Below are positions 1-52,092 of a stretch of 52,092 nucleotides of DNA, piece after piece. This DNA is from an uncultured Bacteroides sp. (GTDB lineage Bacteria; Bacteroidota; Bacteroidia; Bacteroidales; Bacteroidaceae), in contig CASENS010000036.1 of NCBI GenBank assembly GCA_949289345.1, positions 1 to 52,092 of the forward strand, written 5' to 3'. The position numbers and the translations under genes are program-made. Each line of letters starts with the position of its first letter. The stretch's first letter is position 1. The notes beneath the pieces were generated by a model that had not been told where the DNA came from, did not search any database, and saw only the letters and a program-made list of their open reading frames with translations.

Positions 1-121
1 AAAAACGGGAAATTTTAAAAGGGTAAAATAAAATTGACCCCCAACACCAGGACTTTAAAGGGTCAATCATATTGTAGCCAAAGGTGGGCAAATCCTGTTT
101 GGCCAAAAGGGTCAAAGTCGC
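1..121. mobile_element. Partial end of an IS21-like insertion sequence
   Basis: Read on the minus strand from the junction with the next gene, this stretch has spaced copies of one short motif: TTTGACCCTTTTGGC, TTTGCCCACCTTTGGC and ATTGACCCTTTAAAG, followed by GTCAATTTTATTTTACCC. Multiple short terminal repeats of this type are typical of IS21-family ends. The motif series stops exactly where homology to a replication protein begins in mid-protein, so the element probably inserted into or deleted part of that gene. No transposase is visible because the window starts here. The family assignment is inferred from the repeat pattern only. Confidence 0.45.
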
Positions 122-643
122 GTGACTTTTCCACCACCCGCCAAAGCATTTGTCTTTTACGATAAAAAAGCAGAGGCAAAAGAAAAGAAGATGGAAATAC
201 CGACAGGACTTAGGGATGCTAACTTATTGAAATATGAAATGAGATTGAACGGGAAATTGTCGAGACAATTAAAAGTGCCAGAAGTGATAGCTTCAACCCT
301 ATCGGAGATGGATTTCTACAGATTGCTTGTAAAGAGATACCAAGACGGCTATTTTGCAATAACCAAGTTAAAACAAGTAAAGACTAACGTAATGAGTAAG
401 ATTAGAACTGTTTCAGATGCCCGTGATGTCTTTTTTGCCCGTCTTATCAATCAAGGCGGAGAAACACAGATAGCGGATTTCTTAGAAGAACTAAAATTAG
501 AGAAGGTTTTTAATGATAGGAAAAGTTACACGAGGCTAAAGGATAGGTTACTTGAAGTTGCTGCAAAAGCAAGCGTAACCACGTCTGATGAACTGACCAA
601 AGAGTTAGACGATGCTATTAAGAATGTAGGAGCTTATGTGTAG
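122..643 (+). pseudogene. 5'-truncated phage/plasmid replication protein (II/X family), C-terminal part
   Basis: The 173 codons resemble the C-terminal part of gene II/X-type rolling-circle replication proteins. There is a segment FVFYDKKAEAKEKK, then a LLKYEMRLNGKLSRQLK stretch, then a basic helical tail. The N-terminal catalytic part with the nicking tyrosines is absent. The apparent GTG start at 122 sits right at the IS-like junction, and stops lie in frame upstream, so it is unlikely to be a genuine start. In full elements of this kind the protein nicks one strand to start rolling-circle replication of a filamentous-phage-like or small mobile element. Here it is best read as a dead remnant. 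A shorter product from an internal ATG cannot be excluded. Confidence 0.7.
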
Positions 644-661
644 TGTTGTCTTTATAATAAG

Positions 662-1255
662 GTGTATTTGTACCCAAATTTTGGTAACAATCAAAATCCT
701 ATGTTAGAACCAGATTTCAATACCAAGTGGAAAGAAGCCATTTGCTTAAAAATAGAAGGTGGCTCTTTTATCTGCAATAGCATCTATGAGGGTGAAACCT
801 TGTTGTTTGACAGCGTAAGCGGCAGACTAAGTAATATCTATGCTGATTATAGACGCTTCAAAAGTGGTGTGTTTAGGTATTGGCATATAGAATTGACCGA
901 CAATGAAAACGGCAATATCTATTTGATTTGCTTCCCTTATACAAGTGCCTTGTTTCAGTCTGTGATACTCAAACTTGCAATGACAGCAACTTACAATGAC
1001 ATAAGGATAACCCCTTATCGGGATAATGTCAATGCTAACTATATAAGAAGAAGCCACAGCAAAGTAAGGGTATATGCAGATGGTATGGAACTGGATATGC
1101 AACCACTAAAAATGCCAAAGATTGATTGCCGTAAGTTGGGGAAGCATATCATTAAGGATTATACGCCAAGAATAAGGACAATAGAGGGCGTTATAGACAA
1201 GATTTTGACACGGATAAGGAAATCTTCAACACAGGCGCGTAAGCAGCCTGAATGA
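662..1255 (+). CDS. Hypothetical protein downstream of replication remnant
   Basis: I do not recognise this 197-residue protein. It starts 18 bases after the replication remnant in the same direction, so it was probably co-transcribed with it. A GTG at 662 gives the full length and an ATG at 701 is an alternative. It has no signal peptide or membrane segment. The N-terminal half is mixed and aromatic, and the C-terminal 60 residues are strongly basic (many Lys and Arg), suggesting nucleic-acid contact. In II/X-type elements the gene after rep often encodes a single-stranded-DNA-binding protein, which is a positional guess here. Low GC content matches the rest of the accessory region. Confidence 0.55.
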   Translation: MYLYPNFGNNQNPMLEPDFNTKWKEAICLKIEGGSFICNSIYEGETLLFDSVSGRLSNIYADYRRFKSGVFRYWHIELTDNENGNIYLICFPYTSALFQSVILKLAMTATYNDIRITPYRDNVNANYIRRSHSKVRVYADGMELDMQPLKMPKIDCRKLGKHIIKDYTPRIRTIEGVIDKILTRIRKSSTQARKQPE

Positions 1256-1316
1256 GCGTTTTTCATTATTTGCTTAGAAATCTGGAATAAAGCGATGTAA
1301 CTTCAAAATTTTGGAG

Positions 1317-1324
1317 TATCTTTG
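1317..1324 (+). promoter_or_regulatory. Promoter -7 element (TATCTTTG) for structured RNA
   Basis: TATCTTTG matches the Bacteroides -7 consensus exactly. No good TTTG -33 box is seen about 20 bases upstream. Transcription would start near 1332, directly before the small hairpin TAGGTttttACCTA and the large structured region. Confidence 0.5.
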
Positions 1325-1331
1325 TAATGTG

Positions 1332-1516
1332 TTTAGGTTTTTACCTATAATGCAAGACATATTATAGCTCAATCGCCTCTGAATCACCACCTCGGAAATG
1401 AACGAGCTATTATTACACACGTTGAGGAGTGTGCCCTATATGGCGCAGACTTCTCGCTAAGTGTGTAATGGCTTGTGGTGAGCCAAGAGGCGTAGGCGAT
1501 GGTCTGCGCTTTCCTT
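1332..1516 (+). ncRNA. Candidate pseudoknotted structured RNA 1
   Basis: Four long-range complementarities are visible. CGCCTCT (1374-1380) pairs with AGAGGCG (1486-1492), TCACCAC (1384-1390) with GTGGTGA (1475-1481), and ATTACACAC (1412-1420) with GTGTGTAAT (1461-1469). These three are nested. GCGCAGAC (1443-1450) in the innermost loop pairs with GTCTGCGC (1502-1509) beyond the nested stems, which makes a pseudoknot. A small hairpin GTGCC/GGCGC overlaps the loop strand of that fourth stem. A pyrimidine-rich stretch follows. The RNA sits 70 bases ahead of a zinc-ribbon gene, so it may be a leader or a separate RNA. Because rep-type genes precede it, a replication origin is the main alternative. 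Confidence 0.5.
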
Positions 1517-1587
1517 TTGGTTAAACGTATGACTTTGCCTATGAATTGGCAATATTGCAATAAAATACGTTTAATTCAAATGTAAAA

Positions 1588-1941
1588 ATGAAAGTATGTG
1601 AAAGTTGTGGCAGATTGATAAGTGACGATGCCGGAAAATTGTGTGAAAGCTGTTTGAGAAAAAGCAAATTCAACAGTATTGAAAAGACGGTCAATATTCT
1701 TTCCAATCTTCTATTGACATTGGGTGTAATTGCTTCTATTGTTATGTCTTTTTCAATTGTTATGGTTGAAAAAACTGAAAGTTTTGGACGTTTTACATAC
1801 CCGGAAAAAGAATTTAGTCCAATAGGACTTGTTATTGTTGTTTCTACTTTATTTTCCTCAATCCTATTGTGGGCTTTATTAAAACTTGCTATCGATGTGT
1901 CAGTCAATATTGGGATTATAGCAAAAAAACAAGGGGCATGA
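1588..1941 (+). CDS. Small zinc-ribbon membrane protein
   Basis: This 117-residue protein starts with a compact zinc ribbon made by Cys4, Cys7, Cys19 and Cys22 (two CxxC pairs). Two hydrophobic segments follow at about residues 36-60 and 78-102, suitable as membrane spans. The ribbon would face the cytoplasm or bind a partner; no enzymatic motif is present. It is the first gene after structured RNA 1 and reads in the same direction as the lipoprotein that follows about 100 bases later. Function is unknown. The gene is AT-rich like its neighbours and belongs to the accessory cargo. Confidence 0.65.
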   Translation: MKVCESCGRLISDDAGKLCESCLRKSKFNSIEKTVNILSNLLLTLGVIASIVMSFSIVMVEKTESFGRFTYPEKEFSPIGLVIVVSTLFSSILLWALLKLAIDVSVNIGIIAKKQGA

Positions 1942-2041
1942 ATCCTAATTTTTGAATTAATTGTTACATGCTTTACTGCTATAATAATAGCATATCTATG
2001 TGTAAAATTAGCACTTATATATAATATAATCATAGAAAACA

Positions 2042-3430
2042 ATGAAAAAACTTTCTTGTCATTTTATCCCGTTATTATTCCTCTTATGTGCATGTCAAAC
2101 AGGGAATGAATACAAGTCGGGAAAATCTTATGAAATCTTGAGTAAAGACACTTATGATAAGCTGCAATTAGTTTACAATTCAATAGGCGATTTTGAATTA
2201 GGAACAGCTATAGTAGCTGATTCATTGTATGGACTGATAAATGTAGAAGGGAAAGAAGTTCTTCCTTGTATTTTTGATACGATATTTAGTTTGAAGGATA
2301 ATTATCGTATTGTGCGTTCATGCGATAAAAATTATGGTGTTGTCAATATCGATGGAAAACAATGTATAAGTTGTGTCTATGAGAACTTTAAGCCTTACGG
2401 GTATGGGTATTTCCCTTTTAAGAGAAATAATAAATGGGGCTTTTTAGAGGAAAATGGAGAAATAAGAATACAATTTAAGTATGATGATGTTGAGATAATT
2501 AATGATAGCATCTTTATGTGTAAGGTTGATGACAAATATGGGCTTTTAAGATATGATGAAACACCTATTTTTGAAGTGATATATGACGCAATTATATATA
2601 AACTTTTAGGAAAAGAATCATCTCCTTCTTTCTTATATTTAAATGAAAAACTTGCAATCGCCAATTCTAAAAATAAATTAATCACGGATTTTGAATATGA
2701 TGCAAATAATGTAGGTGGATTACGCTATATTGCTTTGCCACAATTAGAAAAATACTTGGAATTAAAAAAGAATGGTGATAAATATGGGCTTATTGATTAT
2801 GAAACAGGAAAGGTTATAATACCTTTCAAGTATGAAAGTTTGGGTAATATCTCTGATAGTTTATTATATGCAGAAATGAATGGTAAATATGGTTACATCA
2901 ATCTTGATAACAAAATGATAATACCTTTTAAGTTTGAAGATGCTGAAAATTTCTCCGAAGGATTAGCAAGAGTAGGAATACACAAAGGATATTATAATAG
3001 CATTGTTGGTCGTTTGCCTTATAATGAATATGGCTTTATAAATAAAAGAGGAGATTTTATTATTAAACCGACATTTGCAAATCCAATACTTAATTCTTTA
3101 TCCAAAAGCTCTGAATTCCATGAAGAATTAGCCGCAATGGGAATCCGAGATAAAAATAATATGTTGGCTCAGAAATTTGGTTATATTGATAAAACGGGGA
3201 AATGGGTCATTAAACCAGCTTTTGATGAAGCAGGTGGATTTATTCATGGAGTAGCCTTAGTCAAGAAAAATAAAAAATATGGATACATAAATAAAAAAAG
3301 GGAACTAATAGTTGATTTTTTATATGATGATTTTGTTGCACGTTATAATAATGATTCAATCATCGTATTAGAAAAAGATGGAATTGAGTATAAGTTCAAT
3401 TTAGACGGTACTCCCCTATTGGAGAAATAA
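2042..3430 (+). CDS. WG-repeat lipoprotein
   Basis: This 462-residue protein begins with a lipoprotein signal peptide (MKKLSCHFIPLLFLLCAC, cleavage before a Cys near residue 18), so it should be anchored in a membrane facing the periplasm or cell surface. The rest is built of about eight WG-type repeats, each with the form (Y/W)G-(L/F/Y)I-x5-G-x3-I-P-x-(F/Y)-(K/D)-(Y/F). Examples are YGLINVEGKEVLP near residue 63 and FGYIDKTGKWVIKP near residue 379. WG repeats are thought to form beta-structures that bind partners and are common in Bacteroidota. No catalytic residues stand out. It is probably cargo of the element next to tRNA-Leu, and its role is unknown. Confidence 0.8.
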   Translation: MKKLSCHFIPLLFLLCACQTGNEYKSGKSYEILSKDTYDKLQLVYNSIGDFELGTAIVADSLYGLINVEGKEVLPCIFDTIFSLKDNYRIVRSCDKNYGVVNIDGKQCISCVYENFKPYGYGYFPFKRNNKWGFLEENGEIRIQFKYDDVEIINDSIFMCKVDDKYGLLRYDETPIFEVIYDAIIYKLLGKESSPSFLYLNEKLAIANSKNKLITDFEYDANNVGGLRYIALPQLEKYLELKKNGDKYGLIDYETGKVIIPFKYESLGNISDSLLYAEMNGKYGYINLDNKMIIPFKFEDAENFSEGLARVGIHKGYYNSIVGRLPYNEYGFINKRGDFIIKPTFANPILNSLSKSSEFHEELAAMGIRDKNNMLAQKFGYIDKTGKWVIKPAFDEAGGFIHGVALVKKNKKYGYINKKRELIVDFLYDDFVARYNNDSIIVLEKDGIEYKFNLDGTPLLEK

Positions 3431-3455
3431 AAGATGTCTACTATTATTGAAAGAT

Positions 3456-3866
3456 ATGGAAAATTTAATCATGTTTTTGCTGTTTGCATGGACAGTACTC
3501 AATATCATTCTATTCTTTAAAATATGGAGTGCTACAAATAATGTGGAAATCATTAAAGAGATTATTGCCAAGCAAGAAATATCAAAATCTCCCAGACTAT
3601 TGTATGCAACAAATAGAATGGAAGAAGTTTATTCACAGTTAAACATTCAGTTATTTTCAGAGCTACATTTATTGGCCATTCAATGCACCAAAAGATATAA
3701 CGATATTGAATCAGATTCACAGTTTAACAAAGGACGTGAGGAGGTAATTTCCAATTATCAGAAATCATATAAGATGATTAATAAAGAGATTCCCAAGCAC
3801 TTTAAGGAAGCGACTTTACAACAAATGCAGGAAATAAAATTCCTAACTACAGATTATGGAGTATAG
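3456..3866 (+). CDS. Small single-span membrane protein
   Basis: I prefer the ATG at 3456, giving a 136-residue protein that begins MENLIMFLLFAWTVLN; a TTG at 3447 would add three residues. An N-terminal hydrophobic segment (about residues 4-26) anchors it, and the remaining 110 residues are polar and predicted helical, facing the cytoplasm or periplasm. No known domain is recognised. It follows the WG-repeat lipoprotein by 25 bases and was probably transcribed with it. The two may work together, but nothing in the sequence shows how. Confidence 0.55.
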   Translation: MENLIMFLLFAWTVLNIILFFKIWSATNNVEIIKEIIAKQEISKSPRLLYATNRMEEVYSQLNIQLFSELHLLAIQCTKRYNDIESDSQFNKGREEVISNYQKSYKMINKEIPKHFKEATLQQMQEIKFLTTDYGV

Positions 3867-3874
3867 AATTCTCG

Positions 3875-3882
3875 TATCTTTG
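3875..3882 (+). promoter_or_regulatory. Promoter -7 element (TATCTTTG) for structured RNA 3
   Basis: TATCTTTG with the same following TAAT as at 1317 lies just after the preceding stop codon and before a structured stretch with no gene. A start near 3890 is expected. Confidence 0.5.
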
Positions 3883-3889
3883 TAATTGG

Positions 3890-4061
3890 TATCTTGTAGA
3901 AAGAGTTGCTGCCATACTATTTTTCCCGTCTGTTATCCATTTAGCAGGCGGGATTTTTAATGCCATTTGCCAAGCTACCATCATTTATAGAGAGGGGGTA
4001 TATGGCGGCATACCCCAAAAATCAATATTCCCATTAAAAGTTGGCAAAGCCCGATTTTTTT
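3890..4061 (+). ncRNA. Candidate structured RNA 3, with terminator-like hairpins
   Basis: No gene is present here. TGCTGCCATA (3907-3916) can pair with TATGGCGGCA (4001-4010, one G-U). Inside lies the hairpin CCCGTCTG/CAGGCGGG (3925-3932 with 3945-3952) followed by TTTTT, which alone could end transcription. TTTGCCAA (3966-3973) is complementary to TTGGCAAA (4041-4048), crossing the first stem, and seven T follow at 4055-4061. A competing hairpin GGGGTAT/ATACCCC (3995-4016) overlaps the first stem. The layout resembles structured RNAs 1 and 2. A short sRNA ending near 3957 is an equally good reading. Confidence 0.4.
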
Positions 4062-4151
4062 CTACCAAAATTAGGATGTTAGTTATATATGATAGGTAGT
4101 AAGATATGGGTGTTGTCGTTTGTTTATACCCTGTTTATACCCGACAAAATA

Positions 4152-4187
4152 AAAACGACTGAAAATCAAATGATTAACAGCCGTTTT
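4152..4187 (-). terminator. Terminator of tRNA-Leu
   Basis: On the minus strand AAAACGGCTG (4178-4187) pairs with CAGTCGTTTT (4152-4161), one G-U pair, just after the tRNA 3' end, and ends in a T-rich stretch. Confidence 0.7.
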
Positions 4188-4190
4188 GTG

Positions 4191-4274
4191 TACCCAGACC
4201 CGGGGTCGAACCGGGATGGAAGTGAATCCACTGGTGTTTGAGACCAGCGCGTCTACCGATTCCGCCATCTGGGC
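4191..4274 (-). tRNA. tRNA-Leu (anticodon CAA)
   Basis: The minus strand gives a complete long-variable-arm tRNA. The acceptor GCCCAGA pairs with TCTGGGT (G-U at the first pair), and the D arm contains GGCGGAATCGGTAGACGC. The anticodon stem-loop is CTGGT-CTCAAAC-ACCAG with anticodon CAA, and the T arm is CCCGGTTCGACCCCGGG. The discriminator is A and CCA is not encoded. It reads leucine codon TTG. Its 3' end points at the accessory region 1-4190, the usual geometry for an element integrated at a tRNA. Confidence 0.97.
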
Positions 4275-4297
4275 AACTTGTTTTCTCAATTGCGGTG

Positions 4298-4327
4298 CAA
4301 AGATACGGTTTTTTTTTATATCTGCAA
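4298..4327 (-). promoter_or_regulatory. Promoter of tRNA-Leu
   Basis: On the minus strand TTG (4325-4327) and TATCTTTG (4298-4305) are separated by 19 bases, fitting the Bacteroides -33/-7 spacing, about 24 bases ahead of the tRNA 5' end. Confidence 0.75.
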
Positions 4328-4431
4328 TAACTTTCAAAGAAAAAAATAAAAAAAGATAGAATTTTGGAATGGAGTTTAGCTAATAATAAAATAATGATTA
4401 CATTAGCGGAAATTTTAAAAACAAATAGGAT

Positions 4432-5517
4432 ATGACTGTAAATAAGGATAATTACTGCGTAATAATGGGTGGAGGAATTGGCAGCCGTTTTTGGCCCTTC
4501 AGCCGAAAGACCTTGCCCAAACAGTTTCTTGACTTCTTCGGAACAGGACGGTCTTTGCTTCAACAGACGTTTGATCGTTTTAAACAGATTGTACCGATGG
4601 AGAATATTCTTGTCGTTACTAATGATATATATGCGGAACTGACCAGACAACAACTTCCGGAATTGGGTTCTGAACAGATACTTTTAGAACCGACACGTCG
4701 AAATACAGCTCCTTGTATCGCATGGGCCGCTTATCATATCCGAGCCTTAAATCCGCAGGCAAACATTGTGGTAGCCCCTTCGGATCATCTGATATTGAAA
4801 GAAGAGGAATTTCTGCATGCCATTCAAAAAGGGCTTGAATTTGTTTCTCAAAACAACAAGCTACTGACATTGGGCATAAAACCCAATCGTCCTGAAACCG
4901 GCTATGGCTATATACAGATTGCAGAAAGCATAGGCGACAACTTTTATAAAGTCAAGACATTTACCGAGAAACCTGAATTGGAACTTGCCAAAGTATTTGT
5001 AGAAAGTGGAGAGTTTTATTGGAATTCAGGCTTGTTTATGTGGAACGTGAATACAATTATCCGGGCAGGCGAGTTGCTGTTACCCGAGTTGGCCGCCAAA
5101 CTGGAACCTGGCGTAGGAGTATATGGGACGCCGAAGGAAAAACAATTCATTGACGAGAACTTTCCGGCTTGTCCCAATGTGTCTATTGATTTTGGAATTA
5201 TGGAAAAGGCAGATAATGTATATGTGGCGTTAGGCGATTTCGGTTGGTCAGATTTAGGTACATGGAGTTCGTTGTATGAACTTTCACCGAAGGATAAAAC
5301 TGAAAATGTCACATTGAAATGTAAATCGTTACTTTATAATTGCAAAGACAATATCGTAGTACTCCCGGAGAACAAACTGGCTGTCATTGACGGACTTGAG
5401 GGATATTTGATTGCTGAAGCAGACGATGTGCTTCTTATTTGCAGAAAGGATGAAGAACATGCAATTCGTAAATATGTGAATGACGCGCAAATTAAAATGG
5501 GGGATGAATACATCTAA
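4432..5517 (+). CDS. manC: Mannose-1-phosphate guanylyltransferase
   Basis: This 361-residue enzyme makes GDP-mannose from mannose 1-phosphate and GTP, supplying mannose and fucose units for cell-surface glycans. The nucleotide-binding signature GGGIGSRFWPFSRKTLPKQF occupies residues 13-32. FTEKPE near residue 180 and FYWNSGLFMW near residue 200 are the family's sugar-binding motifs. The length fits the stand-alone transferase without the phosphomannose isomerase domain found in longer bifunctional versions. The gene stands alone between tRNA-Leu (opposite strand) and a strong shared terminator. The start at 4432 is the first ATG and keeps the signature at its usual distance from the N-terminus. 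Confidence 0.92.
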   Translation: MTVNKDNYCVIMGGGIGSRFWPFSRKTLPKQFLDFFGTGRSLLQQTFDRFKQIVPMENILVVTNDIYAELTRQQLPELGSEQILLEPTRRNTAPCIAWAAYHIRALNPQANIVVAPSDHLILKEEEFLHAIQKGLEFVSQNNKLLTLGIKPNRPETGYGYIQIAESIGDNFYKVKTFTEKPELELAKVFVESGEFYWNSGLFMWNVNTIIRAGELLLPELAAKLEPGVGVYGTPKEKQFIDENFPACPNVSIDFGIMEKADNVYVALGDFGWSDLGTWSSLYELSPKDKTENVTLKCKSLLYNCKDNIVVLPENKLAVIDGLEGYLIAEADDVLLICRKDEEHAIRKYVNDAQIKMGDEYI

Positions 5518-5536
5518 TAATATATAGTAGGTATAG

Positions 5537-5587
5537 AAAAAGAGGAAAACTATAACCGTAAAATGATAGTTTAGTTTTCCTCTTTTT
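5537..5587. terminator. Bidirectional terminator between manC and ispG
   Basis: AAAAAGAGGAAAACT (5537-5551) and AGTTTTCCTCTTTTT (5573-5587) form a 15-bp perfect stem, serving the convergent genes on both sides. Confidence 0.85.
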
Positions 5588-5590
5588 ATG

Positions 5591-7450
5591 CTATTGGTAG
5601 TCTCCGTTCGCTTTAATAAGTGCGATAAGTTTGTCTACAGCCTCCTCTTCCGGAATGTTCTTTTCAACACACTCTTTCCTTTTGTAAAGGCTGACTTTTC
5701 CGCGTCCGGCTCCTACATAACCGTAATCGGCATCTGCCATTTCTCCGGGTCCGTTCACAATACAGCCCATGATACCAATCTTCAAGCCTTTCAAATGTGA
5801 AGTGGCAGCTTTAATACGGGATATGGTAGCTTGCAGGTCGTACAAGGTTCGGCCACATCCGGGACAAGAGATATATTCAGTCTTGCTGATTCGCAAGCGT
5901 CCGGCTTGCAGGATACTAAAGGCAATGGCGTCTACTTCTGCATTGGAAATGCCGTTTTTCCCCGATATGGAAGGATTTTGGTTGAATAGAAAAATTCCAT
6001 CACACAAACCGTCAAATATCAGCGCTCCCATGTCAGCCGCAGATTTAATCTGCAGGTTATCAATTTCATTTTCTGCGTAATGTTGGAAAAAGATGAGAGG
6101 ATTTTTCAGCCTTTCCTGCATCAGTTGATGAGCCAGCGCACGTTGTTCGCCCAAGCGGTTGGTGTGGTTGCTTTGCGCAATGAGAACAACTTCCGGATGA
6201 AACTTCAAGCAGGCCAACACTTCATCGTTCAGCCCCATATAAGTGATAAAAAGGAACTTTAAGGTAGCGTTATATCCAGTTAGGAAAGGTAGCTGGTCAG
6301 GTTTAAAGGCCGGCCATGTATCGGGCGTTCCATCCCATATATCGGCATCCACAATGTATTGCACACCGGGGTGAAATACGTCGGGAAGTTGGTGCCCCGT
6401 ATAAATATAATCAGGAATAAAATCAGGATGACAAGTCCGGTCTTTATCAAGGCGGGCTGCCACAACTACGGGAGGGTGATTACCTCCAATGTTGTGGACA
6501 GGAATCGTAACGCGCCGCGTAGGAGATAAGTAGTTAAAATCTTGCAACTGCAACCCCGGGATATAGGAATGTCCTTCACGAGCCGTAATGTAATCCACCA
6601 ACTTGCGTGCCACGGGGATTTCAGCTTCCGGAGCTTCGCTTAATGAGACACGAATTGTATCACCCAGCCCATCGGCCAGCAACGCCCCGATACCTAAGGC
6701 AGACTTGATACGTCCGTCTTCTCCATCACCAGCTTCGGTTACACCCAAATGTAGTGGGAAGTGCATTCCTTCTTCTTCCATGACATGAGCCAACAAGCGG
6801 ACGGTCTTGACCATGACTACAGTATTGGATGACTTGATGGAGATAACAACGTCCGTAAAGTGTTCGTCCACACAAATGCGTAGGAATTCCATGCACGATT
6901 CCACCATACCTTTTGGCGTGTCGCCGTAACGGGACATAATGCGGTCGGACAAAGAACCGTGGTTGACTCCTATACGTATCGCAGTGTGGTTTTCTTTGCA
7001 GATATTCAAGAACGGAACAAAACGGTCACGAATCTTTTGCAATTCTTGCGCATATTCTTCATCCGTATACTCCAAGTGCTTGAAAGTGCGGGCGGCATCT
7101 ACATAATTACCCGGATTAATCCGCACTTTTTCCGCATAATGAGCGGCCACATCCGCCACTTTCGGGTTGAAGTGCACATCGGCAATGAGTGGAACCTGAC
7201 ATCCATCTTCCCGAAGGGCAGCATTAATATTTTTCAAGTTTTCCGCTTCTTTTACGCCTTGTGTCGTAAGCCGCACATATTCACCACCGGCATCGACAAT
7301 CCGCTTTGCTTGCACCACACAGGCGTTTGTATCCTGTGTGGCCACATTGGTCATGCTCTGTACACGAATGGGGTTATTCCCTCCCATTGGTGTAGCGCCA
7401 ATTTGTACGACCGATGTTTCTCGGCGGGAATAGTTGAATAGGTCTACCAT
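5591..7450 (-). CDS. ispG: 4-hydroxy-3-methylbut-2-enyl-diphosphate synthase
   Basis: IspG (GcpE) converts methylerythritol cyclodiphosphate to HMBPP in the MEP isoprenoid pathway, using a 4Fe-4S cluster and a flavodoxin-type donor. At 619 residues it is the long form with an extra domain of about 230 residues inserted between the TIM barrel and the iron-sulfur domain, as is usual in Bacteroidota and plants. The barrel starts with VQIGATPMGGNNPIRVQSMT. Cluster ligands are CPGCGRTLYD near residue 525 and MGCIVNGPGE near residue 562. Its ATG overlaps the purE stop (ATGA at 7450), so the two are translationally coupled. IspH, which uses its product, is at 19278. Confidence 0.96.
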   Translation of the reverse strand: MVDLFNYSRRETSVVQIGATPMGGNNPIRVQSMTNVATQDTNACVVQAKRIVDAGGEYVRLTTQGVKEAENLKNINAALREDGCQVPLIADVHFNPKVADVAAHYAEKVRINPGNYVDAARTFKHLEYTDEEYAQELQKIRDRFVPFLNICKENHTAIRIGVNHGSLSDRIMSRYGDTPKGMVESCMEFLRICVDEHFTDVVISIKSSNTVVMVKTVRLLAHVMEEEGMHFPLHLGVTEAGDGEDGRIKSALGIGALLADGLGDTIRVSLSEAPEAEIPVARKLVDYITAREGHSYIPGLQLQDFNYLSPTRRVTIPVHNIGGNHPPVVVAARLDKDRTCHPDFIPDYIYTGHQLPDVFHPGVQYIVDADIWDGTPDTWPAFKPDQLPFLTGYNATLKFLFITYMGLNDEVLACLKFHPEVVLIAQSNHTNRLGEQRALAHQLMQERLKNPLIFFQHYAENEIDNLQIKSAADMGALIFDGLCDGIFLFNQNPSISGKNGISNAEVDAIAFSILQAGRLRISKTEYISCPGCGRTLYDLQATISRIKAATSHLKGLKIGIMGCIVNGPGEMADADYGYVGAGRGKVSLYKRKECVEKNIPEEEAVDKLIALIKANGDYQ

Positions 7451-7959
7451 CAGTTTGTCTTATATTCGTACTTTACTTCTTTCAGGTCTTCGTTGGCTTT
7501 GGTGATTTTCTTCTTCAAGCCTTTCTTGTATTCAGCGAAAGCTTGCGCTACTGTCGCGTCACCGAGTGCCAACATCTGCACAGCTAATATGGCAGCGTTC
7601 ATGGCGCCATTAATGGCTACTGTTGCCACGGGAATACCGGGAGGCATTTGAATAATGGAATAGAGAGCATCCACACCATCCAGTACACTCCCTTTAATAG
7701 GTACGCCAATGACAGGCAACGTAGTATTGGCGGCTATGACACCGGGCAAGGCAGCAGCCATGCCTGCGGCAGCAATGATTACTTTAATTCCACGGCTGGC
7801 CGCATTTTTGGCAAATTCTTCTACGGCTTCAGGTGTGCGATGAGCCGAGAGTGCGTTTATCTCGAATGGAATATGAAAGTCGTTGAGCAATTGTGCGGCT
7901 TTCTCCATAACGGGCAGGTCAGAAGTACTGCCCATAATGATGCTTACTAATGGATTCAT
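7450..7959 (-). CDS. purE: N5-carboxyaminoimidazole ribonucleotide mutase
   Basis: PurE (169 residues) moves the carboxylate of N5-CAIR to make CAIR in purine synthesis. The N-terminal GSTSDLPVMEKA (residues 10-21) binds the phosphate, and SAHRTPE (residues 38-44) contains the catalytic histidine. The GMAAALPGVIAANT segment follows the PurE class I pattern. Length is normal. The stop overlaps the ispG start by one base in ATGA, and gcvH lies 80 bases upstream on the same strand, separated by a nested inverted repeat. A basic C-terminal tail of about 20 residues (KKGLKKKITKANEDLKEVKY) is somewhat longer than in E. coli. Confidence 0.95.
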   Translation of the reverse strand: MNPLVSIIMGSTSDLPVMEKAAQLLNDFHIPFEINALSAHRTPEAVEEFAKNAASRGIKVIIAAAGMAAALPGVIAANTTLPVIGVPIKGSVLDGVDALYSIIQMPPGIPVATVAINGAMNAAILAVQMLALGDATVAQAFAEYKKGLKKKITKANEDLKEVKYEYKTN

Positions 7960-7970
7960 GTTTTCAAGAA

Positions 7971-8038
7971 TTAAGAATGAAGAATGAAAAACGATGAATG
8001 CCTAAATCATTCATTCCCCGTCATTCATTCTTCATTAA
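7971..8038. repeat. Nested inverted repeat between gcvH and purE
   Basis: AATGAAGAATGA (7976-7987) pairs with TCATTCTTCATT (8025-8036), and inside it ATGAATG (7994-8000) pairs with CATTCAT. The whole spacer is made of AATGAA-type words. It could be a terminator or processing site for gcvH, or a small dispersed palindromic repeat. Confidence 0.5.
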
Positions 8039-8041
8039 ACT

Positions 8042-8422
8042 TCATGCATTAATCAATGTTTTGTAGGCTTCCGCGTCAAGCAGGCTTTCGAAGTCGGCGT
8101 CATCAGCGGGTTTCATTTTGATAATCCAACCTTCACCGTACGGGTCCTGGTTTACCAGTTCAGGATTGTCCGCCAATGCTTCGTTCTGTTCGAGCACCTC
8201 GCCGGATACGGGAATGAAAAGGTCGGAAATGGTTTTTACCACTTCGATGGTTCCAAACGTGTCGCCGGCAGACAATGTCTCACCTTCAGTCTGCACATCT
8301 ACAAACACGATGTCACCCAGTTGGTCTTGCGCGTAATCGGTAATACCCACGTATGCGATGTCGCCTTCTTGGCGTATCCATTCATGGTCTTTCGTGTACT
8401 TAACATTTGTCGGAAAGTTCAT
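8042..8422 (-). CDS. gcvH: Glycine cleavage system H protein
   Basis: This 126-residue lipoyl carrier shuttles the aminomethyl group between the P, T and L proteins during glycine breakdown. The lipoylation site is Lys63 in [40 protein letters not shown] at the N-terminus and [20 protein letters not shown] near the C-terminus are hallmark H-protein segments. Length is normal. The other gcv genes are not in the window. It is followed at 80 bases by purE-ispG on the same strand. Confidence 0.96.
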
Positions 8423-8475
8423 AATTCTCGGTTTTTAAGAGTTGATACTATGGTTTATTAATTGTGTGTTCAATT

Positions 8476-9186
8476 TCAATAGGCGGACAACAGGTATCGG
8501 AAAAAAAGATACAGACTGTTAGCAGCGGGATGAAGCACTATGAGTGCGCATCCCAAGCCCACGGCAAAGCCGGAAAAGACTTCTCCTAACGTATGATGCC
8601 CCAATATGATGCGTGCCGTACCCAATACGCCTGCTATTAGGATTGTCAGACAGAGCCACCAAACGGGATTATAACCAAAGAGTGCGCTGAATGCCACCAA
8701 CCCTCCCACAATGGCACCTGCTCCCGCCATGTGCTCACTCAGTTTCCACCGCAGGTTGACGATAATGCAAATTATCATCATGAAGAGTGCGGAAAGAATG
8801 ATGCCACTCATGTACCACGGGATATTCAGCCGATTCATCATCAGCAAACAGAACACATAGGAAATGATGGTCAGCAGGAAAGGCACATAGCGTTTTTTAC
8901 GCTCACCCAGTTCGGCGGCACTAAATCCGTTAATCTTCTTGAAGACAAAAATGGAGAGTACCGGCAATAAGATTGTGAAGCAATAAACGATGCCCAACAC
9001 GATGAGCTTGTATGCCGTAGGCATGATGCTTAAGTAGGAAAACAAGAACAAAATGGCAAATGCCAGAAACGGGATGGAAAATGGTGTGAACAGCAGTGAC
9101 ACCCCCCGGGCAATCCGGATCAGCATCTTGGCTTCTTTAATATGTATTCTTGGAGACATTTCCATAACGCTATTCGTCTTTCTCAT
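8476..9186 (-). CDS. PAP2-like membrane phosphatase family protein
   Basis: This 236-residue protein has about six hydrophobic spans. The last third carries degenerate PAP2 motifs: SEHMAGAG (about residues 149-156) stands where PSGH is usual, and ARIILGHHTLGEVF (about 190-203) stands where SRxxxxxHxxxD is usual, with Ala for Ser and Glu for Asp. A clear first motif KxxxxxxRP is not seen. It may act on a lipid phosphate such as undecaprenyl diphosphate, or it may have lost that activity. Its start overlaps the rpoN stop (ATGA), which implies coupled translation. A start further in at Met9 is possible. Confidence 0.7.
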   Translation of the reverse strand: MRKTNSVMEMSPRIHIKEAKMLIRIARGVSLLFTPFSIPFLAFAILFLFSYLSIMPTAYKLIVLGIVYCFTILLPVLSIFVFKKINGFSAAELGERKKRYVPFLLTIISYVFCLLMMNRLNIPWYMSGIILSALFMMIICIIVNLRWKLSEHMAGAGAIVGGLVAFSALFGYNPVWWLCLTILIAGVLGTARIILGHHTLGEVFSGFAVGLGCALIVLHPAANSLYLFFRYLLSAY

Positions 9187-10676
9187 TTTCGCAACCGTGC
9201 TACGGGTATGTTCATCTGTTGGCGATATTTGGCTACCGTACGTCGCGCAATAGGGTAACCTTTCTGAACCATCATTTCCGTCAGTTCATCATCGGTATAA
9301 GGATTCTTCCTATCTTCATTGTCGATGCATTCCTTTAGGGCTTTGCGAATCTCGCGAACTGACATCTCTTCGCCATTGTCTTTGGTATATCCATCGCTGA
9401 AGAAGAATTTCAGCGAATAAATGCCGTAGTTAGTCTGTACATATTTGCTGTTGCTCACACGCGATACGGTGGATATGTCCAGCCCTGCCCGCTCTGCTAC
9501 GTCTTTCAGAATCATAGGTTTCAACAACGACTCGTCACCTTCCTCAAAGAAAGGACGCTGTAGGTCAATGATGGCTTGCATGGTCTTCATCAATGTGTTT
9601 TGACGTTGCTTCACGGCATCAATAAAGCCTTGTGCGGCGTCAATCTTCTGCTTAAGGAACATCAATGTCTCGCGCGATTCCTTGCTTTGGTTGGCTTTGT
9701 TCTTGGTATGTTCTTCCACCATGTCCGAGAAGTCGCGGCTGATGCGCAGTTCAGGCAAATTAGGATTGTTCAGCGACAAGTGTACCGTTCCGTCATCGTC
9801 CGTGTCCACAATGAAATCCGGCACTATCTGCTGCATGTTCCGTCCCACCGTCTCGCCCATTGAAGCGCCCGGACGCGGGTTAAGTTTGCAAAGTTCCTTA
9901 ATGGCCTGATCCAGCTCCGCTTCGCTTATGTTCAGTTTTTGCTGTATCTTGTCCCAATGCTTGCGGGTGAATTCCTCGTAGCATTGTTCAATGATATCTG
10001 TCTCCAGCTTGAGCAACTTATCGTCCTTCTTGCCAGGTTGTTCCGCTTTGCGATGGAGCTGAATAAGCAGGCACTCACGCAAGTCGCGCGCTCCCAATCC
10101 GGGCGGGTCGAAGTCCTGTATTACTTTCAGTACTTTTTCCAGCTCTTCCGGTGAAGTTTCTATGCCGGAGTAGATGGCCAGCTCGTCACAAATGCCGTCT
10201 AAAGGTTTACGGAGCAGACCGTCATCATCCAACGAGCCTATCAGATATTCGGCCAACTGACGCTGGTGCTCGCTCAGCGCATGTTCTCCCAGTTGTTCTT
10301 TCAAGGTCTCATAGAATGAAGTCGCATCAGCAAAAGGGATGTCCTCTGTCTGTTCGTCCTTGCTACGGTTATTTTCCTGTAATTTGTAGTCGGGTATATC
10401 GTCTTCGTTCAGATAATCGCTCAACGAGTCATAGTCTGTGTTTCCCCCGTCTTCGGTGCTGATGTTCGATTCCTCAGGACCGGCATACTCATCCTCCTCA
10501 TGTGCATTCTCATGTCCTTCCTCCAAAGCGGGGTTTTCGAGCAGTTCGCCTCGCACCCTCTCTTCCAGTTCCACGGCAGGCAACTCCAGTAATTTCACCA
10601 CCATAATCTGTTGGGGCGACAAAGTTTGAACCTGTTGCTGCGTTTGGGTTTGTATTTGTTTTGAACTTTGAGCCAT
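9183..10676 (-). CDS. rpoN: RNA polymerase sigma-54 factor
   Basis: This 497-residue sigma-54 directs RNA polymerase to -24/-12 promoters with enhancer-binding activators. The N-terminus is glutamine-rich, followed by LSPQQIMVVKLLELP (region I). An acidic stretch lies around residues 55-110 (region II), the core-binding domain follows at about 115-250, and a helix-turn-helix containing DISTVSRVSNSKYVQT lies near residue 395. The C-terminal RpoN box ARRTVAKYR is near residue 480. Length is typical. A TACTTTTG -7 element lies 20 bases upstream of the start. The following PAP2-like gene overlaps by four bases. Confidence 0.97.
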   Translation of the reverse strand: MAQSSKQIQTQTQQQVQTLSPQQIMVVKLLELPAVELEERVRGELLENPALEEGHENAHEEDEYAGPEESNISTEDGGNTDYDSLSDYLNEDDIPDYKLQENNRSKDEQTEDIPFADATSFYETLKEQLGEHALSEHQRQLAEYLIGSLDDDGLLRKPLDGICDELAIYSGIETSPEELEKVLKVIQDFDPPGLGARDLRECLLIQLHRKAEQPGKKDDKLLKLETDIIEQCYEEFTRKHWDKIQQKLNISEAELDQAIKELCKLNPRPGASMGETVGRNMQQIVPDFIVDTDDDGTVHLSLNNPNLPELRISRDFSDMVEEHTKNKANQSKESRETLMFLKQKIDAAQGFIDAVKQRQNTLMKTMQAIIDLQRPFFEEGDESLLKPMILKDVAERAGLDISTVSRVSNSKYVQTNYGIYSLKFFFSDGYTKDNGEEMSVREIRKALKECIDNEDRKNPYTDDELTEMMVQKGYPIARRTVAKYRQQMNIPVARLRK

Positions 10677-10695
10677 ATTTTCTCGGTTTACGCTA

Positions 10696-10703
10696 CAAAA
10701 GTA
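10696..10703 (-). promoter_or_regulatory. Promoter -7 element for rpoN
   Basis: TACTTTTG on the minus strand, 20 bases ahead of the ATG, implies a very short 5' untranslated leader. No convincing -33 TTTG is seen. Confidence 0.55.
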
Positions 10704-10933
10704 GTGAATAGTTCGGTAACTCGAAATCTTCTGTCCTATTATTTATGTTCCCCTCGTATGGATAAGGCGCAAAAGGAAGTTTTTCTCCCTCTCCTCCCCC
10801 TTCGTCTTACCCAATTATTTATTGCAGCATGAATAGAATATTGGGGAGAAAAGACAACTAATGTTTATAGCAATATCAATTGTTCACAACAGAAATTCCA
10901 CTTTTGCGTATTTCAATACACAAAAATAAATAC

Positions 10934-10975
10934 AAAAAAAGCACTGAAACAAGCCACAACGCCTACTTTCAGTGC
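10934..10975 (-). terminator. Terminator of tmRNA
   Basis: On the minus strand GCACTGAAA (10967-10975) pairs with TTTCAGTGC (10941-10949) and is followed by seven T. The stretch between it and the rpoN promoter (10704-10933) shows no gene. Confidence 0.85.
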
Positions 10976-11010
10976 CTTTTGTCTCTTAAGTGTTTTTAAG
11001 ACTTCCTTTG

Positions 11011-11405
11011 TGGACCTGGAGGGAATCGAACCCTCGTCCAAACGAGGAAACCATAAGCTTTCTACATGCTTATCTCTGCCTTTGGTTTTCGAGCGCAAGC
11101 AAGACCAGAGCCACCAACTTGCGTCTTATCCTCTAAAACTTCACAAAAACTGCGAGGAAAAGTTTTCGCTATTCCCGATTTTGCTGTGCCGCTTTACCAA
11201 ACGCTTCGGAACAAGAGCTTTTGAGCGACATCCCGTTTCCGCTACTTTAGCGGAAATAAAGCTGATCTACTGTACTTCGATCAAGCAGCGAGAGCGTAAC
11301 GTTCGTTGCCAGATAATTGTTCGATAACTGAGATTTAAGTGGAAATTACCGACCCACTGCATGCTTACCTACCATTTCTGCCCGCTGTCAAATCCAGTCA
11401 AGCCC
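11011..11405 (-). ncRNA. ssrA: Transfer-messenger RNA
   Basis: The minus strand begins GGGCTTGACTGGATTTGACA, a typical tmRNA 5' end, and finishes with a tRNA-like T arm GAGGGTTCGATTCCCTC and the acceptor strand CAGGTCC followed by A. The 5' GGGCTTG and 3' CAGGTCC pair with G-U wobbles. A reading frame ending GCTCTCGCTGCTTGA encodes the tag. Counting back from the stop (11281-11283), GGC at 11308-11310 is the likely resume codon, giving GNERYALAA. The molecule rescues stalled ribosomes and marks the peptides for degradation. Length is about 395 nt. Confidence 0.96.
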
Positions 11406-11440
11406 AAGGTATATAAAATGCGGAACACTTTCCACCGTTG

Positions 11441-11448
11441 CAAAGATA
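11441..11448 (-). promoter_or_regulatory. Promoter -7 element for tmRNA
   Basis: TATCTTTG on the minus strand lies 35 bases before the mature 5' end, leaving a short leader to be processed away. Confidence 0.65.
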
Positions 11449-11775
11449 CGGATAATTTCCGTATTGGCAAGTTTCTGCAAACAGAAATAATAATAATATA
11501 GCGGAGACAAACCGTTATATACAGACAGAAACTTATACACCGGAATGCGTCAAAATGGACGAAAACGAAGACGCAAAGAATATTCTACTTCATTGATTTG
11601 CAGTACTATTCACCACGCATCTTCGTTTCATTTTATCCATGTAATTCTTCTCCGACAATTTACGGTTTGAGAAATGAACGGCTAATCAGTCGCAACTTAC
11701 CAATACCATGCCAGTCCAAATGAGTAAGGCATCACCTCGGGACCTTTATCTTTTTGGAACATACGGTTCATGGAA
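11449..11775. other. Gene-free stretch with an imperfect inverted repeat
   Basis: No protein gene or RNA gene is recognised. AAAACGAAGACGC (11562-11574) faces GCATCTTCGTTTC (11617-11629), and flanking AAAATG/CATTTT words extend the symmetry over 11552-11638. It could be a decayed small transposable element or a terminator without a T-run. The part next to 11776 shows no remaining sigma region 4 in any minus-strand frame. Confidence 0.35.
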
Positions 11776-12159
11776 TTATCCTTCCACATCCTTCATACGC
11801 ATAATGGTACGCTGCAAAGTGGGGAGTGAGTCAATAATGGTACGTATCAACTTCACCTTCTCTTTCAACTCCAGCAAATGTTCCGGTGTATTGCTACAAA
11901 TGGTGTCAGACAGATTTCCCGCAGCTTGCATATATCTACGTTTCCTCAACAAATCTATGCATACATTATGCGTAAGCGTCATGGCGAACGCCTCGATGCT
12001 GTGACAGTGTTCCAGCTCCTTTCTGCTATTCCATAGCTTCAGCAGCACTTCCTGTACGACATCTTCGGCATCCTCCTTCTCATCACTCAGCTTGTAGGCA
12101 TAAGCCTGCAATTTACTCCTAAGTGGCAGGACAGTTGTTTTGAATACGTCGAGTTCCAT
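11776..12159 (-). pseudogene. ECF-type sigma factor truncated in region 4
   Basis: The 127-residue product has an intact sigma region 2: the helix around DAEDVVQEVLLKLW (residues 30-43) and the -10-recognition part ending in DLLRKRR. Region 4 begins with LIRTIIDSLPTLQRTIMRMKDVEG and stops there, 16 residues in, before the helix-turn-helix that binds the -35 element. Functional relatives run 40-50 residues further. None of the three downstream frames restores the missing part. It lies downstream of the ExbB/ExbD set with a terminator between. It may be dead, or a region-2-only protein that competes for core polymerase. A stop-codon mutation plus erosion is the simplest explanation. Confidence 0.7.
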
Positions 12160-12204
12160 TTACACCTATAAGACGTTTGAAAAAGAAAAACGTGACATTG
12201 AAAA

Positions 12205-12241
12205 AGAAAAAAAGAGAGTATGTCATTACGGCATACTCTCT
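12205..12241 (-). terminator. Terminator of the exbB-exbD operon
   Basis: AGAGAGTATG (12213-12222) and CATACTCTCT (12232-12241) make a perfect 10-bp stem. On the minus strand it is followed by a T-rich tail. Confidence 0.85.
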
Positions 12242-12268
12242 TCTCTAATCTATTTTCTAACTTCAATA

Positions 12269-12736
12269 TCAGTCGTTACGCTCCACGGCTGAATAATTTA
12301 TTTTCAGCGCATACGCTCTGCGGAGCGCTTCCTTAATCTCGGTAACAATACCCATTCGGGTATCCTGGTCAATTTTCAACGAAACAGTCATGTTCGGCTG
12401 GTCAACCTCTTTCATACTTGCACGCTCACCGATAACATAGTCTTGAATTTCAGACGTTTCAGCGAAAGCATCGTTCAACTGGATACGACTTTCTTCACCT
12501 AACTGCTTCCGGAACTCTTTTGTCGGTTTACCTACATAGATAAACGTTACCAACGATTTTTTCTCCAATTTCTCCAATTCTGTGGCAGCCGGAGCCTTGA
12601 ACTCAACCTTCAAAGTTACTTCACGCATCGTTGTTACAATCATGAAGAAGAACAACAATGTGAAAATAAGGTCAGGCAATGAAGAAGTGTTCAATGCGGG
12701 CATGCCGCGCTTACCTGTTTTATTAAATTTTCCCAT
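12269..12736 (-). CDS. ExbD/TolR family biopolymer transport protein (second copy)
   Basis: This 155-residue ExbD-type protein has a short cytoplasmic N-terminus, one membrane span (LPDLIFTLLFFFMIVTTM, about residues 20-37) whose Asp22 is the conserved proton-path residue, and a periplasmic domain. ExbD works with ExbB to convert the proton gradient into TonB movement for outer-membrane import. Its start overlaps the stop of the preceding exbD by one base (ATGG/TAA junction at 12736), so it is coupled to it. Two unlike ExbD proteins in series are usual in Bacteroides. Confidence 0.9.
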   Translation of the reverse strand: MGKFNKTGKRGMPALNTSSLPDLIFTLLFFFMIVTTMREVTLKVEFKAPAATELEKLEKKSLVTFIYVGKPTKEFRKQLGEESRIQLNDAFAETSEIQDYVIGERASMKEVDQPNMTVSLKIDQDTRMGIVTEIKEALRRAYALKINYSAVERND

Positions 12737-13326
12737 TACTTCTGTTCTCCATACTTTTTAGGTTCTGCCTCAGAAATCACTTGAGGATAAATTTTACGTA
12801 CTGCTTCCTGTTGCTCCTCGCTCAAGTCTGCATAGTTCTTCTGCCACTTTTGCTGTGCCAGTTCATCACGCAACTCGTTGTAGGCTGCTACCAATTCGTT
12901 CTGTACGGCGATATAAGTCTTGTAAGACGTACCGCGGTCGCAACGCAAAGAAATTACATGATTTTTTGTAATTCTTTGGGTTCCAAAGAAAGGAACTTCC
13001 TCCGCTACCTTTTCCGGCAACTTTTCATCATCGTTCGGGTTAGCAATGAATTCCTTGGCTTTATCACGCAATTGGTCAACAGAAAGATAACTATCGCCCA
13101 CCATCAACTGGTCTTGGAAGTTCACGAATACCTGCAAAATGTTGCGTTCCTTAATATCTACATCTTCCTTCTTCTGGTTTTCCTGGGGAGGTTCGGGCAA
13201 GCGTCTTGCCAAACCACGGTCGGTATCCATAGAAGTTGTAAGCAAGAAGAACAACAGCAAAATGAAAGCCATATCCGCCGTAGAACTTGAGTTGATTTCG
13301 GGGACTTCTCTTTTCCTTTTAGCCAT
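12736..13326 (-). CDS. ExbD/TolR family biopolymer transport protein (first copy)
   Basis: This 196-residue ExbD homologue begins MAKRKREVPEINSSSTADMAF, with the conserved membrane Asp at residue 18 in a span of about 20 residues, then RGLARRLPEPP and a periplasmic domain longer than in the second copy. The insertion around residues 55-140 (KERNILQVFVNFQDQLMVG and following) is lacking in short ExbDs. Together with ExbB and the second ExbD it would form the motor for TonB, encoded at 17587. It follows a conserved small membrane protein by 16 bases. Confidence 0.9.
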   Translation of the reverse strand: MAKRKREVPEINSSSTADMAFILLLFFLLTTSMDTDRGLARRLPEPPQENQKKEDVDIKERNILQVFVNFQDQLMVGDSYLSVDQLRDKAKEFIANPNDDEKLPEKVAEEVPFFGTQRITKNHVISLRCDRGTSYKTYIAVQNELVAAYNELRDELAQQKWQKNYADLSEEQQEAVRKIYPQVISEAEPKKYGEQK

Positions 13327-13342
13327 ATTAAATTCCTCTCAA

Positions 13343-13828
13343 TTATTTTATCTTCTTTGTGATACCAAATCCTATCATCAATAAAATCATCACACCTACT
13401 TCTATGTAAAGTGTATAAATAAACATATCGGTCAATTTCAACCAGAAAGGAACGTTCTCGGTACCTTCATATCCCGGTATGACCAAAGGTGTTGCATCAC
13501 CCATAGTCCATGTCACGACCAATACAACAACGAGCAAAGCAATACCAACCAATGATTTAAGAGCCGTTTTAGGAGAATCAGCAAACGTTGAGCCAAACTG
13601 ATAAATAACGCCGATGACAATGGCTATAACTCCTAATACAAACAAAATATAATTCCAATATAGAATAGCGTCTGTGTAGAGCGGCTCTGACAACGACGGG
13701 TCAGCCACTACACGCTGGTCCATAGGGGTTTCTCCGCCGAAAAAGAACAAGCCCAAGATGACCAGTGTAATGAGGAGCATTACAGACAGGGCGAGTCCTG
13801 AAACCCTTTGTATTTTAAATTTCTTCAT
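13343..13828 (-). CDS. Membrane protein of the ExbB-ExbD operon, unknown function
   Basis: This 161-residue protein has about four hydrophobic spans (near residues 12-31, 57-77, 88-107 and 132-156) with a short periplasmic loop around residues 105-130. No catalytic motif is present. It sits between exbB (15 bases upstream) and the first exbD (16 bases downstream) in one transcription unit, and a protein of this kind at this position recurs in Bacteroides operons. It may be an accessory subunit of the motor. That is inferred from position alone. Confidence 0.75.
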   Translation of the reverse strand: MKKFKIQRVSGLALSVMLLITLVILGLFFFGGETPMDQRVVADPSLSEPLYTDAILYWNYILFVLGVIAIVIGVIYQFGSTFADSPKTALKSLVGIALLVVVLVVTWTMGDATPLVIPGYEGTENVPFWLKLTDMFIYTLYIEVGVMILLMIGFGITKKIK

Positions 13829-13843
13829 CTTGCAATAAGATTA

Positions 13844-14605
13844 TTATTTTTTGTACTTCAGTTCATACTTCACAACCATATCCAGCAGCGTTACAGAAGA
13901 ATCTTCCATATCACTGGTCAAAGCTTCAATCTTAGACAAGATGTAGTTGTAGAACACCTGCAGAATCAAGGCTGCAATCAAACCGAAGATAGTCGTAATC
14001 AAGGCCACTTTCATACCACCTGCAACGACCGTCGGAGAGATATCACCTACCTGCTGGATCTTATCGAATGCCTGCACCATACCAATCACAGTACCCAAGA
14101 ATCCCAATGACGGGCTCATCGCGATGAACAATGTGATCCAAGAGCAACCTTTTTCCAAGTAGCCGGCTTGTACACCACCGTAAGATACAACAGACTTTTC
14201 TACAACGTCCAAACCCTGATCCAATCTCATCAGACCTTGATAGTAGATAGAAGCGATAGGACCACGCGTATTGCGCGCAATGTTCTTAGCGCCTTCTACA
14301 TCACCCTTTTCCATAGCGGCTTCAATAGAAGCGACGAATTTCTTTGTGTTGATTTCGGCCAAGCTCAAGTAGATGATACGTTCGATGCAGAATGCGAGAC
14401 CAATCACCAAAGCGATAGAGATAAAGCTCATGAAGAATGCAGAACCTTCGATGTACTTAACCTTTAACTCCTTGTGAATACCGCCTTCAGCCGGAGCGAT
14501 AGCTTCAGTTTGCTCGGCAGCAGGAGCGTCCTGAGCTTGAGCCAATTGAGTTGAGCCAAATGTCAAGGCTCCCATCACAGCAACAATTGCAAATAACTTT
14601 TTCAT
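13844..14605 (-). CDS. ExbB/TolQ/MotA proton-channel protein
   Basis: This 253-residue ExbB-type channel has an N-terminal signal sequence (MKKLFAIVAVMGALTFGSTQLAQA), a short periplasmic stretch rich in Ala and Glu, and three membrane spans. The C-terminal half shows the family pattern GCSWITLFIAMSPSLGFLGTVIGM (about residues 151-174), which lines the proton path, and TTIFGLIAALILQVFYN (about 204-220). It starts the operon exbB, small membrane protein, exbD, exbD. The added signal peptide is the form seen in Bacteroidota. It drives TonB-dependent import of glycans, vitamins and iron. Confidence 0.93.
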   Translation of the reverse strand: MKKLFAIVAVMGALTFGSTQLAQAQDAPAAEQTEAIAPAEGGIHKELKVKYIEGSAFFMSFISIALVIGLAFCIERIIYLSLAEINTKKFVASIEAAMEKGDVEGAKNIARNTRGPIASIYYQGLMRLDQGLDVVEKSVVSYGGVQAGYLEKGCSWITLFIAMSPSLGFLGTVIGMVQAFDKIQQVGDISPTVVAGGMKVALITTIFGLIAALILQVFYNYILSKIEALTSDMEDSSVTLLDMVVKYELKYKK

Positions 14606-14696
14606 TGTGTGTCTAATTTTTTAAGATTAATTAATTGAATTACTTATGATATTTATTTGTTTTCTTTCTTTCATTCGCCTTATGTTTTTCATCCTG

Positions 14697-14784
14697 CGGA
14701 GAGAGGGGGATTCGAACCCCCGATACCCTTTAGGAGTATACACGCTTTCCAGGCGTGCCTCTTCAACCACTCGAGCATCTCTCC
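14697..14784 (-). tRNA. tRNA-Ser (anticodon GGA)
   Basis: The minus strand folds as a class II tRNA. The acceptor GGAGAGA pairs with TCTCTCC, the D arm is TGCTCGAGTGGTTGAAGAGGCA, the anticodon stem-loop is CACGC-CTGGAAA-GCGTG with anticodon GGA, a long variable arm follows, and the T arm is CGGGGGTTCGAATCCCCC. The discriminator is G, as required for serine. It reads TCC and TCT. Confidence 0.97.
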
Positions 14785-14842
14785 TTTTCTTAAACCGGCC
14801 GCAATTTACAATGATTTTACGGTCCCCGAATATTTTCAGCTA

Positions 14843-14850
14843 CAAATGTA
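14843..14850 (-). promoter_or_regulatory. Promoter -7 element for tRNA-Ser
   Basis: TACATTTG on the minus strand, about 58 bases before the tRNA 5' end, matches TAnnTTTG. Confidence 0.5.
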
Positions 14851-14936
14851 TTCTTTTTTTCGTTCTCACGTTACATTCTTCGCTCTAAATCTTTGCGAAA
14901 GTCCCAAAATTAATAAACTTTAAAACCTTTGCGGCT

Positions 14937-15713
14937 TTATTGGGGCATTCTGAACAGTTTTAAGGCCGCTTCAGAAGTAACCTCCGACACTTTTTCGGGC
15001 GTAAGTCCATACACCTCGGCAACCTTCATTAAGGTATATTTTATAAAAGAGCTTTCATTCCGCTTACCCCGATAAGGCACCGGAGTCAGATAGGGCGAAT
15101 CCGTTTCCAGCACGAGCCTTTCCAAAGGAACATGGGAAAGCACTTCCGGCAAAGTGGACTTTTTAAACGTCACCACTCCATTTATTCCTATCAGGAAGTG
15201 CGGAAATTCCAAAATCCGCTCGGCCTCATCCTGTGTTCCGGTAAAACTATGAAAAATGCCGCATAGCGGAGTATGGCGGTAAGTTTCCAACACCTTATAT
15301 ATATAAGGAAAGGCTTCGCGACAATGTATCACGACCGGAAGGTCATAGGCAAGCGCCCAGTCGAGCTGGCTTTTCAACACAACCTGCTGTTCCGCCAAAT
15401 AGGTTTTGTCCCAATACAAGTCCATGCCTATTTCTCCAATAGCCACATATGTGTCCCTACGCGTTACCAGCTCTCGCTCCACGACACGGAGTTCGTCTTC
15501 ATAATTATCCCGCACCGAAGTGGGATGCAACCCAATCATCGGGAAGCAATAGCCTGCATAGTCATGGCAGACGCGAAGCAAAGGCGCCACCGAAGTACTG
15601 TCAATGTTGGGCATAAATATGTGACTCACTCCCGCCTCACGAGCACGAGCCATCACATCCGGCAAATCGTCCCGAAACTCGTCCAAAAAAAGATGTGAAT
15701 GAGTATCTATCAT
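14937..15713 (-). CDS. tatD: TatD-family metal-dependent DNase
   Basis: This 258-residue amidohydrolase-fold enzyme has the TatD metal ligands in order: THSHL (His5 and His7), GEIGMDLYWD (Glu near 94), VIHCREA (His near 130), GIFHSFTG (His near 155) and LETDSPYLTPVPYRGKRN (Asp near 205). TatD proteins are 3'-5' exonucleases in DNA repair and fragment turnover and need Mg. Length is standard. Its start overlaps the stop of the upstream hypothetical gene (15710-15713), so translation is coupled. Confidence 0.93.
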   Translation of the reverse strand: MIDTHSHLFLDEFRDDLPDVMARAREAGVSHIFMPNIDSTSVAPLLRVCHDYAGYCFPMIGLHPTSVRDNYEDELRVVERELVTRRDTYVAIGEIGMDLYWDKTYLAEQQVVLKSQLDWALAYDLPVVIHCREAFPYIYKVLETYRHTPLCGIFHSFTGTQDEAERILEFPHFLIGINGVVTFKKSTLPEVLSHVPLERLVLETDSPYLTPVPYRGKRNESSFIKYTLMKVAEVYGLTPEKVSEVTSEAALKLFRMPQ

Positions 15714-16456
15714 AACTGCATACTGGGGAATAAAGGGCAGGCCTTTCTTTCTTCAGCCTTCAATTTTTCACTGGTGCGGTAATAGTAAATCACGCCATAG
15801 CTCCGGCATATATCCAGACGTTTTTCATTGGGAGTAACAAATTCGAATTTCTTTTCCACTTGATTCCATACGTTCAATATCAAAGCATCCGCTTCAGGAC
15901 GCATGGCGGAAAGTTCGCTCAGACTTCGTTCAGTCAGCGTCTGAAGGTTCTTCTGCCTCCCATAGCTCTCAACGAATATGTCGTAATGCACTTTCACCTT
16001 AGCAATCGTAGGGTTATAAATAGGAATGCCACCTTGGGAAATACGTTTATTCTCACCTTCGATGACTTTCCGCCCCCACTCCACCAGGGCAGATTCACCA
16101 GTCAGGTCAGGTATCGTATTGCTCTTTGTATCGAGGCCGTACAATTCCTTATGCGCTCTACGTATTTCCGAACGAACGACCGCCAAATTCAGCACTTGGA
16201 TGAAGTGGGAAATGTACAGGCGTGCCGTCTTTACATTGTTCTGATGTTTGCGGCCTTCCTTCGACTGTCTGTCAAAACATTCCCTATAATACACTTGCGC
16301 CGCTTCAAAATGAGGCAGGAAGTTCCTCACCGCCGTTAGCGTCTTCAAGTCGACCGGCATCTCATACAAGTCATCGCTCTTGTCCGCCATTTCGCAAACA
16401 GCTTTCAAAGCCCGGATGCGTGCCTGGTCTGTATTGGGCAATCTTCTGTAAGGCAT
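15710..16456 (-). CDS. Conserved hypothetical protein coupled to tatD
   Basis: I do not recognise a named domain in this 248-residue soluble protein. It begins MPYRRLPNTDQARIRALKAV, is rich in charged helices, and has no membrane span or signal peptide. The helical, basic and glutamate-rich make-up would suit a nucleic-acid or scaffold role, but no motif proves this. It lies between the polyprenyl synthase (34 bases upstream) and tatD (four-base overlap downstream), on the same strand as both. The tight coupling suggests a conserved operon. Confidence 0.7.
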   Translation of the reverse strand: MPYRRLPNTDQARIRALKAVCEMADKSDDLYEMPVDLKTLTAVRNFLPHFEAAQVYYRECFDRQSKEGRKHQNNVKTARLYISHFIQVLNLAVVRSEIRRAHKELYGLDTKSNTIPDLTGESALVEWGRKVIEGENKRISQGGIPIYNPTIAKVKVHYDIFVESYGRQKNLQTLTERSLSELSAMRPEADALILNVWNQVEKKFEFVTPNEKRLDICRSYGVIYYYRTSEKLKAEERKACPLFPSMQL

Positions 16457-16490
16457 GATTTAAAGTTATAAGTTACAAATTAAACAATCA

Positions 16491-17468
16491 TTACACTTCC
16501 CTATCCATCAACCGGTTCATCAACACTTTTAATTCCGCTTTAGTGGAAGCCGGGACATTGACCTGTTCCAAGAAGTTTGCGGCCAGCGCCGTATATTCCT
16601 CTATCTTTTGCAGACACATTGAGCCTACGCCTATCGCGTCATAAAGGCTCTTGACCGCAGTGATTTTTTCATCCGGGTTGAAGTCTGTAGCAGCCAGCCA
16701 GCGGTGGAGTTGCCGGGCCTGTTCTTCGTCACAATGCCCCAAAGCCTGTATCAACAGATAAGTTTTCTTGTTGCATAAGATGTCACCTCCAATATTTTTG
16801 CCGAAAATGTCCGGATTGCCATACACGTCCAACCAGTCATCCTTCAGCTGAAAAGCAACGCCCAAGTTTATACCAAAGTCGTACAATAGGGAAGCGTCCC
16901 CTTCGGTAGCGCCTCCCAACCACGCCCCTATCTTCAAACTGGAAGCGAGCAAGACAGAAGTCTTCAAGCGGATCATTTCGAGATATTCAGCCTCCGTCAC
17001 ATCAAGGCGGGCTTCAAAGTCCATATCATATTGCTGTCCTTCACAAATCTCAAGCGCCGTCAGACTGAACAAATCGAGCACCTTCGCCAACAACTCAGAG
17101 GGACAACCGGCCGCCATGAACCGATAGGCCAGCACCAACATGGCGTCACCCGACAAAATGGCCGTGTTCTCATTCCATACTTTATGGACTGTCGCTTTTC
17201 CACGACGTCGTTCGGCCTTGTCCATCAAGTCATCATGCAACAACGTATAATTGTGATAGACCTCGATGCCTACAGCTTGATTGAGAACAGACTCCACATC
17301 CTTTTTATAAAGATTATAAGCCATCAACATCAGCACCGGACGAATACGCTTGCCGCCCAATGACAATACATAGGATACAGGTTCGTACAAGCCCCGCGGC
17401 TCACGAGTGAAAGCCAAGCCGGCGATATGCGTATTGACGAGTTCGAGGAGTTCAGAAGATTTAAACAT
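16491..17468 (-). CDS. Polyprenyl synthetase (trans-isoprenyl diphosphate synthase)
   Basis: This 325-residue enzyme condenses isopentenyl diphosphate with allylic diphosphates. The first Asp-rich motif is in LLHDDLMDKAERRRG (about residues 76-90) and the second in FQLKDDWLDVYG (about 211-222); both bind Mg-diphosphate. GGKRIRPVL near residue 34 is the diphosphate-binding segment. Chain length cannot be settled by eye; it could make geranylgeranyl or longer products such as the quinone side chain. It draws on the products of IspG and IspH, both encoded in this window. Confidence 0.92.
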   Translation of the reverse strand: MFKSSELLELVNTHIAGLAFTREPRGLYEPVSYVLSLGGKRIRPVLMLMAYNLYKKDVESVLNQAVGIEVYHNYTLLHDDLMDKAERRRGKATVHKVWNENTAILSGDAMLVLAYRFMAAGCPSELLAKVLDLFSLTALEICEGQQYDMDFEARLDVTEAEYLEMIRLKTSVLLASSLKIGAWLGGATEGDASLLYDFGINLGVAFQLKDDWLDVYGNPDIFGKNIGGDILCNKKTYLLIQALGHCDEEQARQLHRWLAATDFNPDEKITAVKSLYDAIGVGSMCLQKIEEYTALAANFLEQVNVPASTKAELKVLMNRLMDREV

Positions 17469-17540
17469 GACGATAAATGATAAATTAATGCGCTAATATA
17501 CTAAAATTCCACTTGTAAAACAATAATAGCAGGAAACGAA

Positions 17541-17575
17541 AAGAGGCTGCACACAGGCAACCTCTTCCTTTTTTT
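17541..17575. terminator. Terminator between tonB and polyprenyl synthase
   Basis: AAGAGG (17541-17546) pairs with CCTCTT (17561-17566), extended by TGC/GCA around one mismatch. T-rich tails exist on both strands (eight T on the plus strand, four on the minus). Confidence 0.65.
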
Positions 17576-17586
17576 TATTGAGTTTA

Positions 17587-18285
17587 TTACTGCAATCTGA
17601 ACATCACAGGCACCGTATATTTCACACGTACCGGTTTACCACGTTGCATACCCGGTTTCCATTTCGGCATGGAGTTAATCACGCGGAGGGCTTCCTTATC
17701 CAAGTAAGGGTCAACACCACGGATAACCTTCGCATCCACAATACTACCGTCACGATTTACCACGAACTGTACTGTCACACGTCCCTGTGTACCGTTTTCC
17801 TGGGCGATAGTAGGATACTTGATGTTCTTGCTCAAGAACTGCATCAAGCCAGCCATACCGCCATTAGGGAATTCAGGCATTTGTTCTACAACCTCAAAGA
17901 TTTCCTCTTCGGCCACTTCTTCCTCCTCCTCTACTGTAGGAGCCACATAAGAGATTTCAACGGCCTGGCCGGTTTCCTCCGAAGAAGCGATCTGCGTAGA
18001 TTCCACCTCCATATCGTCGTCCACGATAGTCAGCGTTTCCACAATTGCGGGTGCCTCAACCGGAGCAGGCGGAGGCGTAACTTCTTCCGGTTGTTCCGTA
18101 ATAGGAATTTCAATTTCCTCTTCAAACACGACATCGGCCACAGCCTGGCTTGTATCAATCTGCACGTCGCGTTCACTCCATTCGAATGCCACGAACATGA
18201 TAGCAAGCGTAATGACATAACCGATGAGCAGCCAGGTAGACCTCTTGCCCTCCAAGTCTGCTTTAGGCGATTTTTTTACTTCCAT
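17587..18285 (-). CDS. tonB: TonB family energy transducer
   Basis: This 232-residue protein has a cytoplasmic start, one span (about residues 18-36), a long periplasmic linker very rich in Glu, Pro and Val (about 45-150), and a C-terminal TonB domain. That domain contains KYPTIAQENGTQGRVTVQF, VNRDGSIVDAKVIRGVDPYL and MPKWKPGMQRGKPVRVKYTV. It passes energy from ExbB/ExbD to outer-membrane receptors such as SusC-type porters. A TATATTTG -7 element lies 38 bases upstream, and it has its own terminator. The acidic linker is typical of Bacteroidota TonBs. Confidence 0.93.
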   Translation of the reverse strand: MEVKKSPKADLEGKRSTWLLIGYVITLAIMFVAFEWSERDVQIDTSQAVADVVFEEEIEIPITEQPEEVTPPPAPVEAPAIVETLTIVDDDMEVESTQIASSEETGQAVEISYVAPTVEEEEEVAEEEIFEVVEQMPEFPNGGMAGLMQFLSKNIKYPTIAQENGTQGRVTVQFVVNRDGSIVDAKVIRGVDPYLDKEALRVINSMPKWKPGMQRGKPVRVKYTVPVMFRLQ

Positions 18286-18322
18286 AATTTATCTATTAAT
18301 TTTTAGTGTTTCTCATTGGGGG

Positions 18323-18330
18323 CAAATATA
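18323..18330 (-). promoter_or_regulatory. Promoter -7 element for tonB
   Basis: TATATTTG on the minus strand, 38 bases ahead of the tonB ATG. Confidence 0.6.
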
Positions 18331-18467
18331 GCACTTTTCCCATGAATGCTCATGCGCAAATGCTTTTTTTTACACCGCAAACCTCCGCATTTTTATTTTT
18401 TTAATTCTTCAAAAGCACACTTATGCTTTTGTGCCACAAATGTAGCAAGATATTTTAAAAATAACCT

Positions 18468-18475
18468 TATCTTTG
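18468..18475 (+). promoter_or_regulatory. Promoter -7 element for cmk-ispH
   Basis: TATCTTTG lies 102 bases ahead of the cmk start, giving a leader of about 95 bases with no evident structure. Confidence 0.5.
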
Positions 18476-18577
18476 GCATGTTTTTTTGGACAGAAACAAA
18501 TATTTTTCATCAAAGTGTGTTCTTTAGCCAGACATGCGACATGAAAGAAAGAGTATATACCATATTATATATATAAC

Positions 18578-19270
18578 ATGAAGAAAATAATCATAGCAAT
18601 CGACGGTTTTTCCTCCTGCGGGAAAAGCACCATGGCTAAAGACTTGGCCCGTGAGATAGGATACATCTACATAGACAGCGGAGCCATGTATCGTGCCGTT
18701 ACCTTATACAGCTTAGAAAACGGGATGTTCGAAAACGGCCACATCGATACCGATAGGCTGAAAAGGCACATCGGCCAAATCCAAATCTCCTTTAAGCTCA
18801 ATCCGGAAACGGGAAGACCGGACACCTATCTCAACGGAACAAACGTAGAGAACAAGATACGCACTATGGAAGTATCCTCGCACGTAAGTCCCATTGCCGC
18901 ATTGGACTTTGTGCGCAAAGCCATGGTGACGCAACAACAGGAAATGGGCAAAGCCAAAGGCATCGTGATGGACGGACGAGACATCGGGACGACTGTATTT
19001 CCCGATGCGGAACTGAAGGTCTTCGTCACCGCCTCACCGGAGATCAGGGCAAAGCGCCGTTATGACGAACTAAAGGAGAAAGGGCAAGCCGCCAGCTACG
19101 AGGAGATATTGGAAAACGTGAAGCAACGCGACTATATTGACCAAAACCGCGACATCAGTCCCTTGCGCAAGGCCGATGACGCTTTGTTATTGGACAACAG
19201 CCATCTGAGCATTGAGGAACAGAAGGCTTGGCTGATGGAACAGTATAAGCGAATAGTGGAATTATCATGA
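18578..19270 (+). CDS. cmk: Cytidylate kinase
   Basis: CMP kinase (230 residues) phosphorylates CMP and dCMP with ATP to supply nucleotides. The P-loop is GFSSCGKST (residues 9-17). [14 protein letters not shown] (about 31-44) is the CMP-binding motif, and [21 protein letters not shown] (about 131-151) follows the family pattern. Length is normal. ispH starts 7 bases after its stop, so the two form an operon; the cmk-ispH pairing is also found in other bacteria. Confidence 0.96.
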
Positions 19271-19277
19271 AAATTGT

Positions 19278-20171
19278 ATGACAAAAGTAGAAATAGACGA
19301 AGGATCCGGCTTCTGCTTCGGTGTAGTGACCGCTATACGTAAGGCGGAAGAAGAATTGGCAAAAGGCGGCACATTGTACTGCTTAGGCGACATCGTACAC
19401 AACAGCCGCGAAGTAGAAAGGCTGAAAAACTTAGGACTCATCACCATCGGCCACGAGGAATTTGAGCACCTGCACAACGCCAAAGTACTGCTTCGTGCAC
19501 ATGGAGAACCTCCCGAAACGTACGAAACAGCCCGGCGTAACCATATCGAAATCATTGACGCCACATGTCCGGTTGTGCTTCGGCTGCAAAGGAAAATCAA
19601 ACAGGAGTATGACACCGGGAACGGGGAAGGGAAACAGATTGTCATCTACGGAAAGAACGGACACGCAGAAGTACTGGGACTCGTAGGACAAACCTGCGGG
19701 AGAGCAATTGTCATAGAAAAACTGGAAGAAGCCAAGAAGCTGGATTTCAGCAGAAGCATCTGCCTGTACTCACAAACAACCAAATCGCTCGACGAATTCA
19801 GATTGATTGTACAATACATCAAAGAGCACATTGCGCCAAACGTGTCCTTCGAATACTACGATACCATCTGCCGCCAAGTGGCCAACCGAATACCCAACAT
19901 ACGCACATTTGCCGCGGCGCACGACCTGATTTTTTTCGTCAGTGGGAAAAAAAGTTCGAACGGAAAAATGCTGTTCAGTGAATGTCAAAAGGTAAACCCG
20001 AATTCCCACCTGATAGATAATGTGGCCGAAATCGACGAAAGCCTCCTGCACAACGTGCGCTCCATAGGCATCTGCGGAGCTACATCAACTCCTAAATGGC
20101 TGATGGAAGAAGTGCAGAGAGCCATTACAGACAAACTGGAAGATGCAGGAAACAAAAGCTATGCAAATTAA
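19278..20171 (+). CDS. ispH: 4-hydroxy-3-methylbut-2-enyl diphosphate reductase
   Basis: IspH (LytB, 297 residues) makes IPP and DMAPP from HMBPP, the last MEP-pathway step, with a 4Fe-4S cluster held by three Cys. Those are Cys13 in GSGFCFGV, the Cys in DATCPVV (near 97) and the Cys in GICGATSTP (near 265). Substrate-binding histidines appear in DIVHNSREV and in RAHGEPPETY (near 75). TSTPKWLMEEV closes the active site. The ATG at 19278 fits the family's N-terminus. It is co-transcribed with cmk. Confidence 0.97.
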   Translation: MTKVEIDEGSGFCFGVVTAIRKAEEELAKGGTLYCLGDIVHNSREVERLKNLGLITIGHEEFEHLHNAKVLLRAHGEPPETYETARRNHIEIIDATCPVVLRLQRKIKQEYDTGNGEGKQIVIYGKNGHAEVLGLVGQTCGRAIVIEKLEEAKKLDFSRSICLYSQTTKSLDEFRLIVQYIKEHIAPNVSFEYYDTICRQVANRIPNIRTFAAAHDLIFFVSGKKSSNGKMLFSECQKVNPNSHLIDNVAEIDESLLHNVRSIGICGATSTPKWLMEEVQRAITDKLEDAGNKSYAN

Positions 20172-20204
20172 TGCAAATTATTCGTCGAAGCCTTAGGTTT
20201 TTCG

Positions 20205-20212
20205 TACCTTTG
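20205..20212 (+). promoter_or_regulatory. Promoter -7 element for pfkA
   Basis: TACCTTTG lies 51 bases ahead of the pfkA start. Confidence 0.6.
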
Positions 20213-20263
20213 CCCCATATTAGTTTGGACATCAATCATTAACGCTTTATCAAATAGATAGTT

Positions 20264-21244
20264 ATGAGTATAGTTAAGTGCATCGGTATCTTAACGTCCG
20301 GAGGTGACGCCCCGGGCATGAATGCGGCTATACGTGCCGTGACACGCGCAGCCATCTACAACGGACTTTCCGTAAAAGGTATCTACAGAGGTTACAAAGG
20401 ACTCGTCACAGGTGAAATCAAAGAGTTCAAAAGCCAAAACGTGAGCAACATTATCCAACTGGGCGGCACCATTCTGAAAACAGCCCGTTGCAAGGAGTTT
20501 ACCACTCCCGAAGGACGTCAGATAGCCTATGACAACATGAAGAAAGAAGGCATTGACGCATTGGTGATAATCGGTGGAGACGGTTCGCTGACGGGCGCAC
20601 GCATTTTCGCACAAGAGTTCGACGTGCCGTGCATCGGCTTACCGGGCACCATTGACAACGACTTGTATGGCACAGACACGACCATCGGATATGACACGGC
20701 ACTAAATACCATTCTTGACGCAGTGGACAAAATCCGTGACACAGCCACCTCGCACGAACGTCTGTTTTTCGTGGAAGTAATGGGACGAGATGCCGGTTTC
20801 CTCGCGTTGAACGGGGCTATCGCCTCAGGAGCTGAAGCAGCCATTATCCCGGAGTTTAACACCGAAGAAGACCAATTGGAAGAATTCATCAAGAACGGCT
20901 TCCGCAAATCTAAGAACAGCAGCATTGTATTAGTGGCCGAAAGCGAACTGACAGGAGGTGCCATGCACTATGCGGAACGTGTAAAAAACGAATATCCGCA
21001 ATACGATGTACGTGTCACCATTCTTGGACACTTGCAGCGCGGTGGAAGCCCTACAGCCCACGACCGCATTCTGGCCAGCAGGTTGGGAGCCGCTGCCATT
21101 GACGCCATCATGGAGGGGCAACGCAATGTCATGATAGGCATTGAGCACGATGAGATAGTCTATGTGCCTTTCACCAAAGCCATCAAGAACGACAAACCCA
21201 TCAAGAAAGAACTGGTCAACGTCTTGCACGAATTATCCATCTAA
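20264..21244 (+). CDS. pfkA: 6-phosphofructokinase
   Basis: This 326-residue ATP-dependent enzyme phosphorylates fructose 6-phosphate to the 1,6-bisphosphate in glycolysis. [16 protein letters not shown] (residues 9-24) and [10 protein letters not shown] (about 100-109) bind ATP and Mg; the Gly in GGDGS is the residue that marks ATP-type rather than PPi-type enzymes. [12 protein letters not shown] (about 127-138) holds the catalytic Asp, and [13 protein letters not shown] the F6P site. Length fits the bacterial tetrameric form. It stands alone with its own promoter and a large terminator hairpin. Confidence 0.96.
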
Positions 21245-21305
21245 GGAAATCAAAGCCCCATTTTTCCATAACGATTATCCGTAAAACGTCCGAATGGAAA
21301 ACAAT

Positions 21306-21380
21306 AAGGGGAGCCAAGAGGAGCCATAAGCTACTGATTAACGATCAGCTTCCAATTCCTCTTGACTCCCTTCACATTTT
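21306..21380 (+). terminator. Large terminator hairpin after pfkA
   Basis: AAGGGGAGCCAAGAGGA (from 21306) pairs with TCCTCTTGACTCCCTT (21357-21372) with one bulge and one mismatch. An inner AAGCT/AGCTT stem adds to it, and ATTTTTCTC follows. Confidence 0.65.
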
Positions 21381-21517
21381 TCTCACCCCCACACAAAAAA
21401 CAACCTTCTATAAACGTAAAAGGTGTTATGACCACCTTTGGAAAGCCTATTCGGACAATAAACCAACTTTTCCCATTCATAGACTAAATATTACACATCC
21501 ATAAAGGAACAGGGAAC

Positions 21518-21660
21518 TAACTTTGCAAGCAGAAATAGTTTTCATAGGTTGCTAATAAGAAAGTCAAAGAAACACGCCTTTCAACAGCATTTCATAACAG
21601 AAAGGCATTCTTTGCAAAAAGAGAGGGGTGTCCTTGCGAGAAGGATGTCCCTCAAACTTT
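21518..21660 (+). ncRNA. Candidate small RNA with own promoter and terminator
   Basis: TAACTTTG (21518-21525) matches the -7 consensus. Downstream lie a perfect 7-bp hairpin GCCTTTC/GAAAGGC (21576-21582 with 21600-21606) and then a terminator-like hairpin in which GAGGG and GTCCTT pair with AAGGA and TCCCTC (21623-21653), followed by AAACTTTTATG. No open reading frame is evident. A transcript of about 130 nt from near 21532 would result. It lies in the gene-free part of the accessory region between pfkA and the 22-bp repeats. Confidence 0.45.
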
Positions 21661-21691
21661 TATGAGACAGTCTGAAAATCCAGCCGCGACG

Positions 21692-21757
21692 TATTCTTGG
21701 ATAAACGCCCAAGTATCATTGGATAAATGGCAAAACATCCAATAATACTCAAGCCGG
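21692..21757. repeat. 22-bp degenerate tandem repeat, locus A (3 units)
   Basis: Units of exactly 22 bases start at 21692, 21714 and 21736: TATTCTTGGATAAACGCC..., TATCATTGGATAAATGGC..., CATCCAATAATACTCAAG.... The words TATC, TGGATAAA and a closing AAG or AAA recur. The same period and words occur at 49509-49596. Confidence 0.6.
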
Positions 21758-21809
21758 CAAGCAACGATACTTGAAAAATCCGACAATCCAAAAACTTCAA
21801 AAGAAAAGG

Positions 21810-22031
21810 TTAGAATAATACATCTACCTTATGCTTAGTTCCACCTATTCCACTGATATTGTAATCTCCTACTGGAGTTACAATATCCTTGAAATATTCT
21901 GCTACATTACTATCAATCAAACAGCAAGTGCTTCCAGTATCTATGATGAAGCAAAGGTGTTTGCCATTTACTTCGACAAAAATGAGTGGAAGTTTACTTT
22001 TGCTTAATCCATAATTCAAAGGATATGCCAT
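21810..22031 (-). pseudogene. Retropepsin-like aspartyl protease, cut short
   Basis: From the ATG at 22031 the product is 74 residues. It has a beta-strand lead-in LPLIFVEVNGKHLCF and then FIIDTGSTCCLIDSN, carrying the catalytic DTGS of retropepsin-type aspartic proteases. An ISGIGGTKHKVD flap-like segment follows, and the protein ends abruptly at VDVLF. Bacterial proteins of this type normally continue for another 60-80 residues, so the gene looks truncated. Retropepsins act as dimers, and a half-domain this short should not fold properly. It is the last gene of the minus-strand run of small membrane proteins. Confidence 0.6.
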
Positions 22032-22050
22032 CTTTCTATTTGTACTGTAA

Positions 22051-22251
22051 TCACTCCTTTCTTTTATTATTTTCAGGTTTATTATCCTTAGGCCAAAAGA
22101 ATCCAAGGAGGCCACAAACCATAGCTATCCAAGGATATAAATCATCAGACATTAGGACGGAACCTCCATCACCAGAGGAAATAACATGATTGGGCACAAA
22201 AAGGCTACAAACAAATGCTGTTCCTGCTATCATTAATAATGTTCTTCTCAT
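22051..22251 (-). CDS. Small membrane protein, 66 residues
   Basis: The ATG at 22251 gives a 66-residue protein with a hydrophobic N-terminus (MRRTLLMIAGTAFVCSLFVP), a short polar loop containing GDGGSVLMSDD, a second span (PWIAMVCGLLGFFWP) and a basic tail. It could be a two-span inner-membrane protein or an exported one. It starts 8 bases after the stop of a 37-residue mini-gene. No homologue is recognised. Confidence 0.5.
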   Translation of the reverse strand: MRRTLLMIAGTAFVCSLFVPNHVISSGDGGSVLMSDDLYPWIAMVCGLLGFFWPKDNKPENNKRKE

Positions 22252-22259
22252 ATTTATAT

Positions 22260-22373
22260 CTATTTTGACAACTCCGAGCACATCCTTAAGATAAAAATGG
22301 CTATAAATACTGCAATCCACCATGCGTTTCTTTCAAACCATGACTTTTGATTCTTATTATTCTGATTTTCCAT
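22260..22373 (-). CDS. Mini-protein with one membrane span, 37 residues
   Basis: The minus strand from ATG at 22373 reads MENQNNKNQKSWFERNAWWI..., with one hydrophobic stretch of about 15 residues (WWIAVFIAIFILRMC) and a stop at 22260. It is too short for most gene finders. Support comes from its charge-then-span layout and from its tight packing between two other small membrane genes. No clear ribosome-binding site is seen. Coding status is uncertain. Confidence 0.4.
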   Translation of the reverse strand: MENQNNKNQKSWFERNAWWIAVFIAIFILRMCSELSK

Positions 22374-22431
22374 TTGTAAATAGTCTAAACAAAAAGAATA
22401 TAATTACTGCCAAGATTAATACTGTTATCAT
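22357..22431 (-). CDS. Possible 24-residue hydrophobic micro-protein
   Basis: From ATG at 22431 the minus strand encodes MITVLILAVIIFFLFRLFTN followed by GKSE, a single hydrophobic helix with a basic end. It overlaps the 37-residue mini-gene by 17 bases in another frame. Peptides of this kind can be type I toxins or membrane-complex regulators, but they also arise by chance in AT-rich DNA. Listed because of its fit with the surrounding run of small membrane genes. Confidence 0.25.
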   Translation of the reverse strand: MITVLILAVIIFFLFRLFTNGKSE

Positions 22432-22473
22432 TTGGGTTTTGGAATAAACAATTTTTCTTTTCAAGTTAATAGA

Positions 22474-22722
22474 TTATTTACCACATATTCCCTGAAAAAT
22501 ACTCATAAGAAGCGCACTAATGATAAGCCCTATCCATAATTCTGCACTTTTCCAAATACTTTTGATTTTTATTCCAAGTTTCTTTCTGACCTCATCGGAC
22601 ATCTTTTCTATTTCACTTGTTGTCAGACTGTTAAGAACTTCTTGGGCTATACCATCCACTTCTTCCGGAGTCAATACATTCAATTGTTCAATTGTCAATG
22701 ACTGTAATTCCTGCTTTGTCAT
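22474..22722 (-). CDS. Tail-anchored small protein, 82 residues
   Basis: This 82-residue protein has a polar helical N-terminal part with repeated L-T-x-E-x-(L/V) steps (ELQSLTIEQLNVLTPEEVDG) and a C-terminal membrane span (SAELWIGLIISALLMSIFQG). The repeated SLT..EQLN, VLTPEEVD and SLTTSEIEK steps look like three short helical repeats about 15 residues apart. It starts one base after the stop of the 368-residue gene, so the two are surely co-transcribed. Function is unknown. Confidence 0.6.
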   Translation of the reverse strand: MTKQELQSLTIEQLNVLTPEEVDGIAQEVLNSLTTSEIEKMSDEVRKKLGIKIKSIWKSAELWIGLIISALLMSIFQGICGK

Positions 22723-22723
22723 A

Positions 22724-23830
22724 CTATTGAATTATTAACGTGTTAATAATATTATTAATTATATCATTTTGTTTCATTTCCTTATTGTCATCTACAGTTG
22801 CAGTAATTATAAAAGTTGTATTATCCCGCTTTTTCACAATATACTGTATTCCTCGCAAAATATATCCTTGCATATTAAATGTATATTCAATAGAGCTGCC
22901 TTTGCAATTGTTTATGATTATATTATTTTTTTGCTTAATCACATAGTAGCTATCAAGCAATTTTCTATTTTGATATATAGTTTGTTCTGCTAAATAAGAT
23001 GTAGGCTCTTTCCATCTTTTACTTGATACTATAATATTTATATTAGGACTAAAATCATAATCATTCTTTTGTTTTTCCATAATTTGAACAGATATATTGG
23101 TTTTACCGGTAACTTGATTGTCCTCTTGTACTATTTGCCATGAAGCAGGGTATTTCAAACTAAAGTATTTATTAGAATATTGCTTGTTAAGTGTTACAGA
23201 AGATTCTGTTATTTTTGCATCGGAATTTGCAGATTCAGATAAGACAGATATATTCTTAAAAGAGTTCGTAAATTTATTAAACTTACTGTTTAGATTATCA
23301 TTTGATATTACGGTAAGGCAAATAATAAATTTGTCTTTCCAAAATACAACACCTTTTTGTCCATAACCATTAGTAGTACATTCTGCTGTATATCCTGGAT
23401 ATTCATCATAACTAAACCGCATAGACTTACAATTATTTAATTTTGCAAGACTTTTCTTCATAAACTCATCTGCAAGTTGGGGCAATTCTTGTTTGTTTAA
23501 GTCCTTATGTCCTATGGGCAAACGATTTACTATAATTTGATAAAAAGTTATTTTATCAGGATTCTCCTTGTCTGTTATACCACCATAGTTTAGGAAAAAA
23601 TCGCCAGAAGCTTGCTGCGATACATCTTCCAATAGGCAAGGGGCTTTAATGGCAAACCCACACTCCTGAAAATACTGATATTTACCTTCAATATTTGACG
23701 TAGTAGAATCTAAAGTAACTACGTCGCTATTAATACTTTTGTTGATATTACTTTTATCTGTATTTTCAATCAAAACTACCAATACGGATAAAACAATAAG
23801 AAATATAGCTAATATCCACTTTTTTCCCAT
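22724..23830 (-). CDS. Signal-anchored protein with two PsbP/DcrB-like domains
   Basis: This 368-residue protein has an N-terminal span (residues 4-22, ILAIFLIVLSVLVVLI) and a Ser/Asn-rich linker, then two alpha-beta units of about 140 residues. Each begins with a phrase such as QECGFAIKAPCLLEDVSQ (near 54) or YSNKYFSLKYPASWQIVQ (near 213). The second phrase is characteristic of PsbP/DcrB-type folds used in envelope proteins. It is probably anchored in the inner membrane with its bulk in the periplasm. It sits in the middle of the run of small membrane genes, one base from its neighbours on both sides. Codon use is AT-rich, as expected of acquired DNA. Confidence 0.65.
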   Translation of the reverse strand: MGKKWILAIFLIVLSVLVVLIENTDKSNINKSINSDVVTLDSTTSNIEGKYQYFQECGFAIKAPCLLEDVSQQASGDFFLNYGGITDKENPDKITFYQIIVNRLPIGHKDLNKQELPQLADEFMKKSLAKLNNCKSMRFSYDEYPGYTAECTTNGYGQKGVVFWKDKFIICLTVISNDNLNSKFNKFTNSFKNISVLSESANSDAKITESSVTLNKQYSNKYFSLKYPASWQIVQEDNQVTGKTNISVQIMEKQKNDYDFSPNINIIVSSKRWKEPTSYLAEQTIYQNRKLLDSYYVIKQKNNIIINNCKGSSIEYTFNMQGYILRGIQYIVKKRDNTTFIITATVDDNKEMKQNDIINNIINTLIIQ

Positions 23831-23831
23831 C

Positions 23832-24191
23832 TTATTTTTTCTTTAATAGGTTATATATTACTGTTATAAATATGAGTGCTATAAATATTACAAAGCCTAT
23901 GCTTGCTATGGTGCTTAGAATGGTGCATAGCCAAGCGAATGTTGGCAATAATGCTATTATTCCTACACCTATCAACAATGTTCCTAAGCATCCTATAGAA
24001 GAACTGTTTTTAGTACTACGTAAAATTAAATATCCTATGGGAATAACCACAAGAGCTATAATAAGCCCTATTGTAACTTCATTACCGTCAGGTAGTCCAA
24101 GATTAGGATGGTCGTAAAATCTACCCCTCGGACTATAGGCATATACAGGCAGGAATAATATTAAACCACACCATGACAATAAATATTTCAT
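23832..24191 (-). CDS. Small multi-span membrane protein, 119 residues
   Basis: I chose the ATG at 24191 (MKYLLSWCGLILFLPVYAYS) because it gives a clean signal-like N-terminus and lies just after the structured RNA; upstream codons in this frame fall inside that RNA. The protein has three or four hydrophobic segments (about residues 3-18, 41-58, 66-86 and 91-112) with a lysine-rich end. It opens the operon of small membrane proteins and ends one base before the 368-residue gene. Function is unknown. Confidence 0.6.
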   Translation of the reverse strand: MKYLLSWCGLILFLPVYAYSPRGRFYDHPNLGLPDGNEVTIGLIIALVVIPIGYLILRSTKNSSSIGCLGTLLIGVGIIALLPTFAWLCTILSTIASIGFVIFIALIFITVIYNLLKKK

Positions 24192-24219
24192 TGCATCTTT
24201 CTTTTTGTAGCCATACCAC

Positions 24220-24447
24220 AAAAAAAGGTGTAGGCTCAACCTGTTGCTATTCTGAGGTATCGCCAAACACCTATAACTATACAACAAGGAAGCCCACACC
24301 TTATGGTGCAAGCATTCACTCTCCTGCTGTGATAGTTATATTCATCTAATTGGCGATTTTCAGAATACATCAAGCAAGAAGCAAACACTTCTTTTTCTAA
24401 TATGTCTTGGTTAAACTTTTATTTCATTAGTCATTCGTTTAATTGTT
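24220..24447 (-). ncRNA. Candidate pseudoknotted structured RNA 2 / leader
   Basis: On the minus strand TATTCTGA (24360-24367) pairs with TCAGAATA (24248-24255), TCGCCAA (24350-24356) with TTGGCGA (24260-24266), and TATAACTAT (24332-24340) with ATAGTTATA (24272-24280). These are nested. From the inner loop GGTGT-GGCT...GTTG (24282-24302) pairs with CAAC...AGCC-ACACC (24227-24246), crossing the nested stems, and seven T follow directly (24220-24226). A hairpin GCACC-ataa-GGTGT overlaps the loop strand of the crossing stem. The T-run lies 29 bases before the next start codon, so this may be an attenuator for the membrane-protein operon. Confidence 0.55.
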
Positions 24448-24454
24448 CATGCCA

Positions 24455-24462
24455 CAAAGTTA
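24455..24462 (-). promoter_or_regulatory. Promoter -7 element for structured RNA 2
   Basis: TAACTTTG on the minus strand, upstream of the first paired segment by about 90 bases. Another match, TACTTTTG, lies at 24560-24567 next to a TATGCC/GGCATA hairpin. Confidence 0.5.
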
Positions 24463-24606
24463 CTACTTTTCGGCAAGTAACAATCATCTGAACACTAATT
24501 TTTCAGTTCAACTTCAACACATCAGATACCATAGGTATGGGCTATGCCTTAATGGCATACAAAAGTACTTTTATTCCTTGTTTCCCATGCAGGCAAATAC
24601 AAATAA

Positions 24607-25015
24607 TCACGCCAAGACTTCCATAATGTAGTTCTTCTTTCCTTTTATTTCTGTTTGCCCTAACCACTCTTTGCAGAACTGGATGAAATCGATGCTCTTG
24701 TTTTTCTCTTGGGCTGTTTTGATAAACTCCAGAATTTCATCAATGCCATAGTTGGAGGCTTCCAGGGGAAGACCAGCACATATCTCCTGATACTGCCTTA
24801 CTAAGACATCCGCTTCTTTGATAAGCCGGTGTTTCTTTAGTTTGAATGATTTGGTGAGGTCGCAGGGTCTTACAAAAATATTGGTAGATAGTCTTTTCGA
24901 CCTCCCTATTGTGAGTCATTCTTATCTTTACATTGTAAGTTCCATCTGCTTTCTGCTTGTTTTTCATATTTTGTACGGGAAGAATTTGTGCATTTACGCC
25001 ACCCCCCCTTCCCAT
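24607..25015 (-). pseudogene. Tyrosine recombinase (integrase) N-terminal fragment, frameshifted
   Basis: The first part (from ATG at 25015) reads ...KADGTYNVKIRMTHNREVEK, the arm-binding N-terminus of Bacteroides-type tyrosine integrases. Near 24894 homology jumps to another frame: LSTNIFVRPCDLTKSFKLKK, then EADVLVRQYQEICAGLP and a SAM-like core-binding start (EILEFIKTAQEKNKSIDF, FCKEWLGQ). That frame stops at 24607. The catalytic domain with the Arg-His-Arg-Tyr residues is missing. The gene therefore has one frameshift and a large 3' loss and cannot act. It marks 21245-25625 as the remains of an integrated element at tRNA-Arg. Confidence 0.8.
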
Positions 25016-25576
25016 TCCCTCTCTGGCACTGTCATTTTGTTATCCGTGACTATTTGTCTTTTCCAATCGCTGAGAATCGTTTGTTTCGGCGCGAAGCCGG
25101 GCGCAAACGAAATGAACGGATTTTGAAATCGCTTATTCGCTTCTATTCAGCGGAATAGATGAATATTTTCTTGAATGTTTACATATTCCAGAAGTAAAAA
25201 ATCCCTAACATGAAAGGTTTGTTAGGCTAAACTTTACATTTTTTAGCAAAACGGGAAAGCCTCTCCGCCGAAACACTTAACGATTGGCGTTCAGCGGGCG
25301 AAGTTTTCGCTTTTGATTTGTGAAGCGTTACACCTCCCACACTTAACGAGTGGAACGCAAACGGTGCGGTAATTCAGAGCGCCGTATTTTTATGCGTTTC
25401 TTTTTCATCACTTTTGCAAAGGTGGAAGGTTAGCGAAAACAGGAAAACACAGACTTTTTAATAGCGATAGACGGAGAAATAGAATCAGTTTGTCAGCCGC
25501 CATCCCAAACGGTTTCGTTCAAAACCGCTTTTGACAGGTGGACAATAATGCGGCAAGCCTTGCTTTAAAACCTGTC
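25016..25576. other. Gene-free accessory DNA with repeats and inverted repeats
   Basis: No gene is seen. ACACTTAACGATTGG (25273-25287) and ACACTTAACGAGTGG (25339-25353) are near-identical and 66 bases apart. TTTTGACAGG and CCTGTCAAAA form a perfect 10-bp inverted repeat around a GCAAGGCTTGC hairpin (about 25531-25580). Purine-rich words such as GGTGGAAGG recall non-coding DNA of Bacteroides conjugative elements. Such sites could have served recombinase binding or transfer. Confidence 0.4.
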
Positions 25577-25618
25577 AAAAAAAGATAATCCTCAATAATC
25601 TGTTGATTATCAAGGATT
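25577..25618 (-). terminator. Terminator of tRNA-Arg
   Basis: On the minus strand AATCCTTGATAAT (25606-25618) pairs with ATTATTGAGGATT (25587-25599), one T-T mismatch, followed by ATC and seven T. Confidence 0.75.
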
Positions 25619-25625
25619 CTTTTTG

Positions 25626-25699
25626 TGACCCGGGCGGGATTCAAACCCGCGACCTTCAGAACCGGAATCTGACGCTCTATTCAGCTAAGCTACCAGGCC
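25626..25699 (-). tRNA. tRNA-Arg (anticodon CCG)
   Basis: The minus strand gives acceptor GGCCTGG pairing with CCGGGTC (two G-U), D arm GTAGCTTAGCTGAATAGAGC, anticodon stem-loop TCAGA-TTCCGGT-TCTGA with anticodon CCG, and T arm GCGGG-TTTGAAT-CCCGC, with discriminator A. It reads CGG. Its 3' end faces the accessory region with the broken integrase. Confidence 0.97.
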
Positions 25700-25711
25700 T
25701 TCATTGCGGGG

Positions 25712-25719
25712 CAAAAGTA
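25712..25719 (-). promoter_or_regulatory. Promoter -7 element for tRNA-Arg
   Basis: TACTTTTG on the minus strand, 12 bases before the tRNA 5' end. Confidence 0.6.
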
Positions 25720-25856
25720 TAAAAAATCCTGGAAACAGCCTAACATTCCCCGTTTTTTTTATGAGCCGATAAAAAAGAAACCATCCGCTTACAATATTAA
25801 TACGACAGCCCAACAGGCAATACATAGCACATTTTGATATTTTCCGGACCAAATAC

Positions 25857-25887
25857 TTGACACATATCAATATTCTACCTATATTTG
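25857..25887 (+). promoter_or_regulatory. Promoter of asnA
   Basis: TTG (25857-25859) and TATATTTG (25880-25887) are 20 bases apart, a full -33/-7 match, 45 bases ahead of the asnA start. Confidence 0.75.
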
Positions 25888-25931
25888 CCGCACAGAATAT
25901 CAAATCAACCTATAAAAAGAAGCAGAATAAT

Positions 25932-26969
25932 ATGAGTTATCTGATAGCGCCCGAACATTATAAGCCGTTGCTAGACTTGAAGCAGACGGAGTTGGGCATC
26001 AAGCAAATCAAAGAGTTCTTCCAGTTGAACCTATCGTCAGAGTTGCGTCTGCGCCGTGTCACCGCCCCACTGTTTGTACTCAAAGGAATGGGTATCAACG
26101 ACGACTTGAACGGAACGGAGCGTCCGGTATCTTTCCCCATCAAGGACATGGGCGACGCACGGGCCGAAGTGGTGCATTCATTAGCCAAATGGAAACGGCT
26201 GACTCTGGCGGACTACCACATTGAACCGGGTTACGGTGTCTATACGGACATGAACGCCATCCGCGCGGATGAGGAACTGGGGAACCTGCATTCACTCTAC
26301 GTGGACCAATGGGACTGGGAACGTGTCATCACGACTACAGACCGCACCATCGATTTCCTAAAGGAAATTGTAACCCGGATTTACGCCGCCATGATCCGCA
26401 CAGAATACATGGTCTACGAAATGTATCCGCAGATAAAGCCATGCCTGCCCGAGAAGCTGCACTTTATCCATGCGGAAGAGTTACGCCAGCTCTATCCGGA
26501 CCTGACGCCTAAAGAACGTGAACATGCCATTACGAAAAAGCACGGAGCCGTGTTTATTGTAGGCATAGGCTGCCCGTTGGGTGACGGGAAAAAACATGAC
26601 GGACGCGCTCCGGACTATGACGACTACACTACACCCGGACTGAATGGCTTGCCGGGGCTGAACGGTGACCTTTTAGTGTGGGACGCCCCGCTGCAGCGCA
26701 GTATCGAACTTTCCTCTATGGGTATTCGTGTAGACAAGAAAGCTTTAGTACACCAACTGAAAGCATCCGGCGAAGAACGGCGACTGGAATTGTATTTCCA
26801 CAAACGACTGATGAACGACACGCTTCCTCTCTCTATCGGAGGAGGTATCGGGCAGTCACGTCTGTGCATGTTCTACCTCCGCAAAGCGCATATCGGTGAG
26901 ATACAAGCCAGCATATGGCCACAGGACATGCGCGAAGAGTGCCTCAAACATGGCATCCATTTAATTTAA
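25932..26969 (+). CDS. asnA: Aspartate-ammonia ligase
   Basis: AsnA makes asparagine from aspartate, ammonia and ATP. From the ATG at 25932 (MSYLIAPEHYKPLLDL) it is 345 residues, the usual Bacteroides length. The ATG at 25857 lies inside the promoter and is rejected. The class II tRNA-synthetase-like core shows in RLRRVTAPLFV, GYGVYTDMNAIRADEEL, VDQWDWERVI and the C-terminal SIGGGIGQSRLCMFYLRKAHIGEIQ with its ATP-binding Arg. It is a single-gene unit with its own promoter and terminator. Confidence 0.96.
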   Translation: MSYLIAPEHYKPLLDLKQTELGIKQIKEFFQLNLSSELRLRRVTAPLFVLKGMGINDDLNGTERPVSFPIKDMGDARAEVVHSLAKWKRLTLADYHIEPGYGVYTDMNAIRADEELGNLHSLYVDQWDWERVITTTDRTIDFLKEIVTRIYAAMIRTEYMVYEMYPQIKPCLPEKLHFIHAEELRQLYPDLTPKEREHAITKKHGAVFIVGIGCPLGDGKKHDGRAPDYDDYTTPGLNGLPGLNGDLLVWDAPLQRSIELSSMGIRVDKKALVHQLKASGEERRLELYFHKRLMNDTLPLSIGGGIGQSRLCMFYLRKAHIGEIQASIWPQDMREECLKHGIHLI

Positions 26970-26992
26970 GGTGACATTACCTTTTCAGACAA

Positions 26993-27034
26993 AAAACGAG
27001 CCATCCTGCATAAATTATGGAATGGCTCGTTTTT
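26993..27034 (+). terminator. Terminator of asnA
   Basis: AAAACGAGCCAT (26993-27004) and ATGGCTCGTTTT (27022-27034 region) make a perfect 12-bp stem ending in T. Confidence 0.85.
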
Positions 27035-27118
27035 CAAATAGTACGCAAATGAGCTGAAAAAGTTTTTCTATTTGCTGAAATCTGTGTTAATTTGTATCCG
27101 AATATAACACCGTTATTT

Positions 27119-27781
27119 ATGAATGTACAAATAGAAGAAAGCTGGGGAAAACGCCTCCAACCGGAATTTGACAAAGCGTATTTCCGCACACTGACAGATT
27201 TTGTCCGTGAAGAATACGCCAAAGGTCCGGTCTATCCTCCGGGACGCCTTATCTTTAACGCCTTCAACCTCTGTCCTTTCGACAAAGTGAAGGTAGTCAT
27301 TATCGGACAAGACCCTTATCATGGCCCCGGACAAGCGCACGGGCTGTGTTTCTCCGTTAACGACGGCATCCCCTTTCCACCTTCGCTAATCAACATCTTC
27401 AAGGAAATCAAAGCTGACATCGGTACGGATATGCCTGCGACAGGCAACCTGACCCGCTGGGCCAAACAAGGCGTATTGCTACTCAACGCTACCCTCACCG
27501 TACGCGCCCATCAAGCCGGTTCACACCAAGGCCATGGCTGGGAAACGTTCACCGATGCCGTGATACGCCTGCTTGCCGAAGAGAAAGCGCACTTGGTCTT
27601 CATCCTTTGGGGAGCCTATGCACAACGCAAAGGAGCTTTCATAGACCGCAACAAACACTTGGTCCTAACCTCAGCCCATCCCTCTCCCCTGTCCGCCTAT
27701 AACGGTTTTTTTGGCAACAAACACTTCAGCCGTACGAATGCTTATTTGGAAGCGCATGACGAAACACCGATTATATGGTAA
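27119..27781 (+). CDS. ung: Uracil-DNA glycosylase
   Basis: Family 1 UDG (220 residues from ATG at 27119) removes uracil from DNA for base-excision repair. GQDPYHGPGQAHGLCFSV (about residues 64-81) holds the catalytic Asp and water-activating motif, LLLNATLTV (about 121-129) the uracil-binding Asn, and HPSPLSAYNGFFG (about 188-200) the catalytic His and DNA-intercalating loop. The start at 27092 would add nine residues not typical of the family. It converges with the AraC regulator with only seven bases between the stops and no terminator visible. Confidence 0.96.
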   Translation: MNVQIEESWGKRLQPEFDKAYFRTLTDFVREEYAKGPVYPPGRLIFNAFNLCPFDKVKVVIIGQDPYHGPGQAHGLCFSVNDGIPFPPSLINIFKEIKADIGTDMPATGNLTRWAKQGVLLLNATLTVRAHQAGSHQGHGWETFTDAVIRLLAEEKAHLVFILWGAYAQRKGAFIDRNKHLVLTSAHPSPLSAYNGFFGNKHFSRTNAYLEAHDETPIIW

Positions 27782-27788
27782 TAAGGCA

Positions 27789-28649
27789 TTAAACCACATT
27801 GCGAGCCGCTTTCCGATAGTCCAAAGGAGTCTGCCCGGTCTTCCGTTTAAACACACGGTTGAAGTAAGTCTGGTCCTCGAAACCCAATTGGTAAGCTATC
27901 TCTTTAATAGGAGTTGTTTCGGTCACCAGTCGTAGCTGGGCTTTCTCCATTCGCTTTTTATTAATGTAAGCAGCAGGAGTCATTTTCATTTCCCGTTTGA
28001 AGATACGAATCAAGTGGTCTTTGGAAAGACATGAAAAGGAAGCTAAGGCATCCAGATCAGGTGAAGTGTTCAGATGGTTACGGATATATTCCAATATTTT
28101 GGTGATGCGCTTGTCCGCCACATACCGTTTGGGAGTGGCTCCTTGCAGAAATTGAGCCAACAGCTGATAAATTATGCCGCGAGACTCTACCCGGGCATAC
28201 AAATCACGCTGCTTGTTCTTGAGGATATTGCGGGTCAAAGAAGAACTATTGTCATAATATTGCGGGTCGGTCTGCGTCAGTTCCATACCCGGGCACAAAG
28301 CGTGCAACTTTCTGATGCGCGACAGTATGGTGTTCTCGGGCTCAATCTCCGCAGGCAGGTTCCAATCTTCCAGCATGTCATGTCCGTACTCATTATATAT
28401 ATGTATGTAATAATGATGAAACTCTTCCCGACAGACATAACTATGCGGAGTAAAAGCAGGAATAATGTACATAAAACCTGGACGCAAATCCTGCCTCTTG
28501 TCTGGCAGCACAATCTGTGCATGTCCTCCCATTACGTAATACATGCGTGTAAACGGACTGCAGATATTTTTATAGTTCCAGTTCGTCCCACAATGGGCCT
28601 CGCCAATATGGAGGACGAGAAAAAGCATATGATCAATATCGTTATTCAT
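27789..28649 (-). CDS. AraC family transcriptional regulator (probable fucose regulator)
   Basis: The ATG giving 286 residues follows an AAAGGGTGG stretch; an upstream GTG is possible. The N-terminal half is a cupin-like sensor (LPDKRQDLRPGFMYIIPAFTPHSY pattern near residues 50-75). The last 100 residues are the paired helix-turn-helix: LDALASFSCLSKDHLIRIFK, then the closing IKEIAYQLGFEDQTYFNRVF and GQTPLDYRK. It is divergent from fucI with about 155 bases between, the usual layout for a regulator of the neighbouring sugar genes. Fucose or a breakdown product as ligand is inferred from context. B. thetaiotaomicron uses a GntR-type FucR instead. Confidence 0.85.
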   Translation of the reverse strand: MNNDIDHMLFLVLHIGEAHCGTNWNYKNICSPFTRMYYVMGGHAQIVLPDKRQDLRPGFMYIIPAFTPHSYVCREEFHHYYIHIYNEYGHDMLEDWNLPAEIEPENTILSRIRKLHALCPGMELTQTDPQYYDNSSSLTRNILKNKQRDLYARVESRGIIYQLLAQFLQGATPKRYVADKRITKILEYIRNHLNTSPDLDALASFSCLSKDHLIRIFKREMKMTPAAYINKKRMEKAQLRLVTETTPIKEIAYQLGFEDQTYFNRVFKRKTGQTPLDYRKAARNVV

Positions 28650-28746
28650 ATTGTTACCACCCTTTAACCGCACAAAGATAGGGAAAAAGTCGATAATTTA
28701 CCATTATTTGCCGGATTAATACCATTACCAAAAGAAAGGAATCCAC

Positions 28747-28754
28747 TAAATTTG
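28747..28754 (+). promoter_or_regulatory. Promoter -7 element for fucI-fucP
   Basis: TAAATTTG lies about 53 bases ahead of fucI. A minus-strand TATCTTTG just upstream of the regulator start is the matching divergent promoter. Confidence 0.5.
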
Positions 28755-28806
28755 TCTGCTGTAAGAACTTAACAAACAGTATTAACAACAACAATATTTT
28801 TATACC

Positions 28807-30579
28807 ATGAGTAAATATCCAAAAATTGGCATCCGCCCGACCATAGACGGCCGGCAAGGAGGCGTACGTGAGAGTCTGGAAGAAAAGACGATGAGTCTGG
28901 CCAAAAATGTGGCCGAGTTAATTTCCTCACAAGTGAGATATGCCGACGGTAAGCCGGTGGAATGTGTAATAGCCGATGGAACCATAGGCCGTGTAGGCGA
29001 AAGCGCGGCTTGCGCCGAAAAGTTTGAACGCGAAGGTGTTGGTGCCACCTTGACTGTTACTTCCTGCTGGTGTTATGGTTCGGAAACCATGGACATGAAT
29101 CCGTATTGGCCAAAAGCCGTATGGGGATTCAACGGCACGGAACGTCCGGGAGCCGTATATCTGGCAGCTGTATTAGCTGGACATGCACAGAAAGGACTGC
29201 CTGCTTTCGGCATCTACGGACACGATGTACAGGACATAGACGATAACTCCATCCCCGTAGACGTAGCGGAAAAGATTTTGCGCTGGGCACGCGCAGCCGT
29301 GGCCGTGGCCCAAATGCGTGGAGAAAGCTACTTGTCCATCGGAAGCCAATGCATGGGTATAGCAGGAAGCATTGTAAACCAAGACTTTTTCCAGACCTAC
29401 CTGGGCATGCGTAACGAAAGTGTGGACGAAACGGAAATACTACGCCGCATGGACGAAGGCATCTACGACCACGAAGAATATAAAAAAGCCATGGCCTGGA
29501 CCGAGAAATACTGCAAGTCCAAAGAAGGTTGGGACAAGAACCGTCCTGAACGGCAGAAGACCCGTGAACAAAAAGACGCAGACTGGGAGTTTGTAGTAAA
29601 AATGACTCTCATCGTACGAGACCTAATGCAAGGCAATCCAAGACTTCGCGAATTAGGCTTCAAAGAAGAAGCTATCGGCCATCATGCCATTGCGGGTGGC
29701 TTCCAAGGACAACGGCAATGGACTGACTGGAAACCGAACGGAGACTTTACCGAAGCACTGATGTGCAGCACATTCGACTGGAACGGCATACGCAAGGCAT
29801 ACGTCCTGGCTACAGAAAATGATTCGTGCAATGCGGTAGCCATGTTGTTCGGCAATTTACTGACCGGATGCGGACAGATGTTCAGTGATGTGCGCACTTA
29901 CTGGAGCCCGGAAGCCGTGAAACGTGTCACCGGAAAAACACTGACCGGACTGGCAGCCAACGGCATGATACATTTGATAAACTCCGGTGCTACGACACTG
30001 GACGCTACGGGCGAAAGCCTCAACGCCACAGGCGAACCTTGCATGAAGCCTTGCTGGGAAATGACCGAGAAAGATGCCGAAGCCTGCCTGAAGGCCACGA
30101 ACTGGCTGCCCGCAGACCGTGACTATTTCCGTGGAGGCGGTTTCTCCAGCAATTTCCTCTCAAAGGGTGGGATGCCAGTCACCATGTCCCGCCTAAACGT
30201 AGTAAAAGGCTTGGGTCCCGTATTGCAGATTGCCGAAGGCTGGACAGCCGATGTTGAGCCTGAAATATTTGAAATACTGAACAAACGAACCGACCCCACC
30301 TGGCCTACAACGTGGTTTGTTCCTCGCTTGTGTGACAAACCGGCCTTCCGTGATGTCTATTCAGTCATGAACAACTGGGGAGCTAACCACGGCGCTATCA
30401 GTTACGGACACATCGGAGCTGACCTCATCACACTGGCCTCCATGCTCCGCATCCCGGTATGCATGCACAATGTTGATGAGAAAGACATCTTCCGTCCGGC
30501 TGCATGGAACGCTTTCGGTATGGACAAGGAAGGAGCCGACTATCGTGCATGCGCCGTATACGGTCCTATATACAAATAA
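28807..30579 (+). CDS. fucI: L-fucose isomerase
   Basis: FucI interconverts L-fucose and L-fuculose using Mn. At 590 residues it matches the 591-residue E. coli enzyme. [21 protein letters not shown] opens the protein as in the family. The metal site is expected at the Glu in [15 protein letters not shown] (near 339), an Asp about 24 residues later in MFSDVRTYW, and the His in [17 protein letters not shown] (near 525-540). The divergent AraC gene and the fucP permease 24 bases downstream make a fucose-use locus. Fuculokinase and fuculose-phosphate aldolase are not in this window. Confidence 0.96.
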
Positions 30580-30603
30580 ACGAGCAAAAGGAAAAAGAAA
30601 ACC

Positions 30604-31920
30604 ATGAAGAACACTCGCAAAGTTCCGATTATTGGAGACGGCACATGGGCAGCCGTTCTCCCTTTTGCACTCATCACGAGTTGTTTTGCCCTATGGGGCT
30701 TTGCCAACGACATCACCACACCGTTGGTAAAAGCCTTTTCCAAAATTTTCCGCATGAGTGTGACGGAGGGGACATTGGTACAAGTAGCCTTCTACGGAGG
30801 TTACTTTGCCATGGCCTTCCCTGCAGCCATGTTCATCCGGCGCTACTCCTACAAGGCGGGTGTCATGCTGGGACTGAGCCTGTATGCCTTTGGAGCATTT
30901 CTCTTTTTCCCGGCCAAAATGACGGGCGACTACTACCCGTTTCTCATCGCCTACTTCATCCTCACTTGCGGATTGTCATTCTTGGAAACCAGCTGCAACC
31001 CTTATATCCTTTCCATGGGAGCAGAAGAAACGGCCACACGACGACTCAACTTGGCACAGGCGTTCAATCCCATGGGAGCTTTATTGGGCATGTACGTAGC
31101 TATGGAATTCATACAACGCCGACTACACCCAATGGACACAGCTGAACGCGCCACGCTTTCCGACAGCGAGTTTGAAGCCGTACGCGATGCCGACCTAAGC
31201 ACACTGATAGCCCCTTATCTCATTATAGGCATCATCATTCTCTGTATGCTGATACTTATCCGACTGACCAAAATGCCAAAGAACGGAGACAAGTCGGGGA
31301 AAATAGACTTTATTCCTACCTTGAAACGACTTCTCAGCGTGCAACGCTATCGGGAAGGCGTGCTGGTGCAGTTCTTTTACGTCGGTGCGCAAATCATGTG
31401 CTGGACGTTTATCATTCAGTATGGCACTCGTCTGTTCATGGACATGGGCATGGCGGAACAAGCGGCCGAAGTCCGTTCACAGCAATTTAACATTGCCGCA
31501 ATGGCTGTATTCTGCGTAAGTCGTTTTATCTGTACGTTCCTACTACGATTCTTCAATCCCTGTCTACTGTTGCGGACACTGGGCATCGGTGCGGCTTTGT
31601 TCACCCTTGGCGTAATATTTTTCCAAAATATATGGGGAATGTACTGCATTGTGGGTGTATCAGCATGTATGTCCCTTATGTTCCCCACCATTTATGGCAT
31701 CGCCTTGAAAGGCTTAGGAGATGACGCCAAATTCGGTGCCGCCGGCTTGATTATGGCCATCCTGGGCGGTTCAGTACTACCTCCACTACAAGCGTCCATC
31801 ATCGACCTGCATGAGCTATGGAGAATGCCTGCAGTCAATCTCTCGTTCGTTTTGCCATTTATCTGCTTTGTAGCAGTGGTTTGCTACGGACACCGTTCCT
31901 ACCGGAAGAAATGGGCTTAA
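30604..31920 (+). CDS. fucP: L-fucose:H+ symporter permease
   Basis: This 438-residue MFS transporter has 12 predicted spans. The start LPFALITSCFALWGFANDIT (about residues 18-37) is the FucP signature with the WG-x-AND motif, and ETSCNPYILSMGAEETATRRLNLAQAFN (about 128-155) matches the family's substrate region. FucP imports fucose with a proton. It starts 24 bases after fucI, so the two form an operon. Free fucose from host mucin or milk glycans is the likely source in the gut. Confidence 0.94.
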   Translation: MKNTRKVPIIGDGTWAAVLPFALITSCFALWGFANDITTPLVKAFSKIFRMSVTEGTLVQVAFYGGYFAMAFPAAMFIRRYSYKAGVMLGLSLYAFGAFLFFPAKMTGDYYPFLIAYFILTCGLSFLETSCNPYILSMGAEETATRRLNLAQAFNPMGALLGMYVAMEFIQRRLHPMDTAERATLSDSEFEAVRDADLSTLIAPYLIIGIIILCMLILIRLTKMPKNGDKSGKIDFIPTLKRLLSVQRYREGVLVQFFYVGAQIMCWTFIIQYGTRLFMDMGMAEQAAEVRSQQFNIAAMAVFCVSRFICTFLLRFFNPCLLLRTLGIGAALFTLGVIFFQNIWGMYCIVGVSACMSLMFPTIYGIALKGLGDDAKFGAAGLIMAILGGSVLPPLQASIIDLHELWRMPAVNLSFVLPFICFVAVVCYGHRSYRKKWA

Positions 31921-31954
31921 AATCAGGGAATGCGCTTAAATGAAAAACAGGGTT

Positions 31955-32037
31955 CATCCGCATTCCGTCTGACTTGTTACGATTTGCTTCACTCCAATTT
32001 TAAATGATAGTGAAATAAATCTGTAACAAGTCGGATG
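31955..32037. repeat. Long-loop inverted repeat after fucP
   Basis: GACTTGTTAC (31971-31980) pairs perfectly with GTAACAAGTC (32023-32032), with CATCC/GGATG (31955 and 32033) as an extra outer arm and CACT/AGTG inside. No T-run follows, so it is more likely an RNA 3'-end stabiliser, an operator pair or a decayed small repeat than an ordinary terminator. The rest of 31921-32221 shows only the ino1 promoter. Confidence 0.4.
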
Positions 32038-32184
32038 CCCAAGGCTTACTTCGGATGTTTAGCAAACATAAACTCCGGCAAATAAAGCCCCCAATCAGAC
32101 AATTTATCATTCCCCATTGCTTAAATCTTACTAACGGGACACTAAAACGGGCGAATATAACAGCGGTAAATGAATATTAAGTCT

Positions 32185-32192
32185 TAAATTTG
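32185..32192 (+). promoter_or_regulatory. Promoter -7 element for inositol-phosphate synthase
   Basis: TAAATTTG lies 37 bases ahead of the start at 32222. Confidence 0.55.
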
Positions 32193-32221
32193 GGGCAATT
32201 TTTTAAACTCTAAATAAAATA

Positions 32222-33517
32222 ATGGCAATGAAAGAAAATTTAAAACCGGCAACAGGCCGATTAGGCGTGTTGGTGGTTGGGGTAGGGGGAGCTGTGGCCA
32301 CTACCTTGATTACGGGTGTTCTGGCAGCCCGCAAAGGGCTGGCAAAGCCCATAGGTTCTATCACACAAATGGCAACCATGCGTGTGCAGAGCGGTGAGGA
32401 AAAAAAGATAAAGGACATTGTGCCGTTGGCGGACTTAAACGACATCGTGTTTGGTGGGTGGGATATCTTCCCGGATAACGCTTACGAAGCCGCCCTGTAT
32501 GCCGAGGTTCTGAAAGAGAAAGACTTGAATCTGGTAAAGGAGGAATTGCAGGCCATCTGTCCGATGCCGGCCGCTTTTGACCACAACTTTGCCAAGCGTC
32601 TGAACGGAACACATATTAAAAAAGCTGCCACACGTTGGGACTTGATGGAACAACTGCGGGCAGATATCCGCGACTTCAAGACGGTCAATGCGTGCGACCG
32701 TATCGTGGTGCTGTGGGCGGCCAGTACGGAAATTTACGTACCACTCAGCGATGAGCACATGTCGCTGGAGGCATTGGAAACAGCGATGAAGGACAACAAC
32801 ACGGAGGTAATCTCTCCCAGCATGTGCTATGCGTATGCCGCTATTGCAGAAGGTGCTCCGTTTGTGATGGGGGCTCCTAATCTTTGTGTGGACATACCCG
32901 CCATGTGGGAATTCTCGAAGAAGATGAATGTGCCCATCGCCGGAAAGGACTTCAAGAGCGGACAGACGCTGATGAAGACAGTGCTGGCCCCGATGTTCAA
33001 GACACGTATGCTTGGCGTAAGCGGATGGTTCTCTACGAATATCCTGGGCAACCGCGATGGCGAGGTGTTGGACCAGCCGGAGAACTTCAAGACGAAGGAA
33101 GTGAGCAAGCTGTCCGTAATAGACAACATCTTTGAACCGGAGAAATTCCCCGACCTGTATGGCGATGTATATCATAAGGTGCGTATCAATTACTATCCGC
33201 CCCGCAAGGACAATAAGGAAGCATGGGATAACATCGACATCTTCGGCTGGATGGGTTACCCGATGGAAATCAAGGTGAACTTCCTGTGCCGGGACTCTAT
33301 CCTGGCTGCTCCCATCGCTCTGGATTTGGTGTTGTTTAGCGATTTGGCCATACGTGCCGGATGGAGTGGCATTCAGACGTGGCTATCCTTCTTCTGCAAG
33401 AGCCCGATGCACGACTTTGAGCACCAGCCCGTACACGACTTGTTCCAGCAGTGGCGTATGGTGAAACAGGCAATCCGCACGATGATAGGCGAGAAAGAGC
33501 CTGACTATTTGGACTAA
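32222..33517 (+). CDS. ino1: myo-Inositol-1-phosphate synthase
   Basis: This 431-residue NAD-dependent enzyme turns glucose 6-phosphate into myo-inositol 3-phosphate. The Rossmann start LGVLVVGVGGAVATTLITGV (about residues 14-33) binds NAD; GAPNLCVDIPAMWEFSKKMN, GKDFKSGQTLMKTVL and GWFSTNILGNRDGEVL are the MIPS signature segments forming the active site. It opens the gene set for inositol lipids, with the same content and order as the characterised B. thetaiotaomicron BT_1526-BT_1522 cluster. It has its own promoter, and a terminator-like hairpin separates it from the four overlapping genes that follow. Confidence 0.95.
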   Translation: MAMKENLKPATGRLGVLVVGVGGAVATTLITGVLAARKGLAKPIGSITQMATMRVQSGEEKKIKDIVPLADLNDIVFGGWDIFPDNAYEAALYAEVLKEKDLNLVKEELQAICPMPAAFDHNFAKRLNGTHIKKAATRWDLMEQLRADIRDFKTVNACDRIVVLWAASTEIYVPLSDEHMSLEALETAMKDNNTEVISPSMCYAYAAIAEGAPFVMGAPNLCVDIPAMWEFSKKMNVPIAGKDFKSGQTLMKTVLAPMFKTRMLGVSGWFSTNILGNRDGEVLDQPENFKTKEVSKLSVIDNIFEPEKFPDLYGDVYHKVRINYYPPRKDNKEAWDNIDIFGWMGYPMEIKVNFLCRDSILAAPIALDLVLFSDLAIRAGWSGIQTWLSFFCKSPMHDFEHQPVHDLFQQWRMVKQAIRTMIGEKEPDYLD

Positions 33518-33565
33518 ACAGTTGTCCTGTTTGTCACAAAATGTACATAAACTATAGGAAAGGTT

Positions 33566-33610
33566 GCGCCAAAGACAATTTTTTATTGTAACTTTGGCGC
33601 GACTTTTTTT
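33566..33610 (+). terminator. Hairpin terminator that also contains a promoter -7 element
   Basis: GCGCCAAAGACAAT (33566-33579) faces ATTGT-aa-CTTTGGCGC (33585-33600), a 14-bp stem with a two-base bulge, followed by GACTTTTTTT: a good terminator for ino1. The right arm contains TAACTTTG (33589-33596), a consensus -7 element that would start transcription near 33604 for the pgpA-like gene at 33626. Termination and re-initiation thus share the same bases. Confidence 0.6.
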
Positions 33611-33625
33611 GAATGACCGAATAGA

Positions 33626-34099
33626 ATGAACAAACCGCCTTTCCTGCCGATGCTGATAGGCACAGGATTTGGCTCCGGATTTTCACCGGTAGCCCCGGGT
33701 ACTGCGGGGGCCTTGCTGGCCTTCGCAGTGTGGTATGTTTTGTCCTTCTTGGTATCGGCGTCCGCTTTGCTGTGGCTGACGGTGCTACTGGTGTTGGCGT
33801 TTACTGTAGCAGGCGTATGGGCGGCCAACCGTTTGGAACAAGCGTGGGGAGAGGATCCTTCGCGTGTAGTGGTGGACGAGATGGTGGGCTGCTGGATTAC
33901 GCTGCTGGCCGCTCCTGCAGGGCATCTTTGGTATGGACTGGCCGCTTTCGGATTGTTCCGACTGTTCGATATATGGAAGCCGCTGGGGATACGGCGGATG
34001 GAGAACTTGCCGGGAGGCATAGGGGTGATGATGGACGATGTGCTGTCCGGAGTTTATGGCTTTATCATACTTATTGGTGCAAGATGGCTGATAGTGTGA
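33626..34099 (+). CDS. Phosphatidylglycerophosphatase A-like protein
   Basis: This 157-residue PgpA homologue has GTGFGSGFSPVAPGTAGAL near the start and VVVDEMVGCWITLL (about residues 86-99), with the Asp-Glu pair that binds metal, plus DVLSGVYG near the end. There are four hydrophobic spans. PgpA enzymes remove phosphate from phosphatidylglycerophosphate; in this cluster the B. thetaiotaomicron counterpart (BT_1525) lies between inositol-phosphate synthase and the lipid transferase. Its role there may be housekeeping or inositol-lipid related. The next gene starts inside it. Confidence 0.88.
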   Translation: MNKPPFLPMLIGTGFGSGFSPVAPGTAGALLAFAVWYVLSFLVSASALLWLTVLLVLAFTVAGVWAANRLEQAWGEDPSRVVVDEMVGCWITLLAAPAGHLWYGLAAFGLFRLFDIWKPLGIRRMENLPGGIGVMMDDVLSGVYGFIILIGARWLIV

Positions 34100-34611
34100 A
34101 GAAAGGAGGGCGGAAATCGTACTGGCGCCGGACGGTGTGGATGTTTGTCAAAGCACAGTTGTCTGCCCAGTTTGCCAGTCTGGTGGATTTCGTAATAACC
34201 ATTCTCTTGGTGAAGCTGTTCGATGTGTTCTACTTGTATGCCACGTTTACGGGTTCGGTCGTAGGTGGCATGGTGAATTGTTCGGTCAACTACGGATGGG
34301 TGTTCAAGGCTGCCGGAGTGAAGAAAATGCACGTGGCGGTGAAGTACCTCTTCGTATGGGGCGGAAGCATCATGCTCAATACGTGGGGAACCTTCGCGCT
34401 GACGGAGTGGCTGACGGATATGAAATGGGTCAACGGACTGTTGGGATACTATGTGGACAATGTCTTCATCCTTTCTAAGATTGTAATGGCTGTACTGGTG
34501 GCTTTCGTGTGGAATTATCAGTTGCAGCGCGTCTTTGTGTACCGTGACCTGCACTTTCGCGATTTCTTGAAACAACGTTTTGATACTAATAGATATAGAG
34601 ATGAATTATAG
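34084..34611 (+). CDS. GtrA-like membrane protein
   Basis: The ATG at 34084 gives 175 residues and overlaps the pgpA-like gene by 16 bases; a longer frame open upstream is a shadow of that gene. Four spans with the pattern [36 protein letters not shown] and [17 protein letters not shown] match the GtrA/DPMS family, which moves or positions polyprenyl-linked or lipid head groups. In the inositol-lipid cluster its counterpart is BT_1524, with no firmly known task. A flippase or partner role for the transferase is inferred. It ends 11 bases inside the next gene. Confidence 0.85.
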
Positions 34612-35260
34612 AGATTGGTTGCAACAGTTGATTTACAAAATCATAAATCCTGTTGTGCATGGCATGATTAAGGTGGGCATCACGCCCAATATCATTACGA
34701 CTACGGGGCTGGTGCTGAATATTGTGGCGGCTGTCGTGTTTGTGTACGCCGCGGTGACTGACTGGGATACGGCCCTGACCTACGCCGGATGGGCGGGCGG
34801 ACTGGTGCTGTTCGCCGGATTGTTCGACATGATGGACGGGCGGGTGGCCCGTGTGGGAAGCATGACTTCCACGTTCGGGGCGCTGTACGACTCCGTGCTC
34901 GACCGTTATAGCGAGTTGGTTACTCTCTTCGGACTCCTCTATTTCCTGTTGTTTCAAGGCTACCTCTGGGGCTCGGTCATCACCGGCCTGGCCATTATCG
35001 GCTCGCTCATGGTGAGCTACGTGCGGGCACGTGCCGAGGGACTGGGGCTGGAGTGCAAGGTGGGGCTGATGCAGCGGCCCGAGCGTGTGGTGCTGACAGC
35101 CTTGGGCGCCATCTTTGCCAGCGTATTCCAGCGTGTCGAGCTGTTCGACCCCATGTATATCCTCATCGCGCCACTGGCCATTATCGCCGTGCTGGCCAAC
35201 TGGACGGCCTTTGTGCGCATCGGCCATTGTCATAAACTCTTGAAGCAACAAGCGAAATGA
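34601..35260 (+). CDS. CDP-alcohol phosphatidyltransferase (phosphatidylinositol-phosphate synthase)
   Basis: From the ATG at 34601 this is 219 residues with five or six spans. The catalytic signature D-xx-DG-xx-AR-x8-G-xxx-D-xxx-D is complete: [13 protein letters not shown], then [14 protein letters not shown] (about residues 75-102). The enzyme class joins CDP-diacylglycerol with an alcohol; in this cluster the counterpart BT_1523 makes phosphatidylinositol phosphate from inositol phosphate. It overlaps the GtrA gene by 11 bases and the PAP2 gene by 4. Substrate is assigned from context. Confidence 0.92.
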
Positions 35261-36192
35261 ACCGTCTGTCCTTGCCTTCCCTGCGCGAGACGGTGTGGGT
35301 GCTTGTGCTGTCCGCCCTGTTTCTGACGTTGACGGGGCTGTACGTCGGTCTGCGCATAGACCATTTCCTCATCCTTGCCCTCTACTGGGTGTTGTTCTTC
35401 GCCAGCGGCATTACCCGCCGCTTGGCCGTGGCGCTGCTGCCGTTCGTTGTGTTCGCCGTGTCATACGACTGGATGCGCGTGTGGCCCAATTATGAAGTCA
35501 ATCCCGTCGACGTGCGCGGGCTGTACGAGGCCGAGAAGTCGCTCTTCGGCATCACCGCGGGCGGCGAGACGCTGATTCCCTGCGAGTACTTCGCACGCCA
35601 CCATTGGCCCGTGGCCGACTTCATGGCAGGTCTCTTCTACCTCTGCTGGGTGCCCGTCCCCATCGCCTTTGGCGTGTGGCTCTACCTGAAGGGCAAGCGC
35701 GATGTCTACCTGCGTTTCGCCATGGTATTCCTGCTGGTCAACCTTATCGGCTTTGCCGGATATTACATCCATCCCGCCGCCCCGCCCTGGTATGCCATGA
35801 ACTACGGCTTCGAGCCCGTCCTCGGCACGCCGGGCAACACGGCCGGACTGGGGTGCTTCGACCAGATGCTGGGCATCACCGTCTTCGAGGGCATCTACGG
35901 GCGCAACGCCAATGTCTTCGCCGCCGTGCCCTCGCTCCATGCGGCCTATATGGTGGTGGCGTTGGCCTACGCGCTGATGGCCCGCTGCCGGAGGTGGCTC
36001 GTCGGGCTGTTCGCCTTCATCATGGTGGGCATCTGGTGCACGGCCGTCTATAGCGGACACCATTACATCATAGACGTCACCTTGGGCATCGGCTGCGCCC
36101 TGCTTGGCATAGCGGTCTTCGAATGGGGGCTGATGCGATGGGGGGCGTTCCGCCGGTTCTTCGGGCGATACGCCGCTTATCTGAGGGGCTGA
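35257..36192 (+). CDS. PAP2-type phosphatase (probable phosphatidylinositol-phosphate phosphatase)
   Basis: This 311-residue protein has about six spans. PAP2 motifs are present: [11 protein letters not shown] (near 228) and [13 protein letters not shown] (near 265) with the catalytic histidines and Asp, and [11 protein letters not shown] (near 170) in the inositol-phosphorylceramide-synthase-like style. It follows the transferase with an ATGA overlap. Its counterpart BT_1522 removes phosphate to give phosphatidylinositol, which feeds inositol dihydroceramide synthesis. GC content of this gene is strikingly high. A terminator follows at 36217. Confidence 0.9.
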
Positions 36193-36216
36193 CGTATATT
36201 GGTATCTGTACTGACT

Positions 36217-36253
36217 CCCGTATCGCACATCGAGCGTGGTACGGGATTTTTTT
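36217..36253 (+). terminator. Terminator of the inositol-lipid operon
   Basis: CCCGTA (36217) with CAC inside pairs with GTG and TACGGG (to 36245), followed by ATTTTTTT. Confidence 0.85.
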
Positions 36254-36281
36254 GTGCCCTTCTGCTTGCATTTATGCGGAA

Positions 36282-36410
36282 AAGCTGTATATTTGTAAAG
36301 TCAAAAGGTATATACCTTATGGGTAGAAAGGTATATACCTTATAGGTCATAAAGTATATACCTTTTAATGTGTAAGGTATATACCTTTCGACTTAGAAGA
36401 TACGTATATA
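36282..36410. repeat. 23-bp-period array of AAGGTATATACCTT palindromes
   Basis: The 14-base palindrome AAGGTATATACCTT starts at 36305, 36328 and 36374, with AAAGTATATACCTT at 36351: exactly 23 bases apart. Degenerate units sit in register at 36282 (AAGCTGTATATTTG, containing the -7 element) and 36397 (AAGATACGTATATA). The spacers are unrelated to each other. The array spans the transcription start region of the HU-like gene at 36431. Confidence 0.9.
36288..36295 (+). promoter_or_regulatory. Promoter -7 element for the HU-like gene
   Basis: TATATTTG is embedded in the first, degenerate unit of the palindrome array. The start would fall near 36303, at the first perfect palindrome. Confidence 0.6.
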
Positions 36411-36430
36411 ATCATTTATGAGATACTACA

Positions 36431-36889
36431 ATGGCAAGATACAAGTTAAGGAGAAAGCGGAATGGCATCAGCCGTGAAAAGAGTGACCTCTGGTATGCCG
36501 AGCCTTCGCCCGCTCAGCGCATGTCGGCAAGGACGTTGTGCCGTTTCGCCACGCAGCATACGACGATGGGCGGCATGGAGCTTATGATGGCGTTGGAGAT
36601 ATTGGCCCAGTATCTGCCCGGGGTGCTTGCGCAGGGGACGATTGTGGAGCTGGGGAGGCTGGGCACGTTGCAGATTGCGTATGGCAGCGAGGGGGTGGAG
36701 GAGCCGGAGGATTTCAACTATCACCTCATTCGGCAGCCGCGCATCGTGTTCCGCCCTTCGCGTGAGCTGACGCGTGAGGTGGAGCGGCTCATCTCGTTCC
36801 AGTTGGACGGGATTGTGTCGGGGCCATATTCGTTCCCTACGGTGGAGGGCTACCGCCAGTGGCTGAAGGGGCGTGAGGACGAGGAGTGA
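36431..36889 (+). CDS. HU-family (HU-HIG type) DNA-binding protein
   Basis: This 152-residue protein resembles the long Bacteroidota HU-like proteins. It has a basic start (MARYKLRRKRNGISREKSDLW), a helical region with CRFATQHTTMGGMELMMALEILAQYLPGVLAQG (about residues 37-69), and then the HU beta-arm region (VELGRLGTLQIAYG ... IVFRPSRELTREV). Such proteins bind and bend DNA, and many sit next to mobile or glycan loci. The palindrome array lies directly upstream, so self-regulation by this protein or by an unknown factor is plausible. The gene has the high GC content of its surroundings. Confidence 0.8.
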   Translation: MARYKLRRKRNGISREKSDLWYAEPSPAQRMSARTLCRFATQHTTMGGMELMMALEILAQYLPGVLAQGTIVELGRLGTLQIAYGSEGVEEPEDFNYHLIRQPRIVFRPSRELTREVERLISFQLDGIVSGPYSFPTVEGYRQWLKGREDEE

Positions 36890-36926
36890 CGGGATGTATA
36901 TATTCTTATTAATGAACAGATAGCGT

Positions 36927-38099
36927 ATGGAGAATTTCGTATTTTACAGTCCCACGGAGTTTGTCTTCGGGCGGGACACGGAGAGGCAGGTGGGTGCGCT
37001 GGCCGTGAAGCACGGGGCGAGCCGGGTTATGATTGTGTATGGCGGTGGCTCGGCGGTGCGCAGCGGGCTGTTGGACCGTGTGAGGCTGACCTTGCGCGAG
37101 GCGGGACTGACGTTCTGCGAATTGGGCGGTGTGCAGCCTAATCCGACGGACGCGAAGGTGTATGAGGGCATCGGCCTTTGCAGGCGTGAGGGAGCGGACT
37201 TGCTGCTGGCTGTGGGCGGCGGTTCGGTCATCGATACGGCGAAGGCCATTGCGGCGGGCGTGCCTTACGAGGGCGATTTCTGGGATTTCTACATTGGCCG
37301 CGCACAGGTGACGAGGGCGCTGAAGGTGGCTGTGGTGCTGACTATTCCGGCTGCGGGCAGCGAGGGCTCGGGCAATACGGTCATCACGAAGTCGGCCACG
37401 TTGCAGAAGATGAGTCTGCGTGCGCCGATGTATCTGCGTCCGGTGTTTTCCGTCATGAATCCGGAGCTGACTTATACGCTCCCTGCGTTTCAGACGGCCT
37501 GCGGCGTGTGCGACATGATGATACACATCTTCGAGCGGTATTTCACGAACACGACTGATGTGGAGGTGAGCGACCGCATGTGTGAGGGTGTGCTGACGGC
37601 CATCTTGAAGGAGGCTTACCGGGTAAGGCAGAACCCGCAGGATTATGGCGCGCGGGCTAACCTGATGTGGGCCGGCATGGTGGCGCACAACGGTACGTGT
37701 GGTGTGGGATGTGAGGAGGATTGGGCTTCGCATTTCATGGAGCATGAGGTGAGCGCGCTTTACGGTGTGGCGCATGGTGCGGGATTGGCGGTCGTTGTTC
37801 CGGCGTGGATGACGTTCATGGCGGAGCGTCATCCGGAGAAGGTGGCCCAGCTGGGCGAGCGTGTGTTCGGCGTGCCTGTGCAGGATGATTTGCAGGAGAT
37901 GGCTTTGGGCTGTGTGTCGCGTCTGAAGCACTTCTTCCGCTACATGGGGCTTCCGGTCAGCTTCAAGGAACTGGGTGTTGAGAGTCCGGACATTCCTTTG
38001 CTGGTGCGTAAGTTGCATGAGAACAAGGGGCCGCTTGTGGGGAATTATGTGAGGCTGACCCCGAAGGACACTGAGGAGATTTACCGGCTGGCGTTATAA
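36927..38099 (+). CDS. Iron-containing alcohol dehydrogenase (YqhD/BDH type)
   Basis: This 390-residue group III dehydrogenase begins with FVFYSPTEFVFGRDTERQVG. GGGSAVRSGLLDRV (about residues 39-52) and AVGGGSVIDTAKAIA (about 93-107) bind NAD(P). Metal ligands are expected in CGVCDMMIHIFERYF (Asp and His near 193-198), HEVSALYGVAHGAGLAVVVPAW (His near 277) and the His around LKHFFRYMG. YqhD-like enzymes reduce aldehydes with NADPH. It starts 37 bases after the HU-like gene on the same strand. The natural substrate cannot be told from sequence. Confidence 0.9.
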   Translation: MENFVFYSPTEFVFGRDTERQVGALAVKHGASRVMIVYGGGSAVRSGLLDRVRLTLREAGLTFCELGGVQPNPTDAKVYEGIGLCRREGADLLLAVGGGSVIDTAKAIAAGVPYEGDFWDFYIGRAQVTRALKVAVVLTIPAAGSEGSGNTVITKSATLQKMSLRAPMYLRPVFSVMNPELTYTLPAFQTACGVCDMMIHIFERYFTNTTDVEVSDRMCEGVLTAILKEAYRVRQNPQDYGARANLMWAGMVAHNGTCGVGCEEDWASHFMEHEVSALYGVAHGAGLAVVVPAWMTFMAERHPEKVAQLGERVFGVPVQDDLQEMALGCVSRLKHFFRYMGLPVSFKELGVESPDIPLLVRKLHENKGPLVGNYVRLTPKDTEEIYRLAL

Positions 38100-38192
38100 C
38101 TGACGGAACACAGAGGCACAGCGTGCTTATCCCGCTGACATTACAAGGATATGCACGCTGTGTCTTTAAGTTTACATGCGACATCGAATCTG

Positions 38193-39518
38193 TTACATCA
38201 AGTTGCTTGCCAGTTCACTCAATTCGCTACGCTCACCCTTCACCAAATTTACATGGGCAAACAGTTTCTGGTCATGCATACGGTCTATCATGTAGACAAG
38301 GCCGTTAGACTGTGTATCCAGATAAGGCTGGTCTATCTGCTGAATATCGCCTGTGAACACCATCTTGGTGCCTTCGCCCGCACGAGTGATGATGGTTTTT
38401 ATCTCGTGGGGCGTAAGGTTCTGCGCCTCGTCAATGATGCAATAAGTCTCACTCAAACTACGCCCGCGGATAAACGCCAATGCTTCGATGACCAGTTGAT
38501 CGCTTTTCTGCATCTCTTCCAAGCGCTTCACTTCGCTGGAGTTAGTGGCGAACTGGTGCTTGATAACGTTCAGATTATCGAACAATGGCTGCATGTATGG
38601 AGCCACTTTCTCGTTGGCGTCACCGGGTAGGAAACCGATGTCTTTGTTGGATAAAGCCACAATGGGACGAGCCAGCAATATCTGCTTGTAATCGTTCATC
38701 TGCCTCAATGCGGCGGCTAATGCCAAAAGAGTCTTTCCTGTGCCGGCCTTTCCCGTCAGTGCCACCAACTTGATGTCGGGGTCGTTCAACACTTCAAAGG
38801 CAAAGCTCTGCTCCGCGTTCCGAGGTTCGATGCCATAGTTCTTTGTCTTATTAACCCGGCATACGGTGCGGGTGAATGGATTGTAGCGTGCCAGAACACT
38901 GTTACGGTCACTCTTAAGGATGAAGCATTCGTTGGGGTGAATGACATCCTTAAAGGGAAGTTCACCGATATCAATGCCTTCGTGCGAAGAATAGATGCGG
39001 TCTATTAAGGCAGGATCGGTTCCCTCGAACACCTCGTTCGATTTCTCAAAGACATCTACATTGACTACTTTGTCATTGATATAGTCCTCACAAAGGATGC
39101 CGATGGAACGGGCTTTCATGCGCAGGTTAACGTCCTTGGTTACTAAGACGGTCTTTGTCTTGGGATACTTTCCGGACAGCCAGTCGGCAACCGCCAGTAT
39201 CTGATGGTCAGGCTTACGCACAGGGAAAGAGGTGTACACCCGTTCGGACTCCACATTGCCCGTCACGACAAACAACTTGCCCAAGCCTTCGCCCAAAGAG
39301 GCTCCTTTGGTAAAAAGCTTGTCATCGGTTATCTCATCCAATTCACGGACAAATTCGCGGGCGTTGTAGTTAATCTGCTCATTTCCTTTCTTGAACTTGT
39401 CCAACTCTTCGAGTACAACAATGGGAAGATAAATATCATTCTCCTGGAAGTTTTTCAGACACTTATAGTCATGCAGAATGACATTCGTGTCGATTACAAA
39501 ATTTTTCTTTGCTCCCAT
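38193..39518 (-). CDS. PhoH family protein with N-terminal PIN domain
   Basis: This 441-residue protein joins a PIN-type RNase domain (FVIDTNVILHD at residues 7-17, LEELDKFKKG and later TVLVTKDVNLRMKA with the acidic residues) to a PhoH ATPase. The ATPase has Walker A in LTGKAGTGKTLLALAAAL (about 255-272) and Walker B in TYCIIDEAQNLTPHE (about 360-374). Such PIN-PhoH proteins are RNA helicase-nucleases, known as PhoH2 types. The gene is monocistronic, divergent from folC. Confidence 0.92.
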   Translation of the reverse strand: MGAKKNFVIDTNVILHDYKCLKNFQENDIYLPIVVLEELDKFKKGNEQINYNAREFVRELDEITDDKLFTKGASLGEGLGKLFVVTGNVESERVYTSFPVRKPDHQILAVADWLSGKYPKTKTVLVTKDVNLRMKARSIGILCEDYINDKVVNVDVFEKSNEVFEGTDPALIDRIYSSHEGIDIGELPFKDVIHPNECFILKSDRNSVLARYNPFTRTVCRVNKTKNYGIEPRNAEQSFAFEVLNDPDIKLVALTGKAGTGKTLLALAAALRQMNDYKQILLARPIVALSNKDIGFLPGDANEKVAPYMQPLFDNLNVIKHQFATNSSEVKRLEEMQKSDQLVIEALAFIRGRSLSETYCIIDEAQNLTPHEIKTIITRAGEGTKMVFTGDIQQIDQPYLDTQSNGLVYMIDRMHDQKLFAHVNLVKGERSELSELASNLM

Positions 39519-39543
39519 AACTCAATAGATTTAAAATAGTACG

Positions 39544-39551
39544 TATCTTTG
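39544..39551 (+). promoter_or_regulatory. Promoter -7 element for folC
   Basis: TATCTTTG lies 65 bases ahead of folC. Confidence 0.55.
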
Positions 39552-39615
39552 TTGCCATTAAAGATAGCAATTTTGCCAATAGCATGGATCCGTTTCCCGT
39601 TAAATATTTCAAAAG

Positions 39616-40869
39616 ATGAACTATCAGGATACTTTAGAATACTTATATAATAGTGCGCCCATGTTTCAACAAGTGGGCGGAACCGCTTACAAAGAAGGTT
39701 TGGAGAATACACTCACCCTGGACGAACACTTCGGGCACCCGCATCGCCGATATCGTACCATCCACGTGGCAGGCACCAATGGCAAAGGGTCATGCTCGCA
39801 TACGCTGGCCGCCATCCTTCAAGCAGCCGGTTATCGAGTAGGACTTTATACTTCGCCCCATCTGGTGGATTTTCGTGAACGCATCCGGGTGAACGGCATC
39901 CCCATTCCGGAGGAATATGTAATACGCTTCGTGGAGGAAGAGCGGAGTTTCTTCGAGCCACTCTATCCCTCGTTCTTCGAACTGACCACAGCCATGGCCT
40001 TCCGTTATTTTGCAGACGCACAGGCAGACGTAGCCGTTATCGAGGTAGGTCTGGGTGGAAGACTGGACTGCACCAACATCATCCAACCTGACTTGTGCGT
40101 CATTACGAACATTAGCTTTGACCATGTCCAATTTTTAGGCGACACATTGCCAAAGATTGCCGGTGAGAAGGCGGGCATCATTAAAACGGGCGTGCCTGTA
40201 GTGATAGGCGAGTCCACACCGGAAACCCGCCCTGTCTTTCAAGCCAAGGCAAAGGAAATGCATGCCCCCATCTATTTTGCAGAAGACTATGACCGAGAAG
40301 ACTACTCAGGCATTGAATTTGAACTGAAAGGACTTTATCAGAAAAAGAACAAACAGACGTTGCTCACCACCCTCCCTTTGCTGAAGGAGGCGGGATATCA
40401 CATAGACGGACAAGCGGTACGTAATGGATTTGCGCATGTGACCAGCCTGACCGGACTCATGGGACGTTGGCAAAAGCTTCAAGACTCCCCTACTCTCATC
40501 TGCGACACCGGCCACAACGTGGGAGGTATCCGCTACATCGTAGAACAACTTAAAAAGGAGAAATACCACCGGTTGCACATCGTCATGGGCATGGTGAACG
40601 ACAAAGACATCCGGGGTGTAGTAGCCTTGATGCCCCAAGAGGCCGTGTATTACTTTACCCAAGCCAGCGTGAAGCGAGCCATGCCTGCCGATAAACTGAA
40701 AAAGCTGGCCAATGAAGCAGGTTTGCAAGGCGAATGCTATGCTGATGTGCCAAGCGCTGTGCGAGCCGCACAAAAAGAAAGCCTCCCGGAAGACTTTATC
40801 TTCGTGGGAGGCAGCAGTTTCATTGTGGCCGACTTATTAGCGAACCGCAATACACTCAATCTCCACTAA
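39616..40869 (+). CDS. folC: Folylpolyglutamate synthase / dihydrofolate synthase
   Basis: This 417-residue Mur-ligase-type enzyme adds glutamate to dihydropteroate and to folates. The ATP loop is HVAGTNGKGSCSHTLA (about residues 50-65). YTSPHLVDFRERIRVNG and FELTTAMAFRYFADAQADVAVIEVGLGGRLDCTN are family signatures, and DTGHNVGGI (near 295) lies in the C-terminal domain. Length is normal. Its last 33 bases overlap the end of ridA on the opposite strand. Confidence 0.95.
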   Translation: MNYQDTLEYLYNSAPMFQQVGGTAYKEGLENTLTLDEHFGHPHRRYRTIHVAGTNGKGSCSHTLAAILQAAGYRVGLYTSPHLVDFRERIRVNGIPIPEEYVIRFVEEERSFFEPLYPSFFELTTAMAFRYFADAQADVAVIEVGLGGRLDCTNIIQPDLCVITNISFDHVQFLGDTLPKIAGEKAGIIKTGVPVVIGESTPETRPVFQAKAKEMHAPIYFAEDYDREDYSGIEFELKGLYQKKNKQTLLTTLPLLKEAGYHIDGQAVRNGFAHVTSLTGLMGRWQKLQDSPTLICDTGHNVGGIRYIVEQLKKEKYHRLHIVMGMVNDKDIRGVVALMPQEAVYYFTQASVKRAMPADKLKKLANEAGLQGECYADVPSAVRAAQKESLPEDFIFVGGSSFIVADLLANRNTLNLH

Positions 40870-41211
40870 AGCCCCTTTAGGAAGAGCCTTAACAGCTACC
40901 GCCGAGCGGGCAGGACAGTCCCCTTCAAAATAGGTAGCATATACGGCATTCATATCGGCAAACAAAGACATATCAGCCAAGAATACAGTCGTTTTCACAA
41001 TATTCGCCATGCTTAATCCAGCTTCTTCAAGAATGCGCTTTACGTTCTCCAACGATTGGTGTGCTTGAGCCGATACACCTTCGGGCATCACTCCCGTAGC
41101 TCCGTCTATAGGCAACTGCCCCGATACGAACACCATTCCACCTGCATCAATCGCTTGGCTATAAGGCCCGATGGCACCAGGTGCTTTCGGGCTACAAATC
41201 ACTTTCTTCAT
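40837..41211 (-). CDS. ridA: RidA family imine/enamine deaminase
   Basis: RidA (124 residues) hydrolyses reactive 2-aminoacrylate and related enamines to keto acids and ammonia. APGAIGPYSQAIDAGGMVFVSGQLPID fills residues 10-36 with the conserved Tyr17, and PARSAVAVKALPKGALVEIECIA at the C-terminus holds the substrate-binding Arg. Length is normal for the trimeric family. It converges on folC with a 33-base overlap, so antisense effects on the 3' ends are possible. Confidence 0.95.
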   Translation of the reverse strand: MKKVICSPKAPGAIGPYSQAIDAGGMVFVSGQLPIDGATGVMPEGVSAQAHQSLENVKRILEEAGLSMANIVKTTVFLADMSLFADMNAVYATYFEGDCPARSAVAVKALPKGALVEIECIAVR

Positions 41212-41428
41212 ATTCTCTTTTATTAAATGATTGATAAATATATATTAATTCGCATCTCTTTATGCAGTATTTCCGCATTCTCCTCATTTATACCTATGAA
41301 TGCAAAAAGCTGTTTGTTCATTCATCACCTTATTTTGTGACTCAGACTTAACTATGAAAGAGGATGCTACCACGAATGGGCGTTTAATTACATCCTACAA
41401 GTGAGTATCAACCGCATCCCCACAAAGC

Positions 41429-41458
41429 AAATCCCCGCCTTTCATCCGGTGGGGATTT
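41429..41458. terminator. Terminator of the TPR gene
   Basis: AAATCCCC (41429-41436) and GGGGATTT (41451-41458) form a perfect stem usable in both directions. The rest of 41212-41428 shows nothing recognisable. Confidence 0.7.
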
Positions 41459-41463
41459 CTTAT

Positions 41464-43164
41464 TTATTTACAATGCTTCTCTATCAACGCATCTACATTA
41501 GGGTCACCCAGTTCTTTGGCTTTGGCAAAGCTGGAGCATGCCGCCTCCTTTTGTTTCATCTGTACCTGAGCTATACCCATCAGACGATAAGCCTCGGCAT
41601 ATGAACCATCAATGGCCAACGCCTCTTGCAGCACCTTCACAGCTTCTTCATTCCGTCCCACACGGATATTGACCACAGCCAATTCAGCCCGATAAGTCAA
41701 ATCTTTTGGATTCAAGGCGATGGCACTCGCCATGTCATCCAAAGCCCGCTGATACTGTCGGGACTTCAAGGCTGCCTGTTCACGATAATAATAGAAAACA
41801 TCGTTTACATTTCCCTTTACTGCATCATAGTAAGCATCATAATCGAATACAGCTTGACGGGGTTGATTAGCGACCATGTAAGCTTGCGCCCGTGCAAGTA
41901 GATAAGGCGCAGCATCCTGCGTATAAGGTTTGTTGAAACGCACTACACAACTATCCAACAGCGCAAGCACCTCTTCGGACGGAGCTTTCATGGCTTCTTT
42001 TATCTTGGCCGTCGTATAGAAGGTTGCTGGCGAAACCAATTCTGAATGGTTCACTTCATCATAGGCTTCGAGCGCAGCGGGATAATCACCCTTAGCAAAG
42101 AGGATATCTCCTTCGGTCTGCCTATAAACTGGAAGTGGGCGTATCTTGATAGCCTCACGTATTTCTGCCACAGCCTTGTCCAAGGACCAATCGGCATAAA
42201 TTCGATCAGGGTTCTCAATGACAAATGCCGAAATCAGTTTGGCACGGCTATAATACACATCATCCTTCTGCACGGCAACCTCCAACGCCTTGTCCAAATC
42301 ATCGGAAACCATATCCAACGATGCCTCATCTTTCGACATCAAAATACGCTGATTGGCACGACGCATATAACCGTCCGGGCTATCGGGATATTGGGCTATA
42401 AAATCATGAAGGACAGTCATGTACTTATCGGCCGAAAGCTGAGAGGAAGCCATAAATAAGAAAACCAATGCTTCATCCTCCGTATCGGGAAGAGCTTTCT
42501 TAATGCCAATGTCTTTCAAGGCGGCATCGCTATAGGACAAAGCGGTAATCTTCTGCGCCATCACATAATTGACATCCACGCCATAGCAGATAGTGGCGGT
42601 GTCTTGCCCGGAAGATTTCTGTGCCAATGCGAAAACTTCACCTTCCATCGTCATCAACGGACAACTTACCCGCTTATCCGCTAACTGCAGTGTCAAGGTA
42701 TAGTATGAATAATTATCCGCCACCTTGTCTACCGCCTTCACCTTACCAGCCGTATACGCACGACTTTTCTGGGTAGAGTAAGGCAAAAGACATACGGCAC
42801 TACCTACGGCAGGAGGAGTTGAAGACAACATCAGAGCGGGCACACTTTTCTTAGTAATGCCTACACGAAACTTCACCACATCGTACATATCGTCCGCCCC
42901 CATAATGGCCTCTACGGGCATCTGTTCGCCTTCATAATTCACTACGATGGCACGTTGCGCCCCTTTGAACAAGCTATAATCAGACAATGCCACTCCGTCT
43001 TCCGTCACAAAGAAGCCATTGCCCGAATTCAACATCTTGTTATCCTTGTCATAAGTAATTACAGAAAAGACAGCCCGCTTCGCCTTCTCCACCCACTTGG
43101 GCTGAGCCACCACTCCCTGACAAACCAAGCTCACAAATAATGCTATAACTATATTCTTTCTCAT
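41464..43164 (-). CDS. Secreted trypsin-fold pseudoprotease with TPR repeats
   Basis: This 566-residue protein has a signal peptide (MRKNIVIALFVSLVCQGVVAQ). Residues about 25-215 follow the DegP/trypsin fold pattern, but the catalytic places are changed. GNGFFVTEDGVALSDYSLF has Asp-Tyr-Ser where the catalytic His should be, YDVVKFRV keeps the Asp position, and CPLMTMEGEVFAL lacks the GxSGG serine. Residues about 240-560 are tetratricopeptide repeats (for example RAQAYMVANQPRQAVFDYDAYYD and LNPKDLTYRAELAVVNIRVGRNEEAV). It is probably a periplasmic binding or scaffold protein that has lost protease activity. Confidence 0.8.
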   Translation of the reverse strand: MRKNIVIALFVSLVCQGVVAQPKWVEKAKRAVFSVITYDKDNKMLNSGNGFFVTEDGVALSDYSLFKGAQRAIVVNYEGEQMPVEAIMGADDMYDVVKFRVGITKKSVPALMLSSTPPAVGSAVCLLPYSTQKSRAYTAGKVKAVDKVADNYSYYTLTLQLADKRVSCPLMTMEGEVFALAQKSSGQDTATICYGVDVNYVMAQKITALSYSDAALKDIGIKKALPDTEDEALVFLFMASSQLSADKYMTVLHDFIAQYPDSPDGYMRRANQRILMSKDEASLDMVSDDLDKALEVAVQKDDVYYSRAKLISAFVIENPDRIYADWSLDKAVAEIREAIKIRPLPVYRQTEGDILFAKGDYPAALEAYDEVNHSELVSPATFYTTAKIKEAMKAPSEEVLALLDSCVVRFNKPYTQDAAPYLLARAQAYMVANQPRQAVFDYDAYYDAVKGNVNDVFYYYREQAALKSRQYQRALDDMASAIALNPKDLTYRAELAVVNIRVGRNEEAVKVLQEALAIDGSYAEAYRLMGIAQVQMKQKEAACSSFAKAKELGDPNVDALIEKHCK

Positions 43165-43176
43165 TGCATCTTATAT

Positions 43177-43911
43177 TTATCTTTGTTTTAGTGCTTCATA
43201 AATAAGTATGCCTGCGGCAACCGATACGTTGAGCGACTCGATGGTGCCCAGCATGGGTATTTTTATCCATTCGTCGCACAAAGCCAAGTTATCATACGAT
43301 ATACCCCGGTCTTCAGCTCCCATGATAAGGCACAAGGGACCCGTATAATCGGCCTTTGTATAATCATAATCGCCCTTCTCCGTAGCACCTACAATGTGAA
43401 AACCGCTATCCTTCAAATACTGAAGCGCTACTTTCAGATTCGCTTCGCGGCATACAGGCAAGGTATGCAAGGCACCGGCAGAAGTCTTTACGGCATCCGC
43501 ATTAACGGACACACTATTACGGGAAGGGATAATAATGGCATCTACTCCCGCACACTCGCATGTACGGGCTATGGCACCGAAATTGCGCACATCGGTCACT
43601 CCATCGAGCATCACAAAGAACGGACTTTTGCCTTGCTCGAACAAGAAAGGCACCAAGTCTTCCGTTTTCTGATACGCAATAGCCGACACAAAGGCCACTA
43701 CTCCCTGATGATTCTTACGGGTCATTTTATTGATACGCTCCACCGGCACACGTTGGACAGTGATGTGCGTACCTTTCAAAACAGCAAACAGTTCCCTCGA
43801 CAGGTCGCTCTGAATGTCCCGTTTCACCAATATCTTGTCAATGTCCTTACCGGCCTGTATTGCCTCAATCACGGCACGGACACCGAATATAAGTTCGTTT
43901 TTCTCTACCAT
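43177..43911 (-). CDS. rlmB: TrmH-family 2'-O-ribose methyltransferase (RlmB)
   Basis: This 244-residue SPOUT methyltransferase has an N-terminal substrate-binding domain (ELIFGVRAVIEAIQAG at residues 5-20) and the three SPOUT motifs: NFGAIARTCECAGVDAIIIP (about 113-132, with the catalytic Arg), IMGAEDRGIS (about 195-204) and LNVSVAAGILIYEAL (about 226-240). The length and motifs suit RlmB, which methylates G2251 of 23S rRNA with S-adenosylmethionine. It follows recN by about 46 bases on the same strand and precedes the pseudoprotease by 12. Confidence 0.9.
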   Translation of the reverse strand: MVEKNELIFGVRAVIEAIQAGKDIDKILVKRDIQSDLSRELFAVLKGTHITVQRVPVERINKMTRKNHQGVVAFVSAIAYQKTEDLVPFLFEQGKSPFFVMLDGVTDVRNFGAIARTCECAGVDAIIIPSRNSVSVNADAVKTSAGALHTLPVCREANLKVALQYLKDSGFHIVGATEKGDYDYTKADYTGPLCLIMGAEDRGISYDNLALCDEWIKIPMLGTIESLNVSVAAGILIYEALKQR

Positions 43912-43957
43912 TTTTCTTTATACCATAATTATATATATTCAATAATTATATATACAT

Positions 43958-45625
43958 TCAATGTCCCAATAGCGCACGCGCATTGTTAAGAGCCGCCTCG
44001 GTCAGCGTAGCTCCACTCAACATATGAGCTATTTCCTCTACCCGTTCTTCCTCCGTCAAACGACATATGTGGCTATTGGTCTCCGTTTCATTGTCCTGCT
44101 TATAGACTTTATAATGGGTACGTCCGCGAGCAGCTATCTGAGGAAGGTGGGTGATACTGATGACCTGCCGGTCATTATCTCCCATCTCCTGCATAATGTC
44201 GGCCATGCGATCGGCTATCTCACCGGAAACACCGGTATCTATCTCATCGAACACGATGGTGGGCAATTTCACCGCTCCGGCTATCATAGCCTTAACGGAA
44301 AGCATCACACGGGCTATCTCGCCTCCTGAAGCTACGGAAGAAATGTTTTGCAACGTCCCATTCTTATTAGCTGAGAAAAGGAAGTTCACGGTGTCCATTC
44401 CGTGTATGCCCGGTTCTTTACGAGTGCCCATCTCCACCTGGAAACGCACATTGGGCATACCCAAAGGAATTAGACGCGAAGCCATCTGACACTCCACTTC
44501 TTGAGCTGCCCGCTTACGGGCTTCGGTCAGCACATAGGCTTGCGTCTCCACCTGTTTGAATAAATCCGCGCAACATTCCTTCAAACGGTCAATCTCTTCA
44601 TCGGAGGAAGTGATGGCCGAAAGCCTCGAGGCATACGACTCTTGCAAATCCAGCAACTCGTTCACAGTATCCACGCGATGCTTCTGCTCCAAAGTGTATA
44701 GTAAATTCAGACGTTCGTTCACCGTATTCAAGCGTTCGGGATTGAACTCTACCGCATCCTCCCGGTTTTCTATCTCACAGGCAATGTCCTTCAATTCGAT
44801 GTAAACACTATCCAGACGCTCGGCCAGTTCAACCGCAGGAACATAGACCTCACGCAAACTTGACATCGCGTTTTGGCAATCCTTCAAGGCTCCGAGCATT
44901 CCACCCTCATCAGCATTCAGTGCCTGCCCCGCTTTATAAAGTCCCGCCTTAATATCCTCGGCATGAGCCAACATCTCGGCCTCCCGCTCCAAATCCTCTT
45001 GCTCACCGGGCGTGAGTCGTGCCTCTGCCAATTGCTCCAGCTGGAAACGCAGATAGTCTTCGTCCTCCCGATTCTTGGCGGCTTCGGCTTTCAGCCTTGC
45101 CAAATCCTGTTCAGCTTGTTTCCAATCTCTATACAAGGTCTGATAGGCTTGCAAGTCATCCTCATCGTGTGCCAAGAGGTCGAGCACGTTCAGCTGGAAA
45201 CCTTCTTTATTCAGCAACAGGTTTTGGTGCTGGGAGTGAACATCAATCAATTGCTCGCCCAACTCCTTCATTTGTGCCAAAGAGACCGGCGTATCGTTGA
45301 TGAAAGCACGACTTTTTCCAGAAGCATACACATCGCGCCGCAAGATGCACTCGGCCTCGTATTCCAAATCGTTCTCCTTAAAAAAGGCTTGCATTCCATA
45401 AGCCGAGATATCGAATTGCGCCTCAATAACACACTTTGAGGCACCAGGTCGGATAGCTTTTACATCGGCACGCTGACCAAGCAACAAGCCTATAGCGCCC
45501 AGAATGATGGATTTTCCCGCTCCGGTCTCACCGGTAATCACTGAGAATCCGCGCTCAAAGGCAATGTCCAACTTCTCTATCAACGCATAGTTTTGTATGT
45601 ATAGTGAACGCAACATAACGCACAA
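43958..45625 (-). CDS. recN: DNA repair protein RecN
   Basis: RecN (555 residues) is an SMC-like ATPase in double-strand-break repair. Walker A is GETGAGKSIILGAIG (about residues 33-47). The ABC signature SVASGGEIARVMLSVKAM lies near 430 and Walker B PTIVFDEIDTGVSGE near 456, separated by coiled coils (about 150-370). VDVHSQHQNLLLNKE near 128 is a RecN hallmark. The start is preferred at 45625, though MLRSLYIQNYALIEKL four codons later also fits. It follows coaBC with 3 bases between. Confidence 0.95.
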   Translation of the reverse strand: MCVMLRSLYIQNYALIEKLDIAFERGFSVITGETGAGKSIILGAIGLLLGQRADVKAIRPGASKCVIEAQFDISAYGMQAFFKENDLEYEAECILRRDVYASGKSRAFINDTPVSLAQMKELGEQLIDVHSQHQNLLLNKEGFQLNVLDLLAHDEDDLQAYQTLYRDWKQAEQDLARLKAEAAKNREDEDYLRFQLEQLAEARLTPGEQEDLEREAEMLAHAEDIKAGLYKAGQALNADEGGMLGALKDCQNAMSSLREVYVPAVELAERLDSVYIELKDIACEIENREDAVEFNPERLNTVNERLNLLYTLEQKHRVDTVNELLDLQESYASRLSAITSSDEEIDRLKECCADLFKQVETQAYVLTEARKRAAQEVECQMASRLIPLGMPNVRFQVEMGTRKEPGIHGMDTVNFLFSANKNGTLQNISSVASGGEIARVMLSVKAMIAGAVKLPTIVFDEIDTGVSGEIADRMADIMQEMGDNDRQVISITHLPQIAARGRTHYKVYKQDNETETNSHICRLTEEERVEEIAHMLSGATLTEAALNNARALLGH

Positions 45626-45628
45626 CGC

Positions 45629-46858
45629 TTATTTTCTCGAGTTCAACACTTCCACCAAGCGGTCTACGATGTCACCTGCCACTTCCGTCTTGGGCTTCAG
45701 AGGATACTCCGCCTGACCTTCGGAGTCAATGATGGTTATCTTATTGGTGTCGCACCGGAAACCGGCGCCCTTATCCTTCAAGGAATTCAACACGATGAAG
45801 TCCAAGTGCTTGCGCTCCAACTTATCCCGGGCATTTTGCTGTTCGTTTTGGGTTTCCAAGGCAAAGCCTACCAAAACTTTCCTTTCGCCAAGGCCGACCT
45901 TTTGTTTCGCCAAGGCGGCTGCAATGTCTCGCGTTGCTTTCAGCTCCAAAGTCATGTCTCCCGTCTGTTCCCGCTTAATTTTCTCATCTGCCACACAGAC
46001 CGGTGTATAATCGGCTACTGCTGCGCACAAGATGGCGGCATCCGCCTCCGGGAAAGCAGACGTAGCGGCTTGATACATCTCCTCGGCCGACTCCACATCA
46101 ATGCGCTGATACATGGGATATCGGGTTCGGAGTTGTACAGGCCCTGAGACGAGTATTACCTTCGCTCCCCGGCTGGCGCACTCGTCCGCTAAGGCAAAGC
46201 CCATCTTTCCCGATGAGTAGTTTCCGATGAAGCGCACAGGGTCTATCTTCTCATACGTCGGTCCTGTAGTAATCAAGATAGTTTTCCCCACCAAATCGCC
46301 CCCTTTGGATGCGAAATATTGCTCTAAATGGCGGATGATATTCTCCGGCTCTTCCATGCGGCCTTTGCCTACCAAGTGGCTGGCCAGTTCTCCGGTACCC
46401 GGCTCTATGATATGGTTTCCGTACGAGCGGAGTTTGTCCAGGTTTTGTTGGGTAGACGGATGGGCATACATATCCAAGTCCATGGCTGGAGCAATGAACA
46501 CAGGGGCTTTTGCCGACAGATACGTAGTGACCAGCATATTGTCCGCTATGCCATTGGCCATCTTGCCAATGGTGGATGCCGTGGCTGGAGCTACCAGCAT
46601 CGCATCAGCCCATAGCCCCAAGTCCACATGGCTATGCCACGTCCCGTCACGCTGGGCAAAGAAATCGCTGATAACGGGCTTACCGGTCAGCGCCGAGAGG
46701 GTAATAGGCGTAATAAACTCCTTACCCGCTGGGGTAATGACGACCTGCACCTCAGCCCCGCGCTTTATCAGACCGCGGATAATGTAACAGGCCTTGTAAG
46801 CCGCAATGCTTCCCGTGATGCCCAATACAATTTTTTTCCCTTTCAATACATTTGCCAT
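45629..46858 (-). CDS. coaBC: Bifunctional phosphopantothenoylcysteine decarboxylase / phosphopantothenate-cysteine ligase
   Basis: CoaBC (Dfp, 409 residues) performs two steps of coenzyme A synthesis. The N-terminal flavoprotein domain has GITGSIAAYKA (residues 13-23), WHSHVDLGLWADAMLVAPAT with the catalytic His (near 73), and STIGKMANGIADNML. PAMDLDMYAHPSTQ follows in the place of the usual PAMNxxMW motif. The CoaB half begins near GPTYEKIDPVRFIGNYSSGKMG and includes AAVADYTP and GFALETQ. Order with dnaQ-like, dnaN, recN and rlmB genes on one strand suggests a long operon. Confidence 0.95.
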   Translation of the reverse strand: MANVLKGKKIVLGITGSIAAYKACYIIRGLIKRGAEVQVVITPAGKEFITPITLSALTGKPVISDFFAQRDGTWHSHVDLGLWADAMLVAPATASTIGKMANGIADNMLVTTYLSAKAPVFIAPAMDLDMYAHPSTQQNLDKLRSYGNHIIEPGTGELASHLVGKGRMEEPENIIRHLEQYFASKGGDLVGKTILITTGPTYEKIDPVRFIGNYSSGKMGFALADECASRGAKVILVSGPVQLRTRYPMYQRIDVESAEEMYQAATSAFPEADAAILCAAVADYTPVCVADEKIKREQTGDMTLELKATRDIAAALAKQKVGLGERKVLVGFALETQNEQQNARDKLERKHLDFIVLNSLKDKGAGFRCDTNKITIIDSEGQAEYPLKPKTEVAGDIVDRLVEVLNSRK

Positions 46859-46886
46859 ATTCTTAATGTACTAATGTGCTAATATG

Positions 46887-47654
46887 CTAATGTGTCAGCT
46901 CGCGCAAGCGTATTTTGGTCAGCATAGCCTTAGTGTTCAGGGTAAAGTCGCTGTTTAATATCCAGCTATAATAGCCCGGATCGCGCTTCAGCACCTCCAC
47001 TACCGACTGGCCTTTATACTTGCCGAAATTAAATACCTCCGTGCCTTTATCGTCGTACACCATACGCCCGGCAAAATCCACGTTTTTGGTAAAACTGGAA
47101 TAATCGGCCAGGAAGGCTATATCATTCTTCAAATCCGGATAACGGTCCAACTGAGCCATCAACACCTCGTAAGTGGCACGGGTGTCAGCCTCAGCGGTAT
47201 GCGCGTCTTCCAAATTTTTCCCGCAATAGAACTTATAAGCAGCCGAGAGTGTACGTTGCTCCATCTTGTGGAAAATGACTTGCACATCCACAAACTTTCT
47301 CTTCGCCAGGTCGATATCCACTCCGGCACGCAAAAATTCTTCGGCCAGCAAGGGGATATCGAAACGGTTGGAATTGAAACCCGCCAAATCGCATCCCTCA
47401 ATTTCGTTAGCGATACTACGGGCCACTTCCTTAAACGTAGGACAATCGGCCACATCCTCGTCATGAATGCCGTGCACGGCCGTAGCCTCTTCGGGGATGT
47501 GCATACCCGGATTGATGCGTAGAGTCCTTGCCGACTCATTGCCGTTGGGCTTTATTTTCAAGTAACAGATTTCTACAATCCGGTCACTATTAATATTAGT
47601 GCCCGTAGTCTCCAGGTCGAAGAAAACAATAGGATTTTTTAAATTCAGTTTCAT
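46887..47654 (-). CDS. DnaQ-like 3'-5' exonuclease
   Basis: This 255-residue exonuclease belongs to the DEDDh group. IVFFDLETTGTN (residues 9-20) has the first Asp and Glu, NSNRFDIPLLAEE the second Asp (near 98), and AHTAEADTRATYEVL the His and last Asp (near 156-161). The C-terminal 60 residues (FNFGKYKGQSVVEVLKRDPGYYSWIL) match a domain often found after exonuclease domains in Bacteroidota. It may proofread as a stand-alone epsilon subunit or act in repair; it follows dnaN by 28 bases. Confidence 0.9.
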   Translation of the reverse strand: MKLNLKNPIVFFDLETTGTNINSDRIVEICYLKIKPNGNESARTLRINPGMHIPEEATAVHGIHDEDVADCPTFKEVARSIANEIEGCDLAGFNSNRFDIPLLAEEFLRAGVDIDLAKRKFVDVQVIFHKMEQRTLSAAYKFYCGKNLEDAHTAEADTRATYEVLMAQLDRYPDLKNDIAFLADYSSFTKNVDFAGRMVYDDKGTEVFNFGKYKGQSVVEVLKRDPGYYSWILNSDFTLNTKAMLTKIRLRELTH

Positions 47655-47682
47655 ATCATTGAAAGTTTCCTGCGCTTTTCCT

Positions 47683-48807
47683 TTAATCGTTCAACATCAT
47701 AGGCATCAATAACATCAGCAAATCTTCTTGTTCCTCTTGCTCCAGCGGAATAATGACTCCGGCGCGCGAGGGATCCGCCAATTCTATCACAACTTCTTCC
47801 GCGGCTATATTCGTCAGGATATCCAACAGGAAAGTAGATTTGAAACCTATGCTCATATCACTCCCTTCGTACTGGCACGTCACGGTTTCCTCGGCCGAAG
47901 TGGAGAAGTCGATATCCTGTGCCGAAATCGTAATCAGATTATTGCTCAAGCGAAGTTTGATAAGACTGCTGGCCTGGGAAGAGAAGATGGAGACACGACG
48001 CAAGGCTCCGATAAGCTGCATACGGTCCACAATCACTTTATAAGGATTATTTTGGGGGATTACCGAGTTATAGTTAGGATAGCGCCCTTCTATCAAGCGG
48101 CAAATCAGCTTATAACTTTCCAGTGTAAACGCGGCATTGCGCTCATCAAAAGCAAAAGAAACTTGGCCCTGTTCTTTCGATAAAAGATTTTTTAAAAGAT
48201 TAGCCGGTTTTTTAGGCAGAATAAAAGCCGCGCGTTCATTGCCATGTGCCGCAAACGTCTTGCACCGCACCAGTTTGTGCCCGTCCGAAGCTACCAATGT
48301 AATATCTTCCGTGGTGATATCGAAATAAATACCGTTCATCACAGGGCGAAGCTCGTCATCGGCCGTGGCAAAAACGGAACGATTGATGCCATCCAGCAGA
48401 ACATCAGCATCCAATTCTACGCAAACGGCATCATTACTAAGCTGCGCCGACTGAGGAAATTCTTCAGCATTCTGTCCCATCAAACTATACTTGCCGTTCT
48501 GATACTGAACGGTTATCTCCAGATTATTGAGATTGACATCAAACGACAGAGGTTGCTCCGGTATTTCCTTCAAAGCATCGAGCAACGTTTTGGCCGGCAC
48601 AGCGAAACGTCCGTCGGCATCACTTTCATTTACCTCCAAAGTAGTTATCATGGTGGTTTCACTATCAGATACTGTGACGGACAACGTCCCGTCCTGCAAC
48701 TCGAAAAGGAAACAATCTAAAATGGGTAGCGCATTCTTTGTATTTATCACCCGGCTTATAGCTTGCAAATGACCGGAAAGCGCGGTGCTTGACACAATAA
48801 ATTTCAT
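47683..48807 (-). CDS. dnaN: DNA polymerase III beta sliding clamp
   Basis: The beta clamp (374 residues) encircles DNA and holds polymerase III and repair proteins. The start MKFIVSSTALSGHLQAISRV, the middle AVPAKTLLDALKEIPEQPL, VASDGHKLVRCKT and the C-terminal end LLMLLMPMMLND (in place of the usual MPMRL) mark the three clamp domains. Length is standard. A full promoter lies upstream. dnaA is not adjacent, so this is not an origin cluster. Confidence 0.96.
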   Translation of the reverse strand: MKFIVSSTALSGHLQAISRVINTKNALPILDCFLFELQDGTLSVTVSDSETTMITTLEVNESDADGRFAVPAKTLLDALKEIPEQPLSFDVNLNNLEITVQYQNGKYSLMGQNAEEFPQSAQLSNDAVCVELDADVLLDGINRSVFATADDELRPVMNGIYFDITTEDITLVASDGHKLVRCKTFAAHGNERAAFILPKKPANLLKNLLSKEQGQVSFAFDERNAAFTLESYKLICRLIEGRYPNYNSVIPQNNPYKVIVDRMQLIGALRRVSIFSSQASSLIKLRLSNNLITISAQDIDFSTSAEETVTCQYEGSDMSIGFKSTFLLDILTNIAAEEVVIELADPSRAGVIIPLEQEEQEDLLMLLMPMMLND

Positions 48808-48855
48808 ATATTCAGTATATTTTAGTGTTTATTTTCCATCTTTTTTGTTGGAGGA

Positions 48856-48887
48856 CAAAGTTAAGAAAAGAATTTTCTACCCACAAA
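48856..48887 (-). promoter_or_regulatory. Promoter of dnaN
   Basis: On the minus strand TTTG (48884-48887) and TAACTTTG (48856-48863) are 20 bases apart, a full match to the -33/-7 pair, 49 bases before dnaN. Confidence 0.75.
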
Positions 48888-48924
48888 AGAATAGGGAAAG
48901 AAATTACGAGTTCAAAAAAAAGTC

Positions 48925-48932
48925 GTACCTTC
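48925..48932 (+). promoter_or_regulatory. Possible promoter -7 element for the DUF3127 gene
   Basis: TACCTTCG is one base off TAnnTTTG, 34 bases ahead of the start at 48966. The spacing to the start is reasonable; the -33 box is not clear. Confidence 0.4.
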
Positions 48933-48965
48933 GCCCCATTGAATTTAAAAACGAACTCTATCATT

Positions 48966-49343
48966 ATGGAATTTACAGGAAGAATTATTGCCGTACTCCA
49001 GCCCAGAGGCGGAGTGTCTAAGGCTGGAAACGAATGGAAAGCGCAGGAATACGTCATTGAGAATCATGACCAATATCCGCGCAGAATGTGTTTTGACGTA
49101 TTTGGAAGCGACAAAATAGAGCAATTCAACATTCAGATGGGCGAAGAACTCACCGTATCGTTCGACATTGACGCACGCCAATGGCAAGACCGTTGGTTCA
49201 ACAGCATCCGTGCATGGAAGGTAGAGCGTGTAAACACCGCAGCCCAACAACCTGCCGCCCAACAAGGTGCTCCCATACCTCCTCCCGCACCTGCCGCACC
49301 CGAGTTCTTGGCCGGTGACGCGAACGATGACCTGCCTTTTTAA
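48966..49343 (+). CDS. DUF3127 protein with SSB-like acidic tail
   Basis: From ATG at 48966 it is 125 residues: an OB-fold-like N-terminal domain (MEFTGRIIAVLQPRGGVSKA ... FDVFGSDKIEQFNIQMGEEL ... WFNSIRAWKVERV), then a Pro/Ala/Gln-rich linker (about residues 93-113) and an acidic end, NDDLPF. Single-stranded-DNA-binding proteins end in the same kind of linker plus DDDIPF tail, which recruits repair partners. The protein may therefore bind single-stranded DNA or partner proteins. It is divergent from dnaN. ATGs upstream lie within the intergenic region and are not used. Confidence 0.85.
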   Translation: MEFTGRIIAVLQPRGGVSKAGNEWKAQEYVIENHDQYPRRMCFDVFGSDKIEQFNIQMGEELTVSFDIDARQWQDRWFNSIRAWKVERVNTAAQQPAAQQGAPIPPPAPAAPEFLAGDANDDLPF

Positions 49344-49382
49344 TAGGCACAGATAAGATTATAGCTACTATCACATGTAGGG

Positions 49383-49426
49383 GGATTAAGGAGTCATCAC
49401 GTCATTTGACTGCTTAATCCTTTTTT
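49383..49426 (+). terminator. Terminator of the DUF3127 gene
   Basis: GGATTAAG-g-AGTCA (from 49383) pairs with TGACT-g-CTTAATCC (49407-49420), followed by six T. Confidence 0.85.
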
Positions 49427-49508
49427 CATGACACAAGAGTCCCCTCCTACACTTTTGCATTTCCGTTCAACCATAACCCAAACAGGTACCGAAAATCGGA
49501 TTGCCCGG

Positions 49509-49596
49509 CATCCAATATGAAATGGTAAAGTATCCAATATGAAATGACAAAGTATCCTTGAATAAATGGGAAGGTATCCAAGAATAACGGAAAGAG
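49509..49596. repeat. 22-bp degenerate tandem repeat, locus B (4 units)
   Basis: Units of exactly 22 bases begin at 49509, 49531, 49553 and 49575: CATCCAATATGAAATGGT..., TATCCAATATGAAATGAC..., TATCCTTGAATAAATGGG..., TATCCAAGAATAACGG.... The shared words are TATCC, AATAAATG and a closing AAAG. They fill the 312-base gap between the DUF3127 gene and the HIT gene together with two terminators. Confidence 0.7.
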
Positions 49597-49622
49597 GGTG
49601 CGGTATTTTCACACCCTCTTTC
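49590..49622. terminator. Terminator of the HIT gene
   Basis: AAAGAGGGTG (49591-49600) and CACCCTCTTT (49612-49621) make a perfect 10-bp stem directly after the last 22-bp unit. Confidence 0.75.
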
Positions 49623-49655
49623 CAACTTGATATAAAAAGAAAGGAGAAAATGTAC

Positions 49656-50048
49656 TTAAAGAGCAACACGGATAGCTTCGGCTACCGCCTTGAACTCATC
49701 ATCGGAAAGTTGAAGCTTCGGATTGGAGAAAAGCATATCGTTCTCACTCTGCATCGGTATCAGATGGATGTGCGCATGTGGCACCTCCAAGCCAAGCACG
49801 GCCATACCTACCTTTTTGCAAGGAAACGCTTTGCCAATAGCCAGTGCCACTTTCTTGGCAAATACGTGCATAGCAGCCAAATCCTCGTCACTTAAATCGA
49901 AAATGTAGTCTACCTCCTGCTTGGGAATGACCAACGTGTGACCTTTCACCAACGGATTGATATCAAGAAACGCAAAGAACTTGTCGTCCTCCGCCACCTT
50001 GTAGCTCGGTATCTCGCCCGCTACAATTCTGCTGAATATTGTTGCCAT
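49656..50048 (-). CDS. HIT family nucleotide-binding protein
   Basis: This 130-residue histidine-triad protein starts IFSRIVAGEIPSYKVAEDD, with GHTLVIPKQEVDYIFDLSDED in the middle and the triad in VPHAHIHLIPM (about residues 91-101). Such proteins hydrolyse nucleoside phosphoramidates and similar compounds. Length is typical of the Hint/HinT group with a short C-terminal extension. greA lies 65 bases upstream on the same strand, so co-transcription is likely. Confidence 0.93.
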   Translation of the reverse strand: MATIFSRIVAGEIPSYKVAEDDKFFAFLDINPLVKGHTLVIPKQEVDYIFDLSDEDLAAMHVFAKKVALAIGKAFPCKKVGMAVLGLEVPHAHIHLIPMQSENDMLFSNPKLQLSDDEFKAVAEAIRVAL

Positions 50049-50113
50049 AACGTCTGATAATGTATCTAATTAAGAAAGGCAGGTTCATGCGCATGCATGG
50101 CCCGCCTTCCGGA

Positions 50114-50578
50114 TTAAAATGAAATGTTCACAACTTCGAGTTCAATCATGCCTTGCGGCACTTTTATTTTAGCCACTTCACCCACTTTCTTGCCCAATAA
50201 TCCCTGCGCAATAGGGGTGTTGACCGAAATCTTTCCCTCCTTCAAATTGGCTTCGCTCTCGGATACAATGGTATAAGTCATCTTCATACCATTCTTTACA
50301 TTTTTCAACTCAACCTTATTCAGTATCTGTACGGAGTCGGTCTTCAATTTCGATTCATCGATAATCTTGGCATCGGCAATGATCGCTTTCAGTTTGTTTA
50401 TCTTCATTTCGAGCATTCCTTGAGCCTCCTTAGCGGCATCGTATTCCGCATTCTCGGACAAGTCGCCTTTGTCGCGCGCTTCGGCAATAGCCGCTACTAT
50501 CTTAGGACGTTCCACCGCCTCCAACTCTTTCAAATCGGCCAACAACTTGTTGTAACCTTCTTCTGACATGTAAGCCAT
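50114..50578 (-). CDS. greA: Transcription elongation factor GreA
   Basis: GreA (154 residues) rescues backtracked RNA polymerase by stimulating transcript cleavage. The N-terminal coiled coil holds KDLKEL and the tip DKGDLSENAEYDAAKE (about residues 37-52) with the acidic pair Asp and Glu that reaches the active site. The C-terminal globular domain includes TPIAQGLLGKKVGEVAKIKVP. An AGGAGG ribosome-binding site, unusually strong for Bacteroides, precedes the ATG. The leader contains a terminator-like hairpin (see 50632-50696). Confidence 0.96.
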   Translation of the reverse strand: MAYMSEEGYNKLLADLKELEAVERPKIVAAIAEARDKGDLSENAEYDAAKEAQGMLEMKINKLKAIIADAKIIDESKLKTDSVQILNKVELKNVKNGMKMTYTIVSESEANLKEGKISVNTPIAQGLLGKKVGEVAKIKVPQGMIELEVVNISF

Positions 50579-50631
50579 ACTGTTTTCCTCCTATTTTTAT
50601 TTATTCACAATTATTATTAGATATATAAACA

Positions 50632-50696
50632 AAAAAGAATTCCAACATGTGCAGCATGCTGGAACCCTCTTCCTTTTATTTTCGTGGCAAAGATAG
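50632..50696 (-). promoter_or_regulatory. greA promoter with terminator-type hairpin in the leader
   Basis: On the minus strand TATCTTTG (50689-50696) is followed about 24 bases later by TTCCAGCATG (50656-50665), loop CTGCA, CATGTTGGAA (50641-50650) and TTCTTTTTT (to 50632). Transcription would start near 50682, so a stop at the T-run gives an RNA of about 50 nt; read-through gives greA mRNA. The hairpin might instead end the upstream lipoprotein gene. Confidence 0.6.
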
Positions 50697-50771
50697 TATT
50701 TTAATTTCTATCCGCCAAGCCTTGGGCTGTGTTTTGTAACATATTTAAGAGTTCCTCTTGTATTCATAACA

Positions 50772-51920
50772 TTACAGCAAGGCTTTCACTTCTGTTTCCA
50801 GTTTGCTGAGGTCATCCACCCTTCCGCTCAACTCGTTGTTCCGGTTGACAAGATATAAAGTGGGGATGTTCTGGAGATTATACATGGTGACCAATGAGGA
50901 ATAGACCCCGTTGGCGTCACGTACACAAATCCATGGCAAGTTATCGGCCGTGGTTTTCCAATAATGCTCATCCGCATCCAATGACACTTGATAGATTTCC
51001 AGACCGGAAGCGGCATATTTGTCATAAAGCTCACGCAGCAAATAGTTGCGACTTGCCGATACGGCAGTCTGATAAATCGTAAAATCCAGCACGACGGCCT
51101 TTCCTTTTAGCTCACTCAGCTTGCGCACATTCCCGTTCATGTCACGCAGTTCGATATCTATCACACCCGTCTCGTGCACTTCAATGGCAGGAGCGTCGGA
51201 CGCCTGCTGAGGACTGCGCGTGTTCTTCATGCCTTTGATAACAATATTATAAAGGTTTTTGGAACGGTCTGCATGCGGATAATAATTGTTCAGGCTGGTG
51301 GCTACGGCGGCAAAGCACTTGATATCGTCACGGCTGTTCAAAGGATCGAAAATAAGATAATTGTTCAGTTTCTGGAACAAAGCGAAATAAGCGGACGCCG
51401 TATTGGGAGCTGAGAAGATGTAGCGAACCTTCACGTCATCCTTATAACGCTGTATCATAGACTGCATGCTGTCCTGATAGACATCCACGCCGATGGAATG
51501 GCTTTGCATAGCTTTCGCCAAGGCATCGGCTTTGCTTTGCAATTGCAACTGCATCAACGTGAGTTCTTTAATTTTCTCACTATTGGGTGATCCTTCTACC
51601 GTATAATCGGTGGCAAAGTTCTCGTAACTGGCCTTAATGCGCAAAGTCTCCGTAGAATCCACAGAGAAATTAATCATTTTGTTCTCTATACGCAGGCGAT
51701 AGAACTCGGGGGACTCCGGACGGTTTCCCTTAAAAGAGAAAGTCCCACTCCCACTCAACTTAACCGAGTCCATAGGTACGATGCCTTCCAAAGCGGACGC
51801 TTCAAGATAAAGCGTCTTGCCGTCAGCTCCAGCCACTTCTCCTTCCACCTTGAAATTCGGTTCCGAATTACAGGCACCCAAAGCTATTGCCGCAAGTGCC
51901 AATACAAAAAGTTTCTTCAT
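50772..51920 (-). CDS. Thioredoxin-fold lipoprotein (DUF4369/TlpA-like) without CxxC
   Basis: The ATG at 51920 starts a lipoprotein signal (MKKLFVLALAAIALGAC, Cys17), giving 382 residues; an ATG 16 codons upstream is not needed. Residues about 20-115 match the DUF4369 beta-domain (FKVEGEVAGADGKTLYLEAS). About 115-230 is helical, and 240-382 has the AhpC/TlpA thioredoxin fold (GKAVVLDFTIYQTAVSASRN ... IYQVSLDADEHYWKTTADNL ... IPTLYLVNRNNEL). Where TlpA proteins have WCxxC, this one has IYQTAVSA, so it cannot do disulfide exchange. It is probably a periplasmic or surface binding protein. Confidence 0.85.
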   Translation of the reverse strand: MKKLFVLALAAIALGACNSEPNFKVEGEVAGADGKTLYLEASALEGIVPMDSVKLSGSGTFSFKGNRPESPEFYRLRIENKMINFSVDSTETLRIKASYENFATDYTVEGSPNSEKIKELTLMQLQLQSKADALAKAMQSHSIGVDVYQDSMQSMIQRYKDDVKVRYIFSAPNTASAYFALFQKLNNYLIFDPLNSRDDIKCFAAVATSLNNYYPHADRSKNLYNIVIKGMKNTRSPQQASDAPAIEVHETGVIDIELRDMNGNVRKLSELKGKAVVLDFTIYQTAVSASRNYLLRELYDKYAASGLEIYQVSLDADEHYWKTTADNLPWICVRDANGVYSSLVTMYNLQNIPTLYLVNRNNELSGRVDDLSKLETEVKALL

Positions 51921-51954
51921 ATGTGTGTTTTTGTTGTTTCCACTAATCGGTGTG

Positions 51955-51962
51955 CAAAGATA
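51955..51962 (-). promoter_or_regulatory. Promoter -7 element for the thioredoxin-fold lipoprotein
   Basis: TATCTTTG on the minus strand, 34 bases ahead of the ATG at 51920. This position also argues against the upstream start at 51968. Confidence 0.6.
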
Positions 51963-52037
51963 ATACAAAAAAGTGAGATACTGAGCAAATCACGGAAATA
52001 TGATTGAAAGTTAATGATTTATGGGATTTTGGCGATT

Positions 52038-52092
52038 TGAGTGAGTGCCAACTGAAACCGGGAAAAAGCCAACTTGAACCGTAATTGCGTTA
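52038..52092. mobile_element. Possible start of an IS21-like element at the right edge
   Basis: GCCAACTGAAACCGGGAAAA (from 52047) and GCCAACTTGAACCGTAATTG (from 52068) are tandem near-copies 21 bases apart, starting just after TGAGTG. Repeated GCCAACTTGAACCG words resemble the multiple end repeats of IS21-family elements in Bacteroides. The window ends before any transposase. Confidence 0.35.

What the first reader, a model, noticed from the sequence alone, without database searches (positions are those of the whole stretch)
36282..36410. In-register array of AAGGTATATACCTT palindromes over a promoter
Four palindromes with exactly 23-base spacing, plus two degenerate ones in phase, cover the -7 element and leader of an HU-like gene. 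The precise phasing with unrelated spacers points to cooperative protein binding or to iteron-like function. I know of no Bacteroides regulator with this site.
Basis: seen in the sequence. Interest (0 to 1): 0.75.

Follow-up and report, generated by a model that had tools for sequence, protein, structure and literature searches.

The report
Private palindrome arrays of HU-like genes
A row of evenly spaced mirror-image DNA words sits just after the start signal of a histone-like gene in a gut bacterium; many related genes carry such a row, mostly with a word of their own, which suggests that each protein recognises its own DNA address and may control itself through it.

Summary
The array is real: four AAGGTATATACCTT palindromes (one with a mismatch) exactly 23 bp apart (triple score 40/42, 300 shuffles at most 28). 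The left 'degenerate unit' is no palindrome; the right one is a different palindrome, GATACGTATA. The array begins 10 bp after the -7, so it covers the likely start site and leader.

It is not peculiar to this gene. A scan blind to palindromes found 22-24 bp arrays upstream of 67 of 116 non-redundant HU-HIG (PF18291) genes of Bacteroidales and 1 of 15 canonical HU genes, usually with different units. Units track protein identity (Mantel r 0.53). In four species the palindromes are invariant (0/56) while spacers vary (10/27). In 9 of 10 genome-word tests the word recurs in another array, here between phnX and phnW.

Best reading: the HU-HIG protein binds its own palindromes cooperatively and represses itself; binding and repression are inferred. 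Against a pure operator: 4 of 9 second arrays lie between convergent genes, and most arrays have no recognisable promoter just upstream. Iteron function has no support.

The parts
36266..36295 (+). promoter-like site: TTG (36266-36268), 19 bp, TATATTTG (36288-36295)
   Evidence: pattern found; Bacteroides -33/-7 consensus recalled, not tested
36305..36318 (.). palindrome 1, AAGGTATATACCTT
36328..36341 (.). palindrome 2, AAGGTATATACCTT
36351..36364 (.). palindrome 3, AAAGTATATACCTT (one mismatch)
36374..36387 (.). palindrome 4, AAGGTATATACCTT
36399..36408 (.). in-phase cap of another word, GATACGTATA (9/10 match to GATACGTATC)
36298..36394 (.). the array as one large imperfect inverted repeat: arms 36298-36343 and 36349-36394, 83% complementary; in relative L124 the array 36305-36387 is inverted in place
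36431..36889 (+). HU-HIG gene, 152 aa; proposed to bind the array
   Evidence: PF18291 70 bits, cut-off 26.2; HU fold in the model
36927..38099 (+). Fe-dependent alcohol dehydrogenase, probably co-transcribed (inferred from the 37-bp gap)
35257..36192 (+). upstream neighbour, phosphoinositol dihydroceramide synthase
   Evidence: NF052609, 533 bits, cut-off 480

Best explanation
The array is the operator of the HU-HIG gene behind it. The HU-HIG protein, of HU fold and presumably a dimer like its family, recognises the dyad AAGGTATATACCTT by sequence, one dimer per palindrome. Dimers 23 bp apart bind cooperatively as a short nucleoprotein filament over the start site and leader, and so repress their own gene and perhaps the alcohol dehydrogenase behind it. 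Related HU-HIG genes mostly carry a different word, which would keep paralogs apart. Arrays of the same word elsewhere, here between phnX and phnW, are further docking sites. SHOWN: the array, its conservation, the recurrence of 22-24 bp arrays before HU-HIG genes, and the same word in a second array of the genome. INFERRED: that this protein binds the array, cooperativity, repression, and any function of the second arrays.
For: 22-24 bp arrays upstream of 67 of 116 non-redundant HU-HIG genes (41 of 44 of the WYA type, to which the window gene belongs), 1 of 15 canonical HU genes; 79 shuffled upstreams reach at most 27 of 42; 17 of 780 control segments pass, 8 of them these very arrays. Consensus units fully dyad-symmetric in 34 of 87 arrays against 3.9% of shuffled units. 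Palindromes 0/56 variable, spacers 10/27, p 3.5e-6; second array 1/56 and 11/27, p 7.7e-6. Unit similarity follows protein identity, Mantel r 0.53, 0 of 2000 permutations. In the closest homologs the array begins 13-18 bp after TAnnTTTG. Model of HU fold, pLDDT 93.3.
Against: No binding or expression data. Inheritance of the array with the gene would also give the protein-unit correlation. Only 26 of 87 arrays have TAnnTTTG within 60 bp upstream of the first unit (about 8 expected; the four window-type orthologs are missed by the rule), so the promoter position is not general. Words are not fully private: four genes share GATGTACATC. Four of nine second sites lie between convergent genes, where no operator is expected. 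G058 has a GGTATATACC array, while its own HU-HIG array reads GGTGTACACC. 49 of 116 HU-HIG genes pass no threshold, 20 of them among 21 of the KFYA type. HU proteins are known mostly as weakly specific binders (recalled).
Confidence: 0.6

Rival explanations
1. Address system rather than operator: HU-HIG proteins are sequence-specific architectural proteins; own and distant arrays are anchor sites that are filamented or bridged to shape the chromosome or insulate gene ends. Control of the own gene is a side effect.
For: The word recurs in another array in 9 of 10 genome-word pairs, though several pairs are orthologous sites. Nine distinct second sites: 5 co-directional, 4 convergent, 0 divergent. 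In-phase composite arrays (L041; L263) and GATACGTATC caps (9 of 46 in-phase against 0 of 368 off-phase).
Against: Few sites per genome in Bacteroides; the densest association is with the gene's own 5' end. No contact data.
Confidence: 0.2
2. Dispersed repeat: the array is a short mobile or copied element (REP/MITE-like) that spreads through intergenic regions; HU-HIG genes are carriers.
For: In UBA4866 copies share long flanks and spacers; G307 has many copies with no HU-HIG gene seen beside them; second arrays avoid divergent regions in nine sites.
Against: In Bacteroides the copies are few, palindromes are constrained and spacers diverge; arrays concentrate before HU-HIG genes with many different words.
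Confidence: 0.08
3. Another DNA-binding protein, for example a GntR-type repressor, reads the palindromes.
For: TGGTATATACCA pairs lie directly before GntR-like genes (my reading of the sequence) in Arenicella and Roseovarius (L047, L050).
Against: No single regulator would explain a different word before each HU-HIG gene; no regulator gene other than HU-HIG is next to the window array.
Confidence: 0.07
4. RNA element: the transcribed leader folds into a long hairpin that controls transcription or translation.
For: The leader folds far better than shuffles, -43.6 kcal/mol, z -5.94; none of nine second sites is divergent, so all could be transcribed.
Against: Any array of palindromes folds so. 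Broken pairs in 21 dyad units are G-T 23 and A-C 23, no wobble bias. No Rfam match at the array. The whole array is inverted in L124.
Confidence: 0.05

Closest known systems
E. coli hupA and P. gingivalis HU PG0121 with large inverted repeats (PMC3969353: abstract and passages seen)
   Same: HU-type protein, inverted repeat at or near a promoter; HU is reported there to repress hupA and hupB.
   Different: There a single large inverted repeat and structure-dependent binding by canonical HU; here arrays of short palindromes at 22-24 bp with different words before many HU-HIG genes.
IHF and its sites (recalled)
   Same: HU fold with sequence specificity.
   Different: Known IHF sites are single and asymmetric; here tandem symmetric units; no strand is predicted where canonical arms would be.
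Iterons and partition-site arrays of plasmids (recalled)
   Same: Tandem repeats of about 20 bp bound cooperatively, often beside the gene of the binding protein.
   Different: Chromosomal, no rep or par gene beside the window array, different word before most HU-HIG genes.
HU-HIG clade, PF18291 (naming paper Burroughs et al. 2017 not held; seen only as a reference)
   Same: The window protein is a member.
   Different: No operator arrays were found described for the family in ten searches of open-access papers (listed under Tried and rejected).

Membership tests
HU-HIG (PF18291) | profile match above Pfam's curated cut-off | tested here: met
   70 bits against 26.2
HU_rel (TIGR01201) | profile match above NCBIfam's curated cut-off | tested here: not met
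   56.9 bits against 68.6
HU/IHF fold | structural match over the HU core | tested here: met
canonical HU/IHF | long two-stranded DNA-gripping arms | tested here: inconclusive
   no strand predicted at residues 84-103; monomer model without DNA
autorepressor with operator array | own protein binds the array and lowers its own expression | not testable with these tools
   needs gel shift and reporter tests
plasmid iteron | replication initiator gene beside the repeats | tested here: not met
   neighbours are a sphingolipid synthase, HU-HIG and an alcohol dehydrogenase
GntR/HutC operator | GntR-type gene beside the site | tested here: not met
   adjacent genes only; elsewhere in the genome not tested
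MITE/REP-type mobile repeat | target-site duplication or empty site in a relative | not tested
   no array-free ortholog of the locus was examined

The most novel reading that the evidence does not exclude
The expanded HU-HIG family of Bacteroidales is an address code: each paralog is a sequence-specific HU-type protein with a palindrome word of its own, written as 22-24 bp arrays at its own 5' end and at one or a few distant intergenic sites. Different words can share one lattice (in-phase composite arrays and GATACGTATC caps), so different HU-HIG proteins could co-assemble into mixed filaments that link distant loci.
Probability: 0.3. Interest if true: 0.92.

Novelty: new variant of a known kind. 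Interest (0 to 1): 0.78.

Why it matters
HU-type proteins are mostly seen as weakly specific DNA architects (recalled), and I know of no tested role for the many HU-HIG paralogs of gut Bacteroidales. If each carries its own DNA word, the role of a large protein family becomes testable at once: binding sites can be read from the genome, regulons predicted, and a set of protein-operator pairs becomes available to study how a histone-like fold gains sequence specificity.

Tried and rejected
Operator of this one gene only: rejected, since arrays recur before many related genes. Iterons: no rep gene beside the array; the window stretch 36200-36900 has no match in the plasmid or phage collections at the sensitivity used. 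Phage-borne: no exact array of two words in viral contigs; the protein scan there confirmed no relative among 48 pattern matches. RNA element. Phosphorus regulon: phnX/phnW, a metallophosphatase and a PHO4-type transporter lie beside some second arrays, but other sites (ketoacyl synthase, GH97) do not fit and the words differ; left as a lead. The order-wide search for the close clade at E 1e-40 found it in 1 of 393 genomes, the own one, so this clade itself is narrow.

Errors made and corrected: genome-search loci are not turned for minus-strand matches, so the minus rows are wrong; replace them. The strict palindrome scan missed the G058 C15 array, which the direct-repeat scan found (row L118). 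The spacer count (18/27) was inflated by an inverted array; one search replaces it (10/27). The 87 arrays are those with period 21-24 and score 29 or more, contain orthologs and one canonical HU gene (L167); the unconditional count is. Genomes G301, G303 and G304 appear again as G792, G793 and G822 (same places); only the 'nr' line (85% identity) removes such repeats. Rows dropped: L138, L023, L101, L164 (upstream too short). L014 was dropped as the same gene as L069. The 15 canonical HU rows and the WYA/KFYA types were set by N-terminal sequence, my choice. The 772 controls are the 780 segments less 8 that I recognised as known arrays; many of them are coding, so they are an imperfect match. 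The cap motif was chosen after seeing two sites, and its 23 arrays were chosen by hand.

Literature: ten searches, listings only; passages of PMC6231650, PMC3969353 and one reference in PMC8195603 were seen. None described such arrays. The Burroughs paper is not held.

Full report
OBSERVATION. Four AAGGTATATACCTT palindromes stand at 36305, 36328, 36351 (one mismatch) and 36374, exactly 23 bp apart. The best triple score is 40 of 42, against at most 28 in 300 shuffles. They lie behind a promoter-like site (TTG, 19 bp, TATATTTG) and before a 152-aa HU-HIG gene (PF18291, 70 bits). The left in-phase unit is not a palindrome; the right one, GATACGTATA, is a palindrome of another word. The first palindrome starts 10 bp after the -7, so the array covers the likely start site and leader.

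SAME GENOME. An exact search for GGTATATACC finds eight places: three in the window array, four in a second array at G000:C102:25087-25165 and one isolated copy inside an integrase-like reading frame (my reading). The second array has the same 23-bp period and lies between phnX and phnW (NCBIfam equivalogs). Between the two arrays palindromes differ at 1 of 56 positions and spacers at 13 of 27.

RELATIVES. One scan of genome contigs for exact GGTATATACC pairs gave 20 stretches, 14 of them of Bacteroidales by title. Three are the window locus in other uncultured Bacteroides (L038, L040, L045), and L041 has eight in-phase units, four GGTATATACC and four GGTGTACACC. In a draw of 301 genomes of the family 2 have the exact pair. 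A DNA search with the gene hit 3 of 251 genomes of the family, the own one included; the four places in the other two each carry an array of a different word just after TAnnTTTG (three, the fourth).

GENERALITY. HU-HIG genes were collected by protein similarity, without regard to arrays (stretches). A scan for three ungapped copies at any period from 15 to 40, blind to palindromes, was run on 330 bp upstream. Of 132 genes, 82 score 30 or more: 40 at 22 bp, 36 at 23, 4 at 24, 1 at 21, 1 at 33. In the non-redundant set 67 of 116 have 22-24 bp arrays: 41 of 44 of the WYA type (with the window gene), 25 of 51 others, 1 of 21 of the KFYA type. Canonical HU: 1 of 15. Shuffled upstreams reach at most 27 (79 shuffles). 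Of 780 control segments 17 pass (22-24 bp, 30 or more), 8 of them these very arrays. In the own genome 9 of 17 scored PF18291 matches pass, the window gene included (L023 too short).

WORDS. Of 87 arrays with period 21-24, the consensus unit has 6 of 6 dyad pairs in 34, 5 in 40, 4 in 12 and 3 in 1; shuffled units give 3.9%, 34.1%, 57.5% and 4.5%. Words include GGTATATACC, GGTGTACACC, GATGTACATC, CATGTACATG, CACGTACGTG, CTCACGTGAG, GACATCACGATGTC and GAGGTCTTGTCCTC; four genes share GATGTACATC. Among 45 aligned proteins unit similarity rises with protein identity (mean 7.5 of 12 below 30% identity, 10.8 above 80%; Mantel r 0.53, 0 of 2000 permutations), while the six same-genome paralog pairs score 8 or 9 against a shuffled mean of 7.8, sd 0.8. 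Inheritance with the gene would give part of this pattern.

CONSTRAINT. In four species the window array's palindromes vary at 0 of 56 positions and spacers at 10 of 27 (p 3.5e-6), with 45 of 134 in the 5' flank, 7 of 43 in the 3' flank and 36 of 152 third codon positions. One array had to be turned: in L124 it is inverted in place (82 of 83 identical when turned, 64 of 83 as it stands). For the phnX/phnW array of three species the figures are 1 of 56 and 11 of 27 (p 7.7e-6).

SECOND ARRAYS. For three words tested in genomes of their genes, a further array was found in 9 of 10 genome-word pairs: GGTATATACC in G000, G301 and G304, not G303; GAGGTCTTGWCCTC in G000 and G301; GATGTACATC in G303, G036, G796 and G723. 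The pairs are not independent: several second sites are orthologous. G058, searched with GATGTACATC, gave none; its own word reads GATGTACGTC. Nine distinct second sites were read: phnX/phnW, ketoacyl synthase/next gene, TonB-type/metallophosphatase, before GH97, and between two outer-membrane-type genes (co-directional); radC/susD, trpS/mutL, yidC/bioD and PHO4-type/rfbB (convergent); none divergent. The names radC, susD, trpS, mutL, yidC, bioD, rfbB and TonB-type are my reading of the sequences. The convergent sites speak against a pure operator role.

LATTICE. In 23 hand-chosen arrays, positions one period outside match GATACGTATC at 9 or more of 10 in 9 of 46 cases, against 0 of 368 off-phase positions; the nine come from four sites, one of them in four species. 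The word is close to the unit of other HU-HIG arrays (L141, L098). In L263 ACGTACGT units continue in phase with GATGTACATC units.

PROMOTERS. In the close homologs the array begins 13-18 bp after TAnnTTTG. Over 87 arrays only 26 have the motif within 60 bp upstream of the first unit, where about 8 are expected; for the rest the position of the promoter is unknown.

MECHANISM. The simplest account is a cooperative autorepressor with dimers on successive palindromes over the start site. Adjacency, the different words and the conservation pattern support recognition by the gene's own protein; binding, cooperativity and repression are untested. Recognition of structure alone (cruciforms) would not keep the word identical among units and between distant arrays. 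RNA-level action is disfavoured by equal G-T and A-C mismatches (23 and 23), although the leader folds well (z -5.94).

KNOWN. The nearest precedent seen is PMC3969353 (abstract and passages): HU PG0121 of P. gingivalis, a 77-bp inverted repeat, and the cited negative regulation of hupA and hupB by HU. The paper that named HU-HIG is known to me from memory and a reference list. Ten searches of open-access papers showed nothing like these arrays; most subscription papers are not held.

Noticed in passing
window 49498-49586: Another 22-bp repeat array (score 35 of 42; units printed) between two convergent reading frames that look like ssb and a HIT protein (my reading). No HU-HIG array with this unit was recognised in the own genome.
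   Followed up: partly
window 36305-36387 against L124: The whole array is inverted in place in a close relative, flanks unchanged; recombination between the outer palindromes or an assembly effect could explain it.
   Followed up: partly
L037, L042, L046, L048, L051 (UBA4866), L049 (UBA5515): A dispersed element with three GGTATATACC units and shared flanks; one copy lies upstream of a HU-HIG gene (L051).
   Followed up: partly
L223-L229 (G307): Arrays of G[GA]TATATA[CT]C type in phase 23 with conserved spacers at many intergenic sites of one Bacteroidales genome, no HU-HIG gene seen beside them.
   Followed up: partly
L047 2384-2416, L050 4471-4503: Pairs of TGGTATATACCA 23 bp apart directly before GntR-like genes in Arenicella and Roseovarius; probably unrelated operators.
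   Followed up: no
L023 1244-1354, L106 1296 onward: 22-bp arrays of GAGTTGCCCAACTC on the downstream side of HU-HIG genes in two genomes.
   Followed up: no
window 11008-11405, 14697-14784, 25626-25699: tmRNA and two tRNA genes.
   Followed up: no
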